From Prochlorococcus sp. AG-347-I21 (GTDB lineage: Bacteria > Cyanobacteriota > Cyanobacteriia > PCC-6307 > Cyanobiaceae), in the NCBI GenBank assembly GCA_003279055.1, contig QCBP01000008.1:18318-82317 (forward strand): a stretch of DNA of 64,000 nucleotides. Direction: 5' to 3'. Below the pieces are notes generated by a model, which was not told where the DNA came from, searched no databases, and worked only from the letters and a program-made list of their open reading frames with translations. Each line of letters opens with the position of its first letter. Within the stretch, counting starts at the first letter, position 1. Shown piece after piece: positions 1-64,000 of the stretch. A program made the translations under genes and the position numbers.

Positions 1-588
1 GTAAATATTCTTGCGGTAAGTAAAGGATTTAAAAGTCAAGAAATCAAGATTATTCATAGTATAGGTCAGAACGATTTTGGAGAAAGTAAGGTTCAAGAGG
101 CGTTTGAAAAAAAATTAATCTTAAAAGATCTTAAACAAATAAATTGGCACTTTATTGGAAGAATACAAAGTAATAAAATAAGAAAAATAGTTCAAAATTT
201 TAAATACATTCATTCAGTAGATTCATTTGAAAAGTTGCAAAAGATTTCTAATATTTCACGAGAAGAGAAGAAAAATCCATTAATAATGTTGCAGGTTAAG
301 TTGAGTGATGACCCTAGTAAAGGAGGCTTTAATCCTGAATTTCTAATATTGAAATGGAGAGAAATTCAAGAGTTGAAAAATATTTCATTAACCGGTTTGA
401 TGACTATCAATCCTAGAGGACTTAGCTCTAAAGAAAATTTCGGGTTGTTTAAAAAATGTCGTGCTCTCGCTGATTCACTTCAACTGCCAGATTGTTCAAT
501 GGGGATGTCAGGCGATTGGGAGGAAGCTATTGAAGCTGGATCAACTTGGTTAAGATTAGGATCATTAATTTTTGGAAGTAGATCCTAA
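1..588 (+). CDS. yggS: YggS/YlmE-type PLP-binding protein (5' partial)
   Basis: Pyridoxal-5'-phosphate homeostasis protein of the COG0325 family (alanine-racemase-like barrel, no known catalytic product). The ORF track starts at an internal site, but the same frame is open back to base 1 and reads family motifs there: LAVSKGFK with the PLP lysine, FGESKVQEA, and WHFIGRIQSNK. Further on come GLMTINPRG and the C-terminal SMGMSGDWEEAIEAGST block. About 195 codons are visible, so only some 15-25 N-terminal residues lie outside the window. It precedes sepF and proC, the same order as ylmE-ylmF in many bacteria, which supports the call. Confidence 0.93.
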   Translation, partial: VNILAVSKGFKSQEIKIIHSIGQNDFGESKVQEAFEKKLILKDLKQINWHFIGRIQSNKIRKIVQNFKYIHSVDSFEKLQKISNISREEKKNPLIMLQVKLSDDPSKGGFNPEFLILKWREIQELKNISLTGLMTINPRGLSSKENFGLFKKCRALADSLQLPDCSMGMSGDWEEAIEAGSTWLRLGSLIFGSRS

Positions 589-663
589 TTAGTTATTTTT
601 TTATAAAAATCTTATCTATAAACTTGCAGTTAAGTTCAACTAACGTTATTTAAGTATAGGTAG

Positions 664-711
664 TTTATTCATTTAAAAAATGAATCTATTACTTAAGGTT
701 CTTAAACCTTA
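664..711. repeat. Two adjacent small inverted repeats upstream of sepF
   Basis: Two short perfect hairpins lie back to back in the yggS-sepF gap: ATTCATT/AATGAAT with an A-rich loop, then TAAGGTT-CTTA-AACCTTA. Neither is followed by a clean T-run, so a classical terminator is not clear. They could be a weak terminator, an mRNA 5' structure for sepF, or chance in AT-rich DNA. Confidence 0.35.
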
Positions 712-738
712 GTAATCAATTTCAAGAGGATTTAAAAG

Positions 739-1314
739 GTGTCACTTATTTCTAGATTAAAGGCAGTTGTTGCGGGGGATGAGTATCTCGATGATGATTT
801 TGATGAGTTGGATTATGCGTCAGAGGATGAATTAAATGATATTGATAATTTCAAACAAAATCCAAGGAATGCAAATGCACTTGCAAATTCAAATCCATTC
901 GATTTTATGAATAACAACAGATCATCAAAAGTGGTTGGTATGCCTGGAATTTCAAATTCATCCTCAGAAGTAAGCTTAATGGAACCAAGAAGTTTTGATG
1001 AGATGCCTCAAGCTATACAAGCATTAAGAGAGAGAAAAACCGTAATTCTTAATTTAACTATGATGGATCCTGATCAAGCTCAAAGAGCGGTTGATTTTAT
1101 TGCTGGGGGCACATATGCAATTGATGGACATCAAGAGAGAGTCGGCGAAAGTATTTTTCTTTTTGCGCCAAGTTGTGTAAATGTAACTAGTTCTTCTCCA
1201 GAAGAAGCGTCTCCTTCTTCTTTGCCTACAGAAAACGCACCACAATATAGTTTGGGCAAAAATACTACTCCTGAACCAGCATGGGGTAATTCTAAGTTAA
1301 GTGCTTATTCATGA
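739..1314 (+). CDS. sepF: Cell division protein SepF (Cdv2)
   Basis: SepF helps assemble and tether FtsZ filaments at the division site. The 191-aa protein has the expected plan: an N-terminal membrane-binding helix ([16 protein letters not shown]), a long acidic, Asn/Ser-rich linker (about 17-80), and the SepF core from about residue 82 with [19 protein letters not shown], then [16 protein letters not shown] and the glycine-rich end of the fold. The C-terminal tail after about 150 is low complexity. The start is GTG, with an AAGAGG ribosome site a few bases upstream. It lies between yggS and proC, and ftsZ is also present in the window at about 40 kb. Confidence 0.93.
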
Positions 1315-1321
1315 TTAATTT

Positions 1322-2134
1322 GTGACTGATAAAATTGCGATTATTGGTTTTGGAAATATTGCAAGTGCTATAGTAACTCCTCTATTAGATAACAAATTAA
1401 TTCAGCCAGAGCATGTTTTTTGTGTTGTAAATTCAGAAAAAAGTTTAGAAAATATAAAAAAAAATTATAAACATAATATAAATGTTTATAGATCAGGTTC
1501 TAAAGATTCAAAAATAATTTGGGATTGTCAATATAAACTTCTTTCTATAAAACCCCAACAATTTAATGATATTAGTGAGGTTCATCATATAAAAAACAAG
1601 GACAATTTAATAGTTTCAATTCTTGCGGGGGTTTCAATAAATAGACTTACTCAAAAGTTCCCTAATCATCAATGTGTGAGGGTGGTTACAAATATTCCAA
1701 TAACTGTTGGAAAAGGTTTAACAGGGATTTCTTGGGGAGAAGAAATTACAGAAGATCAGAAACAATTTACAAAAAAATTATTTGAAAATACTAGTAAAAT
1801 TTATGAATTTACTGAAGATTACCTTGATATATTTTTAGCATTAACTTCATCAGGTCCTGCAATTATTGCTTTAATTATAGAAGCATTAAGTGATGGAGGA
1901 TTAAGCGGGGGATTACCAAAAATAATTTCAGAGGAACTTGTTATGGAAATGATACTAGGGACTATTTGTCTAATAAAGGAAAATAAACTTACTACTTCTG
2001 AGGTTAAAAATTTAGTAACCTCTCCAGGTGGAACAACTATTTCTGCTTTAAGGGTTTTAGAAAAAAAGAGTGTAAGGTCAGCATTAATAGAATCAATAGT
2101 TTCAGCTAGTAATAGAAGTAAAGAGTTTCGTTAG
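1322..2134 (+). CDS. proC: Pyrroline-5-carboxylate reductase
   Basis: Last step of proline synthesis, NAD(P)H-dependent reduction of pyrroline-5-carboxylate. An N-terminal Rossmann motif (IAIIGFGNIASAIVTPLL) is followed by the C-terminal dimerisation/catalytic helices with SSGPAIIALIIEALSDGG and the signature VTSPGGTTISAL. The length of 270 aa is normal for the family. The GTG start sits 7 bases after the sepF stop, so the two genes are probably co-transcribed. Confidence 0.94.
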   Translation: MTDKIAIIGFGNIASAIVTPLLDNKLIQPEHVFCVVNSEKSLENIKKNYKHNINVYRSGSKDSKIIWDCQYKLLSIKPQQFNDISEVHHIKNKDNLIVSILAGVSINRLTQKFPNHQCVRVVTNIPITVGKGLTGISWGEEITEDQKQFTKKLFENTSKIYEFTEDYLDIFLALTSSGPAIIALIIEALSDGGLSGGLPKIISEELVMEMILGTICLIKENKLTTSEVKNLVTSPGGTTISALRVLEKKSVRSALIESIVSASNRSKEFR

Positions 2135-2143
2135 TTTTTGAAA

Positions 2144-3298
2144 CTACTTTTTAAAGTTCATATAAACTTGCTCAAGCGAATTTATATTTTTAGTAATTGT
2201 ATATCTCTCAAGTACTCGTTTTCTAGCTTTTTCTCCAAGATCTTTTGTAAATGAGGGATGCTCTACAAGAATTGGGATTATAGTTTTCAATTGTGCAGCC
2301 ACATTATCAGTTGAAATCACTATCCCTGCTCCCTTATCTAAAACTTCACCATCAGCACCGGCATCTGTGGCTACACATGCAGTACCAGTAGACATTGCCT
2401 CTAAAAGTGATAAAGATAAACCCTCTACTAAGCTTGGCAAGAAAAATACCTCTGCTATTTGCATTATCGCTACCTTAGTTTCTAAATCTAATTCGGCACC
2501 CCACCAAATTAATTTCTCATTAACAAGGTTAGAAAAACTATTTTCAAGTGTTGGCTTTATTGGTCCATCTCCAACAATAACTAATTTGCAATTTTGAGTT
2601 TTTGTTTGGCGCCAAGAACGTAAAAGTGCCTCTATATTTTTTTCATTGGCAATTCTACCCATATATAAAAAGATTCTTTCATTTCCAAGTTTGTTTTTTA
2701 CCTGATCATATTTTTTGTTTTTTTCGCAAAAAGGTTTCCAAATATTCTCATCAACACCGTTGGGAATAATTATTTGTTTTTCTTTAGGTACTCCTAATTT
2801 ATAAAGAACATTTTTCTGAAGTTCGGAAAAAATGATTATTTTATCGAACTTTGATAAAGAGGGAGCATAAAGTTGATATGTTAACTGTTGAGTGCTAGCA
2901 GTTAAATTTCTATTTTTTGCATCAAATGGTGGGTGAAATGTTCCTATGAGTGGAAGATTAATTTCATCACAAATTTCTGGAAGTCTAAAGTCTAAAGGAG
3001 ATAAAGTTAAGCTTGCATGTACTAAATCAGGCTTTAATCTTTCCAATGATATCCTTAGCTCTTTTTCTGCTCTTGGTGAGGGTATTGTATAAACTTGGGA
3101 TTTAATTAAATATGGAAGACTTACATCAGGATCATTTGCCAGAAATAATGGTTTTGATGAATTTGAACTAGAAGGATTGTCGAAATGAATGAAACTAATT
3201 TTATGACCTCTGGCCTTTAATTTCTCAGTAGTTGAATTACCATAAGTTACATTTCCACAAAAAGGAGATTTCTTACCTAACCAGGCAACATGAACCAC
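2144..3298 (-). CDS. Glycosyltransferase family 4 protein
   Basis: GT-B fold retaining glycosyltransferase of 384 aa. An N-terminal acceptor domain is followed by the nucleotide-sugar domain with IPNGVDENIW, YMGRIANEKN and the GT4 E-x7-E signature EGLSLSLLE. It probably transfers a sugar to a lipid or an envelope polysaccharide. Donor and acceptor cannot be told from sequence; digalactosyl or sulfoquinovosyl lipid synthesis are possibilities for cyanobacterial GT4 proteins. It converges on proC with a 9-base gap and is followed upstream by recO on the same strand. Confidence 0.88.
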   Translation of the reverse strand: MVHVAWLGKKSPFCGNVTYGNSTTEKLKARGHKISFIHFDNPSSSNSSKPLFLANDPDVSLPYLIKSQVYTIPSPRAEKELRISLERLKPDLVHASLTLSPLDFRLPEICDEINLPLIGTFHPPFDAKNRNLTASTQQLTYQLYAPSLSKFDKIIIFSELQKNVLYKLGVPKEKQIIIPNGVDENIWKPFCEKNKKYDQVKNKLGNERIFLYMGRIANEKNIEALLRSWRQTKTQNCKLVIVGDGPIKPTLENSFSNLVNEKLIWWGAELDLETKVAIMQIAEVFFLPSLVEGLSLSLLEAMSTGTACVATDAGADGEVLDKGAGIVISTDNVAAQLKTIIPILVEHPSFTKDLGEKARKRVLERYTITKNINSLEQVYMNFKK

Positions 3299-3382
3299 AT
3301 TGATTGAATTAACTATTTATTAAATTAACAGTCAGAGGACCCATGATCATAATTTTAAAATTTATTCATAGTTATGGAAATG

Positions 3383-4168
3383 TTAACTATATATGTCTTT
3401 CAACATTTTTAGTGAAGATAGATCTTTCTCTAATTGAGTAGAAATCCAAGTTTCAATAATAAATAATATTTTAAGCCAGACTTTTTTAGGTCCCAATAAC
3501 TCTCCATTAGATTTTATTGGTAATTCGGGAAAAAGCAGTCTCTGTAATAGAGCAACTTCAGATGCATTTATTTTTAGATTACTTTGAGGATCTTCCATGG
3601 ACGAAAACCCTTCACTTGGCAAATAATAACAACTCCATTCCCAATTTCCTAAAGGCGGAATAATAGGTTCTCCAGTTTTACAGCAATGATGAATTGGTAA
3701 ATTTATACCTCCAATAGCTAATAGATGGATTAAAGATTGAATACTCATTGAGAGTATTTTAATATCTTCTTCTTTAGATTCTTCATACAAATAAATCCTA
3801 TCTAGATGTGCAAGAACACAAGATAAATAGTTCTGTTGCTTGTCATTATTACCTACTAATAAAAAAGTTAATTCAGTTATTGCTTGCGCGGCAGCAAGAA
3901 ATTCAATATTTTTCCCTAGACCAGAATAGCTTTTTAATATTTTAATTTGACGTACAGATTTAAGATTTCTTTTCCCAAAAATTTGTAGACTTAAATATGT
4001 TAATGGAGTAGCTGCCGCAAGACTACTTTTAGGACGTCTAGCACCAGGTACCGCTAATCGAACAATCCCTTGCTCATCAGTAAGAATAGTTATTAATCTA
4101 TCATTCTCGCCTAATGGAGAAGCTTTAATACAGAGACCCTCTAGTCTCAACTCACCCGAACCAGACAT
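3383..4168 (-). CDS. recO: DNA repair protein RecO
   Basis: RecO acts with RecR to load RecA on SSB-coated DNA. The N-terminal OB-fold is recognisable (LEGLCIKASPLGENDRLITIL, then VRLAVPGARRPKSSLAA). A helical C-terminal domain follows with a reduced cysteine cluster (HHCCKTGE and a later WSCYY), weaker than the usual four-cysteine zinc site. The length of 261 aa fits. The start codon abuts the stop of the upstream DeoC-like gene (4169), so the two are almost certainly one transcript. Confidence 0.9.
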   Translation of the reverse strand: MSGSGELRLEGLCIKASPLGENDRLITILTDEQGIVRLAVPGARRPKSSLAAATPLTYLSLQIFGKRNLKSVRQIKILKSYSGLGKNIEFLAAAQAITELTFLLVGNNDKQQNYLSCVLAHLDRIYLYEESKEEDIKILSMSIQSLIHLLAIGGINLPIHHCCKTGEPIIPPLGNWEWSCYYLPSEGFSSMEDPQSNLKINASEVALLQRLLFPELPIKSNGELLGPKKVWLKILFIIETWISTQLEKDLSSLKMLKDIYS

Positions 4169-4828
4169 TTAAAAAACTTTTACTTCTTGAAAAATCTCAT
4201 GAAAATTAGAAGTTCCAACGCAACTAATTCCATTATCAAACAAATCAATAACTTGTTTCAGTTTTTTTATTCCACCTACAACTTTAATGTGATTTTGGGT
4301 ACCCGTTATTTTTAATATTTCCGCTACATCATTTAACGTAATAGGAGGTCCAAACCCATCTCCCAATTGAAAATTTTTTATTCCTAATTCCAAAGATATT
4401 TCTATGGTATTGTACAAAACTTCTTTTTGTAGTTTTGATTTATTTATGATTATTGAAACTGGTAATCCCGATAACTTCACTTTCTCAATTTCAGCAGCGA
4501 AAATTTCTAAGTTTCTTTTGGATAAATTTATAAAGTTTGGGATATATTCAATTCCGTTTGCACCTTTATCTTTTGCAAAATTAACTAATTCTTCAATAAA
4601 TGTAACTGGTAAATCTGCCAAAGGGTAAGAGATGAGCACGTTTATGTTGGCACTATAATTCCTCAAACGGGTTTTAAGATAATCTAAATAATTAAGTGAA
4701 GTAGAAACATTCTTGATATTATATTTTTTTATTAAATCGCAATTCGCGCAGAAATCTTCCCAGCCTAAATACGGGTTAATAATAATGGCATGAATTTTTT
4801 CGTTTAATTCATATTCAATATTGGGCAT
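4169..4828 (-). CDS. deoC: DeoC-like protein (deoxyribose-phosphate aldolase family), likely inactive
   Basis: A 219-aa TIM-barrel protein resembling 2-deoxyribose-5-phosphate aldolase: NINVLISYPLADLP near the first half, GANGIEYIPNF, the block NFQLGDGFGPPITLNDV, and IKVVGGIKK at the second phosphate/lysine strand. Aligned by eye on GFGP, the Schiff-base lysine of the family's KTSTGFG motif is replaced by Gln, and the catalytic Asp of the EIDMV-type motif by Glu, while the second lysine (in IKVVGG) remains. The aldolase reaction is therefore doubtful. It sits between lrtA and recO on the same strand, 7 bases from lrtA. Confidence 0.78.
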   Translation of the reverse strand: MPNIEYELNEKIHAIIINPYLGWEDFCANCDLIKKYNIKNVSTSLNYLDYLKTRLRNYSANINVLISYPLADLPVTFIEELVNFAKDKGANGIEYIPNFINLSKRNLEIFAAEIEKVKLSGLPVSIIINKSKLQKEVLYNTIEISLELGIKNFQLGDGFGPPITLNDVAEILKITGTQNHIKVVGGIKKLKQVIDLFDNGISCVGTSNFHEIFQEVKVF

Positions 4829-4835
4829 TTAAATG

Positions 4836-5420
4836 TTATTTGGATTGAATCAGTCCATAACCTCCATGATTCCTCTTGTATATAACTTGAAGTTCATTAT
4901 TTTTTTTATTTCGAAAAACATAAAAATCATGATCAATGAGATCTAATTGTTTTCTTGCTTCTTCTGAAGAAATTGGATTCATTTCAAAGTATTTATTTTT
5001 TATAGATGGCTCAGGCAGACTTGCTTCTATTCCATCTTTAAGTAAATCTTCATCTAAAAATCTTGGTTCTGTATTTTCAATTGGGAAAGACTCTTTATTT
5101 TTAAATTGATTATTATGGATTGTTTTATTATTTCTTTCTTTGTATTTACGTAATTTTCTACAAAGTTTATTTGAAACTAAATCAATGCTTGAGTATAGAT
5201 TTTCAGTTTTTTCTTCGGCTCTAATTACGGTGCCATTTGCAAAAATAGTAACTTCTGCAGTCTGGAAGGAAACTCTAGGATTTTTTTCTATTGAAAGGTG
5301 TATGTCTGCTTCTTTAACGATATCCTTATAGTGATGTGTCGCTTTTTCTATCTTTGCCTCAGTATATTCTTTTAATGCTCCAGTGAGCTCAAGATTTTTC
5401 CCATGGATTAAAATTTTCAT
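4836..5420 (-). CDS. lrtA: Ribosome hibernation factor, long form (LrtA/HPF)
   Basis: Long-form hibernation promoting factor, called light-repressed protein A in cyanobacteria. It dimerises 70S ribosomes in the dark or in stationary state. The N-terminal HPF/YfiA domain begins MKILIHGKNLELTGALKEYT with a basic patch around KLCRKLRKYKERNNK. A linker leads to the C-terminal dimerisation domain (about 140-194) with NPISSEEARKQLDLIDHDF and ending NHGGYGLIQ. The length of 194 aa is typical. It is divergent from lipB with only 44 bases between starts, so the promoters must be interleaved. Confidence 0.93.
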   Translation of the reverse strand: MKILIHGKNLELTGALKEYTEAKIEKATHHYKDIVKEADIHLSIEKNPRVSFQTAEVTIFANGTVIRAEEKTENLYSSIDLVSNKLCRKLRKYKERNNKTIHNNQFKNKESFPIENTEPRFLDEDLLKDGIEASLPEPSIKNKYFEMNPISSEEARKQLDLIDHDFYVFRNKKNNELQVIYKRNHGGYGLIQSK

Positions 5421-5464
5421 AACAAATCTAAAAATATTTACTTACTTTCTTAATCTACTTAAAT

Positions 5465-6115
5465 ATGATTAATAGAACAGCAATAATTAAACAACCTGAT
5501 AATATTTCTTTTTTCAATGATGTTTATAAATTACAAAAAGAATATCAGGAGGCATTGATTTTAGATAATTCTAACCCTGATTTTATTTGGATAGGTGAGC
5601 ATCAACTCTGTTATACGTTGGGCAGGGGCTCTAATTACGATAATTTATTATTTTCTTTGAATGATGATAATTATGATGTTTTTAAGATTGATAGAGGTGG
5701 TGAGGTTACTTGTCATATGCCAGGACAATTAGTAACTTACTTGGTGTTAGATTTGAAAAATTTTAATAAAGATTTAAATTGGTATTTAAGAAAAATCGAA
5801 GAAATTATTATCAAAATTCTTGGAACTTTTAATATAGATTGTCATTCAAGAGATGGTTTCACTGGTGTTTGGATAGGAAATAAGAAAATTGCTTCAATTG
5901 GAATTGGTTGTAAAAGATGGATTACAATAAATGGATTTTCAATAAATATTGACTGCGAATTAGAAAACTTTAATAAAATTGTTCCTTGCGGAATAGAAAA
6001 TTGTCTTATGGCAAATATGATTGATTACAACAAAAATTTAAATATTCAAGAAGTCAAGAGAATTGTTAAAAAAATCATTCAGGAAGAATTTAATTTTGAT
6101 TTTGTATCAAAATAG
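5465..6115 (+). CDS. lipB: Octanoyltransferase LipB
   Basis: Transfers octanoyl from acyl carrier protein to lipoyl domains, the first step of lipoic acid synthesis. All family blocks are present: [49 protein letters not shown] with the catalytic lysine, [12 protein letters not shown], and the catalytic cysteine in IVPCGI. The length of 216 aa is normal. Products of this gene serve the E2 subunits of the dehydrogenase whose lpd and pdhA subunits also occur in this window. Confidence 0.95.
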
Positions 6116-6142
6116 AAATTAAAATTTCAAAATCAATTTAAT

Positions 6143-8086
6143 ATGGGTGATTTAGCATACTGGCCTTCTGCCAAACCTCTTTCTAAAAAAGATAAATTTG
6201 CTAAAAATAGAGATTTTATTAACAACCTTCATCATATAGATCAAATTTGGGAAAAATTAAAATTTAAATGTGGTGATACTTTAGCTGTTTGCGATTTAAG
6301 AGGGAAATACAAAGAAAAATTTTCTTATTCTGAGCTGGCTGATTTAATAACAAAAGTCTCTTTTTCTTTTAAAAATTATGGTTTAGGAAAGGGGGATGTA
6401 GTTACTGTAATATCTGAAAATTCTCCAAGATGGCTGATAGTTGATCAAGGCTTAATGCGATTAGGAGCTATAAATGCAGTGAGAGGTATTAATTCCCCTT
6501 CAGTAGAATTAGACTATATTATTGATCATTCTAATTCAGTAGGTTTAATAGTTCAATCTAAAGAGATTTGGCTGAAGTTAAACAACAAAGAAGAATTAAA
6601 AAAAAGACTGAAATTTATAATCAACTTAGAAGATGAACACTTTGAAAGTTTAATAAGTTGGAGTCAATTTATAAGTGCCGCAGAAAAGAAAAATTCAAAA
6701 AATAATAATATTGAAAAGTTCAATCCAGAAATTGATGACGTCGCTACTATTCTTTACACCTCAGGGACAACAGGAAAACCTAAAGGTGTCCCATTGACTC
6801 ATGCAAATTTTTTACATCAAATAATAAATTTAGCTTATATCGCTGATCCAGAACCTGGGACGTCTGTATTAAGCGTGTTGCCTATCTGGCATTCTTATGA
6901 AAGAAGTGCTGAATACTTCTTTTTTTCATGTGGTTGTTCTCAATACTATACAATTCCAAAATTTCTGAAAGATGATATTACACAAATAAAACCTGTTGTA
7001 ATGGCCACTGTGCCAAGACTATGGGAGGCAATACATGATGGTTTTTTTCAGGCCTTAAAAAAAATGCCTTCCAAGAAGCAAAAACTTATTCAGTTTTTGA
7101 TAGGTAATAGTTCAGTTTTTAAAAGAAGTCTAAGAAAGATAAGAAATTTAGATATCAGTCAAATAACTTTTAAATCAAAAATCCCCTTACTGGCTTCTGT
7201 TATTGGTCGATATCCTTTACATAAATTGTCGACTATTTTTTTATGGCCGAATATTCTTAGACAACTATGCGGAGAAAAACTGAAATTTCCTATTAACGGC
7301 GGGGGCGCATTACCAGAACATGTGGATCTTTTTTTTGAATCTCTAGGTGTAGATGTTTTGGTTGGATATGGGCTGACAGAAACTAGTCCAGTCTTAACTT
7401 GTAGGAGAAGAGAATTAAATGTTAGGGGATCATCCGGACAGCCTTTAGCATTTACAGAAATTAAAATAGTGAATGATGATAAAAAAAAGATTCTGAAGTT
7501 CAGAGAAGTCGGAAAAATTCTTGTTAAGGGACCGCAAGTAATGAAGGGTTATCTTAACAATGAATTGGCTACAAAAGATGTTTTATCGAAAGATGGTTGG
7601 TTTGATACTGGTGATTTAGGGTTTCTAATACCAAATGGCTCTCTTTTTATAACAGGAAGAGCCAAGGATACAATAGTGCTGTCAAGTGGTGAAAATATAG
7701 AACCAAATCCGCTAGAGACTGAAATCCTTAGTTCTGAATTTATTAATCAGGTTCAACTTGTAGGACAAGATAAGAAATGTTTAACAGCCCTTATAGTTCC
7801 TAATGTGGAATTAGTTAAAAATAAGTTCTTTGAAGAAGACCTAGCAAAATTAAACCTTAATAAGAGTATTGGTATATTTTTTAAATCGCAAATCAATAAT
7901 TTGCTTAGAGCTCGATTAGGAGCAAGATCAGAAGAACAAATATTAGACTGTTATTTTGTAGATGCTTTTACTTTAGAAAATGGTTTGTTAACGCAAACTC
8001 TTAAACAAAAAAGAAAAGAAATAGAAAAACAGTATTCATCTCAAATAGAAAATATGTATGAAAACAAATTTAGTAAGAAAATTTGA
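6143..8086 (+). CDS. AMP-forming long-chain acyl-ACP/CoA synthetase
   Basis: A member of the ANL superfamily that adenylates free fatty acids. Cyanobacterial homologues (Aas) mostly recycle free fatty acids onto ACP. Motifs: the P-loop-like ILYTSGTTGKPKGVPLTH, GYGLTETSPVL, GWFDTGDLG, and the C-terminal LLTQTLKQKRKEI lysine region. At 647 aa it is full length for the FAA1-like bacterial class. It follows lipB by 27 bases on the same strand. Whether ACP or CoA is the acceptor is not decidable from sequence. Confidence 0.9.
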   Translation: MGDLAYWPSAKPLSKKDKFAKNRDFINNLHHIDQIWEKLKFKCGDTLAVCDLRGKYKEKFSYSELADLITKVSFSFKNYGLGKGDVVTVISENSPRWLIVDQGLMRLGAINAVRGINSPSVELDYIIDHSNSVGLIVQSKEIWLKLNNKEELKKRLKFIINLEDEHFESLISWSQFISAAEKKNSKNNNIEKFNPEIDDVATILYTSGTTGKPKGVPLTHANFLHQIINLAYIADPEPGTSVLSVLPIWHSYERSAEYFFFSCGCSQYYTIPKFLKDDITQIKPVVMATVPRLWEAIHDGFFQALKKMPSKKQKLIQFLIGNSSVFKRSLRKIRNLDISQITFKSKIPLLASVIGRYPLHKLSTIFLWPNILRQLCGEKLKFPINGGGALPEHVDLFFESLGVDVLVGYGLTETSPVLTCRRRELNVRGSSGQPLAFTEIKIVNDDKKKILKFREVGKILVKGPQVMKGYLNNELATKDVLSKDGWFDTGDLGFLIPNGSLFITGRAKDTIVLSSGENIEPNPLETEILSSEFINQVQLVGQDKKCLTALIVPNVELVKNKFFEEDLAKLNLNKSIGIFFKSQINNLLRARLGARSEEQILDCYFVDAFTLENGLLTQTLKQKRKEIEKQYSSQIENMYENKFSKKI

Positions 8087-8124
8087 TTAGTTCTATATAT
8101 ATTTAAAAGGTAATTTTATTTTTT

Positions 8125-8568
8125 ATGGAAACAAAAAACTCAATATCGATAAAACGCTCAATAGCTATTAAAGCTATAGTTACACAAACTTGGAAGGAGG
8201 ATGCTGAAAAAGAATTAAGCAAAGCAATTTCAAACATTGACCAGCAATTATCTCAACTTGAACAAGAGGGGCAACAAATAGTTAACAATATTAGAACCCA
8301 GTCTGTTAATCCTTTAGATCCAAGGGTTCAGGAACAGGTTAGTCAGGTTCAACAACAAGTAGCAGCAAAAAGAAATGAAATTGAAGAACAAAAAAGAAAT
8401 CTCCTTCAACAACAGAGTCAAGTTCGCGAGTTAAAGATGGATGAAATTGTTGATCAAGGACAAGTGGATAGTTTCTGTGATGTCACTGTGGGCGACAATC
8501 TTATTGAAAAAATGCAAGTCTCAATAATTGTTAAAGATGGAGTTATTCAATCTATAGATAATAATTAG
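8125..8568 (+). CDS. YlqD-family protein
   Basis: A 147-aa soluble protein with an N-terminal beta segment (ISIKRSIAIKAIVTQTWKEDA), a central Gln/Glu-rich coiled coil (about 35-105) and a C-terminal small beta domain with VGDNLIEKMQVSIIVKDG. This matches the YlqD family, whose function is unknown. It ends 5 bases from the convergent nblS stop and is probably co-transcribed with the acyl synthetase upstream. Confidence 0.8.
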   Translation: METKNSISIKRSIAIKAIVTQTWKEDAEKELSKAISNIDQQLSQLEQEGQQIVNNIRTQSVNPLDPRVQEQVSQVQQQVAAKRNEIEEQKRNLLQQQSQVRELKMDEIVDQGQVDSFCDVTVGDNLIEKMQVSIIVKDGVIQSIDNN

Positions 8569-8573
8569 ATAAT

Positions 8574-10631
8574 TTAAATAATTTGAGTGTTTGTAAAAGC
8601 ATCTTTATTGTTAATAGCTTTTGTCAATAATTCATCTTTATCAGATTCTGCTAAGGCTAAATCAAACCAGAAGGTTGTTCCTACTCCTAATTCACTGGCC
8701 ATACGAATTTCCCCACCATGTTTTTCAATAATTCCTCTAACTATAGATAAACCTAAACCTGTTCCTTGCTCGGTGTGCACTGCATTCTCTACTCTATAAA
8801 AACGATCAAATATTTTTTCTTGATCAGCTTGAGATATTCCTGAGCCTGTATCCGCAATCTCAATTCTAACTTTTGGTAATGGTGAAACTAACTCACACTG
8901 GGGTGCTTGATCATTGTTTTTATTTGGAGGGAAGGCAGGACAGGAATCTGGCCAAGTATAAGCTCTTATAATAAGGGTGCTATTTTTTGGACTAAATTTC
9001 AATCCATTACCAAGTAAATTATCAAAAACTTGTAAAAGTAAATCAAAATTTCCAAGAATAGGTGGAATAGTTTCTTCAATATCATGAGCTAATGATACAT
9101 TTTTTTCTGTAGCATTAAGCCTGTAATTTCTAAGAGTTTGCTCTATTGCTGGTTTTATGTCCATTTGTTCAAGCTGAATTATTTTCCCGGACTCCAATCT
9201 TGATAAATCTAATACATCATTTACGAGCCTTGTTAGTCTATCAGTCTCTGAATTTGCAATACCCAAAAATTCGAGCTGTTCATCATCAGAAAGCTGATCT
9301 TTTAAATCATGCAAAGTCTCTACATAGCTTTTGATATTAAAAAGTGGAGTTCTTAATTCGTGAGAGACATTACTAATAAATCTGTTTTGTGCTGCGTTAA
9401 GCTCTACTTCTCTTGTCAAGTCTTGGATTGTTACAGCAACCCCTTTTAATTCAACTTTATTTGTATCTAAAACCGACTGTAAGACAATTCTTAGAGTTCT
9501 AGCTGGTTCTCCCAAGCTAAATCTTAAGTCGTCATTTTCTTTTTCTCTTTTTAAAATTGATTCTATGTTTGAATGTAAGTCATTTGATAAAATCTCGGGG
9601 ATTTCATTCAAAAAATATTTACCTTCTAAGAATCTTCCTTCCCAACGAAATAATCTTTTTGCCGTTGGATTAGTAAGCACAATTTTGCCTACTGAGTCTA
9701 ATAATATTGCACCATCAGCCATGGTGGCTATTAGTGATTGTTGTTTTATTTGAGCGGCTTTTAGTTCTTCAATATTTGCCTCATTATAATTTTCTAATTG
9801 GGTCGCCATTCGGTTAAATCCATTTAGAAGTTCTCCTAGATCACCTGTCATAGGTAAAGAAATTCTGGATTTAAAGTTTCCTTTTGAAATTTCTCTGACA
9901 CCTCTAACTAATTCTCTCACGGGTCTAGTAATTGTAAGTGCATTAAATACAGCTCCAAGGATTACTAAAACCCAAATAGATATAAATACTGCAATTGTCA
10001 ATTCTCTTGTAAGTGCAGCACTGGCTAATGCTTTTTTATTGGGTGTAACTCCTAAGGCTAGAGTTCCAAGATATTTGCCTTTCCACAACATTGGAACAAA
10101 TACATCTGTTACTTGACCCTGGGGTGTAGCATGCTGCCTAACTAAGGGGAATTGCGGTCTTTTCTTTAATTCTGATGGCAGTTTGAGTCTTCTTGTAAGC
10201 TGAAACTGACTATCTGAACTAGTTGGTGTGGCACTTATAGGGATACCAAGTTGAACGATGTCTTCAGCATCAGTGAAAAATATGTAACGTAGATTTCGAC
10301 TCGATCTCCAGAACTTTTCAGCTACATTTGAAATTTCTTTTTTTTGGTTATTGGCAACTAATTCTGTTACGTTCCCTGATAATAATAAACCCAAATCTCG
10401 AGCATATCTTGTATCGTTCATTCCCGCATCTCTTTGAATACTATTTAGTGCAAAAAACGTTATCCCTGTCATAAGTAGACTTACAACGAGAGTAGCTATT
10501 GCTAATAATTTTGTTCTTAAACTGAAGCCACTCCACCAAGCAATGAGCCTATTAGTCCAGTAGTTATTTTTATTATTGTCAATATCATGAATATCATATT
10601 CACCTCTATCTAAATTCTTGTTTTTATCCAC
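8574..10631 (-). CDS. nblS: Sensor histidine kinase NblS (Hik33/DspA)
   Basis: Membrane histidine kinase that in cyanobacteria controls high-light, nutrient and cold responses, including hli genes. Layout of the 685-aa protein: first membrane helix about 41-63, periplasmic sensor domain, second helix about 210-232 (TIAVFISIWVLVILGAV), HAMP (ITRPVRELVRGVREISKGN), PAS (about 290-400), HisKA with FISNVSHELRTPL carrying the phospho-His, and HATPase boxes DNLLGNGLKFSPKN, IADTGSGISQADQ and GTGLGLSIVRGI. The architecture matches NblS/Hik33. It lies 4 bases downstream of purD on the same strand; this window holds no response regulator. Confidence 0.93.
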   Translation of the reverse strand: MDKNKNLDRGEYDIHDIDNNKNNYWTNRLIAWWSGFSLRTKLLAIATLVVSLLMTGITFFALNSIQRDAGMNDTRYARDLGLLLSGNVTELVANNQKKEISNVAEKFWRSSRNLRYIFFTDAEDIVQLGIPISATPTSSDSQFQLTRRLKLPSELKKRPQFPLVRQHATPQGQVTDVFVPMLWKGKYLGTLALGVTPNKKALASAALTRELTIAVFISIWVLVILGAVFNALTITRPVRELVRGVREISKGNFKSRISLPMTGDLGELLNGFNRMATQLENYNEANIEELKAAQIKQQSLIATMADGAILLDSVGKIVLTNPTAKRLFRWEGRFLEGKYFLNEIPEILSNDLHSNIESILKREKENDDLRFSLGEPARTLRIVLQSVLDTNKVELKGVAVTIQDLTREVELNAAQNRFISNVSHELRTPLFNIKSYVETLHDLKDQLSDDEQLEFLGIANSETDRLTRLVNDVLDLSRLESGKIIQLEQMDIKPAIEQTLRNYRLNATEKNVSLAHDIEETIPPILGNFDLLLQVFDNLLGNGLKFSPKNSTLIIRAYTWPDSCPAFPPNKNNDQAPQCELVSPLPKVRIEIADTGSGISQADQEKIFDRFYRVENAVHTEQGTGLGLSIVRGIIEKHGGEIRMASELGVGTTFWFDLALAESDKDELLTKAINNKDAFTNTQII

Positions 10632-10635
10632 AAGC

Positions 10636-11967
10636 TTAATTCTCCTTTGAAAAGTTTCTTCTAACTTGGTGACCTATATCATTTCTAAAGTAAATACCGT
10701 CAAAATTTATTTCTTTTAAATTTTTATATGCTTTTTCAAAAACCAAATCAAAATCTTTATCTTGGCAAACGATACTTAAAACTCTTCCACCTGCAGTGAG
10801 TAATTCCCTATTTTCATTAAAACAAGTACCTGAGTCAAAAATTTGACAATCAGTGGAATCAATCTTCCCTATTTTTATTGGGAAACCAGTTTTATATTCG
10901 TAAGGATAACCTTTTGAGGTGGCTATTACGCATCCACTAACCTTATTAGAAGTATTAATTTTTTCATAACCAGTTAATTTTCCCATTGCGCATTTTTCCA
11001 AAAGGAATACAAAATTCTGATCCATTAAGGGCATTATTGTTTGGCATTCTGGATCACCAAATCTACAGTTATATTCTATAACTTTGGGTCCGGATTTTGT
11101 GATCATTAATCCAAAATAAATTACGCCTTTATAATCAATATTTTTTTGATTTAGTTCATTTATTGTCGGTTCAATTATTTCTTTGATAATTGTCTTAAGG
11201 TAATCTTCTGTCAAAAGTGGAGCGGGAGAATAAGCTCCCATTCCTCCTGTGTTTGGACCTTTATCCTTCTCATTTAGACGTTTGTGATCTTGTGCGCTTG
11301 GAAGTAGTATATATTTTTTCCCATCACAAAGAGCAAAAACTGAAACTTCTGGTCCTTGAATTTTTTCTTCTAGAACTACCACATCTCCAGAGTTTCCAAA
11401 CTTTCCATTGAAGATTAATTCTGCTGCTCTCAAACATTCATTTTTTGAATCGGGAATAAAGACACCTTTTCCTGAAGCTAAACCATCTGCTTTTACTACT
11501 AGAGGATACGAAGATGAATGGATTATTTCTTTGGCTTTTTCCAGAGAATTGACTTTCCAAAATTTAGCAGTCGGTATATTTGCGTCTTGCATAAATTCCT
11601 TTGCCCAAGATTTACTATATTCCAATTTTGCGCCATCTTTACCGGGACCGAATACTTTAAAATCTTTCTCGCGGAGAAAATCGGCTAACCCCTCTGCTAG
11701 AGGTATTTCTGGCCCTATTAAGATTAAATCTATTTTTAATAAATTAAGCTTTTCGACTAAATCATTTCTATTCTTTATGTCAATATTTATTCTTTCACAT
11801 TTATTTATCCTTTCTGATCCGGCATTACCAGGAATCAAATAAACTTTTTTGACAAATTCATTTTTTTGAATAGCCCAGGCCAAAGAATTTTCTCTTCCGC
11901 CATTTCCAATTATTAAAATATTTTCTAATCTACTTAAGCTTTGAGAACTTGTTGAATAAATACTCAT
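10636..11967 (-). CDS. purD: Phosphoribosylamine--glycine ligase (GARS)
   Basis: Second step of purine synthesis, ATP-dependent ligation of glycine to phosphoribosylamine. ATP-grasp enzyme with IIGNGGRENSLAWAIQKNE at the N-terminus, VKADGLASGKGV, LEEKIQGPEVSVFAL, GPNTGGMGAYSPAP and EYNCRFGDPECQ. The length of 443 aa is slightly long, with about 13 extra residues before the first strand. It is divergent from purC across 134 bases of very AT-rich DNA, so both purine genes share one regulatory gap. Confidence 0.96.
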   Translation of the reverse strand: MSIYSTSSQSLSRLENILIIGNGGRENSLAWAIQKNEFVKKVYLIPGNAGSERINKCERINIDIKNRNDLVEKLNLLKIDLILIGPEIPLAEGLADFLREKDFKVFGPGKDGAKLEYSKSWAKEFMQDANIPTAKFWKVNSLEKAKEIIHSSSYPLVVKADGLASGKGVFIPDSKNECLRAAELIFNGKFGNSGDVVVLEEKIQGPEVSVFALCDGKKYILLPSAQDHKRLNEKDKGPNTGGMGAYSPAPLLTEDYLKTIIKEIIEPTINELNQKNIDYKGVIYFGLMITKSGPKVIEYNCRFGDPECQTIMPLMDQNFVFLLEKCAMGKLTGYEKINTSNKVSGCVIATSKGYPYEYKTGFPIKIGKIDSTDCQIFDSGTCFNENRELLTAGGRVLSIVCQDKDFDLVFEKAYKNLKEINFDGIYFRNDIGHQVRRNFSKEN

Positions 11968-12101
11968 ATATTTGTTTTTGAAGGTTATGAGGTTTCGTTA
12001 AATAATCAGCTAAAATGAAGTATCCATTTTAAAAAGTTGATCTCTAGTAAATATGTTAATTACAAATCTTAATTTTAGTTATCAAATGGGGTTTTAAGTT
12101 A

Positions 12102-12830
12102 ATGAAAAATAAATATAAGTTAATTTATGAAGGTAAAGCCAAAAAAGTATTTAATCATGATGATTCAGATAAAGTAATAATTGAATTTAAAGATGATGCT
12201 ACAGCCTTTAATGCGTTGAAAAAAGCTAAATTTGAAGGTAAGGGTAAACTGAATTGTCAAATAAGTGCAAGAATTTTCGAACTTCTTATTAAGAATAATA
12301 TTCCTACTCATTTTCTTGAGCTTAAAAATGAAAAAACAATTATTGCAAAAAAAATAAAAGTAATTCCCTTAGAAATTGTTCTTAGAAATAATGCTTATGG
12401 TTCTTTGTGTAAACAAACTACCATCAAACCCGGCACTTTCTTGGCAAAACCATTAATTGATATTTATCTTAAAAATGATGAACTTAATGATCCTTTAATT
12501 ACGAAAGATAGAATTGAACTAATGAAAATAATCAGCTCTGAAGATTTAGATTTAATAATAGATTTGACTTTAAAAATAAATGTCATACTGAAAAGTTTTT
12601 TTAAAAAAATTCAACTAAAACTTGTAGATTTCAAATTGGAATTTGGTTTTGATTCTAAAAACAATATCCTACTAGGGGATGAAATAAGTCCTGATAATTG
12701 CAGATTGTGGGATCTTAATCAGAAAAATGATACAATTGTAAGTCTAGACAAAGATAGATTTAGAAATGATTTAGGTGGTCTAATTGAGGCTTATAGTGAA
12801 ATTAATCGAAGAATAGACAATTTCATTTAA
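12102..12830 (+). CDS. purC: SAICAR synthetase
   Basis: Phosphoribosylaminoimidazole-succinocarboxamide synthase of purine synthesis. The 242-aa protein shows IYEGKAKKVF, the ATP-site DDATAFNALKK, IPLEIVLRNNAYGS, LGDEISPDNCRLWD and the terminal DRFRNDLGG. It is divergently arranged with purD and followed after 45 bases by the bamA-lpx cluster. Confidence 0.96.
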   Translation: MKNKYKLIYEGKAKKVFNHDDSDKVIIEFKDDATAFNALKKAKFEGKGKLNCQISARIFELLIKNNIPTHFLELKNEKTIIAKKIKVIPLEIVLRNNAYGSLCKQTTIKPGTFLAKPLIDIYLKNDELNDPLITKDRIELMKIISSEDLDLIIDLTLKINVILKSFFKKIQLKLVDFKLEFGFDSKNNILLGDEISPDNCRLWDLNQKNDTIVSLDKDRFRNDLGGLIEAYSEINRRIDNFI

Positions 12831-12875
12831 CTCAATCTAATAAATAATTTTTTATTTACCTTGATCAACAATTCC

Positions 12876-15008
12876 ATGCAAAAACATTTTTTAAAATTCA
12901 TAAAGGTTTTCACAAATATTGCTTGCTCTCCCTTGATTTTGATATCAAATAATTCAGAATTAGCTGCTAAGTATTTGCCAAATGAAGGTGCGAAATTAAT
13001 TAGAAATTTAGAAATAAAAAATATAAACAATGATTTATTTCAAGGATTAGATGTCAACCCAGAAGAAAATTTATTAATTGCAGAAGACAAGAAAAATACA
13101 AATCAAGAGAGTGTTCTTATTTCCGAAATAATCATTGAGGGTTGGGAAAATCATCCTGAGGGTAGAAAACTTGAACTGGCTGCATATGATTCTATGAACA
13201 TAAAGCCAGGCAGTAGTGTTGATAATCAAATTTTAAAACAAGATCTTAATGCAATATACGCAAGTGGTTGGTTCTCAGGAGTTAAAATAAACTCTCAAGA
13301 TGGGCCATTAGGCGTAAAGCTTATTGTTAGTGTAGTGCCTAATCCAATTTTGAAGAAAGTTGAACTTAAACCAATAAACTCTGTGATTTCTAATGAATAT
13401 GTAGATGATATTTTTAAGAATTATTATGGTACCACTCTTAACCTGAATGAATTTAAAAATAAGATGGAAATTATAAAGAAGAGATATGAAAGTGAGGGTT
13501 ATTCTTTAGCTAGAATTAAAGGACCGGACAGAATTTCAGAAAATGGAATCGTAACGTTAATAGTTTCTGAAGGGGTGATATCTGACATAAAGTTAAGATT
13601 CCCAGGATCTGATGGTGAATCATTTATCGATGGAAAACCCAGAAAAGGAAAAACAAAAGATTGGGTTGTAAAAAGAGAATTAAAAACAAAACCTGGCACG
13701 ATATTTAATAGAAAAATTTTAGAAGCTGATATCAGTAGACTTTATGCCACATCATTATTTGATGATGTAAAAGTTTCTCTTGCTCCTGATAATTCAAAAC
13801 CTGGCCAAGTTATAATTTTTTTAGATCTAAGCGAGCAAAGAACAGGATCATTAACTGGTGGACTTGGTTATAGCAACGGTTCAGGTATATTTGCTTCACT
13901 TGGTTTGCAAGAGACGAATGCATTAGGTAGAGCATGGTCTACTAATCTCAATCTAAATTTTGGAGAATATTCAACAACCTATAATTTTTCTTTATCAGAT
14001 CCATGGATTAAAGGAGATAAATACAAAACCTCATTTAGAACAAATATTTTTCTAAGTAGAGATTATCCTCAAGAATTTAAAAGTGAAAAAAATGGAAGGA
14101 TATATGCTGTAGATGATACAAACTCTTCGAGTTCTGATACTTTTTCGTCAATAATTTTAGAAAACACAGGAGGCGGATTTTCCTTCTCAAGGCCTCTGAA
14201 TGGTGGCGATCCATTTAAAGTCTCTAAATGGAGAATTCTCGCAGGAATGAATTTTAAGAAAGTAAAGATGATCGATGGCGATGGCAACCAAAAACCCTAT
14301 GGTGATACGACACCAACAACAGGCAATATAAGCGATATTATTTGTATTGGATTTACTCCAAGTGATGGTTCATGCCCCGCGGAAAATACATTAGTAAGTG
14401 TTATTGCGAGTACTTCTAGAAATAATTTGAATAATTCCGCTAACCCAACTGCAGGAAATAAATTTAGATTTGCTACTGAACAGTTTATTTCAATGGGGGA
14501 AAACTCTCCAACTTTTAATAGGATGAAAGCCTCATATTCTTTTTTTATACCAACAAAATTAATAAATTTAACCAAATCATGTCGTTTAAATAATTCTGAT
14601 ACTGAAGATTGTCCTCAGGCTATTGGTTTTCAAATAAATGCAGGAACTATTCTTGGAGAATTGCCTCCTTACGAAGCATTTTGTATGGGAGGAACATCAT
14701 CTGTTAGAGGTTGGGGAACTTGTGATTTAGCTGTTAGTAAAAGTTTTGTTGAGGGGACAGTAGAATATAGATTTCCAGTTTGGAAAATGATATCTGGAGC
14801 TTTATTCGTTGATGCGGGAAGTGATTTAGGAACTCAAAAAGATGTTCCTGGGAAGCCAGGTAAACTATTACAAAAATCAGGCTCAGGTTATTCTCTTGGC
14901 GGGGGAGTTGGAGTGAAAACTCCAATTGGTCCACTAAGATTAGATGTTGCTAGCAAAGACTTAAGTGGAGATTGGAGATATACACTTGGAGTGGGATGGA
15001 AGTTTTAA
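12876..15008 (+). CDS. bamA: Outer membrane assembly protein BamA/Omp85 (Toc75-like)
   Basis: Omp85-family outer-membrane barrel that inserts beta-barrel proteins. The ATG at 12876 is preferred to the TTG at 12861 because it gives a basic, hydrophobic signal-like start (MQKHFLKFIKVFTNIACSP). Periplasmic POTRA repeats span roughly residues 85-325, and the bacterial surface-antigen barrel occupies the rest with SSVRGWGTCDLAVS and the C-terminal aromatic end LGVGWKF. About 710 aa is normal for cyanobacteria. Its stop is immediately followed by the lpxC start, tying outer-membrane protein and lipid A synthesis in one operon. Confidence 0.92.
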   Translation: MQKHFLKFIKVFTNIACSPLILISNNSELAAKYLPNEGAKLIRNLEIKNINNDLFQGLDVNPEENLLIAEDKKNTNQESVLISEIIIEGWENHPEGRKLELAAYDSMNIKPGSSVDNQILKQDLNAIYASGWFSGVKINSQDGPLGVKLIVSVVPNPILKKVELKPINSVISNEYVDDIFKNYYGTTLNLNEFKNKMEIIKKRYESEGYSLARIKGPDRISENGIVTLIVSEGVISDIKLRFPGSDGESFIDGKPRKGKTKDWVVKRELKTKPGTIFNRKILEADISRLYATSLFDDVKVSLAPDNSKPGQVIIFLDLSEQRTGSLTGGLGYSNGSGIFASLGLQETNALGRAWSTNLNLNFGEYSTTYNFSLSDPWIKGDKYKTSFRTNIFLSRDYPQEFKSEKNGRIYAVDDTNSSSSDTFSSIILENTGGGFSFSRPLNGGDPFKVSKWRILAGMNFKKVKMIDGDGNQKPYGDTTPTTGNISDIICIGFTPSDGSCPAENTLVSVIASTSRNNLNNSANPTAGNKFRFATEQFISMGENSPTFNRMKASYSFFIPTKLINLTKSCRLNNSDTEDCPQAIGFQINAGTILGELPPYEAFCMGGTSSVRGWGTCDLAVSKSFVEGTVEYRFPVWKMISGALFVDAGSDLGTQKDVPGKPGKLLQKSGSGYSLGGGVGVKTPIGPLRLDVASKDLSGDWRYTLGVGWKF

Positions 15009-15845
15009 GTGTTTTCTTGGCCTACTAGTTATGATTCTTGCTATACCTTAGCTGGTGTTATCTCCAGAGAAGGTGTAGGGTTACATAGTGGAGAAAAGAC
15101 AAAAGTCACAATATCTTCTTACGAAAAAGAAGGATATTATGTTTCATTTAGAGATAAACCAAAAGAGATTTTTAAGTTAACACAAGATTTAATTGGAAGT
15201 ACGATGCTTTGTACTGCAGTTAAATTAGGTGGTAGAAATTTGTATACTATTGAACATTTGTTATCTTCGTTGGCTGGGTGTGGGTTAAGTTACATACATA
15301 TTGAAGTTGATGGGAAAGAGATTCCTCTTTTAGATGGATCGGCAATACAGTGGGTTAGAGCTTTTGAAGAAGTAGGTATAAAAAAGGCACCTAAACCAGA
15401 TAATTTTTTTCGAGAAATTAATAAATCAATAATCTTAAATAAAGAAGGCTCAGTTATTGCGGCGACACCCTCTGAAAAAACTACAATTATTTCTACTATA
15501 AGTTTTTCTTATAAAGCTATTGGAAATCAAACTTTTGTGATTGATTTGAATCCAAAAAGTTTCGTTGAAATGATTGCTCCTGCAAGAACATTTGGTTTTA
15601 AAGATCAGTTTCAGGAATTAAGTGAACTTGGTTTAATAAAAGGAGGAAGTTTGGAAAATGCTCTTGTTTGTGATGGTGATGAATGGGTTAATCCACCATT
15701 AAGATTTGATAATGAACCAATAAGACATAAAATTTTAGACCTAATTGGGGACTTGGCTTTGGTAGGGTTACCTAAGGCCCAAATTTTAGTTTATAAGGGA
15801 TCACATTCTTTAAATGCTTTATTGGCCTCATCGCTAAAAAATTAA
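15009..15845 (+). CDS. lpxC: UDP-3-O-acyl-N-acetylglucosamine deacetylase
   Basis: Zinc deacetylase, the committed step of lipid A synthesis. Motifs: [30 protein letters not shown] (zinc His), [12 protein letters not shown], and [15 protein letters not shown] (second zinc His and Asp). The length of 278 aa matches the compact cyanobacterial form. The GTG start directly follows the bamA TAA with no gap, so translational coupling is likely. Confidence 0.95.
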
Positions 15846-15862
15846 CTTTATCTAAAATTATT

Positions 15863-16321
15863 TTGGAAAAAAAATCATCCAGTGAAAATAATCAACTTTC
15901 ATCTGAGAGCATACTAGGTTTATTGCCGCACAGATATCCTTTTGCCCTTGTGGATAAAGTTATAGAAAATATTCCTGGAGAGCGCGCTGTTGCAGTTAAA
16001 AATGTGACAATAAATGAGCCTCAATTTCAAGGACATTTTCCTGACAGACCATTAATGCCTGGAGTTCTTATTGTTGAATCAATGGCTCAAGTTGGTGGAA
16101 TAATTGTAACGCAAATGCCCAATCTTCCTAAAGGACTTTTCGTTTTTGCCGGAATTAATAATGTCAAATTCAGAAAACCTGTTGTACCTGGAGATCAATT
16201 AATAATTTCTTGTGAGTTATTGAGCATTAAAAGACAGAGATTTGGCAAGGTTAAAGGTGAGGCACACGTTGATGGGAAGTTGGTTTGTGCTGGAGAATTA
16301 ATGTTTTCATTGGTTGATTAG
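15863..16321 (+). CDS. fabZ: 3-hydroxyacyl-ACP dehydratase FabZ
   Basis: Dehydratase of type II fatty acid synthesis with a hot-dog fold. Shows [14 protein letters not shown] with the catalytic His and [20 protein letters not shown] with the catalytic Glu. 152 aa from a TTG start; there is no in-frame ATG before the conserved core. It sits between lpxC and lpxA as in many Gram-negatives, where FabZ and LpxA compete for related hydroxyacyl-ACP substrates. Confidence 0.95.
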
Positions 16322-16325
16322 AGCT

Positions 16326-17168
16326 ATGGAAAATAAAAATACTCAATTAAAGGTAAGCTCAAATAGTGTAAAAGTGCACCCAAATGCTTTTGTTGATCCT
16401 AGTGCCGAATTAAGTGATGGAGTTATTATTTCTCAGGGAGCTATTGTTGGACCTGATGTGACTATTGGACAAGGGACTGAAATAGGTCCGAATTCAATTA
16501 TTACTGGAAAAACTAAAATTGGAAGAAATAATAAAATTTTTCCAAATGTTTTTATAGGTTTTGATCCTCAAGATCTTAAATATAAGGGAGCTCCTACTGA
16601 AGTGATAATTGGAGATAATAATACTTTTAGAGAATGTGTAACGGTTAATAAGGCTACTGATGAAGGAGAAAAAACTACTATTGGAAATAATAATTTGTTA
16701 ATGGCTTATACTCATATAGGCCATAATTGTGAACTTGGCGATAGGATAATTATATCAAATAGTGTTCAAGTTGCTGGCCATGTAAAGGTTGAAGATAGAG
16801 CTATTATTGGTGGTTGTTTAGGTATTCATCAATTTGTGCATATTGGATATTTAGCGATGATAGGAGGAATGACAAGAGTTGATAGAGATGTCCCTCCTTT
16901 TTGTTTGGCCGAAGGACATCCAGGAAGATTGAGAGGTCTAAATAGGATTGGAATAAAAAGAAGTGGTTTGATGGGAAATAAGGATTTCGATTTAAAAATT
17001 TTGCAGAATACCTGGAATTTACTTTTTAAGTCTGAAAATGTGATTTTTGATGCATTGGAAATAGCAAAAAAAGGTCAATTAGATCTATCTTCAACAAAAT
17101 TATGTGATTTTTTGAAAGAATCAATAGCTAAGGAAAGACGAGGACCAATGCCCATAGTGAATTTATGA
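16326..17168 (+). CDS. lpxA: UDP-GlcNAc acyltransferase
   Basis: First enzyme of lipid A synthesis. Left-handed beta-helix of hexapeptide repeats (for example GAIVGPDVTIGQGTEIGP), with the catalytic His in AYTHIGHNCELGD, then GGCLGIHQFVHIG and the C-terminal HPGRLRGLNRIGIKRSG. The ATG at 16326 is chosen over the TTG at 16314, which would overlap fabZ by 8 bases and add only four residues. About 280 aa is slightly longer than in E. coli, including a short N-terminal extension. Confidence 0.94.
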   Translation: MENKNTQLKVSSNSVKVHPNAFVDPSAELSDGVIISQGAIVGPDVTIGQGTEIGPNSIITGKTKIGRNNKIFPNVFIGFDPQDLKYKGAPTEVIIGDNNTFRECVTVNKATDEGEKTTIGNNNLLMAYTHIGHNCELGDRIIISNSVQVAGHVKVEDRAIIGGCLGIHQFVHIGYLAMIGGMTRVDRDVPPFCLAEGHPGRLRGLNRIGIKRSGLMGNKDFDLKILQNTWNLLFKSENVIFDALEIAKKGQLDLSSTKLCDFLKESIAKERRGPMPIVNL

Positions 17169-18343
17169 ATAAGAAGATATTTATTAGTACCGGAGAAGTA
17201 TCTGGAGATTTGCACGGAAGTTTATTGTCAAGAGCATTATTAGATGAAGCTAAAAAAAAATCTATCAATTTAGAAATTTGCGGATTAGGTGGGGAAAGAA
17301 TGAAAAAAGAAGGTGTAAAAATTCTTCAAGATACCACATCCATAAGCGCAATTGGAATTTGGGAGGCTTTACCTCTTATTATTCCAACAATAAGAATTCA
17401 GCAAAGATTTTATAAATTATTAAAAAAATATCCTCCTGATTGCTTAATATTGATTGACTATATGGGTCCTAATATAAAAATTGGAATTAAATTAAAAAGG
17501 GCGAAGATTAAAATTCCAATTTTTTATTATATTGCACCTCAAGAGTGGGCTTGGAGGGTTGGAAATAATACTACGACAAATTTAATAAATTTTTCCGATA
17601 AAATTTTCGCGATTTTTAAGAAAGAAGCAGCTTTTTATAAAAAGAGGGGCGGAAATGTTTCCTGGGTAGGACATCCAATGATTGATTTAACAAAAAAACT
17701 TCCTCTAAAGAAAGATGCCCGAATGATTCTGAACCTTCGCCCAGATCAAAACATCCTACTTTTGATGCCCGCATCAAGACCTCAAGAATTACGATACTTA
17801 TTACCTACTTTTATGAGAACGGCTAAAAAATTACAACAAAAATATCCAAGATTGGTTGTCTATATTCCTTCCTGTAGGCATTCATTTGATGAAATATTCA
17901 AAAAAGCCTTTAGAAAATATCAAGTGAAAGGACATTTGATTTCTCAAAAAGATAGTGCACAATTAAAGCCTTATATTTATTCGCTCACTAAAATTGCTCT
18001 TTGTAAATCTGGGACAGTTAATATGGAGTTAGCTTTATATGGGATACCACAAATTGTTGGTTATAGAGTAAGTAGGGTTACCGCTTTTATTGCAAAAAAA
18101 ATTCTCAATTTCAAAGTAAGATTTATATCTCCTGTTAATTTATTACTTAATAAATTAATAATCCCTGAATTTGTACAAAAAGACTTTGACGAAAAGAAGT
18201 TATTCTACAAATCTTGTAGGATTCTTGAAGGGAAATTAGAAAAAATAAAAATTAAAAAAGGTTATGCTTGTTTAAAAAAAGAATTAGGAGAAGATGGCGT
18301 AGTTCAAAGAGCTGCTGAAGAGATTATTAATTCTATTATTTGA
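17165..18343 (+). CDS. lpxB: Lipid-A-disaccharide synthase
   Basis: Joins UDP-diacylglucosamine and lipid X into the lipid A disaccharide (GT19). Motifs: STGEVSGDLHGSLL, LIDYMGPNIKIG, FYYIAPQEWAWR, VGHPMID, and KSGTVNMELALYGIPQIV. 392 aa. It overlaps the lpxA stop by 4 bases (ATGA), a typical coupled junction, and ends the bamA-lpx run. Confidence 0.95.
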   Translation: MNKKIFISTGEVSGDLHGSLLSRALLDEAKKKSINLEICGLGGERMKKEGVKILQDTTSISAIGIWEALPLIIPTIRIQQRFYKLLKKYPPDCLILIDYMGPNIKIGIKLKRAKIKIPIFYYIAPQEWAWRVGNNTTTNLINFSDKIFAIFKKEAAFYKKRGGNVSWVGHPMIDLTKKLPLKKDARMILNLRPDQNILLLMPASRPQELRYLLPTFMRTAKKLQQKYPRLVVYIPSCRHSFDEIFKKAFRKYQVKGHLISQKDSAQLKPYIYSLTKIALCKSGTVNMELALYGIPQIVGYRVSRVTAFIAKKILNFKVRFISPVNLLLNKLIIPEFVQKDFDEKKLFYKSCRILEGKLEKIKIKKGYACLKKELGEDGVVQRAAEEIINSII

Positions 18344-18359
18344 ACTTTATAATAAAAAA

Positions 18360-18962
18360 ATGAAATATTTCTTACCTCTAATAATTGCTTTTTCAATATT
18401 TATTAACCCTGTAAACGCTTTTGCAGAGGAATTGATTCTTGGAGGAGGTTGTTTTTGGTGTTTAGAACATGATTTAGAGTCATTAAAGGGGATAAATTTT
18501 GTACAAAGTGGCTATTCAGGTGGAGATTTACAAAATCCTACATACGAAAATCATGAAGGACATCAGGAAGTGGTTTTGGTGAACTATGATTCCAAATTGG
18601 TAACTTTGCCCGAGATACTTAGGCTCTATTTCAGAAATATTGATCCTCTGGACGGCAAAGGTCAATTTTGTGATCGTGGAGATTCTTATAGGCCAGTGAT
18701 TTTTTTCAATGATGCAACTGAGGAAAGTGATGCGATAAATGCAACTGTTTCTGCCTCTAATGAATTGAAAGTACCATTAGAAAAAATATCTGTAGAACTA
18801 AAATCAAAAGGCCAATTTTGGATGGCTGAAGAATATCATCAGGATTTTGCTGAGAGAAATGAATTAAAATATAAATTCTATAGATTCTCATGTGGGAGAG
18901 ATCAGAGGTTGGATCAATTATGGGGAGATAACGCTAGATCAACAAATATTTGGAATGAATGA
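18360..18962 (+). CDS. msrA: Exported peptide methionine-S-sulfoxide reductase MsrA
   Basis: Repairs oxidised methionine. The catalytic motif GGGCFWCLE is present, and the rest of the fold follows (SGYSGGDLQNPTYE, GHQEVV, EEYHQDFAERN). The 200-aa protein starts with a clear signal peptide (MKYFLPLIIAFSIFINPVNAFAEE), so this copy should act in the periplasm or thylakoid lumen, not the cytoplasm. It follows lpxB by 16 bases. Confidence 0.93.
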   Translation: MKYFLPLIIAFSIFINPVNAFAEELILGGGCFWCLEHDLESLKGINFVQSGYSGGDLQNPTYENHEGHQEVVLVNYDSKLVTLPEILRLYFRNIDPLDGKGQFCDRGDSYRPVIFFNDATEESDAINATVSASNELKVPLEKISVELKSKGQFWMAEEYHQDFAERNELKYKFYRFSCGRDQRLDQLWGDNARSTNIWNE

Positions 18963-18973
18963 TTTAAATGAAG

Positions 18974-20446
18974 TTATTTATTTTTAATCCATTGAACAAG
19001 AGTTTTAACTCCAAAACCTGTTGCGCCTGATGGGTTAATTCCCTTACTCTTGTCAGTCCAACAAGTTCCAGCAATATCAATATGAGCCCATTTAATCTCT
19101 TTATCAAAAAATTCTTCTAAAAACAAAGCAGCAGTTATTGATCCACCTGCTCTAGGACCTGTATTTTTCATGTCAGCTATATGAGACTTTAAACCTTCTT
19201 TGTAAGATTTTTGTAAAGGCATTTGCCATAATTCTTCTCCAGACTTGGCTGATGCAGCTTTTAGGTCATCTGCAAGATCGTCATTATTGCTCCAGAATCC
19301 AGCTACATCATTCCCTAATGCAACAACAATAGCTCCTGTTAAAGTTGCGAGATCTATTATTGAATCAGGTTTTAAATTTGATGCATAAGTTAAAGCATCA
19401 GCTAATGTGAGTCTACCCTCTGCATCAGTGTTATTTATTTCAATTGTCTTACCATTAGATGCTTTAACTACATCTCCTGGATGTACTGCAGATCCATTTA
19501 TCATGTTTTCGCAAGATGCCACAATAAAATGAATTTCTAATCCCTTGGGTTTTATTGCGCCAAGTGCTTTTGCTGCTCCTAAAACTGCAGCGCTTCCGCC
19601 CATATCATATTTCATCATTTCAATTTGAGATGCTCCGACTTTCAGATTGTATCCTCCAGAATCAAAGGTCAAACCCTTCCCAACAAGCGCAATCTTTTCT
19701 TTTATAGGACCCTCTGACTTTAAAGTAAGATGTATAAATTTTGGATCTAGATCAGAACCTTTTGCTACAGCTAAATATGCACCCATTCCTAAATCTTCAC
19801 AATCTTTTGCCTCTAAAATTTTTACTTCCAAACCATGATCTTTAGCTATTTGAGAAGCTTGTATAGACATTTCCTGAGGCGTAAGACTATTTGGAGGGGC
19901 GGCCACAAGTTTTCTAGCTAGTTCTACACCTTCACAAATTTGAGCTGTCTCTTCAAAGCTAATATTCTCAAATTTTTTTAAATTCAAAAACTCTATTTCT
20001 TTAAGAACTTTCTTTTCATCTTTTTTCTTATTGAATCTATTGTCCTTATAGGCAGATAATCTGGCTGACTCTGCTAATTGATTTATTTCTAGTTGTGGAT
20101 CTATAAATTCCCAAGGTAGCAAGATGCTGATTTTTTCATTTTTATCAACAGTTTTCCTAACTAGATTTCCTATAGAGTTTTCTATATCACTTTTATTTAG
20201 GTCTTTTGTTTTACCAAGACCAACTATGGTTAAAGTTTCTAATTTTTGATCAAAAAAATCAAAGCTTAAAGTTTTTCCTTTTTCTCCTTTAAATTTTTTT
20301 TGAGTAACTTTTTTTAGTAATAATTTTGGGTCAATAACAAATTTTATGTTTTCAAGTTGACTTGCAATTTCTTCCTCTAAAACTCCAAAAATTAATGAAG
20401 TACCTTGCCAGTTATCTAGATTTTTTTGGAATGTGGAAAATTGCAT
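18974..20446 (-). CDS. pepA: Leucyl aminopeptidase PepA (M17)
   Basis: Cytosolic dizinc/dimanganese aminopeptidase. The 490-aa protein has the M17 catalytic domain with [29 protein letters not shown] and the signature [14 protein letters not shown]. The N-terminal domain is divergent as usual. It converges on msrA (11-base gap). Confidence 0.95.
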
Positions 20447-20470
20447 TTGTTAAATTGATTTAATTAACTT

Positions 20471-21082
20471 TTAGTTGTTTGTGAAAGTAGTTGCCCACCT
20501 ATCTCGGGTTTCTTTATTAAAAGGTGGTAACCATAAATATATCAGTTGCTGTTCTAATTTACGTCTTAATTTTACTTCTTTAGGTACATCTAATAAGAAA
20601 CGAATATCTTGGTGACTTGAGATTTTGTTATGAGCTAGAGCTTCTTTATAGTTCATGAGGTAATTTTTACAGTCATGTTCTCCCTTCCATCTTTTATTTG
20701 CTGAATTTGTTTCTCCTATATAAAGGATTATTTGAGAATTTTCTATCGAGTCAATTACAAAATACATTGCTGGACCATTATGTATATATTGGTTGGTTCT
20801 CCAAAAGTTCAATGATAATGGATGCAAGGAAAACGGATCAATTTTTATTTCATTGGAAATTGTATTTATAGGAAGACTTGTTTGGTGCAAAGTTTTATTG
20901 TGAGTATCTTTTAAAATTTTGAATTGGTGATTATATATTCTATTTCTCCATTCAGTTAGGATTTCGCCATTGATTTTTAGATTATTTGAGTGTTGAAAAT
21001 TAATTGATGTATTTACATTTGAACCAAATAATTCAAATTGTCTATTTTGGTTTGAAATATTATTTACGTTAAATTTTTCCAA
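20471..21082 (-). CDS. GIY-YIG nuclease-fold protein
   Basis: 203-aa protein. The second half fits a GIY-YIG domain: PAMYFVIDS (the GIY strand, here AMY), ILYIGETNSANKRWKGEH (YIG strand and catalytic Arg) and LEQQLIYLWLPPFNKE (catalytic Glu and the following Asn). The N-terminal 100 residues are unfamiliar, with many Asn/Gln and a possible DNA- or partner-binding role. It is standalone, with no intron or UvrC domains. The biological role is unknown; a structure-specific endonuclease is an inference. It is 24 bases upstream of pepA on the same strand. Confidence 0.75.
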   Translation of the reverse strand: MEKFNVNNISNQNRQFELFGSNVNTSINFQHSNNLKINGEILTEWRNRIYNHQFKILKDTHNKTLHQTSLPINTISNEIKIDPFSLHPLSLNFWRTNQYIHNGPAMYFVIDSIENSQIILYIGETNSANKRWKGEHDCKNYLMNYKEALAHNKISSHQDIRFLLDVPKEVKLRRKLEQQLIYLWLPPFNKETRDRWATTFTNN

Positions 21083-21233
21083 TATTTATGAAACATCTTT
21101 ACTAAATTTAATTCTGAAAAAATATAAATCAAAGAATTATTTATAAACTAAAATTTATTAATGTTCTAATCAATTTAAAAGATTCTTGTTATCTTGTAAT
21201 TGAGCCTTAATCTTGCGAAGTAAAAAAATAGAA

Positions 21234-21557
21234 ATGGGATTTTTTGAGTCAGACATCGTTCAAGAAGAAGCTAAAAAGCTTTTTACAGATTACCAAGAAC
21301 TTATGAAACTTGGTTCTGATTATGGAAAATTTGATAGAGAAGGGAAAAAAATGTTTATTAAAAAAATGGAATCACTTATGGATCGTTACAAGGTTTTTAT
21401 GAAGAGATTTGAATTATCTGAAGATTTTCAAGCAAAAATGACAGTAGAACAATTAAAGACACAGTTAAGTCAATTTGGGATTACTCCTGATCAAATGTTC
21501 GATCAAATGAATAAAACCTTAATAAGAATGAAGGATGAACTTGATAAAACTTCTTAA
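21234..21557 (+). CDS. DUF1825-family cyanobacterial protein
   Basis: Small all-helical conserved protein of about 107 aa from the ATG at 21234 (MGFFESDIVQEEAKKLFTDY). The ORF track's TTG start at 21213 adds seven unlikely residues. Blocks such as GKFDREGKKMFIKKMESLM and the C-terminal QLSQFGITPDQMFDQM match DUF1825, found in cyanobacteria. The function is unknown. It precedes tyrS by 19 bases on the same strand. Confidence 0.8.
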   Translation: MGFFESDIVQEEAKKLFTDYQELMKLGSDYGKFDREGKKMFIKKMESLMDRYKVFMKRFELSEDFQAKMTVEQLKTQLSQFGITPDQMFDQMNKTLIRMKDELDKTS

Positions 21558-21576
21558 ATTTAACTGTTAAAGCTTC

Positions 21577-22815
21577 ATGTCAGATAATTTAATATTGCCA
21601 TCATGGCTGTCAAGAGGAATAGAAGAATATTTCCCAATTAAGGGAACAGAACAAACCTTTTCGGATATAATTGACCATGCGAAAAAAAATAATAAAAAAT
21701 TAAGGGTTAAACTCGGGATCGATCCAACTGGAACAGATATTCATCTTGGGCACAGCATATTGTTTAAAAAACTTAGGGCATTCCAAGATAATGGACATAT
21801 TGCAGTTCTAATTATTGGGGATTTTACTGCTCAAATTGGAGACCCAACCGGAAAAAACAAAACAAGAGTTCAGTTATCTGAAAAACAAGTCAAGGATAAT
21901 GCAAAAACATATTTAACCCAACTAGGGATGGGAAAGCCAGCTAATGAATCTATTTTAGATTTTGATTCAAAAGATAGAATAGAAATTAGATATAACAGTG
22001 AATGGTTAAAAGGGTTAAATCTTAATTCGATAATTGAATTAATGGGGAGTGCAACAGTTAGTCAAATGCTAGCTAAGGAGGAATTTAATAAAAGGTACAC
22101 TTCGCAAGTTCCAATAGCGTTGCATGAATTCTTATATCCACTATTACAAGGTTACGATTCAGTAGTTGTTCAGTCAGATATCGAGCTTGGAGGTACAGAT
22201 CAGAAATTTAATATTGCAATAGGAAGAGATCTTCAAAGGCACTTTAAACAAGAGCCTCAATTTGGTGTTCTGCTGCCAATTTTGACAGGTTTAGATGGAA
22301 TTAAGAAGATGAGTAAATCTGAATTTAATACCGTCGGTTTGACTGAAGATCCTCTTTCAATGTATTCAAAATTAGAAAAAGTACCTGATAATATAATACC
22401 TACCTATTTTGAATTACTTACTAAATTAGATTTAAAATTCCTTGAAAACTCAAATCCTCGTGAATTACAAAGAAGAATGGCTTTAGAAGTTACTACTTTA
22501 TTCCATGGGGCTGAAGAAGCTTTAAAGGCGCAATCAAACTGCGAAAAATTATTCCTTGGACAAAAAGAAAAAGTTGGAGAAATTCCAGAGATTTCATTAA
22601 AAGAAGTAGTTTTTCCAGTAAAGTTTTTTTACTTGTTAAGTGCGCTAAAACTTTTCAAATCTAGCAGCGAATCCAAAAGATCTATTAAAGGCGGGGGTGT
22701 AAAAATTGATAGTCAGAAAGTAATAAATCCTGATTTAGTTTTTAATTCAAAAAATGATTTGGAAGGGAAAATTTTGCAAATTGGAAAAAAAATAATTAAG
22801 AGGTTTGAAAACTGA
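21577..22815 (+). CDS. tyrS: Tyrosyl-tRNA synthetase
   Basis: Class I aminoacyl-tRNA synthetase charging tRNA-Tyr. It shows [17 protein letters not shown] (HIGH motif as HLGH), [16 protein letters not shown], and KKMSKSEFN (KMSKS). The C-terminal S4-like RNA-binding domain has [12 protein letters not shown]. The length of 412 aa is typical of the TyrZ-like bacterial form. Confidence 0.96.
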
Positions 22816-22821
22816 AAATTG

Positions 22822-23550
22822 ATGGATAAAAGATTTAATTCAGAAGATAAAATAATATTGGCCATTGATGGATTAGATGTAAGTCAAGCAAAATTACTTC
22901 TGGAAAAATGTCCCCATATTAAGTGGGTGAAAGTTGGTTTAGAGCTTTTTGTTAGGGAAGGTCCAAGAGTTATTGAAATATTAAAAGGTTTAAATAAAAA
23001 AATTTTTTTAGACTTAAAATTTCATGATATTCCCAATACCATGCGTGCAGCATGTTTCCAAGTTTCAAAATTAGGGGTTGATATAATTTCTATTCATGCT
23101 TCAGCAGGTCTAAAAGCCCTTAGGGATTCGAAGAAAGCATCTTTAGAAGGAGCTGCTTCAGTCAGTGTTAAACCTCCATTTGTTGTAGGAATAACTGTTT
23201 TAACAAGCTTTTCTCTTAAAGATTTTCAAACTGATCTTGATAGAAATAATTCAATTGAAGAAAATGTATTGAGACTTGCAAAATTATCTTTTGATGCTGG
23301 ATTAGATGGATGTGTTTGTTCCCCTTGGGAGGTAAAAATGTTGAGATCTATTTACAAGAATAATTTTGAACTTATTACACCAGGCATCAGATTAAATATT
23401 GAAAGTAAAGATGATCAAAATAGAATTATGACTCCCCATGAAGCTATTTGTAATGGCGCTTCTAAGTTAGTCATTGGTAGATCAATATCAAAAGCTATAG
23501 ATCCTAATAAAGCTCTAATAGAAATATTTAAATCTATTGATTCTGATTAA
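22822..23550 (+). CDS. pyrF: Orotidine 5'-phosphate decarboxylase
   Basis: Final step of UMP synthesis. TIM barrel with [12 protein letters not shown], the catalytic [18 protein letters not shown] and VIGRSISKA. 242 aa from the ATG at 22822; the track's start one codon earlier is TTG. It begins 6 bases after tyrS and overlaps the convergent plsY 3' end by 17 bases. Confidence 0.95.
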
Positions 23551-24127
23551 TTTTGGATTCTTCTCCCTTAAGCAATCTTTTTATGTTTGTTCTATGTTTC
23601 CAGACTACTAATAATGCCACAATTAAACTTACAAAAAAATATGAGTGCATAAATTTACCTAGGTAAAAAAACATAAAAATAGGAAGTAAGATTGCAGCGG
23701 AAATACTGGATAAAGAAACAAATTTAGTTTTTATTAGGACTATTAAAAAAATACCAAAAGATGCGAGTCCAACTTTCCAAGAAAGAGCTAAAAACATACC
23801 TAATCCAGTTGCAACAGCTTTCCCTCCTTTACCTCTAAGCCATATTGGCCAAATATGTCCTGAGATAGCGGATATCCCTGCTATAACTTCTATTAATCCT
23901 TGATCTGTGTAATGTTGAGCAATTTTTACTGCGATAAGACCTTTCCCAACGTCAATGATAAATACAAAAAGTGCTGGCCATTTTCCAACATTTCTCAAGA
24001 CATTTGTGGCACCTGTAGATCCAGAACCTATAGTTCTTAGATCTATATTTTTGAGATATTTGCCAACTAAAAAACCTGTCGGAAGTGATCCTAAAAGATA
24101 ACTTGCAAAAATTATTAAGGTATTCAT
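23534..24127 (-). CDS. plsY: Glycerol-3-phosphate acyltransferase PlsY
   Basis: Membrane acyltransferase using acyl-phosphate to make lysophosphatidic acid. Multi-pass 197-aa protein with the PlsY signatures [15 protein letters not shown] near the N-terminus and [15 protein letters not shown] in the middle. It lies downstream of the DUF3086 gene (5-base gap) on the same strand. Confidence 0.95.
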
Positions 24128-24132
24128 AAGGC

Positions 24133-25143
24133 TTAGTTTAGTTCAAGATCATCGTAAATTTCATTGTCTGAACCAGCAAAAGCAACCCATAATGGGAATT
24201 GAAGTATTGGAATTTCAACAGAGGTTTCTGCTGCATCAATTATAATAAACGGCAATTCTTCATTCGCTTCTAATCTATCAGCTCTCTCGATTACACCTTC
24301 AGGCCTTTCAAAAAGAACAATCCCACTATTTGGTCCAAAGTCATCCCTTGTGAGACCAAGTGAATCTTGAAGAATTCTTCTCCATTCACCTAATCGTTCA
24401 GGCTGCGAAGCTAAAATAAGGGTCTGAAACTGATCTCCATATAATTCGCCAAGAATAGATATTAAACCAGCTGATAACAAGGCATTTTTTTGTCGAGAAC
24501 CTCTACTTTCAAGAGAACCTCTTCCTCCCATGTTAAAGAACCAATCATCCATAATTTCTATATCTGATGAATCAAGACTCCGTCTTAATTTCCAAGGTTC
24601 TGCATAAAAGTCCGGTTGTTCTGTAAAACTTGAAAAGCAACTTTTTATAATCTTTTCATCTGGCTTGAATGTTTCAGAGAGAGCGGGAACATTAACTATA
24701 TTATTTGTGCTATTGCTTTGCTTTTTCTCATCAAGGGGAGAGGGCTTTACGATTATAGGTTGAGAAACCAATTCAAGTTTCTCTACGTTTTGTGAAAGAT
24801 TCTGTAAAGCTCCAGTTAAGTACTCTTGAAAGCCTTTAACTCTTTTAGCAATATTATCTGACTGTCCTTTAAAATTTGACTCAATATCTTTTTCTATTTC
24901 ATTTTTTTTTGTTTCTAACTCTTTTATTTCTTTAACTAAATAGTCTTTTTTTGAAATAAGATCTCTAAAAATTTCATTAGAAATTTCATCAAAAGATTTA
25001 GTTGATTTGTCGTTTTTTGGTGTAATTTTTTTATTTTGGGGGGTATTTTTCTTGCTAATTTGTTTGGTTTTATCAACTGAAATTGACTTGTCTATTATTA
25101 ATTCCTTTTCAGGATTATTGTCGGAAATTTCTGTATTGGTCAT
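24133..25143 (-). CDS. DUF3086-family protein with coiled coil
   Basis: 336-aa cyanobacterial protein of unknown function. The N-terminal 50 residues are Lys/Asn/Ser-rich and probably disordered. A charged coiled coil spans about 55-125 ([20 protein letters not shown]). A linker precedes a globular C-terminal domain (about 165-336) with [36 protein letters not shown] and [19 protein letters not shown], matching DUF3086. There is no signal peptide or membrane segment. It sits between plsY and the DUF3119/MlaE genes on one strand, which hints at an envelope-linked role. Confidence 0.8.
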
Positions 25144-25178
25144 TGAAATAATTTTGATGATTAAGCAAAGTCTGAATT

Positions 25179-25595
25179 TTAAGAATTTTTAATTTCTAGG
25201 GAGTCAACTTTTTTTATGAGCTCATCTTTCAATTGCTTTGGATTAAATAAAATTGGTAATAAATGAGGACTCGACTTTTCTCTAAAATAAAAAATACCTG
25301 GGATTATAGGGAAAAAGAATTTCCATGAAATCCAGTTCTTAAAAGGAAAAGTTCTAATCTCTTTCCCTAATTGTAAAACGATAAAATCATCATTTGTTAT
25401 TTTTATTCTTAAGGTGAATGACTGAAGTAATAAAAAAAAGCTAAAAGAAGCAAAAATTATTGTTGGCAAAGAACCAATATTCAAAAACAAAAGCATAAAA
25501 CTTAAAAATATTAGAATGATTGGCAACTGAAATGAAGGAGCAATTATTACTGGTTCCTCTTTTTTTGATTTAGTATTAAACATAGAATTATCCAA
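25179..25595 (-). CDS. DUF3119-family membrane protein
   Basis: 138 aa with two adjacent membrane helices (about 24-62: PIILIFLSFMLLFLNIG then TIIFASFSFFLLLQSF), followed by a small soluble domain (FIVLQLGKEIRTFPFKNWISWKF) resembling a PH-like domain. This plan and the neighbourhood match the DUF3119 family of cyanobacteria. Its start overlaps the end of the MlaE-type permease gene by 8 bases, so the two are translationally linked and may work together. Confidence 0.75.
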   Translation of the reverse strand: MDNSMFNTKSKKEEPVIIAPSFQLPIILIFLSFMLLFLNIGSLPTIIFASFSFFLLLQSFTLRIKITNDDFIVLQLGKEIRTFPFKNWISWKFFFPIIPGIFYFREKSSPHLLPILFNPKQLKDELIKKVDSLEIKNS

Positions 25596-26343
25596 ATAAA
25601 ATTTGCGTTAGTAATACATCCATTAAAGATACAATAACGAGAGTCATTACAACTGCACCTGTTGTACTTGTTCCAACTTCTTTTGGACCTCCTTTAGTTG
25701 TGAGTCCATATCCACAAGCAATGATTGAAATAAGTAATCCGAACACTACAGATTTTATTAACATTGAAGTTAAGTCTGTACTGGTTAAACTCACATTACC
25801 TGATCTTACAGATGTCCAAAAAACTATTGGAGGAACTTTATAAAAAATTGTGCTCCAAATTTGTCCGCTCCACAAAGCTACAGATAAAAACAAAAGACAC
25901 TGTATTGGAGACATTATTACCATCGATAGTAACCTTGGGACTACCAAATATTGGACTGGTTCGGTTCTTAACATAGTTATTGCTTCAATTTGTTCTGTGA
26001 CTTTCATAGTGCCCAGTTGAGCAGCATAGGCCGTGGCAACTTTTCCAGTCATTAAAGTAGCAGTTAGAAGAGGAGCCATTTCTCTCGCCATGCCTACAGC
26101 TAATAAACCTCCAATTTCACTTGAAACCCCCATACTTGTAAGTTGTGATGCAACTTGAATATTAAAAACTGTACCTGCGGCAATTCCTGTAATTAGTACA
26201 ATTAATAAACTGCCAGGACCTGACTCCATAAGTTGGTCAAAGAGATCATTTTTGGAAATTTTACCCTTAAAGATAAAATTAATTGCTTGTCCGCCAATGA
26301 TTAGACTGCTTAGAAGTCTTTTAAAAAAATTTAGGTAATACAT
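25588..26343 (-). CDS. MlaE/YrbE-type ABC lipid transporter permease
   Basis: 251-aa integral membrane permease of the MlaE/TGD1 family, which moves phospholipids between membranes in bacteria and chloroplasts. Characteristic stretches: GTVFNIQVASQL, EIGGLLAVGMAREMAPLLTA and GTMKVTEQIEAITML. The ATPase (MlaF) and substrate-binding MCE protein (MlaD) are not in this window. It is followed by the overlapping DUF3119 gene. Confidence 0.92.
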   Translation of the reverse strand: MYYLNFFKRLLSSLIIGGQAINFIFKGKISKNDLFDQLMESGPGSLLIVLITGIAAGTVFNIQVASQLTSMGVSSEIGGLLAVGMAREMAPLLTATLMTGKVATAYAAQLGTMKVTEQIEAITMLRTEPVQYLVVPRLLSMVIMSPIQCLLFLSVALWSGQIWSTIFYKVPPIVFWTSVRSGNVSLTSTDLTSMLIKSVVFGLLISIIACGYGLTTKGGPKEVGTSTTGAVVMTLVIVSLMDVLLTQILFG

Positions 26344-26352
26344 ATCTTTATA

Positions 26353-27750
26353 TTAGTTTGTAATTAATTTTCGATCCCATTTTCTCATGATTAAAAGACC
26401 AATTATTACCAGTATTGAAGGTATAAAACCAATACATAATCTAATAGTTAATTGTGCTGAGTAGCATTGTTCAATAATATTTAGACCATCTTTATCAACA
26501 AAGCATGATTGATAGCCTGATAAATATAATAAAAATCCTAATAATTGAACACTAAACGCGATACCAATCTTCTGAATAAGTACCATCCAAGCAGTATATA
26601 ATCCTGCCGGTTTCTCTGGGTCTTCGTCTATTGCATCAGGAAGTAGTGACCAAGGGATAAGAAAAGCGGTTGAAGCTCCAATTCCAATAAGACAGATTAT
26701 GAAAATTAAAAGAATGAAGAGAAATATGTTGCCGGCATTTTGGAATAAACTATCTCCAACTCCTGAAATTTTTGATAATGAAGGTAAAAATAAAGCTGCA
26801 GTACATGAAATAATCCACATAATTGCTCCATAGTTTAAAGCTGAAATCCTGTTCAATTTATTTGATACTCTGGTCCATATTTGTAAACCCACTAAAGCGC
26901 TAATTTGGAAAGGTATCGGGATCCACTTAGCGATATATGTTGGTACATTAAGTACATCCTCTACATAGATTAGGGCTACTGTTTGCATCAATTGTAAGGC
27001 GCACCAGAGAAGAATATAAAGCGTAATAACTTTTAGAAATTTTTTATTTCTGAAGATCCTTTTAAATTGAAGTGTTATGGCTTCAACTTTTCCTGAAGGC
27101 CTTCTTGCTTTTTTAGCGAATGGAGCTAATCCCCAGCAAGAAATTAATGTTGCAGCAACTGCTATACATCCGCTTATTTTACCCATTAAAAAATATTCAT
27201 TATTTGCTGATCCTTCAGAACCTAATACAACTCCAGCAATTATTAAACCAGTTAATCCTGCAATTATTGACCCAGTAAATCTAGATGCGTTTAATCTTGT
27301 TCTTATTGCTGTTTTTTCAGAAATTTCAGTAGATAGTGCTGCAAAAGGAAGATTAATACTTGTATAAGCAGTCATTACGATTATAGAAATTATCGCATAG
27401 TAAATAGTCTTGGTTAGCACGGAGCCAGTAGGTGTCCACCATATCGCAGCTAAAGAGAAACCAAGCGGAACAGATGCTATTACCATCCAAGGGATTCTAG
27501 GCCCCCATCTTGATTTAGTACGATCACTTAACCATCCAATTAACGGATCATTTACTGCATCCCATATCTTTATTAACATTAATAATGAACCTGCAATTAT
27601 TACTGGTAAACCAGCAGAAATAAAGAATTTGAACAGAAAAAAACCAAATTGCGTCGCGACTAAACCTGTGCCTGCATCTCCTAGCCCGTAAGAGAACATT
27701 AATCTTGTTGTTGATCTAGTAATATTTTTTTTCGAGTGTGAATTTTCCAA
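26353..27750 (-). CDS. GPH-family sugar:cation symporter (MelB/GlcH-like)
   Basis: 465-aa transporter with about 12 membrane helices. The glycoside-pentoside-hexuronide signature is clear in the first cytoplasmic loop: WDAVNDPLIGWLSDRTKSRW with the cation-binding acidic residues. In Prochlorococcus a melB-annotated member of this family has been reported as the glucose transporter GlcH; orthology here is an inference from family and organism. It lies next to tRNA-Gly and the glycogen debranching gene glgX, a sensible setting for sugar uptake, and 9 bases upstream of the MlaE-type gene. Confidence 0.87.
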   Translation of the reverse strand: MENSHSKKNITRSTTRLMFSYGLGDAGTGLVATQFGFFLFKFFISAGLPVIIAGSLLMLIKIWDAVNDPLIGWLSDRTKSRWGPRIPWMVIASVPLGFSLAAIWWTPTGSVLTKTIYYAIISIIVMTAYTSINLPFAALSTEISEKTAIRTRLNASRFTGSIIAGLTGLIIAGVVLGSEGSANNEYFLMGKISGCIAVAATLISCWGLAPFAKKARRPSGKVEAITLQFKRIFRNKKFLKVITLYILLWCALQLMQTVALIYVEDVLNVPTYIAKWIPIPFQISALVGLQIWTRVSNKLNRISALNYGAIMWIISCTAALFLPSLSKISGVGDSLFQNAGNIFLFILLIFIICLIGIGASTAFLIPWSLLPDAIDEDPEKPAGLYTAWMVLIQKIGIAFSVQLLGFLLYLSGYQSCFVDKDGLNIIEQCYSAQLTIRLCIGFIPSILVIIGLLIMRKWDRKLITN

Positions 27751-27811
27751 TCTTTTTGTTTTGTTGATTGTTTGATAATGTATTATTGCAATGGTAATTC
27801 TATTACTTGAT

Positions 27812-27882
27812 GCGGGCGTGGTTTAGTGGTAAAACCTCAGCCTTCCAAGCTGAAGATGCGGGTTCGATTCCCGCCGCCCGCT
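27812..27882 (+). tRNA. tRNA-Gly (UCC)
   Basis: 71-nt cloverleaf. The acceptor stem GCGGGCG pairs with CGCCCGC and discriminator U. The anticodon loop CTTCCAA gives anticodon UCC. The T-arm reads GCGGG-TTCGATT-CCCGC. CCA is not encoded. It is on the plus strand between two minus-strand genes, with its last base directly abutting the glgX stop codon. Confidence 0.97.
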
Positions 27883-29919
27883 TTAGAGTAAATTATTTTT
27901 TGCTCCAAATACTTCTTCTGAAATAATTAATAAAGAGCTTCTACTCTTTATTGAAACAAATTTTTCATTGATAGTTAAGGGTTCAAAAATCTCAGACATG
28001 CTAGTGTCAATAACTTTTAACCAATTATATTTACATTTCGGTAAGGGGAAATCGATATTTTTTGAATATGCATTTAAACCTATCCAGACCAACGGATTAG
28101 GAATGCCTTTGTTAATGCTAAAAGCAACTGTGTGAGACCAACTACTCCAATCGGGATTATCTAACTTTGTTCCATGCCAATGATATGTTGGAATATTTTC
28201 ATTTGTTTGATTATTAGGGGAGAATGATGGATTGAAAATGTTTATTAGTTTTTTTCGGATTTTTATAACGTATTTAAAATATTCTAATAATTCCAAATCT
28301 TGTTGACTATATTCCCAATTCATCCAGCCCAATAAATTATCTTGGCACCAAGAATTATTGTTACCGCCTTGTGATCTTCCTATCTCATCACCCATAAGAA
28401 TCATTGGAACACCTCTAGAGATAAGTAAACTAAGAATAAGATTTTTTTGTTGTCTTTTTCTTAAATCATTAATTAATAAGTTTGTAGTTGGGCCCTCTAT
28501 ACCATGATTCCAAGAATTGTTATGGTTATCACCATCTCTGTTTTGCTCTCTGTTGGCAAAATTATATTTTCTATTGAAAGTTACTAAATCTTTTAGAGTA
28601 AATCCATCATGTGAAGTAATAAAGTTTATTGATTTTGGGAAAATAGTATCTTCTTTATAAATTGATGGAGTACCTTTGATTTTATCGCTCATATTCCAGG
28701 CTGTATCTTTATCCCCCTTCCAAAATCTTCGTAAATCATCTCTAAAATGACCATTCCAAGTGAAAGTATTTTTAGATGGGAAATCACCTAATTTATATAA
28801 ACCACCACAATCCCATGGCTCACTTATAAACTTTATATCAACAAGTTCTGGTTCACATTCTATATCTTCGAAAATTGGAGGATTATCGAGTGGCGAGAGA
28901 TTTTCTCCTCTTGATAAGGCAATACCTAAATCAAATCTAAAACCATCTACTCCAAATTCACTCGCCCAACACTTTAATGATTCAATTATTAGTTTTCTAA
29001 CTAACCCTCTGTTTGCTGCAATAGTATTACCACAACCTGATACATCCTGATAATTTTTATCTTTCCCAATAAAGTAATAAAGGTTTTCATCTATACCTTT
29101 CCAACATATCGCAGGTCCTTTGTAATCTCCTTCAGAAGTGTGATTGTATACGACATCTAAAATAACTTCAATGTCTGCCTTATGACATTCCTCTACTAAT
29201 TCTCTAAATTCCTCTCTATTTTTTTCAGCTGATTCATTCGAAAGGTATTCAAAATGCGGGGTAAACCAATTAATTGGACTATAACCCCAAAAATTTTCTA
29301 AACCATTTGGTGCATCAGTTGGATCAAAACAAAAAATTGGAAGTAATTCGATAGAGGTAATTCCCAGTTCTTTGAGATATGGAATTTTTTTTAAAAATTT
29401 CTTGAAACAACTTTCGGTTTTATCAGTTGATTCAGTGAAGGATTTGATATGGACTTCATAAATAATTGTTTCTTCCCAAGAATGTTTCGGTCTAGGAAAA
29501 TCCTTGAAATTAAATAATTTTCTATCGCAAACAACGCTTTTAAGACAAGAATGAGTATTTTCTTGCTTTTTTAATGCATTTTCTCTTTTATAACTTTCCC
29601 ACCCAGTTATACCCCTTGCACATGGATCGAGTAATACTTTTTTTTCATAGTTATTATTGATCCCATTATTTTTTTGTTTTACTCTAAAAGCATAAATACA
29701 ACCTTCATTTAGATTTTTTACCTCTGCATGCCAGTAGGGACCTGTATTATGTTGATTCTGATCTAGTTTCAATATACTTTTTGGGTAAATAGAGCCCTCT
29801 TTCTCAAACAATAAGATTTCTACATATTCTGCATTTGTGGCTACTATGGAAAAATTAACCCCCTGTGAAGTTAGAGAACTTCCTAAGGGAAATGGTTTAC
29901 CTTTATTGATATGAGTCAC
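27883..29919 (-). CDS. glgX: Glycogen debranching enzyme GlgX/isoamylase type
   Basis: GH13_11 alpha-1,6-glucosidase that removes branches from glycogen. An N-terminal CBM48-like domain starts GKPFPLGSSLTSQGVNFSI. The catalytic barrel has VVYNHTSEGD, the nucleophile in DGFRFDLGIAL, the acid in ISEPWDCGG and the ITSHDGF site. 678 aa is full length. The gene ends flush against the tRNA-Gly gene on the other strand. Confidence 0.94.
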   Translation of the reverse strand: MTHINKGKPFPLGSSLTSQGVNFSIVATNAEYVEILLFEKEGSIYPKSILKLDQNQHNTGPYWHAEVKNLNEGCIYAFRVKQKNNGINNNYEKKVLLDPCARGITGWESYKRENALKKQENTHSCLKSVVCDRKLFNFKDFPRPKHSWEETIIYEVHIKSFTESTDKTESCFKKFLKKIPYLKELGITSIELLPIFCFDPTDAPNGLENFWGYSPINWFTPHFEYLSNESAEKNREEFRELVEECHKADIEVILDVVYNHTSEGDYKGPAICWKGIDENLYYFIGKDKNYQDVSGCGNTIAANRGLVRKLIIESLKCWASEFGVDGFRFDLGIALSRGENLSPLDNPPIFEDIECEPELVDIKFISEPWDCGGLYKLGDFPSKNTFTWNGHFRDDLRRFWKGDKDTAWNMSDKIKGTPSIYKEDTIFPKSINFITSHDGFTLKDLVTFNRKYNFANREQNRDGDNHNNSWNHGIEGPTTNLLINDLRKRQQKNLILSLLISRGVPMILMGDEIGRSQGGNNNSWCQDNLLGWMNWEYSQQDLELLEYFKYVIKIRKKLINIFNPSFSPNNQTNENIPTYHWHGTKLDNPDWSSWSHTVAFSINKGIPNPLVWIGLNAYSKNIDFPLPKCKYNWLKVIDTSMSEIFEPLTINEKFVSIKSRSSLLIISEEVFGAKNNLL

Positions 29920-30300
29920 TTTCTCTTTATCATTGATTAATTAAATATTGAGATAATTTATTCAAATTACTGATATTAGAATAATAGTTACAAAATTAAG
30001 AAAAAAACGAAAATTTAAGGTTTCACTAATCAACTTTATTAGACTTTGAGATTATTAATTCCCATATTAATTACAATTTATCTATCCATTTTCTTAATGC
30101 ATAAAAAGATTTAGAGAGAAAGCTTAATTGTGAAAAACCAGATTTTTCTTGATTTCAAAATACAAATTATGCTTTTTCATGTGATGAGAAGAAAATATAT
30201 CTGAAAATTAATAAAACATAATAAATGGATCAAATTCTTAACTTTATTTATCTTTGACATTTTTTCTCTTATAAATTAAGTCAGATTTTTTTAGGATAAA
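29920..30300. other. Gene-free AT-rich interval
   Basis: About 380 bases of very AT-rich sequence between the glgX start and the small ORF ending at 30301. Only tiny ORFs (under 30 codons, without ribosome sites) are visible on either strand. It presumably carries the glgX promoter; I see no recognisable RNA motif or terminator in it. Confidence 0.5.
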
Positions 30301-30468
30301 TCAAGTGCTACCAATGGTTTTAGCTGTTTTATAGTTAGAGGGGCTAATTTTTACATAAGAAAAATATGAGGCTATAAAAATAAACAATGGAGCTAAAATT
30401 GTCCCTAAGATTTGTATAAAGCTTTGCGCCGCCGGCATTTTCGGTTGCCGTATTTGTATTTGCTCCAT
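30301..30468 (-). CDS. Small single-span membrane protein (55 aa), not in ORF track
   Basis: Reading the minus strand from the ATG at 30468 gives an uninterrupted 55-aa protein starting MEQIQIRQPKMPAAQ and ending YKTAKTIGST. A soluble, Gln/Pro-containing N-terminus is followed by a hydrophobic helix (about 19-39, QILGTILAPLFIFIASYF) and a basic tail. The DNA encoding the N-terminus (GCGCCGCCGGC region) is strikingly GC-rich for this genome, which suggests selection on coding. No strong ribosome site is seen. It is divergent from the HU gene, with 74 bases between starts. The family is not recognised. Confidence 0.55.
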   Translation of the reverse strand: MEQIQIRQPKMPAAQSFIQILGTILAPLFIFIASYFSYVKISPSNYKTAKTIGST

Positions 30469-30542
30469 ATGATATGCAAGTTCGAGGTTTTTAGGCTTGC
30501 TTAAAACACTTGTCTTTAAATCTCTGCTTTATAAACAATTCA

Positions 30543-30818
30543 ATGAACAAAGCTGATTTAGTAAACCTTGTTGCTGCTCGTACAGAGCTCACAAAAACTG
30601 ATGTTTCTTTAGTTGTTGATGCAGCTATTGAAACTATTGTTGACTCAGTAGTGGAAGGCAAAAAAGTCTCCTTACTAGGATTTGGTTCTTTCGAGCCAAG
30701 AGATCGTTCTGCAAGACAGGGATTAAACCCTAAGACAGGCGAAAAAATAGCAATACCTGCTAAAAGAGTTCCAACATTTTCTGCAGGTAAACTTTTTAAG
30801 GATAGAGTTCAAGGGTAA
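30543..30818 (+). CDS. hup: HU-family DNA-binding protein
   Basis: Histone-like nucleoid protein that bends DNA. It starts at the ATG at 30543 (MNKADLVNLVAARTELTKTD); the track's TTG 33 bases upstream adds residues not found in the family. The signature is GFGSFEPRDRSARQGLNPKTGE, followed by the arm and the terminal KLFKDRV. 91 aa is the standard length. A strong intrinsic terminator follows. Confidence 0.96.
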   Translation: MNKADLVNLVAARTELTKTDVSLVVDAAIETIVDSVVEGKKVSLLGFGSFEPRDRSARQGLNPKTGEKIAIPAKRVPTFSAGKLFKDRVQG

Positions 30819-30849
30819 TCTTTTTAATCTATTTCTTCTTTTAATGCCA

Positions 30850-30878
30850 AGATGCTCTTTTAGAGCATCTTTTTTTTT
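30850..30878 (+). terminator. Rho-independent terminator after HU gene
   Basis: Perfect 9-bp stem AGATGCTCT / AGAGCATCT with a TTT loop, directly followed by eight Ts, 31 bases after the HU stop codon. It is the clearest intrinsic terminator in the window. Confidence 0.93.
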
Positions 30879-30954
30879 AATTTCAATAAAATGAAAATAG
30901 CTAAATGACCCAAACTATTAACAAGGCATCTCACATTTTGAATTTTAAGAAGTA

Positions 30955-31266
30955 ATGAAATATCTAACTTTGTTATTACTAAAGTTTTTGTTGTTATCTA
31001 ATTTTGTGATGTCAGAAACAATACCAACAAAATCCAAGATTTTAAAGGACGCAAGTTATTGTATTAAAGATTCTCAAGACCAAGTGTGTAAAGAGTTAAT
31101 TTCTGAAATAGAAAAACTTCAATTACTTGTATTTGACCAATATAGATTCAAATGTCAATCAAGTTTATTGGGGTTGCAGTCGGCAATTATAGAAGCTTAT
31201 TTTTTAAAAAATATCTCAAATGAGAGCATTTCATTTACTATCCCATATGTGATTAAAAATTGTTAA
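30955..31266 (+). CDS. Small secreted hypothetical protein
   Basis: 103 aa with an N-terminal signal peptide (MKYLTLLLLKFLLLSNFVMS). The mature part is mainly helical with four cysteines (DASYCIKDSQDQVCKEL, FKCQSS and a terminal KNC), suggesting disulfides in the periplasm or lumen. I do not recognise the family. It is the first of three small plus-strand genes after the HU terminator; codon usage is like its neighbours. Confidence 0.7.
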   Translation: MKYLTLLLLKFLLLSNFVMSETIPTKSKILKDASYCIKDSQDQVCKELISEIEKLQLLVFDQYRFKCQSSLLGLQSAIIEAYFLKNISNESISFTIPYVIKNC

Positions 31267-31320
31267 TTATTAAAAAATTTTATTTTTTTGGAATATTATA
31301 AATTTGGATTTTAAGTATTA

Positions 31321-31566
31321 ATGGTAAAAGGTTTCTCTAATAATGAAGTTAAAAATGATGCTGAAATAAAAGAATCAAAAAAAGAAAAAAAAGGCTTAGC
31401 AGCTTTTCTTAAAGGCAAAAAATTTACTTACACTTTGCCAGGAAAAAAACAAATAAATATTTTTGGATCAATAGTATTAGGATTAAATTTGATTTTAATA
31501 TTGCTAGTCATCCTTTATTTAAAGAATCAAGAATTCCGTGACTTTGTTTTTAATCTTGGTCGTTAA
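31321..31566 (+). CDS. Small single-pass membrane protein
   Basis: 81 aa. A Lys/Glu-rich N-terminal half (KESKKEKKGLAAFLKGKKF) is followed by one membrane helix (about 48-68, SIVLGLNLILILLVILYL) and a short tail. No enzymatic motif; family not recognised. It lies 54 bases after the secreted-protein gene and 57 before the next small membrane gene. Confidence 0.65.
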   Translation: MVKGFSNNEVKNDAEIKESKKEKKGLAAFLKGKKFTYTLPGKKQINIFGSIVLGLNLILILLVILYLKNQEFRDFVFNLGR

Positions 31567-31623
31567 ATATTTTTAGATCGAAAAAATTTTTTAAATGATA
31601 TATTTAAATTTTAGAAAAATTTT

Positions 31624-31881
31624 ATGAAGGTAGTAAATTTAGTTTTCCAAGTATTTTTCTTGTTAGTAATACTTCTATTTTTAATATATTTCCTCACAGG
31701 TTATGATTCTGCTTTTGAGGCAGATCAAAATTGTCATTCATATCTTTCAAGTTACGATAACATATCTGGGAAATATGGTTGTGATCATGATACTGAGACA
31801 CATCAGTGGATACTGTACGAGTCAAATGACAAAAAAGAACCAGCTAAAATTATTAAAAAATTTAGGTACAAATTTTTATAA
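31624..31881 (+). CDS. Small membrane-anchored hypothetical protein
   Basis: 85 aa with an N-terminal hydrophobic anchor (about 4-25, VNLVFQVFFLLVILLFLIYF) and a polar domain with two cysteines (NCHSYLSS, KYGCDHDTETHQWILYES). Function unknown. Its last 6 bases overlap the 3' end of the convergent minus-strand gene. The other-frame ORF at 31703-31897 is a shadow. Confidence 0.65.
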   Translation: MKVVNLVFQVFFLLVILLFLIYFLTGYDSAFEADQNCHSYLSSYDNISGKYGCDHDTETHQWILYESNDKKEPAKIIKKFRYKFL

Positions 31882-32088
31882 CTCAAATTTTTTATAAAAA
31901 AACTTTGCACCTATTATTGATATCATCGCTGTAATTGTGAAAGTAAGATACTGATATATGCTTCCCTCTAAGTAAATTTTATTTTTGTAAAGAGGATAAT
32001 CAATAAAAGAGCCTAATGTTCCCCAAATTATTACCCATACAGATATGTATAGGATGGCTTTTATTGGATTAGATTTTTTTTCTTCCAT
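31876..32088 (-). CDS. Small two-helix membrane protein
   Basis: 70 aa with two predicted membrane helices (about 10-29, KAILYISVWVIIWGTLGSFI, and 47-63, YLTFTITAMISIIGAKF). It looks like short conserved cyanobacterial membrane proteins of unknown function. It begins 2 bases after the hli stop on the same strand, so it is very likely co-transcribed with hli and could share high-light induction. Confidence 0.68.
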   Translation of the reverse strand: MEEKKSNPIKAILYISVWVIIWGTLGSFIDYPLYKNKIYLEGSIYQYLTFTITAMISIIGAKFFYKKFEL

Positions 32089-32090
32089 TT

Positions 32091-32336
32091 TTAATTAATA
32101 CCAAAAATTGAAGAAGTCACAGGCCTGCCGCTAAAAACCAACTCGGTTAATATGAGCATTAAGAATCCAATCATAGCTGCTCTACCATTCACAAGCTCAG
32201 CGCTGCTATTGAATCCAAAAACATTCTTTACTTCATCTCCCTGATTGTCTACCCATTTTGAGTATTCATTATCACTTGATGATGTATTAGTAAAACCATC
32301 ATTTTGATTTTCCATTGGAGAGCCGTTTTCTTGCAT
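32091..32336 (-). CDS. hli: High light inducible protein (Hli/SCP)
   Basis: One-helix chlorophyll a/b-binding-like protein protecting photosystems under high light. The C-terminal helix carries the chlorophyll-binding motif ELVNGRAAMIGFLMLILTE. The N-terminal ~45 residues are polar and variable, longer than in the minimal Prochlorococcus Hli proteins. 81 aa. NblS, a known regulator of hli genes in cyanobacteria, is also encoded in this window. Confidence 0.92.
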   Translation of the reverse strand: MQENGSPMENQNDGFTNTSSSDNEYSKWVDNQGDEVKNVFGFNSSAELVNGRAAMIGFLMLILTELVFSGRPVTSSIFGIN

Positions 32337-32378
32337 TGGTTTTTGCTTTATTCTAATAATTTTTAAACCAATTTATTA

Positions 32379-33404
32379 TTAAATTAAACTCGAGATTATA
32401 CAAAAAATTAAGGCAAAAGTTATTATCCATAAAAATTGTAATCTCAAAATTAATTGACAAATTAATTTGATTTTTTCTTCAGTGCAATTATCTCCAGTTT
32501 CATTAATTATTGGCTTTTCAATAATTTCATTTTTATATTTACTTTTACCTCCTAATTTAATTCCGGAAATATAGGCAAATATAGATTCTGAAATCCCAGC
32601 ATTAGGCGAATCATATTTTTTACCATCAAGATAACTTTTTTTTATGATTAATCCATATTGATTAACCTTGGAGCTAACTAAAGGTAACGTGATTAAAACT
32701 AATCTTGAAGGAACAAACGTAAAAATATCTTCGATTTTTGCACTGAAAAAACCCAAATATCTAAAATAACCATATTTGTAACCTATCATCGAATCTAAAG
32801 TACTTATGGCTTTATAAGAAAAACCAAGTGACAAAGGCCCTGGTAGATAAATAGAAAATTTCATAAAAACAATTCCAATAAAAATCCAAAATAATGGCCC
32901 AAATATTCCATCAACAGAATTTTCAGTAAGGCTCTCGGTACTTGATCTTAAGAGATGTTTTATAGAAGATGAACTTACATCCCTACTTACTATTCTTTGG
33001 ACTTTATCTTTAATTATTTTCTTATTTTGGTCATTAATTTCCTTACTTTCTATTAGCTCTGCAATCTCTTTCACACTTGAAATAAGTCCATTAGTCGCAA
33101 TACAACTTGAAAGTCCAAAAAAAATTAACAATCCACCAAAAAAATGATTACTTGATTGCACATAACTGAGCTCAATCAATTTTCCTAAACCAAAACTCAT
33201 TCCAATAGTTGATATCGCTACGGTGAAACCGCCCCAAAACAATATATTTTTTTTGTCTCCAAAATTATTTACGAGGAAATAAGATATTTTTTTTATGTAA
33301 AAACCAATTACTTGAACAGGGTGGATTAAGAATCTTGGATCGCCAATCAATAAATCAAAACCAATCGATCCAAGAAATATTAAAAATAAATTTATTTCAG
33401 CCAA
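32379..33404 (-). CDS. cbiB: Adenosylcobinamide-phosphate synthase (CobD/CbiB)
   Basis: Membrane enzyme attaching the aminopropanol arm during (pseudo)cobalamin synthesis. 341 aa with several membrane helices, the early HPVQVIG motif and [20 protein letters not shown] in the middle. The extreme C-terminus has an additional hydrophobic helix. Its 5' end overlaps the end of ilvC by 13 bases on the same strand. Confidence 0.92.
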
Positions 33405-34381
33405 CTGAACATTGAGCGCAGACCCTTACCTACTTTCTCAATTTCATGTTTTGAGTTCTCTTCTCTTAATTGTGTCATTAATGGTTTGTTTTTATCGCAT
33501 TCTTCTACAAAATTCTTAGCGAAAGTTCCATCTTGAATGTCTTTAAGAATTTTCTGCATTTCTTTCTTGGTATCACTATTGATAAGTCTTTTACCACTTA
33601 CATAATCTCCATATTCTGCAGTATTTGAAATGGAATCTCTCATTTGAGATAAGCCTCCCTTCACCATTAAATCAACAATAAGTTTAACTTCATGTAAGCA
33701 TTCGAAGTAAGCTAGTTCAGGCTGATATCCTGCCTCTACAAGAGTTTCGAAGCCTGATTTGACTAGTTCTGATAAACCTCCGCACAAAACCGCTTGTTCG
33801 CCAAATAAATCGGTTTCTGTTTCTTCTTTGAAGTTTGTTTCAAGAATCCCAGCTCTCGTTCCGCCAATCCCTTTAGCATAAGCCATCGCTAATGATCTTG
33901 CACTTCCAGAAGAATCCTGCTCTACTGCAAACAATGCTGGAACTCCTTGACCATTCTGATATTCCCAACGAACAGTGTGTCCTGGTCCTTTTGGGGCAAT
34001 CATTACAACATCCACAAAACTAGGAGGTTTGATAAGACCAAATCTTATATTGAATCCATGAGCAAAACTTAATATCTTTCCTTCTTTTAAGTTTGGTTCT
34101 ATTTCGTTAAGGTAAACATCTTTCTGAAACTCATCTGGGAGGAGAATCATGATCCAGTCTGCCTTTTCGCAAGCTTCAGAAACGCTAAACACTTGCAGAC
34201 CATCGCTTATAGCTTTGCTTTCAGACTTACTTCCTTTATATAACCCAACAATTACATCCATGCCGCTATCTTTAAGGTTTAGGGCATGTGCATGACCTTG
34301 TGAACCATATCCAATAATCGCTATTGTTTTATTATTTAAAAGACTTAGATCTGCATCTGTGTCGTAAAAGAGTTGGGTCAT
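33392..34381 (-). CDS. ilvC: Ketol-acid reductoisomerase
   Basis: Second step of isoleucine/valine synthesis, NADPH-dependent. Class I (short) form of 329 aa with [34 protein letters not shown], the metal-binding [14 protein letters not shown] and YECLHE-like helices ([14 protein letters not shown]). The region upstream (34382-34491) is AT-rich and separates it from clpP3. Confidence 0.96.
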
Positions 34382-34491
34382 TAGTTGTAACTTCTTTGCA
34401 TTTGATATTTAATATTTTAGACATTAAAGGTGTAAATATACCAAAAAATTATTAATTTAAAAATTAAAATTAAAATATTTATTTAGAAAAT

Positions 34492-35103
34492 TTATGTCTG
34501 ATTTGCTTCACTTGGATGTGTGATAACTCTATCAATTAGTCCATAGTTTTTTGCTTCTTCCGCACTTAGAAAATAATCCCTATCAGTATCCTTTTCAATT
34601 TTCTCAAATGATTGGCCTGTCATATCTGCCATAGACATGTTTAACATATCTTTAATTCTTAAAATTTCCTTAGCTTCTATTTCAATATCACTTGCTTGAC
34701 GTTGAGATGTCCCTCCTAGGGGTTGATGAATCATTATTCTGCTATGAGGCAAAGCAACTCTTTTACCTTTTGTGCCAGCGGCCAATAGGAACGCCCCCAT
34801 GGAGGCTGCTAGGCCTACGCATATCGTTACAACATCACTTTTTACGTATTTGATAGTGTCATATATAGCCAAGCCAGCAGTTACTGATCCTCCTGGGCTA
34901 TTTATATATAGATAGATAGGTTTGGAATTGTCATCAGAATCTAGGTAAAGCATTTGTGCAACAAGGCTATTAGCGATACCATCATTCACTTCTTGTCCAA
35001 GAAAAAGAATTCTTTCGACACCTAATCTTGTATATATATCAACCCATCTTTCGTATTGACTTCCTGGAAGTCTGTAAGGCACGCTTGGAGTTCCTATTGG
35101 CAT
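34492..35103 (-). CDS. clpP3: ATP-dependent Clp protease proteolytic subunit (ClpP3 type)
   Basis: Serine protease subunit of 203 aa with an intact triad: Ser in [14 protein letters not shown], His in [10 protein letters not shown] and a downstream Asp (DRDYF). It starts [14 protein letters not shown], the form seen in cyanobacterial ClpP3. It follows clpR by 24 bases, and in cyanobacteria ClpP3 and ClpR form a mixed essential core. Confidence 0.93.
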
Positions 35104-35127
35104 GATTTTAAAATAGTTTTGTGAGAG

Positions 35128-35790
35128 TTAAATTTTATTTGGTAAATCTTTTTGACTTGTGAGTATTCTATCGATAACTCCATAATCAAGGGCTTCTTGG
35201 GGATTGAGATAACTCATCCTGTCAGAGTCTTTTGAGAGTTCTTCGATAGTCTTTCCAGTATTACGAGATAAAATCTCCAGCATTGATTTTTTATTTTTCA
35301 AAACTTCCTCAGCTCTTATTTGGATATCAGTTGCTTGGCCTCTCGCTCCGCTTATAGGTTGATGTAAAACAATCGAAGCATGAGGGAGAGCGGCTCTTTG
35401 CCCCTTAGTGCCAGATGAAAGGATAACTGCAGCAGTTCCCATTGCTTGTCCGATACATATTGTGTGTACTGGAGGTTTGATGTAGCTTATTGTATCGCAG
35501 ATAGCGAAAGCTTCTGTTTCAAAACCAACTGCGTCACCGGTGTACCAACTTGTTCCTGTAGAATTTATATAGAAATAGATTGGTTTTTCTGGATCCTCAA
35601 ACTCTAGATAAAGAAGTTGAGCAATGATTAACTCAGTAACATCCATCCCTAGTTGTCTTTTCGCATCATCATCTGAAAATAATGGTAAGCCAAGATAAAC
35701 AATTCGCTCTTTTAGTAAAAGAGAGGGGAGATCGGGGGGCGGGGTCCTCATAACGGTGTTTTCACCGTAATAAGGAGCAGATACAGTCAT
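35128..35790 (-). CDS. clpR: ClpP-like inactive subunit ClpR
   Basis: ClpP paralogue. The strand that should hold the nucleophile reads IGQAMGTAAVILSSG; against ASMGAF of ClpP3 the Ser position is Gly, so it is proteolytically dead, while HQPISG is retained. That is the defining feature of ClpR. The ATG at 35790 (MTVSAPYYGENTV) is preferred over the GTG at 35799. The start PPPDLPSLLLKERIVYLG fits the family. It is upstream of and co-oriented with clpP3. Confidence 0.92.
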   Translation of the reverse strand: MTVSAPYYGENTVMRTPPPDLPSLLLKERIVYLGLPLFSDDDAKRQLGMDVTELIIAQLLYLEFEDPEKPIYFYINSTGTSWYTGDAVGFETEAFAICDTISYIKPPVHTICIGQAMGTAAVILSSGTKGQRAALPHASIVLHQPISGARGQATDIQIRAEEVLKNKKSMLEILSRNTGKTIEELSKDSDRMSYLNPQEALDYGVIDRILTSQKDLPNKI

Positions 35791-35830
35791 TTGTATCACG
35801 AAATTAAGATTGATCTGATTCTAGCTAGAT

Positions 35831-36940
35831 TTAGCCCTGTGTCGCTGGTGATTTAAAAGATTTGTTTGACTCGGGATTATTTATTAGTTTTCCAAAGACC
35901 ATTCTTCCAGTGGGAGTTTGTAATGCTCCTGTGATAACAATATCTAATCTGCTTCCCACAAAATTCTTTGCTTCATCAATAACAACCATTGTGCCATCAT
36001 CTAAATATCCAATACCTTGCATTTTTTCTTTGCCTTCTCTCACTATTTTTATATTAAGTGATTCTCCTGGTTGTACTTCTGGCCTTAAAGCAATAACTAA
36101 ATCACTCAAATTCATAACTTTTAATTCTTTGACTTCTGCAATCTGAGAAAGATTATAATCAGCCGTAATTAAAGTTCCTGTCATATCCTCAGTAATTTTT
36201 AAGAGTTTTTCATCTACCCCACTACCTTCATACTTTGTTGGGTTTATTACAAGTCTTCTCCCATATAAATCTCTTAATTCTTTTAGCAATTTTAGACCTC
36301 TTCTTCCTTTCGACCTTTTTTCATTACTACTTGAGTCAGCTAAAGTTTGTAATTCATCAATTACACTTTGAGCAACAATTAATTGGCCTTCCAATAAGCC
36401 ACAACTTAATAGGCCATTGATTCTTCCATCAATAATTACGCTAGTATCTAGAATTTTTGGACTTGCAGCAGGGAGGATTCCTTCATTTACTAGATATGCA
36501 TCTGTATTATTTGGATTAAATAATCTCAACAATGTCCTTCCATGTGTATCTGCTAACTTATAACCAAGCACACCAAAGAAAATGTTGCTTAATATGGCCG
36601 CTAATGGTTTTGCGAAAAAAACCTCTCTAGGAAAGGGAATTAATAGTATTGGGGCAAGTAGGAGATTCGCAACAAGTAATCCTAAAATTAATCCAACGGA
36701 TCTACTTATTAGTAAGTCCGTAGGCATTGTTCTTATTTGATCAAGAAACGTCTTTCTAAGTTGAAGAAATACAAAACCAGCTGCTAATCCTACAAAAAAA
36801 CCAATTATTGCTAAAACAATTCTAAAACCTTCTACATTAGATACCTGTTTGAGTATGTCCACTGGCAATAAATCAACACCAAGCCATCCTGAAGCAGCCC
36901 CAGACAATACAAATAAAATTAATACTAAGATATCTGTCAT
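35831..36940 (-). CDS. Membrane-anchored PIN/TRAM-domain protein
   Basis: 369 aa. About four membrane helices occupy residues 1-140. A PIN-like nuclease domain follows (about 163-290) with KILDTSVIIDGRI, VIDELQTLADSS and GTLITADYNLSQIA, containing the expected acidic residues. A C-terminal TRAM domain has GESLNIKIVREGKEKMQGIGYL. It resembles the YacL family. It is probably an RNase; substrates are unknown. It precedes clpR on the same strand. Confidence 0.9.
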   Translation of the reverse strand: MTDILVLILFVLSGAASGWLGVDLLPVDILKQVSNVEGFRIVLAIIGFFVGLAAGFVFLQLRKTFLDQIRTMPTDLLISRSVGLILGLLVANLLLAPILLIPFPREVFFAKPLAAILSNIFFGVLGYKLADTHGRTLLRLFNPNNTDAYLVNEGILPAASPKILDTSVIIDGRINGLLSCGLLEGQLIVAQSVIDELQTLADSSSNEKRSKGRRGLKLLKELRDLYGRRLVINPTKYEGSGVDEKLLKITEDMTGTLITADYNLSQIAEVKELKVMNLSDLVIALRPEVQPGESLNIKIVREGKEKMQGIGYLDDGTMVVIDEAKNFVGSRLDIVITGALQTPTGRMVFGKLINNPESNKSFKSPATQG

Positions 36941-37036
36941 ATCTATAATCTACTAGGATTTATTAATTGAGTAAATAAGGATTTTGTTTTTTTCGGTCCT
37001 TAATACTTTTTTGGAGCGTAAAAATGAATTTAGATT

Positions 37037-38260
37037 ATGAATAAGTTTCCAAGAAGTGCTTATGTGCACATACCTTTTTGCCACAGAAGGTGTTTTTATT
37101 GTGATTTTGCAGTTATTCCATTAGGAAACAAAGTTGAAACTTTAAAAGGTTATGGCAGCAAAACTGTTCAAGAATATTTGCAATTTTTATTTAAAGAAAT
37201 ATTGTCAATTGAGCATAAATCACCTCTGTCTACAATTTATATAGGAGGTGGGACTCCATCAATTTTAGATCCAACGCAAATCAAAGAATTAATTGATCTT
37301 TTTAAAGAAAATTATGGAATTGACTATGGTGCTGAAATTACTATGGAGGTTGATCCAGCTAGTTTTACTCAAGATGATCTTTTTGGATTTATAAATGCTG
37401 GGATAAATAGATTTAGTCTTGGAGTCCAAAGTTTTAATAATCAGATACTTCAAAAGTCTGGAAGGCGACATTCTAAAGAAGATGCAGAAAAATCTTGTTT
37501 ATGGTTGAAGAGAGAATTTGATTCTGGTTTAATAAAAAGTTGGAGTTTAGATTTAATTCAGAACTTGCCACTTAGTGGATTTAAAGAATGGCAACATGAC
37601 TTAAAAAAAGCGATAACATTTTCACCACCGCATCTATCTATCTACGATTTAAATATTGAAAATGGCACTGTTTTTAAAAAATTAATCAGTTTAGGAAAAT
37701 TAAAACTCCCAAGTGATGAAGAAGCTTTTAGAAACAGTGAATCAACCCATTTAATTTTAAAAAACTCAGGTTATTCAAGATATGAAATCTCAAACTATTG
37801 CCTTCCGCGACATCAATCGAGACATAATAGAGTTTATTGGAGTGGTTTAGGCTGGTGGAGTTTTGGTCAAGGTTCAACTAGTTCGCCTTGGGGGGAAAAG
37901 TTTACTAGGCCAAGAGTTAGCAAAGAATATCAAGAATGGGTGCTTAGACAATATGAACTTAATTTAGATTTATCACTAACTAATAAGGGGTTTGTCTACA
38001 AAGAACTTGATGAAAAAATAATGTTGGGATTAAGACTCAAAGAGGGTGTAGATATCAAAGCAGTGTTTAAAGAACAAAACTGGGAAAACAAAAAATTTGA
38101 AAGCAATTTGAATAAATTACTTGAAAAATGGGAAAGATTTCTTGAAAGTGGACTTTTAGTGAAAAAGGGGAATAGATTCTTTTTAAGCGATCCAAAAGGA
38201 ATGGAGCTTAGCAATCAAGTTCTTATTTCCATGTTTAGGTGGTGGGATGAGATTAGTTAA
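37037..38260 (+). CDS. hemW: Radical SAM heme chaperone HemW
   Basis: Radical SAM protein, formerly annotated as oxygen-independent coproporphyrinogen III oxidase. The N-terminal motif HIPFCHRRCFYCDF contains the three Fe-S cysteines, then YIGGGTPSIL and NRFSLGVQSFNNQIL. The lack of HemN's extended N-terminus and length (407 aa) point to HemW, which inserts heme into targets. It is divergent from the PIN/TRAM gene. Confidence 0.92.
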   Translation: MNKFPRSAYVHIPFCHRRCFYCDFAVIPLGNKVETLKGYGSKTVQEYLQFLFKEILSIEHKSPLSTIYIGGGTPSILDPTQIKELIDLFKENYGIDYGAEITMEVDPASFTQDDLFGFINAGINRFSLGVQSFNNQILQKSGRRHSKEDAEKSCLWLKREFDSGLIKSWSLDLIQNLPLSGFKEWQHDLKKAITFSPPHLSIYDLNIENGTVFKKLISLGKLKLPSDEEAFRNSESTHLILKNSGYSRYEISNYCLPRHQSRHNRVYWSGLGWWSFGQGSTSSPWGEKFTRPRVSKEYQEWVLRQYELNLDLSLTNKGFVYKELDEKIMLGLRLKEGVDIKAVFKEQNWENKKFESNLNKLLEKWERFLESGLLVKKGNRFFLSDPKGMELSNQVLISMFRWWDEIS

Positions 38261-38430
38261 GATTAACAATATCCTTATGGTCACAAAAAACTATTGGTAT
38301 AAATACTATTCAGGTGATTTTAGATGAATTTATAAACTCCTGAAAAAACTTCTTTAAAAAAGGATGAAGCAAATCTAGGCAATAAAATAATTCTAAATTG
38401 ATAAAAATTGGAGAGATTAAACACTTGTTT

Positions 38431-38643
38431 TTAAAGCTTATGTTTATGCATCTTACATGGCATCCATTTATTTCCCATTTGATGAGCTCCTTCGCAACCA
38501 AATTTATGGGCTTCTTTTTCTGACTGTTCTCAGGTATCCAATAACATTGGCATTCTCATTTCTTTTTCTACAGGTTTATTTGAACATCCCAATGTAAGAA
38601 TTGTCATCGAAATAAAAGTAATAAGAGAAATAGAGTTTTTCAA
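38431..38643 (-). pseudogene. DUF3721-like small lipoprotein gene with in-frame TGA
   Basis: On the minus strand from a TTG at 38643 the frame reads a lipoprotein signal (KNSISLITFISMTILTLGC with an LTLGC lipobox), then ...MRMPMLLDT, a TGA stop at 38532-38530, then EQSEKEAHKFGCEGAHQMG and NKWMPCKMHKHKL to a TAA. The second half strongly resembles DUF3721 domains (GAHKMG-x-KWMPC). Coding continues in the same frame on both sides, so a single base change, possibly TGG to TGA, appears to have broken it. Sequencing error is the alternative. No selenocysteine machinery is expected in this organism. Confidence 0.72.
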
Positions 38644-38771
38644 AATCAATATATTAATTAAAGGAATATATTATGAAATTTCTTTTGAAATTTGTAAAAA
38701 TAAATTTTGAAACAAAAATCTATCGATTAAAAATCGAACTAAATTAAAGGTTATAACAATCCTCTTTTAAA

Positions 38772-38858
38772 ATGTCTATAAATACATTCCTTTTGCTTTT
38801 ATTAGTTATTGCAAACTATACAAACTTAGTTTTAAATATCAAAAATAAAAGAAAATAA
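38772..38858 (+). CDS. Possible 28-aa membrane micropeptide
   Basis: ATG at 38772 opens a 28-codon frame, MSINTFLLLLLVIANYTNL then a basic end. The hydrophobic stretch could span a membrane. A TATAAC box at 38752-38757 lies at a plausible distance upstream. There is no ribosome site of note. Such peptides are hard to tell from chance in AT-rich DNA, so this is tentative. Confidence 0.3.
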   Translation: MSINTFLLLLLVIANYTNLVLNIKNKRK

Positions 38859-38945
38859 AACGCTTAAAAGATACTATATATTCTGCTAAGCCTTAGTTAA
38901 TAAAATGTTGTTAAGGAATTAGACTTTAGGGCAAAATGAATTGGG

Positions 38946-39719
38946 CTAGTTAAGTCTTTCAGAGTCTACCCATTCTTTTAGTTTATCTTTAAATAATTCC
39001 TTCCCTTTAATAATAGGTTGGCAAAATGGTGGTTGATCATCATTGAGGCCTAACAAATCTGCAGTAACTCTTACTTGCCCATCGCAATAATTACCTGCAC
39101 CAATACCTATTGTAGGAATTGTTAAAGTATTTTTTATTTCTTTAGCAAGCAAATCAGGAATATGTTCAAGAACTATTGAAAAACATCCCAATTCTTGAAG
39201 AGTAGAAGCCTCTTTTTTGATTTTTTCTTGGCTTTCGAGGCTTTCTCCTTGTTTCTTTAATCCAAGATTAAGATAACTTTGTGGTGTAAGACCTATATGA
39301 CCCATAACAGGGATTCCCATTCTTATTAATCTAGAAATAACTTTTTGTATTTCTGGTTCAGCTCCTTCTACTTTTACAGCTTTTGCATAAGTGCTCTGAA
39401 TGATTTTTCCTGCATACTCAACAGCTTTATCCTCACCACATTGGTAAGTCAGAAATGGCATATCTGAAACGACTAAGGGTTGTTCCTCAATTTTTTTCTT
39501 AAATCCTCTTGAAACAGCATTAGTATGATAGATGATGTTTTCTAAAGTTAATGGCAATGTTGATTTGTATCCCAAGCAGACCATTGCTAATGAATCGCCT
39601 ACTAGTACGAGATCAACATTTGCTTGTTCTGCTATAGATCCTGATATAGAGTCCCATGCAGTAAGCGCAATGATTTTGCGAGATTTTTTTTTATAATTAA
39701 CTAGGTCTGAAGGTAACAT
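38946..39719 (-). CDS. panB: Ketopantoate hydroxymethyltransferase
   Basis: First committed step of pantothenate synthesis. TIM barrel of 257 aa with LTAWDSISGSIAEQANVD, LVGDSLAMVCLGYKST, VKVEGAEPE, MGHIGLTPQS and PTIGIGAG. The gap to hemW (38261-38945) is unusually long for this genome and contains the broken DUF3721-like gene. Confidence 0.95.
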   Translation of the reverse strand: MLPSDLVNYKKKSRKIIALTAWDSISGSIAEQANVDLVLVGDSLAMVCLGYKSTLPLTLENIIYHTNAVSRGFKKKIEEQPLVVSDMPFLTYQCGEDKAVEYAGKIIQSTYAKAVKVEGAEPEIQKVISRLIRMGIPVMGHIGLTPQSYLNLGLKKQGESLESQEKIKKEASTLQELGCFSIVLEHIPDLLAKEIKNTLTIPTIGIGAGNYCDGQVRVTADLLGLNDDQPPFCQPIIKGKELFKDKLKEWVDSERLN

Positions 39720-39766
39720 AATTAATTTATGTATCTTTTTTAATCAAGAATTGCTAATATGCTTTT

Positions 39767-39860
39767 GACTCGGCCTTTCGCGGTTTTAACGCCTAAACCT
39801 GGTCAGGACCGGAAGGTAGCAGCCACAAGGGATGCTTGAGGCAGGCGAGATAACCGAGTC
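39767..39860 (+). ncRNA. ffs: Signal recognition particle RNA (4.5S, small bacterial type)
   Basis: Contains the universally conserved SRP hairpin GGTCAGGACCGGAAGGTAGC with its GGAA tetraloop and asymmetric loop. The terminal stem GACTCGG (39767) pairs with CCGAGTC (39860). A TAATAT-like -10 box lies just upstream. It is on the plus strand between two minus-strand genes, panB and ftsZ. The ends are inferred from base pairing. Confidence 0.93.
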
Positions 39861-39875
39861 ACTCTATTTTACCTT

Positions 39876-40991
39876 TTAACCCATATCTTTTTTATTTTGC
39901 CTTAATCTCAAAAACTCAGGAATATTGGCTCCTGTTTCTTTATTTTCTGAAAAATTATATAAGGGTTGATTAGATAATCTGTTTTTTATTCTTTGCTGGT
40001 TTAATGGTTGGGTGGTTTCAAATCCTGTAGCTATTACAGTAACTTGTATCTCCCCTTCCATTGCCTCGTCGACAACTGCACCAACAATAATATTTGCTTC
40101 TTGATCAACAACATCATAAATAATTTCAGATGCGGAGGTCATGTCTTCTAAAGTCATGTCTTTGCCACCAGTAATATTTATAACGCAGCCTTTAGCTCCA
40201 TCAATTCTAGCTGCTTCTAATAAAGGACTATTCATTGCTGCCTGTGCTGCCTCTATAGCTCTCGATCTTCCTGAACCTATACCTATTCCGAGAAGAGCAG
40301 TGCCAGCTTCTGTCATAACTGATCTTACGTCTGCAAAATCAACATTAACTAATCCTGGGCAAGTAATTATGTCACTAATGCCTTTGACGCCCATCCTTAG
40401 AACATCATCAGCATTCCTAAATGCTTCTTGTAGTGGAGCTCCCGCTATAACGTCTTTTAATCGGTCATTTGGAATAACTATAAGAGTATCGACGTTTTCA
40501 GCTAGTCTTGCAATACCTTCCTCTGCTTGACGCATTCTTCTTTTCCCTTCGAAAGAAAATGGTTTGGTTACTATACCTACTGTTAGAGCTCCACTTTGTT
40601 TGGCTACTTCTGCAACAACGGGAGCTGCACCTGTACCAGTCCCTCCACCCATTCCAGCGGCTATAAAAACTAAATCAGATCCTTCTAAAGCTTGTTGAAG
40701 CTCTTCTTTGGATTCTTCGGCTGCTTTTTGCCCAATACTTGGATTCCCACCTGCACCTAAACCTCTAGTGAGGTTTTGTCCAAGTTGAACCCTACTCTCT
40801 GCAGAAGATTGAAGAAGGGCTTGTGCATCGGTATTAAGAACTCTAAATGAAACACCTTCTAGATCACTATTTATCATTCTGTTGACTGCATTACTGCCAC
40901 CACCACCTACACCAATAACTTCTATTTTGGCGTTTTGGCTTGGAAGGATTTCTTTCGATTGATCAAAGTTTGGATTGTTACCGAAGCTCAT
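39876..40991 (-). CDS. ftsZ: Cell division GTPase FtsZ
   Basis: Tubulin homologue forming the Z ring. 371 aa with [14 protein letters not shown], the tubulin signature [24 protein letters not shown] and [11 protein letters not shown] (T7 loop region). A variable linker leads to the C-terminal peptide [10 protein letters not shown] used by SepF-like partners. The 177-base gap upstream separates it from ftsQ and is likely to hold its own promoter. Confidence 0.97.
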
Positions 40992-41168
40992 CTCTTAATA
41001 GGAATCTAATACTAATATTGGGTGCATTATGAACTTACTGAGCTCATCTGTAGGAATTTGTTGAGGAAAATCCTAAAAATATTTATTTATTAAATATTTT
41101 GATTAATGCAAAACCCATATCAACACTACATTAATTAAAAAAGATTACTCAAAATCCTTTTTCAAATA

Positions 41169-41894
41169 TTAGGGTTTGAACACTTTTATTTTTGGGTTGT
41201 CTAAATTAGTAAGGTCAATATTATCTATTTTTTTTGAAAAGCTATTTTTCTTAAATTCATTTTTAAGATTATTGATTTTCTGAAATTGATAGTTGATTAA
41301 ATTTGAATTAAATCCTAAGAATATTGTTTTTAAATCTTTTTCCTCAACAGTTAGAAACCCATCGGATGCAAAAGTTATTTTAACTATCTCTAATTCATAA
41401 TTCTCTATTGCGACAAAAATTTCAGATAATATTTTTTTAAATTTTTCTTTCCACCCAAAAACTTTTATGGTTAATTTATTCAAATTTTTTCCATCCACAT
41501 TTTGTTTATTTATAAAAATCCCATCTTTATCAATGAAGCCTAATATTTTTTTGTCGTTTAATATTCTCTCACCGTAAGCTATAGGAATTCTCGAATTAAT
41601 ATGAACTTTCAAACCAAAAGGAAATAATGCTCTGTTTACAGAGACATTCTTGAGAGATAAATTTTGTTTTAACTCTTTTTCTAACAAATTAGTTTCAACA
41701 AAAATTAATCGGATCGGAAAATTTAAAGATGTATTTTTTATCACATCATTCTGCGAAAATAATTCACTACCAGAAATTCTAATGTCCTGTGTATTTACTT
41801 TTTTGAGAGTTTTTATGCTTAGAAAGCTTGTTAAAAATAAAAATGAAATTAGAAAAAAAAAGCTTCTATTTTTTATTCTTTTTTGGTTTTTCAC
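41169..41894 (-). CDS. ftsQ: Cell division protein FtsQ
   Basis: 241 aa. A basic N-terminus and one membrane helix (about 10-27, RSFFFLISFLFLTSFLSI) are followed by a POTRA domain (IRISGSELFSQNDVIKNTSL) and a beta domain with IAYGERILNDKKILGFIDKDG. This topology and the position between ddl and ftsZ identify it as FtsQ/DivIB, although sequence identity to well-known FtsQ proteins is low. Its start overlaps the upstream unknown gene by 4 bases. Confidence 0.85.
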   Translation of the reverse strand: MKNQKRIKNRSFFFLISFLFLTSFLSIKTLKKVNTQDIRISGSELFSQNDVIKNTSLNFPIRLIFVETNLLEKELKQNLSLKNVSVNRALFPFGLKVHINSRIPIAYGERILNDKKILGFIDKDGIFINKQNVDGKNLNKLTIKVFGWKEKFKKILSEIFVAIENYELEIVKITFASDGFLTVEEKDLKTIFLGFNSNLINYQFQKINNLKNEFKKNSFSKKIDNIDLTNLDNPKIKVFKP

Positions 41895-42301
41895 AAATCA
41901 CATCGAGCTTTTTCCATCAGTTGGTCCATCCATTCTCTAGCTTGCTCTGCATCTGAAAATGGTACATCCATCTCTTTACCATCCCCCACTAATCTCAACC
42001 TGCACTTACCTTGAGATTCACTTGTTAGAGGAGCTTCTCCTGAAGTTAGTGCCATTAATTCAACTAATTCTAGTTTCTTGATTGTAAAACAATCTTTTTC
42101 TTCAAATTTACCAGCTTCAAATGCGCTCCACTTTAACTCCCCATCTTTTAAAAAGGCTGCACCTGAACTATCTAACTTGCACAGTTCAGAATCAATCGCC
42201 CAACTTCTAAAAAGATTTTGCCTTCTCCTTTCTAACCATCCAAGTGCAGTTAATAAAATGAAGATAAAAAGTAATGGTAACCAAAGCAGTCCATGCAACA
42301 T
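41891..42301 (-). CDS. Membrane-anchored protein of unknown function in the ddl-ftsQ run
   Basis: 136 aa. An N-terminal membrane helix (about 4-20, GLLWLPLLFIFILLTAL) is followed by a basic stretch and a soluble domain with beta-rich character (AAFLKDGELKWSAFEAGKF, CRLRLVGDGKEMDVPFSD) and a final helix, REWMDQLMEKA. It may be a PH-like fold. Not recognised. It lies between ddl (10-base gap) and ftsQ (4-base overlap), so a role in wall synthesis or division is inferred from context only. Confidence 0.75.
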   Translation of the reverse strand: MLHGLLWLPLLFIFILLTALGWLERRRQNLFRSWAIDSELCKLDSSGAAFLKDGELKWSAFEAGKFEEKDCFTIKKLELVELMALTSGEAPLTSESQGKCRLRLVGDGKEMDVPFSDAEQAREWMDQLMEKARCDL

Positions 42302-42311
42302 TTGATTTAAA

Positions 42312-43379
42312 TTACAAATCTAAAGATATATCTACCAGTTTAGCCACAAGTTGTTCAATTTTTAAACCTGAAGCTTCCCAAAGCATTGGAAACATACTGT
42401 TTTTTGTAAAACCAGGAATTGTATTTATTTCATTTAGCAAAATTTTATTTGAAGATTTTTCTAAAAAGAAATCTACTCTTGCAAAACCGAAAATATTTAG
42501 TGCTCTACAACTTTTAATAGCAATTTCTTTAATTTCTTTTGTGATTTTAGAATCTATTTTGGCTGGGATAATTATTTTATTATTTGAGTGATATTTTGAA
42601 TCGTAATCATACCAATCACTTTCGTAATTGACCTCGCCTATCTCAGAGGTTAAGAGTTTTGAATTCCCAATTATCCCGCATTCAATCTCCCTTACCTCTA
42701 AACCTTCCTCTATTAAGATTCTTGAATCTATTCCCCGAGCCTTTTCTAATGCTTGTAATATTTCTGATTCATTTTTGACTTTAGAGATGCCAAGAGATGA
42801 TCCAGAGTTCGATGGTTTAACAAAAACAGGAAATTTTAATTTTTTTAAAATTTCATTAATTATTTTATTTTTTACTTGCTTATCGTTGAGATCTTCATTT
42901 TGAAAAAATAGATAATTAACTTGTGGAAGTTTAAGATTTGAGAAAATTGTTTTCATCAATATTTTATCCATTCCAAGTGCAGAGCCAATAATCCCACATC
43001 CGACTAAAGGTTTATTTGTAAACCTAAGTAAGCCATGAATTGATCCGTCTTCACCATTAAATCCATGTAAAAGAGGAAACCAAACATCAACATCTTGAAA
43101 TTCAATTCCGTCAAGGAAGTTAATTTTTTTTTGATTAAAAATTTCTGGTTTATTTGTTTTATTGTTTTTAATTCCACCAATTAGTATCTTTTCTGAGAGA
43201 TGACAATCAAGCCAATCTCCATATTTGTTTATGTAAAAGGTTTTAACTTTATAGCGTTCTTGGTTTATTTCTGAATTAAAAGCTTGAAAAACTGTTTTTG
43301 CAGAGGATATCGATACTTCATGTTCATTGGAATTACCACCAAATATTAAACCAATACATTTTTTTTGCCCCCCTATCAT
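42312..43379 (-). CDS. ddl: D-alanine--D-alanine ligase
   Basis: ATP-grasp enzyme producing the D-Ala-D-Ala terminus of peptidoglycan precursors. 355 aa with LIFGGNSNEHEVSISSAK, GMDKILMK, PVFVKPSNSGSSLGISKV and LLNEINTIPGFTKNSMFP. It heads toward ftsQ-ftsZ, a remnant of the dcw cluster, and lies 9 bases downstream of miaB. Confidence 0.96.
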   Translation of the reverse strand: MIGGQKKCIGLIFGGNSNEHEVSISSAKTVFQAFNSEINQERYKVKTFYINKYGDWLDCHLSEKILIGGIKNNKTNKPEIFNQKKINFLDGIEFQDVDVWFPLLHGFNGEDGSIHGLLRFTNKPLVGCGIIGSALGMDKILMKTIFSNLKLPQVNYLFFQNEDLNDKQVKNKIINEILKKLKFPVFVKPSNSGSSLGISKVKNESEILQALEKARGIDSRILIEEGLEVREIECGIIGNSKLLTSEIGEVNYESDWYDYDSKYHSNNKIIIPAKIDSKITKEIKEIAIKSCRALNIFGFARVDFFLEKSSNKILLNEINTIPGFTKNSMFPMLWEASGLKIEQLVAKLVDISLDL

Positions 43380-43388
43380 TTAAAAAGA

Positions 43389-44783
43389 TTATAAATAAAG
43401 TTCGCCTGTTAAAGAAAAAGATCTTGCTTCATTTATTTTGACATCTATCTCATCTCCTAATGAAAAATTAAAATTAATGTTTTTGGGAATCTCTACGAAA
43501 GTTAATCTATTTGTTCTAGTTCTACCCATAATTTGCGAGGAATTTTTTGGGTTTAAACCCTCAATTAAAACGCTTTCAATATTGTTGATGTATCTTTGAT
43601 TTCTACTCCTAGCAGTTTTTTCGACTAAATCATTAATTTCTTGTAATCTAGCTTTTTTTATCACTTCAGAAAGTTGATTAGACCAAACTGCTGCAGGTGT
43701 ATTTGGTCTTGGAGAATATGCTGCCGTATTTACTTGATCAAAACCAATTTCTGATATTAGCTTTAATGTATCTTGATATTGTTGTTCGGTTTCTCCTGGG
43801 AAAGCAACTATTGCGTCAGCAGTGATTGATGCGTCTGGCATTAATGACCTTATATTCTCGATAATATTCTTATACTTTTTAATAGAATATCCTCTTGACA
43901 TTTGTTTTAAGATTTCATCATTTCCACTTTGGAAGGGAATATGGAAATGTTCACAGACTTTATCAAGTTCATCACAAGCTTGAATCAACCTTTTTGAAAA
44001 ATATCTTGGATGACTAGTAGCAAATCTTATTCTGCGAATTCCTTTAACATCATGAATATAATATAAAAGATCAGTTAGAGTATTTTCTTTTCTTCCCTCT
44101 TTTGTAGTTCCTGGAAGGTCTCTACCATAGGCATCAATGTTCTGACCCAAAAGAGTAATTTCTTTAAAATTATCATCAGCTAATTTTTGAATCTCACATT
44201 TTATAGCATTTGGATATCTTGATTGCTCTTTTCCTCTTACAGAGGGGACTACACAATATGAACATCTTTCATTACATCCATAAATGATATTAACCCAGCC
44301 ACAAATAGAGCTTTCTCTTCTGGCACTTGTTATGTCTTCAGAAATGAAGGTTTCTTCTGTGGCAGCAACTTGATTACCTAAATCCACTTTCCCCAGAAGA
44401 TTCTCAAGATTATTTACGTGTTGAGGCCCCATAACCAGATCAAGTTCTGGGACTCTTCTTAATAAGGACTCGCCCTCTTGCTGAGCAAGGCAACCTGCAA
44501 CAACAAGTTTTAAGTTAGGTGTTTTGTGCTTTCTTTTTGCTTGTCTTCCTAGAAAGCTATAAACTTTTTGCTCAGCATTATCTCTGATTGTGCATGTATT
44601 GTACAAGACCAAATCGGCATTTAATTCATTATCTGCTCTGGTATATCCCATCTTTTCTAATGTCCCAGCCATTCTCTCAGAATCAGCCTTGTTCATTTGG
44701 CATCCAAATGTGGTTATCCAATAACTGCCAGTAGTTGAATTCTTTTGAGATTTTTTGTCGTCTGATTTTGTTTTTGTTAGCAC
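43389..44783 (-). CDS. miaB: tRNA-2-methylthio-N6-dimethylallyladenosine synthase MiaB
   Basis: Radical SAM methylthiotransferase acting on A37 of tRNAs. 464 aa with the N-terminal Fe-S domain ([32 protein letters not shown]), the radical SAM motif [33 protein letters not shown] and a C-terminal TRAM domain ([16 protein letters not shown]). About 25 residues precede the first motif. Confidence 0.95.
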
Positions 44784-44855
44784 TTTGCTAGGAATTTTTT
44801 ATGATTCTTTAATTCAAAATTACAAGTTAAATAATTTTGCTGCAATATTTTTGAG

Positions 44856-44929
44856 GGCGAGCGAGGGGATTCGAACCCCCGAATAGCGGCGCCACAAGCC
44901 GCTGCCTTAACCACTTGGCGACGCCCGCC
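44856..44929 (-). tRNA. tRNA-His (GUG)
   Basis: Read from the minus strand, the cloverleaf starts with the extra G-1 typical of tRNA-His opposite C73, then acceptor GCGGGCG paired with CGCTCGC. The anticodon loop TTGTGGC gives GUG, and the T-arm is GGGGG-TTCGAAT-CCCCT. CCA is not encoded. Confidence 0.97.
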
Positions 44930-45057
44930 TCACATTTATAAATTTAACAACTCAAGGGTAATTTTTCATAGTTATTTTTATCTTTTAGAGAAATTTGAAT
45001 TATTTTCTAATTCAGTAAAGTTTTCTTATGATTTAAAATAAAAGAAAATCTAAAAAT

Positions 45058-46293
45058 TTGAGTAATTCCGGCACAGCTGAGGTTCTTATTCCCAGAAGCC
45101 TTTGTTTAATAGAAGATATAGAAAACCTCATTATCGATGTAGAGGATTTATGTTCAGTTTCCATTAGCTGGGAGGATGGATTTGTTTCTGAGTTAAAGCC
45201 TTTAAAAAATAAAATTACAAAACCAAAAAATATTTTATTCCCAAGATTTGTTGAAACGCATTCGCATTTTGATAAATCTTTTACATGGGCAGACTTTCCT
45301 AATCTGGAATCAAACTATGGAGGAGCATTATCAGTAAATCTTGAAGAACATAAAACTAGAACTACAGATAAGGTTCTTGCAAGAGTTGAGAAATCATTAA
45401 AACTTGCCATACAAAATGGATACCGAGCAATTAGAAGTCATGTTGATACATACAAAGGTCAATCTATTGATATTTGGATTGAACTTTTTAAATTACAAAA
45501 AAAATATTCATCTGAGTTGACTTTACAATACGTTGCTCTGGCTCCATTGGAATTCTGGGATACAACTGATGGAGAAGATTTGGCAAAAATATTTTCTTCT
45601 AATGGAGGCATTTTAGGAGGTGTTATTGTACCCCCTTTCAATAAAAAAGATACAAGCAAATTTCTAGCAAAGATGCTTCTTCTTGCGAATAAATATAAAT
45701 TAGAAATTGATTTTCATATAGATGAATCAATTATTGAACCTGGAGCGGGAATAAAAGTTTTATTAGAAACAATCGAAAATTTAAATATTAATAGTATTCC
45801 GATCACTTGTAGTCATTTGAGTAGTCTTATTTCTCTAAGCAATAGAGAAATTTTAAATTTAGGTGAAAAAATGGCTGAGAAAAATATTAAGGTTATTGCC
45901 TTACCCCTAACAAATTTTTGGCTGCTCAATCGAAGTAATAAAACTACCTCATTAAAAAGACCAGTTGCGCCAATAAAGCAATTACAAAAATCACATGTCG
46001 ATGTATCTATTGGTAGTGATAATGTTCAAGACCCTTGGTACCCATTTGGTAATTTTGACCCTTTTTATACGTTGTCTTGCTCGATGCCTATGCTTCAACT
46101 AAATCCCTGGGAGAGAATGACTCTATCTTCTATTTTTTTAGCTCCAAGCAGATTATTAAATTTAAAATGGGATGGTTTAATTAAAAAAGGTTGTCCTGCT
46201 GATTTTGTGATTTTAGATGCACAAAGATGGGCAGATGTTTTTTCGAGCAATTTAAAGAGAAAAGTATTTATAAACGGCGATTTACATTACTAA
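45058..46293 (+). CDS. CodA-like amidohydrolase (cytosine deaminase family)
   Basis: 411-aa metal-dependent hydrolase of the amidohydrolase superfamily. It shows the first metal site VETHSHFDKSF, the barrel strands with IDFHIDES and CSHLSSL, and the Asp strand IGSDNVQDPWYPFGN, which closely recalls cytosine deaminase. Residues 1-60 and the C-terminus form the usual beta sandwich. The real substrate is uncertain; a cytosine, isocytosine or other heterocyclic amide is plausible. The start is TTG, with no ATG before the metal site. It is followed after 40 bases by an FAD oxidase gene on the same strand. Confidence 0.82.
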   Translation: MSNSGTAEVLIPRSLCLIEDIENLIIDVEDLCSVSISWEDGFVSELKPLKNKITKPKNILFPRFVETHSHFDKSFTWADFPNLESNYGGALSVNLEEHKTRTTDKVLARVEKSLKLAIQNGYRAIRSHVDTYKGQSIDIWIELFKLQKKYSSELTLQYVALAPLEFWDTTDGEDLAKIFSSNGGILGGVIVPPFNKKDTSKFLAKMLLLANKYKLEIDFHIDESIIEPGAGIKVLLETIENLNINSIPITCSHLSSLISLSNREILNLGEKMAEKNIKVIALPLTNFWLLNRSNKTTSLKRPVAPIKQLQKSHVDVSIGSDNVQDPWYPFGNFDPFYTLSCSMPMLQLNPWERMTLSSIFLAPSRLLNLKWDGLIKKGCPADFVILDAQRWADVFSSNLKRKVFINGDLHY

Positions 46294-46333
46294 TTGGCTA
46301 ATTTATATATACAAATCACAAAAATTTTTATAA

Positions 46334-47686
46334 ATGATATCAAAACTTAAATTTATAGACAAATTTAGAGAAGTCAAAAACTTAGAGATCATTGAAAATA
46401 AATCCGATGTAAAAAGACTTTCAAAAGATTTTTATAACTACTCTCCAATCCTTACTGAAAAATTAGACGAATGTATTGCTGATTTGGTGGTAAGACCTAG
46501 TGATCACAAAGCGGTAAAGGAAGTAGCAGAAATTTGTTGGGAATTATCTATCCCACTTACTTTAAGGGGTTCAGGTACAGGTAATTATGGACAAGCTGTT
46601 CCATTATTTAAAGGAGTTGTAATGCAAATGAGTCAATTTAATAAGTTAGAAGAATTTGATCCAGATACAGGCTTTGTAAAAGTACAGTCTGGCTGTGTTA
46701 TGGGAGATTTGAATAAACAATTAGAGAAATATGGAAGGGAATTGAGGTTACTTCCTAGTACTTGGAAAACTGCAACAATTGGAGGTTTTATTGCAGGTGG
46801 ATCAGGAGGTATTGGTTCCATTAGGTGGGGATTTTTAAGAGATCCAGGAAATGTTATCGGTTTAGAGGCAGTAACGATGAATGAAAAACCTGCATTATTA
46901 AAATTTGATGCTGAAGAATCCGAACCTCTAAATCATGCTTATGGGACTAATGGAATAATTACTTCTTTATTACTTGCTACTGAGATTAAACGTAAGTGGT
47001 ACTCATTAGTAATTGACTGTATTGAATTTGAAAAAACAATAGAAATATTAAAAACACTTACTAGCGCAGCAATTAATCTGAAATTAGGAGCAATTCTTGA
47101 AGGTGAAATTGTAGATCAAATGCCAAAATGGTTTAAAAGTAAATCTAGAAGTCACAAGATATTAATTCAATCTACTCTTGGAGGAATAAAAACCATTGAG
47201 CTAATTTGTAAAAAATTTAAAGTTGAATCTACCCTGCTTGGGGAAGAAGAAAAGCTCATGAATGGAATTTCTGAAGTCGTATGGAATCATACAACTCTTC
47301 ATATGAGGTCTAGGGATAAAAATTGGACGTATTTACAGATGCTTTTGCCACTTAATAAGGAACTAGAGTTAATTAATTTTTTGAGAAAAAAATGGGGTAA
47401 AAAAGTTCTTTGGCATTTAGAGGCAGTTCTTCAACAAGGATCACCGCGATTAGCGGCTTTGCCTTTATTAAAGTGGAATGGGACAGAAGAATTAAATGAA
47501 ATAATGGAAGATTGTAAGAAACTTGGTGCTTTTATTTTTAATCCTCATGTTTTAACTGTTGAAGGCGGAGGTCTCGGAGTTGTGGATGCAGATCAAGTAA
47601 AAGCTAAATTAAGATTTGATCCTAAAGGGCTATTAAATCCTGGAAAATTGGAAGGTTGGGAAGTAAAAGAACAATTTAAAATTTAA
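46334..47686 (+). CDS. FAD-linked oxidase (GlcD/BBE-like, FAD_binding_4)
   Basis: 450-aa flavoprotein of the vanillyl-alcohol-oxidase fold. The FAD-binding domain spans about 40-215: ADLVVRPSDHKAVKEVAE, PLTLRGSGTGNYGQAVP and ATIGGFIAGGSGGIGSIRWG. The C-terminal substrate domain ends with the typical FDPKGLLNPGKLEGW. It resembles glycolate oxidase subunit GlcD, but partner subunits GlcE and GlcF are absent here. It is probably co-transcribed with the CodA-like gene. It overlaps the end of convergent folC by 4 bases. Confidence 0.85.
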   Translation: MISKLKFIDKFREVKNLEIIENKSDVKRLSKDFYNYSPILTEKLDECIADLVVRPSDHKAVKEVAEICWELSIPLTLRGSGTGNYGQAVPLFKGVVMQMSQFNKLEEFDPDTGFVKVQSGCVMGDLNKQLEKYGRELRLLPSTWKTATIGGFIAGGSGGIGSIRWGFLRDPGNVIGLEAVTMNEKPALLKFDAEESEPLNHAYGTNGIITSLLLATEIKRKWYSLVIDCIEFEKTIEILKTLTSAAINLKLGAILEGEIVDQMPKWFKSKSRSHKILIQSTLGGIKTIELICKKFKVESTLLGEEEKLMNGISEVVWNHTTLHMRSRDKNWTYLQMLLPLNKELELINFLRKKWGKKVLWHLEAVLQQGSPRLAALPLLKWNGTEELNEIMEDCKKLGAFIFNPHVLTVEGGGLGVVDADQVKAKLRFDPKGLLNPGKLEGWEVKEQFKI

Positions 47687-48915
47687 CATTTTTCTTTATT
47701 CGCAAATTTAATAAATTCAGCAACTAAAAAAATAGAACCTGTTAGAACAGGATGATTAGGTGGCCATTTTTCTAGGGAAAATAAATACTCAATGGCAAGT
47801 TCAAATGTTTTAAATTCCATTATTTTTTGAAAGTCAATTTCTTGAATCTGAGAGAGATCATTCAATTGCCAACTAGGTTGGTTTGGAACTGGCACAAGTA
47901 ATAAGCGATCATTTTTCTTTAGAAGTGTTTTTAATATTGCGTAAATATCTTTTTGTCTTTGGACACCTAAAATCCAATAAATTCCTTTATCTTCATTCTC
48001 CCAATTACTTCGCTCATTAGAGAGTGCTTTTGCCGCAGGATAATTATGCGCACAATCTACAAGAATTTCTTTGTTGAAATAATTTATTATTTCTAGTCTT
48101 CCTTTCCAAGTTGTCTTTTTAAGACCTTCAGATATATGTTTTTCTTTTATATTAAATCCCAAATTATTCAGCGCTTCAATTGCTCCAACAGCTACCGAAG
48201 CATTTTGCTTTTGAAAAATTCCTTTTAATCCAAGCTCATAGCTTTTTGAAATTGAATCTTTCCAAATAATTTCTGCTCCTACCTCTTTAACTTTTTTTGT
48301 TATTAGATTTTCAACTTGACTATTTTGATTGCATGAAATGACAATAGAGTTTTTTTCAATAACTGCTAATTTTTCTTTTGCAATTTTTTCAATCGTATCT
48401 CCAAGAAATTCTTTGTGGTCTAAGCCAATATTCCCAATAGCAATGATTGGTCTAAATTTATGGGCTGTTGTCGCGTCTAATCGTCCCCCTAAGCCAGCTT
48501 CAAGAATGAGTAATTCAACTTTTTTATGGTCAAAAAAATTTAGTGCGCAGCAAATGATTTTTTCAAAAGGAGTTAATTCAAATGTTGAAAATTTTTTTTC
48601 TATTAATCTATAGATTTTTTCAAAATCAGTTTTATTAATATTTTTTTTATTAAATCTAATCCTCTCGCATACATCCAAAAGATGAGGAGATGTCGTTACA
48701 CCGAAATTCCTTTTAGCTTCAAAAAGTATACTTTCTAAATATGCCGCGATTGATCCTTTTCCATTGGTTCCAATAATCTGTATCGCAGGGATATTCTTAC
48801 AAGGATTACCAAGTTCTTGAAGTGCTTTTTTAGTTCTTGATAATCCTAAATTGATATTATCCCTTTCATATTTAGGAGATAATAATTCAAAAATTTTTAA
48901 ATTTGCATTTTTCAA
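47683..48915 (-). CDS. folC: Folylpolyglutamate/dihydrofolate synthase
   Basis: Mur-ligase-family enzyme adding glutamate to (dihydro)folate. 410 aa with the P-loop IGTNGKGSIAAYLESIL, the substrate loop TSPHLLDVCERIRFN, ILEAGLGGRLDATT, GLDHKEFLGDTIEKIA and LVDCAHNYPAA. It sits 11 bases downstream of argD on the same strand. Confidence 0.94.
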   Translation of the reverse strand: MKNANLKIFELLSPKYERDNINLGLSRTKKALQELGNPCKNIPAIQIIGTNGKGSIAAYLESILFEAKRNFGVTTSPHLLDVCERIRFNKKNINKTDFEKIYRLIEKKFSTFELTPFEKIICCALNFFDHKKVELLILEAGLGGRLDATTAHKFRPIIAIGNIGLDHKEFLGDTIEKIAKEKLAVIEKNSIVISCNQNSQVENLITKKVKEVGAEIIWKDSISKSYELGLKGIFQKQNASVAVGAIEALNNLGFNIKEKHISEGLKKTTWKGRLEIINYFNKEILVDCAHNYPAAKALSNERSNWENEDKGIYWILGVQRQKDIYAILKTLLKKNDRLLLVPVPNQPSWQLNDLSQIQEIDFQKIMEFKTFELAIEYLFSLEKWPPNHPVLTGSIFLVAEFIKFANKEKC

Positions 48916-48926
48916 AATTTAAATTG

Positions 48927-50102
48927 CTATAACTCTTCAAAAATTGAATTTAGCTTATCCAAAAGAATATTAATTTCTCTTCGAGATATAACTAATGGTG
49001 GGACAATCCTTACAACATTTCCTCCTGCAGGAACTACCAGTAATCCTTTATCAAAAGCTTTTAATGTAATTTTTTTTGCATCAGCATAATCATCATTGAT
49101 CACAAGACCTTGTATTAAACCTAAACCTCTTTTCCCGCTAATAATATTTGGAAATTTTTTTGACAATTCTTCAAACCCAGCACTTAATTGTTTCCCTCTT
49201 AGATAAACATTATTGATAATATTTCTTCTATTTATTTCTTCTAATACAGTTAGGGCAGCTTTACAAGCGAATGGGTTCCCTCCAAAAGTGCTTGCATGAT
49301 CTCCTGGAGAAAAAATGTTGGCTTTTTCTTTTACTAATAATGCTCCAATTGCATGACCTCCGCCTAATCCTTTAGCAAGGGTGAATCCATCAGGTTCAAT
49401 TCCTAAATTCTCATAACCCCACATTTTCCCAGTTCGACCTACTCCACTTTGGACCTCATCTAAAATGAGAAGAGAATTATATTTATCACATATTTCTCTC
49501 AGCCTTTTAAAAAATATTTTACTTCCAGGAATTACGCCGCCTTCTCCTTGTATTGGTTCAACTAAAACGCCGGAAATTTTTTGATCATTATTTTCACACT
49601 CTTCAAATAATTTTTTTACCGAATCAAAATTGTTAAATTTAAAAAATTTGAACCCTTGAATCATTGGTTCGAAACCTTTTTGATATTTGGGCTGTCCAGT
49701 GGCACTCAAGGCTGCAAGAGTCCTTCCATGAAAGCTGGATTCTGCTGCGAGAATAATTGATTCTTTACCTATATTTGATGTATTACCATATTTTTTAATT
49801 AATTTAATTGCTGATTCATTTGCTTCCGCACCACTATTGCAGAAGAAGACGCTTTTAGCACAACTCATATTCGTTAAAGTTCTGCTTAATTGTTCTTGTT
49901 CTTCAATGTTGTAGAGATTAGAAATGTGCTGAATCTTTTTTAGTTGAGTTGATAACCTCCTTCTTAAAACTCTGTCGCTATGTCCAAGACTACAAGTTGC
50001 TATACCAGCTACTGCATCAAGATATTTTTTACCTGTTTTGTCCCATAGCCAACAACCTTTTCCTTTTTTGAAAGATATATCAAATCGACTATAAGTATTC
50101 AT
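48927..50102 (-). CDS. argD: Acetylornithine aminotransferase
   Basis: PLP-dependent aminotransferase of arginine synthesis. The real start is the ATG at 50102 (MNTYSRFDISFKKGKGCWLW); the 27 residues before it in the ORF track are translated tRNA-Leu. Motifs: NSGAEANESAIKLIKKYG, SFHGRTLAALSATGQPKYQ, LLILDEVQSGVGRTG and the PLP lysine in FTLAKGLGGGHA. 391 aa. The start codon lies only 5 bases from the tRNA-Leu 3' end, leaving no room for a ribosome site outside the tRNA. Confidence 0.95.
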   Translation of the reverse strand: MNTYSRFDISFKKGKGCWLWDKTGKKYLDAVAGIATCSLGHSDRVLRRRLSTQLKKIQHISNLYNIEEQEQLSRTLTNMSCAKSVFFCNSGAEANESAIKLIKKYGNTSNIGKESIILAAESSFHGRTLAALSATGQPKYQKGFEPMIQGFKFFKFNNFDSVKKLFEECENNDQKISGVLVEPIQGEGGVIPGSKIFFKRLREICDKYNSLLILDEVQSGVGRTGKMWGYENLGIEPDGFTLAKGLGGGHAIGALLVKEKANIFSPGDHASTFGGNPFACKAALTVLEEINRRNIINNVYLRGKQLSAGFEELSKKFPNIISGKRGLGLIQGLVINDDYADAKKITLKAFDKGLLVVPAGGNVVRIVPPLVISRREINILLDKLNSIFEEL

Positions 50103-50107
50103 CAAAG

Positions 50108-50189
50108 TGGGAGCGGTCGGACTTGAACCGACATACCCGAAGGTGCCGCATTTTGAGTGCGGTGCGTCTACCAATTCCACCACGCTCCC
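50108..50189 (-). tRNA. tRNA-Leu (CAA)
   Basis: 82-nt class II tRNA read from the minus strand. Acceptor GGGAGCG pairs with CGCTCCC plus A73. The anticodon stem CCGCA/TGCGG encloses loop CTCAAAA, giving anticodon CAA. A short variable arm (CACCTTCGGGT) and T-arm GTCGG-TTCAAGT-CCGAC follow. CCA is not encoded. argD begins 5 bases downstream. Confidence 0.97.
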
Positions 50190-50216
50190 AAGGCTTTTGA
50201 AAAAATGAACTTTTTT

Positions 50217-50222
50217 ATTATA
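50217..50222 (-). promoter_or_regulatory. -10 box of tRNA-Leu (and probably argD)
   Basis: On the minus strand the sequence TTGTTATAATAA contains a perfect TATAAT about 28 bases upstream of the mature tRNA-Leu 5' end, allowing a short 5' leader. It may also drive argD, since no other promoter fits between tRNA and argD. Confidence 0.55.
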
Positions 50223-50448
50223 ACAAAAATCAACTGATTGACTATTGTTTTGGTCAAGGAACAGTTATCAAGATAACGTTTGTTAATAGTTAATCTTTTC
50301 GATAAAAACATAGAATTATTTATTGCATTTGCTGACAAGAAATAAGGTAAAGGATGAAAAGCTTAGCATTTATGATACATTTTTGTGATTAAATAAGCTC
50401 AAAAGTCTTTTTTTTAAGTGGATAGCTTCATGATTAGTAATATTGTGT

Positions 50449-50454
50449 TATAAT
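50449..50454 (+). promoter_or_regulatory. -10 box upstream of micropeptide pair
   Basis: Perfect TATAAT in ATTGTGTTATAATTATT. It lies 21 bases before the ATG of the first micropeptide ORF, so a transcript starting about 7 bases downstream would carry a short leader. No good -35 hexamer is evident, which is common in this genus. Confidence 0.55.
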
Positions 50455-50475
50455 TATTAAAAAGCAATTGTTAAA

Positions 50476-50574
50476 ATGCAAGCTAAAAAATTATCTTTTA
50501 AATTTGTTCCTTATCTCTTTATTGCAGTGACTATACTGACAACATTTGGATCTAATACTGGAACTTGGGTATGA
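50476..50574 (+). CDS. Micropeptide 1 (32 aa, single membrane span), not in ORF track
   Basis: ATG at 50476 opens a 32-codon frame: a basic start (MQAKKLSFKF), one hydrophobic segment (VPYLFIAVTILTTFG) and a short polar tail ending NTGTWV. It is preceded by a perfect TATAAT box. Its TGA overlaps the ATG of the next ORF as ATGA, an arrangement typical of translationally coupled genes and unlikely by chance here. It matches no photosystem or cytochrome b6f small subunit I know. Function unknown. Confidence 0.55.
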   Translation: MQAKKLSFKFVPYLFIAVTILTTFGSNTGTWV

Positions 50575-50681
50575 ACGAATTCAAATTTAATGGTTTAAAT
50601 AAAAACTGGTCTAATCGCTTCCTAGTTTTGTTTATATTATTTTTGGGTTGTATTTCACTAATCAACATTGCTTACGTTTGA
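50571..50681 (+). CDS. Micropeptide 2 (36 aa, single membrane span), not in ORF track
   Basis: Begins in the ATGA overlap with micropeptide 1 and encodes 36 residues: a polar Asn-rich start (MNEFKFNGLNKNWSNR) and one membrane helix (FLVLFILFLGCISLINIAYV) with a cysteine. It ends 38 bases before the convergent murA stop. The pair may be subunits of one membrane complex, but this is inference from coupling and topology only. Confidence 0.55.
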   Translation: MNEFKFNGLNKNWSNRFLVLFILFLGCISLINIAYV

Positions 50682-50719
50682 ATCAACTTTCTTAGTTTTA
50701 AAAATATATTTGGAAAAGA

Positions 50720-52090
50720 CTAAGCTGCCTCGAGTTTTGAAAGATTCTCAGATTTAGGCTTAATTTTATATTCATTCTTCTCAAAAGTATTTTTACTGAT
50801 TTCTCTAATTATTTTTACACCTAGATCTTTTAGTTTTAATTCAAAATTTTCATAACCTCTATCTAGATGTTCTAATCCATAGAAATTACTACTACCTTTT
50901 GCGATGATTCCTGCAATTATTAATGCAGCTGATGACCTTAAATCTGATCCAACTAGATTCATCCCATTAATTGTTTTAACACCTTTGATATAAGCTACGT
51001 TTTTGTTTAGTTTTATACTGGCACCCATTTCATTAAGTAAATAAATATGATTCATTCTGTTTTCGAAAATTGTTTCAGTTATCTTTGATTCACCATTTGC
51101 GATTGTCATTAGAGTTGTAAATGGTGCCTGCAAATCAGTAGGAAAGCCTGGGAAAGGAGCTGTTTCAATATCTACACCTTTAATCTCTTTACTCTTGATA
51201 GAAATCGAATTACCTTTAATCGTAATTTTACTCCCACTCTCTTGAAGCTTATTAGTAACAGCTTCAAGATGATGAGGGATTACTGGAGAAATTGTTATTG
51301 AAGAGAAAGTTGCAGCAGCAGCAATTAGAAAAGTTCCAGCTTCTATTCGGTCTGGAATTACTTTATGGGTACATCCACCAAGCTTATTAACACCATCAAT
51401 AATAATAATTTCTTTACCGGAGTCATAAATTTTTGCCCCCATTTTATTAAGCATTTGGCATAAATCTTGAATTTCAGGCTCTCTAGCAGCATTTTCAATA
51501 GTAGTTCTTCCTTTGGCTAAAGATGCTGCCATTATTATAGTTTCAGTCGCACCTACACTTGGACAATTTAATTTAATATGAGTGCCATGAAGTCTATTAT
51601 TGTCCCCCCTTGTTTTTGCCTTTACAATTCCCTCTTCAATAATAATGTCTGCTCCTAGTGCGATTAATCCATTAATGTGCTCGTCTATTGGCCTTGAACC
51701 AATATCGCATCCACCGGGTAACGGTACTTGAGCTTCTCCAAATTTAGTTAATAGTGCACCTATACAAAAGAAACTAGCTCTTAATCCTTTAACAAGTTCA
51801 TATGGAAGTTCCTTAATAGAAATAGTTGTTGGATCTATTTCTAGTTGGTTGTTTTTACGAACTAAATTCACTCCTAAATTCTTTAAGATGTTCCCCATCT
51901 TTTCAATATCAGTGAGAAAAGGTACATTTTCAAGAATTATTTTTTCATTAGTTAGTAATGATGAGGCTAATAAAACTAAGGCGGAATTCTTCGCACCACT
52001 TATTTCAACTATTCCATTTAACTTGCCTTGGCCAAGAATCTTTAAATTTTGCGATTTAAGATATGACTTAGTTTTGCTTCCGCAAATCAT
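50720..52090 (-). CDS. murA: UDP-N-acetylglucosamine 1-carboxyvinyltransferase
   Basis: First committed step of peptidoglycan synthesis. 456 aa with EISGAKNSALVLLASSLL (Lys-Asn of the active site), GLRASFFCIGALLTKFG and PLPGGCDIGSRPIDEHI with the PEP-reactive cysteine. N-terminal (about 13) and C-terminal (about 20) tails are longer than in E. coli MurA. Confidence 0.96.
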   Translation of the reverse strand: MICGSKTKSYLKSQNLKILGQGKLNGIVEISGAKNSALVLLASSLLTNEKIILENVPFLTDIEKMGNILKNLGVNLVRKNNQLEIDPTTISIKELPYELVKGLRASFFCIGALLTKFGEAQVPLPGGCDIGSRPIDEHINGLIALGADIIIEEGIVKAKTRGDNNRLHGTHIKLNCPSVGATETIIMAASLAKGRTTIENAAREPEIQDLCQMLNKMGAKIYDSGKEIIIIDGVNKLGGCTHKVIPDRIEAGTFLIAAAATFSSITISPVIPHHLEAVTNKLQESGSKITIKGNSISIKSKEIKGVDIETAPFPGFPTDLQAPFTTLMTIANGESKITETIFENRMNHIYLLNEMGASIKLNKNVAYIKGVKTINGMNLVGSDLRSSAALIIAGIIAKGSSNFYGLEHLDRGYENFELKLKDLGVKIIREISKNTFEKNEYKIKPKSENLSKLEAA

Positions 52091-52252
52091 TAAGACTTAA
52101 TTTATTAGATTCATCATGACAAACTAATAATATTAAGTCCACCCTATGTAACGTCATGAATATTAATTAAAAGTGAAAATGTATTTTTTGATTTCTTGGG
52201 AAATAAAAATTTAATAAATAATTGATCGAAATATTTATGTAATTAAAATATA

Positions 52253-53125
52253 ATTGATAACAAATTTTTCAAAATACTCATAGAAAATACTTTTTTAAAA
52301 ATAACTAGTAAAAACAATAATCTAGTTAAAAGATTTAGATCATTTAAAAGAGGATCATCTCCAAAAGATCAAGACTTTTTTTGCATAGAGGGTACACATC
52401 TCATTGAAGAATTGCTGAAGTCTGGAAAAAATCCCTCTAAGATTTTAGTTACCGAAAAATGGCTAAGAAAGAATCAAAATCTAAGCAAAAAATTTGATGA
52501 GTCATTAATAAATATTGTCTCAGAGGAAGTCTTGGCATCTGCGATTTCAACAATTAATCCCGATGGGATAGCAGCTTTAGTAGAGATTTCAGCAATACCT
52601 AATTATCAATTTAATAAAAAAGATGATTTTGTTCTTGTTCTCGACAGAATTCAAGATCCTGGGAATATGGGTAATTTATTTAGAACCGCTTTAGCTGCTG
52701 GTGTTAATGCAATTTTTTTAGCTGGAGGTGCGCACCCATTAGGCCAAAAGGTATTAAGAGCATCTTCAGGTGCAGTTTTTCATCTGCCATTTTTAAGATT
52801 TGATGGAATTGAAGAAGAAATATTAAATTCTTTACTTAATTCTTTGTCTGAATTATCAAATGTAGGATTTAAGATTTTCTCTACTAGTAGCCATAATGGG
52901 AGTTCAAAAAAAACTTCAAAACCTTACTGGGAAGTTGATTGGTCTGGACGTACCGCATTAATTTTGGGTAATGAAGGTCAAGGTATTCATAAAAAAATTC
53001 AAGAAGCTTTTAATGAAACAATTACAATTCCGCATTGTGAGATTGTAGAATCATTGAATGTGGCTTGTGTAGCAGTTCCATTATTACTAGAACGAAAAAG
53101 AGTCGCATACACCTCTAATAAATAA
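52253..53125 (+). CDS. SpoU/TrmH-family RNA 2'-O-methyltransferase
   Basis: SPOUT methyltransferase of rRNA or tRNA ribose. The catalytic domain carries VLVLDRIQDPGNMGNLFRTA (motif 1), ALILGNEGQG (motif 2) and IPHCEIVESLNVACVA (motif 3). The ORF track starts at a TTG (52412), but the frame is open back to 52247 and reads the usual N-terminal substrate-binding start, ITSKNNNLVKRFRSFK and CIEGTHLIEELLKSG. No ATG, GTG or TTG occurs in that stretch; the ATT at 52253 is given as a provisional start. An unusual start codon or a 5' frameshift must be involved. It is 7 bases upstream of lpd. Confidence 0.82.
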   Translation: MDNKFFKILIENTFLKITSKNNNLVKRFRSFKRGSSPKDQDFFCIEGTHLIEELLKSGKNPSKILVTEKWLRKNQNLSKKFDESLINIVSEEVLASAISTINPDGIAALVEISAIPNYQFNKKDDFVLVLDRIQDPGNMGNLFRTALAAGVNAIFLAGGAHPLGQKVLRASSGAVFHLPFLRFDGIEEEILNSLLNSLSELSNVGFKIFSTSSHNGSSKKTSKPYWEVDWSGRTALILGNEGQGIHKKIQEAFNETITIPHCEIVESLNVACVAVPLLLERKRVAYTSNK

Positions 53126-53132
53126 ATAAAAA

Positions 53133-54572
53133 GTGACTGATTCAAGTTTTGATTTTGATTTAATCGTAATAGGAGCAGGATATGGAGGTTTTGATGCCGC
53201 TAAACATGCTGCTGGTAAAGGACTGAAAGTCGCAATAGTAGAATCTTCTGATATGGGAGGAACTTGTGTTAACAAGGGTTGTGTTCCATCTAAAGCTCTT
53301 TTGGCTGCAAGTGGAAAAGTTAGAGAAATAGCTGATTATGAACATTTGGCTAAATTTGGTATTCACTCTTCCCCAGTGAGGTTCGAGAGATCAAAAATTG
53401 CAGATCATGCAAATAATTTAGTTTTAAATGTTAGAGAAAATTTAACAAAAACTCTTAAAAGGAGTGGAGTTGAAATTATTTTGGGCATTGGCAGAATTGA
53501 AGGAAATCAAAAAGTAGGTGTAAGAGATAAAAACGGAATTGACAAAATTTTCACATGTAAGAATATTGTTATAGCAACAGGCTCTTCTCCTTTTGTGCCC
53601 CGTGGAATAACTTTGGATAATAGGACCGTATTTACTAGCGATGATGCGGTTAAACTTGAGTGGCTTCCAAGATGGATAGCAATTATTGGAAGCGGATATA
53701 TAGGTCTAGAATTTGCTGATGTTTATACCGCGCTTGGTTGTGAAGTTACCATGATCGAGGCTTTGGAGAATATTATGCCAACATTTGATCCAGACATCAC
53801 TAAAATTGCTAAGAAGAACCTTATTCAAGCAAGAGATATAGACACAAAATCAAATGTCTTTGCGACAAAAATAACACCTGGATGCCCTGTAAAAATAGAA
53901 CTGACTGATGCAACTTCTAAGGAAGTTGTAGAAACTTTAGAAGTTGACGCTGTACTAGTCGCAACAGGCAGAAGTCCTAATAGTAATAACTTAAATCTTG
54001 AGTCGGTTGGTATCGAAACATTAAAAGGTTTCATTCCTGTAGATGATCAAATGAGAGTTAAGAATGGTGATGAAATAATACCTAACATTTGGGCTGTTGG
54101 AGATGTAACGGGGAAACTAATGCTTGCCCATACAGCTGCAGCGCAAGGTACTATTGCTGTTGATAATATTTGCGGTGGTAATGTCGAAATTAACTATCAA
54201 AGTATCCCCGCAGCAACCTTTACTCACCCAGAGATAAGTTCAGTTGGACTCTCTGAAGTTGAAGCTAAAGAGATATCTACAAAAGAAAATTTTACTTTGG
54301 GAGTTGTCAAAAGTTTCTTTAAGGCTAATTCAAAAGCATTGGCTGAATTAGAGAGTGATGGATTGCTAAAGTTGATTTTCAATAAAGATAATGGGAAAGT
54401 TTTAGGGGCTCATATTTTTGGATTACATGCAGCTGATTTAATTCAAGAAATTTCTAACGCTATTTCAAGGAACCAAGATGTAATTGAATTATCTAAAGAA
54501 GTTCATACTCATCCTACTCTTAGTGAAGTAGTTGAGGTCGCATATAAACAGGCGGCTTCTCAAATAAAATAA
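53133..54572 (+). CDS. lpd: Dihydrolipoamide dehydrogenase (E3)
   Basis: FAD disulfide oxidoreductase of 2-oxoacid dehydrogenase complexes. 479 aa from a GTG start, with VIGAGYGGFDAAKHAAGKG, the redox-active pair GGTCVNKGCVPSKAL, the NAD-binding IIGSGYIGLEFADVY, and the C-terminal HTHPTLSEVVEVAYK with the catalytic His. It works with pdhA (end of window) and lipoate made via lipB. Confidence 0.95.
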   Translation: MTDSSFDFDLIVIGAGYGGFDAAKHAAGKGLKVAIVESSDMGGTCVNKGCVPSKALLAASGKVREIADYEHLAKFGIHSSPVRFERSKIADHANNLVLNVRENLTKTLKRSGVEIILGIGRIEGNQKVGVRDKNGIDKIFTCKNIVIATGSSPFVPRGITLDNRTVFTSDDAVKLEWLPRWIAIIGSGYIGLEFADVYTALGCEVTMIEALENIMPTFDPDITKIAKKNLIQARDIDTKSNVFATKITPGCPVKIELTDATSKEVVETLEVDAVLVATGRSPNSNNLNLESVGIETLKGFIPVDDQMRVKNGDEIIPNIWAVGDVTGKLMLAHTAAAQGTIAVDNICGGNVEINYQSIPAATFTHPEISSVGLSEVEAKEISTKENFTLGVVKSFFKANSKALAELESDGLLKLIFNKDNGKVLGAHIFGLHAADLIQEISNAISRNQDVIELSKEVHTHPTLSEVVEVAYKQAASQIK

Positions 54573-54584
54573 TATCTAAAATTA

Positions 54585-55472
54585 ATGGAGATAAGACGCA
54601 GGCCACCAAATCCAACAGTAAGGGTAGAAAATTTAGAATATGCTGTACCTCATAGAGAAGCACAAGCAAAAAACATTCTGGAAGAAATTGTATGGCACAA
54701 GGATATTGAAATTAAGAATTTTAAAAAAATAGTTTCTTTAGAAGATCTCATCAAAAAGATTGAAAAACTTCCTACTCCCAAAGATTTTTACAAAAATATC
54801 TTGGAGTCAAAAATAAAACCAGGAGTTATTGCTGAAATAAAAAAAGCTAGTCCGAGTAAAGGAGTTATTAGAAAAGATTTTAACCCTGAAAACATAGCAA
54901 TTTGTTATGAAGGATTAGGTGCATCATGTATCTCAGTACTTACCGATAAAAGATTTTTTCAAGGTAGTTATGAAATACTCGAAACTGTAAGGAAATCAAC
55001 TAATCTCCCTCTACTCTGCAAAGATTTTATCATTTCTGCTTATCAGATTTATAAAGCAAGGGTATCTGGTGCTGATGCAATATTATTAATCGCTGCGATT
55101 TTAAGTGATGATGATTTAATTTATTTAAAGAAAATAGCTGATAATTTAAAGATGAGTGTTCTTGTTGAAGTCCATAACTCTAATGAATTAGAAAGGATTC
55201 TAAATTTAAAATCTTTTAATTTGATTGGAATAAATAATAGGGACTTAAAGACTTTTAAAACGGATTTAAAAACATCAAAAGAATTGATGCATACTTATGC
55301 AGATATATTTTTAAAACAAAATATTATTCCCATAAGTGAATCTGGAATTAATTGTGCCGAAGATTTAGAATCGCTTAGATCTATTGGAATCATGGGAGTA
55401 TTAATTGGTGAAACTTTTATGAGAGAAACTGATATTGAACAATCGTTCAAGAAATTATTTAACTCAATTTAA
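54585..55472 (+). CDS. trpC: Indole-3-glycerol phosphate synthase
   Basis: Tryptophan synthesis TIM barrel. 295 aa with [44 protein letters not shown] and ISESGI. The first ~45 residues ([19 protein letters not shown]) are an extension seen in cyanobacterial TrpC proteins. It follows lpd by 12 bases. Confidence 0.96.
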
Positions 55473-55527
55473 TATTGACTTCAAATCGTGCTATAAAATT
55501 TAATAAACAGAGTTGTACTGAATATAT

Positions 55528-56196
55528 ATGCAGGCTGTAATTTTAACAGGTATAGTCGCAGGATTTGTTCATGTAGTTAGTGGCGCTGATCATCTAATTG
55601 CAATGGCACCAGCAGCTATTAATAATCCCCAAAAAGCTCTTAAAAATAGTTTCTCATGGGGCTTGGGACATTCTTCAGGAGTCCTCTTGTTAGCTTTTCT
55701 AGCGATTTTTATTAAGGATATTACGCCATTAAACAAATTTTCTAGTATTGCCGAATTCCTAGTTGGAATTTCACTTCTAACTGTTGGAGTATTTGCTATA
55801 AAAAATTCTTTTCAATTAAGTATCCACTCGCACTCCCATAAGCATGAGAATGGAATTGCCCATCGTCACTTTCACTTTCATGTTAAGGAACAAAAAAATG
55901 ATAAGCACTCACATGCTTTGACTGGTTTAGGCTTGCTACACGGTATAGCTGGAGGTTCACATTTTCTTGCAGTTCTTCCTGCTTTAGCACTACCTTTAAC
56001 AAGCGCTTGCTTATATTTGATTTCATATTTGATTGGTTCACTCCTAAGTATGAATCTTTTTGCTTGTTTAATATCTTTTACTACCTTTAAAGCAAGTCAA
56101 AAATTTATTAAAAGATTAATAGCTTTAGCAGGAGGGCTTTCCTTTTCTTTGGGATTATTTTGGATTCAAAGAAGTGCTTCTGTTTTTTTGAATTAA
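55528..56196 (+). CDS. NicO/UreH-like metal permease, probably nickel
   Basis: 222-aa protein with about six membrane helices. The first holds HVVSGADHLIAMAPAA, like the nickel-binding HxxxxDH motif of nickel/cobalt permeases, and a related GLLHGIAGGSHFLA follows in the second half. A histidine-rich loop sits between (IHSHSHKHENG, HRHFHFHVK, KHSHA). It converges on sodX and overlaps its 3' end by 42 bases, placing it next to the nickel SOD genes, so nickel import is the best guess. Confidence 0.8.
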   Translation: MQAVILTGIVAGFVHVVSGADHLIAMAPAAINNPQKALKNSFSWGLGHSSGVLLLAFLAIFIKDITPLNKFSSIAEFLVGISLLTVGVFAIKNSFQLSIHSHSHKHENGIAHRHFHFHVKEQKNDKHSHALTGLGLLHGIAGGSHFLAVLPALALPLTSACLYLISYLIGSLLSMNLFACLISFTTFKASQKFIKRLIALAGGLSFSLGLFWIQRSASVFLN

Positions 56197-56547
56197 AAAA
56201 TTTTTTAGTTTAGGAATAATTAATTTAGAGGTGACAATCCCAATTATTTTTTCGTTATTGATTAATCCAAATTTATTACTATCCCTACTAAATTCAATAT
56301 TATCGCCAATAACCTCAATGTTATTTTGATTTACTGAATTTATCCTTTTTATTAGGTTTATATTTTTAATTGGATGATTAAAAATAACTATTTGTCGATT
56401 TTTAAGTATTGATTTATTCTTTTTATATTTTTTAAAAAACACAATATCACCTTCTTTTAGGTAAGGAAACATCGATTGACCACGAATAATCGCAGATTTT
56501 CTTAAACCTAAAAAAAATAAAATAAAATCAAAAAAACTTTTGAAAAT
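56155..56547 (-). CDS. sodX: Nickel-type SOD maturation protease SodX
   Basis: S26-like signal-peptidase-fold protease that removes the SodN propeptide. The track ORF starts at the Met of the SMFPYL motif and so would lose the catalytic Ser, but the frame is open upstream to 56559 and reads a membrane segment (SFFDFILFFLGLRKSAII) and RGQSMFPYLKEGDIVFF. No ATG/GTG/TTG exists there. The ATT at 56547 gives a sensible N-terminus and lies only 9 bases beyond the sodN stop, so coupling with sodN is likely. The general-base Lys region is at LIKRINSV, about residue 65 of the extended protein. Confidence 0.83.
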   Translation of the reverse strand: MFKSFFDFILFFLGLRKSAIIRGQSMFPYLKEGDIVFFKKYKKNKSILKNRQIVIFNHPIKNINLIKRINSVNQNNIEVIGDNIEFSRDSNKFGLINNEKIIGIVTSKLIIPKLKNFLIQKNRSTSLNPK

Positions 56548-56555
56548 AACTCTGA

Positions 56556-57029
56556 TTAACTAGCTTTTACAAAAGCGTCTGATCTTCCTTTTGAAGCCCA
56601 GAAAATATTATGAATTTTTTCTACATAACTCATTAGTTCTTCAGCTTGGGCTAAGTCAATATTAACTTTGCATGCACTGCATAATTTGGCCGCCTTCCAG
56701 ATGGTTTCATGTAAGTCTGGATAAGTTTCTAAGTGAACTGGTTTGAAGTAATCTGTCCACAAAATTAGAATCTCCTTCTTTGTTTCTTTTGCTTGCTCTT
56801 CTTTAACTGCAACATATCTAGAAAATGTATTACTGTATGCAGCCCACTCTGCTGAATCAGTGCTAGAAGGAGCTTCTAATGCAATAAGTTTTTTTGTCAT
56901 TGATAAAACTGCTTCAGCTGCAACTCTCGTAGATGCTGGGTCGTAAACACCACAAGGACCATCGCAGTGAGCATGGACTGTCATTGGTGATTTTTTATCT
57001 AGAAAAGAATTGATGAATTTACTTAACAT
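56556..57029 (-). CDS. sodN: Nickel superoxide dismutase
   Basis: Ni-SOD converts superoxide to peroxide and oxygen. The nickel hook HCDGPCGVYDPA follows a propeptide of about 20 residues (MLSKFINSFLDKKSPMTVHA), which SodX removes so that the mature protein starts with the nickel-ligating His. The remaining four-helix bundle is as in marine picocyanobacteria. 157 aa. It replaces iron SOD, saving iron in the open ocean. Confidence 0.97.
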   Translation of the reverse strand: MLSKFINSFLDKKSPMTVHAHCDGPCGVYDPASTRVAAEAVLSMTKKLIALEAPSSTDSAEWAAYSNTFSRYVAVKEEQAKETKKEILILWTDYFKPVHLETYPDLHETIWKAAKLCSACKVNIDLAQAEELMSYVEKIHNIFWASKGRSDAFVKAS

Positions 57030-57107
57030 TTCAAATATTTGGTGTTGTATATATATTACTTGGAGATTAACTAAATTGAAAAGTCTTAGATATTTTTCTT
57101 ACTTAAT

Positions 57108-57680
57108 TTAATTGACTTTTAATAATTCAACTTCAAATATTAAAGTCGCATTGGCAGGTATTACATTTCCAGCTCCTCTTGATCCGTATCCAAGTTCCGG
57201 AGGTATTGTTAATTTTCTTTTTCCTCCAACTTTCATGCCTGCTACACCTTCGTCCCAACCTTTTATTACTCGTCCAGCACCTAAGGGAAAGCTGAATGGA
57301 GCTCTGCCGATACTGGTATCAAATTGTGTCCCGTCTTCTAGTGTTCCTGTGTAATTTACAGTAACTGTTTGCCCCGCACTAGCCTCATCTCCTTCCCCGT
57401 TTACTATATCTGCAATAATTAGACCACTTTCTGTAGTCCTTGAATTGTTGTCTGATGGTGTTTCTTCTGCCATAGCGAAAAGTATAGGATTTGGATCTGA
57501 TGGGTCTAGTTCAAATAAATTATTATTTGAGACATTTGATGATTTTGCAACAGGTGCTCTTTGAACTGACTGAGTTTCTGATTCAGCAGCATTTACAATT
57601 TGAGGTGAATTAAATTGACTGAAAAGAGTCAATGAAACACAAAAAACAAAAACTGCAAAACTAATAAAGACTTCTTTCAC
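57108..57680 (-). CDS. FKBP-type peptidyl-prolyl isomerase, exported
   Basis: 190 aa. An N-terminal hydrophobic signal or anchor ([18 protein letters not shown]) and a low-complexity linker to about residue 80 precede a complete FKBP domain (about 85-190): [39 protein letters not shown] and [20 protein letters not shown]. It probably folds proteins in the periplasm or thylakoid lumen. It is upstream of sodN on the same strand. Confidence 0.92.
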
Positions 57681-57765
57681 TTAAATTTTGAAAGTTAATA
57701 GAACTAGTCTACAGAATGAAGGTACAATAAATGGGTGATTATAAATTTAATTTCGTGATTTTAGG

Positions 57766-59253
57766 TTGTTAATCCCAACTCAAATTAAAAGTCTAAGACA
57801 ATATTTTTACCCTTGTTTAGGAGGGATTTTAGGAGGAATTTCAGTCTCAACTCATTTTTGGCTGATTTTTATGCCGATATCATTATTTATTTTATGGAAG
57901 GGAAGTGAAAGGAGAGTAGCAAATTTTTGTTGGGGTTTTTTCTTTATCTTGATAAGTCATTCTTGGCTTTATGATCTTCATCCCTTGACATGGCTTGGGT
58001 TTTCATGGCTTGCAAGTTTAATTATTGCCATTTTAATATTATTATTTTGCGCTTTTTTGGGTGGGATATTAGTTTATTTATGGGGATTGTTAGTTGAAAT
58101 TATTCTCTGGAAAGAGGATGTTTTCAAAATGAAAATATTATCTTTAACAGTAAAAGTATTTTTTTTATCTTTGACTTGGGGTATTGGTGAATTGATACTT
58201 TCTCAAACACCTTTTTTTTGGATAGGTTTAGGAGAGAGTCTTATCCCAGGTGATATTTATCTTGCTGGTTTAGCGAGATGGATTGGTGCAAGTGGTTTAT
58301 GCGTATTACAAATATTGACTGGATTTTGGATTTTTTATATTCAAGGTAGATGGGAAAGAAAACTTTACTTTAAAAAAATATTTCTTTTAGGACTTTTGGT
58401 TTTTATTTTCTTACATTTATTTGGAGGTTTAACAACTCCAATAAAAAGAAATTATGAATATCCAGTAGCTATTTGGCAAACTAATATACCAACAAGAGAA
58501 AAATTAACAATAAATGATGAATTTATTGAAGAAAAGCTATCAATCGCTCAACAATATGCTTTATCAAACAAAGCGAAACTTCTTGTTGCTCCTGAAGGAA
58601 CTCTATCCAATAATTTTTATTTTTCTAAAGGAATTAAGGTTAATACCTTGTCAGGAGGTTTCAGAAATTCAAATAATGAGTTAAGAAGTTCTTTACTCAG
58701 ATTTCAAATTGGAGATAAATCTTTTACCTCATTTATAGATAAAAATAGACTTGTTCCAATAGGTGAAAAAATACCTAGATTTCTAGATAGTTCTTCAAGA
58801 GGATTATCTGCATTTGGAGGAATTCATCCAGGCTCTGATTCAAGATTTTTTGATCCTAAATTTACACCCCCACTAGCAGTAGCCATATGTTACGAAATTA
58901 GTGATGGACTAAAAATAAGAAAGGCTATTAATAGCGGTGCAAAACTAATAATAACTGCAGCAAATTTAGATCCATATCCCGCTAAGCTTTATAATCAATT
59001 CCTATCTTTGGCTAGATTAAGAAGTATTGAAAATAAGAAAAATAATTTACTAGTATCAAATACTGGCCCCTCGGGCTTAGTTCAAGATGATGGAAAAATA
59101 ATTAAACTTTTAGATTATGATGTTGAGCAAAATGAAATAGTGTTCCCTTATTTTTCATCCGACAAGACTTTCTATACAAAATTTGGAGATAAACCTATTT
59201 TGTTTTTGTTTATATTATTTATGGGATTAAATTATTTTTGGAAAATTAACTAA
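57766..59253 (+). CDS. lnt: Apolipoprotein N-acyltransferase
   Basis: Adds the third acyl chain to lipoproteins. 495 aa with about six membrane helices (to about 225) and a C-terminal nitrilase-like domain with the triad: Glu in VAPEGTLS, Lys in [10 protein letters not shown] and Cys in AICYEISDG. The start is TTG. It overlaps the convergent mnmA by 8 bases. A lipoprotein relic in this window (38431-38643) would have been a substrate. Confidence 0.92.
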
Positions 59254-60403
59254 TTAATCCACCACCTAATAAAATATCACCTTTATAAAAAACCGCAGCT
59301 TGTCCTGGCGTTACTGAACTTTGACTTTCTTCAAAAATTAATTTAAATGTTGTAATTGTATTGTCTAAATTTTTCAAAGGTATTAATGTACCTTTTACTG
59401 GATTACTTCTATATCTGATTTGTGCTTCTACTTCTATCTCTTGCTCAGGTTCTTCGATTGAAACCCAGTTAACCTTACTAATTATTGCTTCTTTATTAAA
59501 TAGATCACTTTTATCTGCTACATAAACTATATTTTTTGCCCTGTCTAAACTTTTTACATATAGTGGTTCCGGCCAAGCAATGCCCAACCCTTTTCTCTGA
59601 CCTACCGTAAAGTGCTGAATTCCATTGTGAGTCCCAAGGACTTCCCCATTTACATGCACAATTTCTCCTTCTTTGGGTTCTATGTGTTTGTCGATAAATA
59701 TCTGCATTGATCCATAATGCTCAACTAAACATAAATCTTGACTTTCTGGTTTTTGAGCAGTTCTAAGACCTAATCTTAGGGCTTCCTTTCTTGTTTCTTC
59801 TTTTTTCATTTCACCAAGAGGAAATTCTAATCTGCTTAGTACTTCTTGAGAAAGAGAATAAAGAAAATAACTTTGGTCTTTGTTTTTGTCAGCACCTCTA
59901 AGAAGAAGGAATTCCTTAAATACTAGGCTCTTACAATCAAGTGGTTTAGTATAAGATGATTTATTTATCCTTGCGTAATGTCCGGTCGCAATATGAGTAA
60001 AGTCTTTTTTGCTTATTGCGTAATTGAGCATCTCTTCAAACTTGACATTCTTGTTGCACATTGAACATGGAAGTGGAGTGAATCCTTTCTCATAGCTTTC
60101 AGTAGTTTTTTTAATTACCTCTCTTTCGAAAATTTCTCTTGAGTCTATTATTTTATGGTTAATTCCCAAATCTTCACAAAGGCCAGCAGCATCTACTAAT
60201 CCTTCAGAACAACATGAGCCTTGTCCTTTCATTAGCCAGAGAGTTAGTCCCTCAACATTCCAGCCTTTTTCTACAAGAAGGGCAGCTGAAAGGGAACTAT
60301 CTACACCACCAGAAAGACCTACAATAATATTTTTCTTCTTTTTAGTTTTATTATTAGAAGAAAAAAAGTTCTCTAATTTTTTATCCTTTTGTGTCTTTAA
60401 CAT
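59246..60403 (-). CDS. mnmA: tRNA 2-thiouridylase MnmA
   Basis: Thiolates U34 of tRNA-Lys/Glu/Gln. 385 aa with the PP-loop [16 protein letters not shown], the catalytic Cys in [31 protein letters not shown] and the second Cys in [11 protein letters not shown]. An N-terminal tail of about 25 residues precedes the PP-loop. Confidence 0.95.
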
Positions 60404-60449
60404 GGAAGTTTAAATTTTTAAAAAGTACTTCAATTGCTTTGTACTCATT

Positions 60450-62015
60450 ATGAATGAAATTGTATGGCCAACAATTGACTCTGAACATTTAATTGTTGAT
60501 TCAAAGCAAATGTTGATATTAGAGAAAGAAATGTTTTCTGATGGAATGCCACAAGAAGCATTGATGGAAAAAGCTGGTATCCAAATTAGTAGATGGCTCT
60601 TAAAAAAGAAACATCTTCTCAAGCATGGAATAACTGTTTTTATAGGTCCTGGGCATAATGGCGGGGATGGTGCAGTAATAGCTAGAGAACTTTTTTTGAG
60701 AGGTTTTTTTGTTCAGGTATGGTGTCCATTACCGATAAAAAAAACATTAACAAGTAATCACATTAATTATCTTACATCTATTGGTGTCACAAAATTAGTA
60801 GAGCCTCCTGATGCAAATGGGAAAGATCTTTGGATAGATGCAGTTTTTGGTAATAATCAAACAAGAAAGGTTGATGATAAATTAATTAAACTGTTTAATC
60901 AAAAATTTCATAAAAAATATGGAAAGATAATAAGTATTGATATCCCAACAGGATTACGTCCTGATAAAGGAGAGCCTTTTTTAGATAACGCAGTAAAGGC
61001 AGACTATACCTTGGCCATTGGTCTTTATAAGATTGGGTTGACCCAAGATTCTGCTTTGCCTTTTATTGGAGAATTGCACCACATAGATGTTGGGATTCCT
61101 ATTAGTAAACTGTCCAAAGTTGATAAAAAGATTTTTAAGGTTACTTACAAAGATATAAAAAATATTGATTTACCTTCTTTACCAAAGAACTCTAACAAAT
61201 ATAAAAGAGGTAGAACATTATTAATAGCTGGAAGTGAAAAATATCCTGGCGCTGCATACTTAGCATTAAAAGGCGCAATATCAAGTGGAGCAGGCTTTAT
61301 CTCTGCAATCCTGCCCAATTTAGTTGCTGAATCTGTTTGGCAAGTTGCCCCAGAAATAGTTTTGCGAGGAACTATGCAATCTAACAATAATGGTAATGCA
61401 TCCTTATTCAGTGCATTAAAGAATATTGATTTATCTGCATATGATTCATTAGCTGTCGGTCCAGGAATAGGAATAGATATTGTTGATTGGCAAAAATCAA
61501 AAGATTACCTTGTGGGTTTTGAAGGGTTATTAATCTTGGATGCAGATGCACTCAATAGAATTGCGGAATTTAAATTAGGATCAAATTTCTTCTTAGAGAG
61601 AAAATTTAAAACATGGATTACGCCTCATAGCAAAGAATTCTCAAGGTTATTCCCTCATATAAAATGTGATACTAATGTTGAAAGAGCTATTCAGGCAGCA
61701 AAAGAATTTAATATCGGTGTTTTGTTAAAGGGAGCCAACAGCATAGTTGCTGATAATAAAAAAGCATGGCAACTATTTGGGACTGATTCTCAGACAGCTA
61801 GAGCTGGATTAGGTGATCTTTTATCTGGATTTATAGCTGGTAGTTCTGCGATTGATTTAACTTTTTGTAGAAACATAACAACTGATTTTTTTGCTAAATA
61901 CGTACTTTTACATTCATTTGCTGCATCAAAGTGTAGAAAGGGGTCGAATGCATCTGTTATTGGTGATGAATTATCAAAGTTAATGAGAAATAGGAAAATG
62001 AGACAAATATCTTGA
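60450..62015 (+). CDS. nnr: Bifunctional NAD(P)H-hydrate epimerase/dehydratase
   Basis: Repairs hydrated NAD(P)H. The N-terminal YjeF_N epimerase domain has FIGPGHNGGDGAVIARELFL. The C-terminal ribokinase-like dehydratase domain (about 245-515) has AGSEKYPGAAYLALKGA, VGPGIG, LLILDADALN, ITPHSKEFSRLFP and GLGDLLSGFIAG. 521 aa is the usual fused form (NnrE-NnrD). It is divergent from mnmA across 46 bases. Confidence 0.94.
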   Translation: MNEIVWPTIDSEHLIVDSKQMLILEKEMFSDGMPQEALMEKAGIQISRWLLKKKHLLKHGITVFIGPGHNGGDGAVIARELFLRGFFVQVWCPLPIKKTLTSNHINYLTSIGVTKLVEPPDANGKDLWIDAVFGNNQTRKVDDKLIKLFNQKFHKKYGKIISIDIPTGLRPDKGEPFLDNAVKADYTLAIGLYKIGLTQDSALPFIGELHHIDVGIPISKLSKVDKKIFKVTYKDIKNIDLPSLPKNSNKYKRGRTLLIAGSEKYPGAAYLALKGAISSGAGFISAILPNLVAESVWQVAPEIVLRGTMQSNNNGNASLFSALKNIDLSAYDSLAVGPGIGIDIVDWQKSKDYLVGFEGLLILDADALNRIAEFKLGSNFFLERKFKTWITPHSKEFSRLFPHIKCDTNVERAIQAAKEFNIGVLLKGANSIVADNKKAWQLFGTDSQTARAGLGDLLSGFIAGSSAIDLTFCRNITTDFFAKYVLLHSFAASKCRKGSNASVIGDELSKLMRNRKMRQIS

Positions 62016-62153
62016 AAGAAACAATTAAAGAGAGTTATTTATAGTTTTAAACACATAAATATACAAATATTACGCGAAATCTGAAGCGCGCATTAAATAT
62101 TTGGCTATTTCATAAAAAGTGTAGGAAAGTTTTAATACCTCATTAGGTAGAAA

Positions 62154-63095
62154 ATGGTTTCATCCATACCGGCACAAACTGACCCCCCAAAGAGAAGAGG
62201 TAATGACCCTATTAGTTGGTATTTGCAGAATATTGGTAGAGTTCCTTTGTTAACTCCTGCAGAAGAGATTGAATTAGGTAATCAGGTGCAAAGAATGATG
62301 ATTCTTACTGAAGATGGTCAATTGAATGATAAGAATAAAGAGTTTACAACGCAGCAAAAAAGGTTGATAAAAATTGGAAGAAGAGCGAAAGAAAGGATGA
62401 TGAAAGCGAATTTAAGATTAGTTGTTAGTGTGGCAAAAAAATACCAAGGAAAAGGACTTGAACTCCTCGACTTAGTTCAAGAAGGCTCTCTTGGTTTGGA
62501 AAGGGCAGTTGAAAAATTTGATCCTACAAGAGGATATAAGTTTTCTACGTATGCTTTTTGGTGGATACGACAAAGTATGACAAGAGCTATTGCTTGTCAA
62601 TCAAGAACAATCCGTTTACCAGTTCATTTAAGTGAAAGATTAGCAACCATAAGAAAAGTTAGTAGAGAATTGGCACATAAACTTGGTGCTATGCCAAGCA
62701 GAATTGAAATTGCAGAAGCAATGGAAATTGATGTCGAAGAGTTAGATTCTGTTTTGAGACAAGCCTTATCAACAAGCAGTTTAGATGCCCCCGTTAATGG
62801 TGACGATGGTAGGAGCTTTTTGGGTGATTTAATTGCAGACAGTAATAATGAAGAACCTCTTGATCAAGTTGAGCAGAAAATGCATCAAGAACAACTCGGT
62901 AAGTGGTTAAGTCATTTAAGTGAGCAAGAGCAACATGTTCTTAAATTAAGGTTTGGATTAGATGGAAATGAGAGACACACACTTGCAGAAATAGGAAGAT
63001 TGCTGGAGGTTTCTAGAGAAAGAGTTAGACAAGTTGAACTTAAGGCACTAAGAAAATTAAGAAATTTAACCAGAAAATTACCTAGCGGTATTTAA
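62154..63095 (+). CDS. Group 2 sigma-70 family RNA polymerase sigma factor
   Basis: 313 aa without the long region 1.1 of primary sigma factors. Region 1.2 starts DPISWYLQNIGRVPLLT. Region 2 shows NLRLVVSVAKKYQGKG, LLDLVQEGSLGLERAVEKFD and YKFSTYAFWWIRQSMTRAI. Region 4.2 shows HTLAEIGRLLEVSRERVRQVE. It is therefore an alternative RpoD-like sigma factor of the cyanobacterial group 2 type, linked to light, diel or nutrient responses. It ends 1 base from the convergent pdhA stop. Confidence 0.93.
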   Translation: MVSSIPAQTDPPKRRGNDPISWYLQNIGRVPLLTPAEEIELGNQVQRMMILTEDGQLNDKNKEFTTQQKRLIKIGRRAKERMMKANLRLVVSVAKKYQGKGLELLDLVQEGSLGLERAVEKFDPTRGYKFSTYAFWWIRQSMTRAIACQSRTIRLPVHLSERLATIRKVSRELAHKLGAMPSRIEIAEAMEIDVEELDSVLRQALSTSSLDAPVNGDDGRSFLGDLIADSNNEEPLDQVEQKMHQEQLGKWLSHLSEQEQHVLKLRFGLDGNERHTLAEIGRLLEVSRERVRQVELKALRKLRNLTRKLPSGI

Positions 63096-63096
63096 T

Positions 63097-64000
63097 CTAA
63101 TCATCGGCCCAAATATATTTGGTTAATTCTTCAGAAGGGGGTTCAGGCGCTTCAATAGCATTTTTAACTGAATCAGATATCTCTGAATCAATTTTCTTTT
63201 CAATTATTTTCAATTCATCTTCCGTAGCGAATTTACCGTCAATAATTTCTCTAGCTAACTTCTTAATAGGATCTCTTTTCCCCCAAAACTCCTTCTCTTT
63301 TTCAGACCTTAATTCATCTGGATCTGCAAGGGAATGCCCTCTATATCTATAAGTTAAACATTCTAAAAGTGTGGGTCCTTCTCCTGCTCTAGCGCGCTTA
63401 ATTGCTCTTTGTGCTGCTCCTCTTACTGCTAATACATCCATTCCATCAACTTCCTCGCCGTGCATACCAAAAGCAGATGCTTTTCTCCAGATTTCAGGAT
63501 TACTAGTAGCTCTATCATGAGCCATACCGATAGCCCATTTATTATTTTCAACAACAAAAATTATAGGTAATTTCCATAACTGGGCCATATTTAAGCATTC
63601 AAAAAACTGCCCATTATTGCAAGTCCCATCCCCAAAGAATGCTGCAGTTACAGCATCACTATTACTGTTATTAGCAACTTCCTTATTGTATTTACTTGAA
63701 AAGGCTGCTCCCAAGGCAACTGGAATTCCCTCTCCAATAAATGCGTATCCTCCGAGTAGATGATGCTCTCTTGAAAATAAGTGCATGGATCCTCCTCGGC
63801 CTTTGCTACAACCAGTAGCTTTCCCAAAAAGTTCACTCATCACTTCAAATGATGGGACACCCGCACTTAGTGCGTGAACATGATCTCGATAGGTACTGCA
63901 AAACCAATCATGTTTCTTTTTCATGGCGCCTATCACACCAGTGCTGATAGCCTCTTGACCGTTATATAAATGAACGAAACCAAACATTTTCCCCCTGTAA
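63097..64000 (-). CDS. pdhA: Pyruvate dehydrogenase E1 alpha subunit (5' partial)
   Basis: Thiamine-diphosphate-dependent decarboxylase subunit. The track starts at an internal Met (63987), but the frame is open to the window edge and reads [17 protein letters not shown], so the N-terminus lies outside. TPP-binding motif: [20 protein letters not shown] then [27 protein letters not shown] and the C-terminus are complete. About 300 of about 350 residues are visible. Confidence 0.95.

Follow-up and report, generated by a model that had tools for sequence, protein, structure and literature searches.

A pair of overlapping small genes, designated ORF1 and ORF2, was identified between the tRNA-Leu and murA genes of Prochlorococcus sp. 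AG-347-I21. Both are real genes under protein-level selection, and the pair is specific to the high-light Prochlorococcus clade. The explanation favored here, at a probability of roughly one half, is that they form a light-induced operon of two single-helix membrane proteins acting jointly in thylakoid light acclimation, in which we infer the RpaB control, the coupling, the topology, the location, and the role.

The window, meaning the whole 64,000-nucleotide stretch that was analyzed, comes from a genome of 1.56 Mb. A gap of 530 bases separates tRNA-Leu(CAA) (50107 to 50189) from the 3' end of murA (50720 to 52090, minus strand). On the plus strand of this gap, translation, alignment, dN/dS, and predicted structure supported ORF1 (50476 to 50574), a 32-aa single-helix membrane peptide (MQAKKLSFKFVPYLFIAVTILTTFGSNTGTWV) with N-terminal positive charges and a conserved GTW at the C terminus, and ORF2 (50571 to 50681), a 36-aa single-helix membrane peptide (MNEFKFNGLNKNWSNRFLVLFILFLGCISLINIAYV) with the signature GLNKxWSxRFLxL...SLxNxA. 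The two share an ATGA stop/start overlap (50571 to 50574, plus strand), from which we infer translational coupling. The gap, the ORFs of 32 and 36 codons, and the overlap had all been described in a sequence-only reading of the same DNA and were recovered unchanged. When the gap was subjected to 4,000 dinucleotide shuffles and both strands were scanned, single hydrophobic ORFs of 30 or more aa arose at 0.16 per shuffle, and an ATGA-coupled pair of such ORFs was found in 0/4,000. Together with the conservation across 102 loci described below, this bore out the earlier claim that the combination is hard to obtain by chance; it also refutes the reading of the pair as chance ORFs in an AT-rich gap, which is favored by their short length only and has a probability close to nil. 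Elsewhere in the window, an ordinary bacterial small SRP RNA (Rfam RF00169) was present at 39767 to 39863.

Across 102 distinct loci of the genus, both genes were kept, always between murA and tRNA-Leu/argD. The ATGA overlap was found in 101 of these loci, with ATAA in the remaining one (G015, locus L102), where the usual ORF2 ATG was lost and another in-frame ATG was located two codons upstream. The C terminus of ORF2 was shortened or frameshifted in a few loci; the frameshift in G192 (locus L084) is one example. A DNA search of the genus gave a match in 255 of 266 genomes, with many matches weak and perhaps covering the query only partly, while protein searches with loose cutoffs (maximum E values of 10 and 1) placed ORF2 in 89/101 and ORF1 in 49/61 genus genomes, including some weak off-locus matches. 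Eighteen genus genomes with no or weak match were checked again: argD was not matched in 15, and in the other 3 it was found at a contig end or close to one, and the missing pair was attributed to assembly gaps in these 18. The pair was seen wherever the locus was readable in a high-light genome.

In the proposed frames, pooled pairwise dN/dS was 0.134 in ORF1 (last 27 codons) and 0.174 in ORF2, and codon position 3 was the most variable in both. Among the other five frames, only one reverse frame was clearly below 1 (0.28 and 0.32), with codon positions mirroring the coding frame. Conserved residues in ORF1 were S7, F15, T22, G29, and W31, with P12 and Y13 nearly always retained, and those in ORF2 were G8, L9, W13, S14, R16, F17, L18, S29, L30, N32, and A34. 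Both overlapping frames are thus conserved and under purifying selection, as is characteristic of a bicistronic small-protein operon. Loss of the frame, the ATGA, or the length in close strains had been named beforehand as counterevidence, and the pair withstood this comparison with its relatives. The ORF1 of nearly all relatives has its start codon three codons farther upstream (MSKTQAKK...). Alignment of relatives showed ATT (50467 to 50469, plus strand) in place of this ATG in the window genome, where an ATG has arisen at the fourth codon; translation here must therefore start either at ATG 50476 or at that ATT. The 32-codon length given in the sequence-only reading is thus correct for the window but peculiar to this genome.

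A link to light was obtained from genome G033, which we take to be Prochlorococcus MED4 and which carries two identical hli clusters. Its gene order is murA, the pair (minus strand), tRNA-Leu, and argD, with the pair lying against the murA 3' end. PMM1301 and PMM1472 are listed among the aminotransferases (PMC2242806); argD was assigned to PMM1301 over PMM1472 by position, and murA is therefore PMM1300. A transcript, PMED4_14671, located opposite the 3' UTR of PMM1300, was reported to be up 14-fold when light was increased (PMC2518516). Because there is only one gap between murA and argD, PMED4_14671 was assigned to the position of the pair. By position alone, then, the pair matches this light-induced gene, which lies at the same place and on the same strand with respect to murA (PMM1300) and for which the light-induced transcript was reported, and ORF1 and ORF2 are probably light induced. 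The main text of PMC2518516 devotes one sentence to PMED4_14671, which mentions neither a sequence nor a second ORF and is silent on coupling, function, and clade limit. Neither this light-induction report nor the HLR1-like element described below figured in the sequence-only reading.

A regulatory RNA of the Yfr type, with the ORFs incidental, was also considered; many ncRNAs exist in Prochlorococcus, some with short ORFs, e.g., Yfr6. Such a reading is contradicted by the frame-specific codon constraint seen in dN/dS, the gap gave no Rfam match, and the position is absent from the ncRNA table of PMC2518516, so that it deserves very little credence. Identity with Yfr6 itself was rejected, as Yfr6 is located elsewhere in MED4.

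Upstream of ORF1, alignment of the loci revealed an extended −10 box, TATAAT with TG one base upstream (50449 to 50454, plus strand), preceded by 17 bases by a −35-like CTTCAT (50426 to 50431, plus strand; mean column conservation, 0.98). The TATAAT was present 21 bases upstream of the first ATG, as previously noted. Its description as a perfect −10 box holds for this genome, but it is a minority variant: among the 102 loci TATAAT occurred in 8, while the typical TATATT occurred in 76. A generic promoter scan passed over the promoter owing to its poor −35. Within the upstream noncoding DNA, the 18-mer with the highest conservation was 50437 to 50454, at 0.957 versus a median of 0.838 (102 loci), and the conserved promoter feature is this longer block plus CTTCAT.

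The block (GTAATATTGTGTTATAAT; 50437 to 50454, plus strand) overlaps the −10 box and matches the HLR1 consensus bound by RpaB, KTTACAWW-N2-KTTACAWW (PMC13421787), at 13/16 positions, a score that taken alone is not significant, being reached by 8 to 22% of shuffles in most loci tested and by 79% in one. HLR1 sites located from −38 to +23 act as repressing elements in low light (PMC13421787). In MED4, the hli cluster promoters (L208 and L211) carry GTTATATT-TG-TTTACATA over the −10, 15/16 to HLR1. A relaxed HLR1 pattern occurred at 7 places in MED4, three of which were the promoter of the pair and the two identical hli clusters; this pattern was written after the sites had been seen, and its reversed control gave 20 matches versus 7. 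The likeness of the promoter block to HLR1 is thus a resemblance rather than a test. A search of the source genome with the promoter 21-mer found no site besides the promoter of the pair, and a search of viral contigs with a 19-mer matched one contig, which did not contain the pair.

A single helix was predicted for each peptide, spanning residues 2 to 27 of ORF1 (mean pLDDT, 75) and residues 4 to 35 of ORF2 (mean pLDDT, 81), in agreement with the sequence-only reading. The N terminus would lie inside because positive charges precede the hydrophobic stretch. Neither ORF had a significant match in Pfam, NCBIfam, PHROGs, or PDB sequences, which sustains the earlier statement that the peptides match no small photosystem or b6f subunit, and none of the family libraries searched detects the pair. 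The closest known likenesses were considered individually. The HLIP/SCP proteins (Pfam Chloroa_b-bind, PF00504) are likewise small single-helix membrane proteins and are light induced, with an HLR1-like element over the −10 in the MED4 hli clusters similar to the promoter of the pair. Unlike them, neither ORF contains the chlorophyll-binding motif ExxNGRxAM on inspection, and neither matched a Pfam family above cutoff. The small single-helix subunits of the photosystems, b6f, and NDH (PsaJ etc.) resemble the pair in length, single helix, and N-terminal positive charges. Against the PDB, the ORF1 profile reached only one PsaJ chain (E = 0.77). Kinship of ORF1 with PsaJ (PF01701) was not supported: hhalign against Prochlorococcus PsaJ gave 0.6% probability over 4 columns, the C-terminal ExNRFxPDLL is absent, and 10/10 genomes tested have PsaJ elsewhere.

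As hydrophobic peptides of 30 to 40 aa, the pair could also be toxin-like, of the type I toxin-antitoxin kind, with its mRNA under antisense RNA control; the convergent transcript that overlaps the 3' side in MED4 would fit. Two coupled ORFs, clade-wide retention at one site, and strong purifying selection are, however, unlike known toxins, and no antisense gene was detected. The PHROGs search was empty, and tblastn against phages gave nothing for ORF1 and one weak, unrelated match for ORF2. This reading is considered quite improbable. A more substantial alternative, although still doubtful, is that the two small proteins serve a membrane complex that has nothing to do with light stress (a transporter, NDH-1, or cytochrome oxidase, for example), either as accessory subunits or as regulators, much as KdpF, AcrZ, and CydX do. 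Their size and single helices are consistent with this proposal, as are the core retention and tight coupling of the pair, but the 14-fold light response reported at the position and the HLR1-like promoter suggest a role in light, and no linked partner gene was present.

Profile searches of 251 genomes of the family gave strong matches only within the genus, in 16/16 genomes there. The sequence-only reading had proposed a search of Prochlorococcus and Synechococcus genomes; by these family-wide searches, the pair is not general in the two but confined to one clade. In sister-clade genomes the order murA, tRNA-Leu, argD was unchanged, with no such ORFs between, and the murA-tRNA gap was ∼40 bases in most, at most ∼60 in L173, and ∼285 in L176. 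Since the sister clades share the gene order without the pair, either the high-light clade acquired it or its neighbors lost it.

One peptide outside the clade showed a likeness to ORF1. This 26-aa LLI-clade peptide, MKLVPYIFMAVAIFSEVSTIATTPII, was conserved in 13 genomes (L157, 1501 to 1581; L213 to L225) and has a KLxPYxFxAVAIF core, with the resemblance extending over ∼14 residues. In a search of the 251 genomes with it, the sole match outside LLI was MED4 ORF1, and the reciprocal matches were weak (E = 0.039; 4e-4 per genome in the other direction). It differs from ORF1 in being at another locus, shorter, with a different C terminus and with no ORF2 alongside. Homology of the two peptides is possible, and the weak reciprocal match suggests that the helix motif of ORF1 may not be entirely restricted to the high-light clade. 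The LLI peptide was located ∼1 kb from hli genes, amid other small single-helix ORFs.

The light acclimation operon favored here, limited to high-light-adapted Prochlorococcus, would work as follows. Under low light, the HLR1-like site over the −10 would be occupied by a regulator, most likely RpaB, that blocks the promoter; in strong light this regulator would leave, allowing a bicistronic mRNA with a short leader to be made. The ATGA overlap would cause both peptides to be translated in a fixed ratio, and each would insert as one helix with its positively charged N terminus in the cytoplasm. ORF1 and ORF2 would then act jointly, probably either by forming a small heteromer or by joining a thylakoid complex as accessory subunits, and so contribute to acclimation to excess light. 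More speculatively, the pair could be a two-subunit module of single-helix proteins that was acquired when high-light Prochlorococcus arose, became fixed clade-wide, and is derepressed by RpaB in strong light, adding a new accessory component to a photosystem or to the machinery that repairs it.

Prochlorococcus is the most abundant photosynthesizer of the ocean, and its high-light members, with their minimal genome, dominate the sunlit tropical oceans. Kept throughout this clade and absent from the low-light neighbors, the pair is a candidate for enabling life in strong light.
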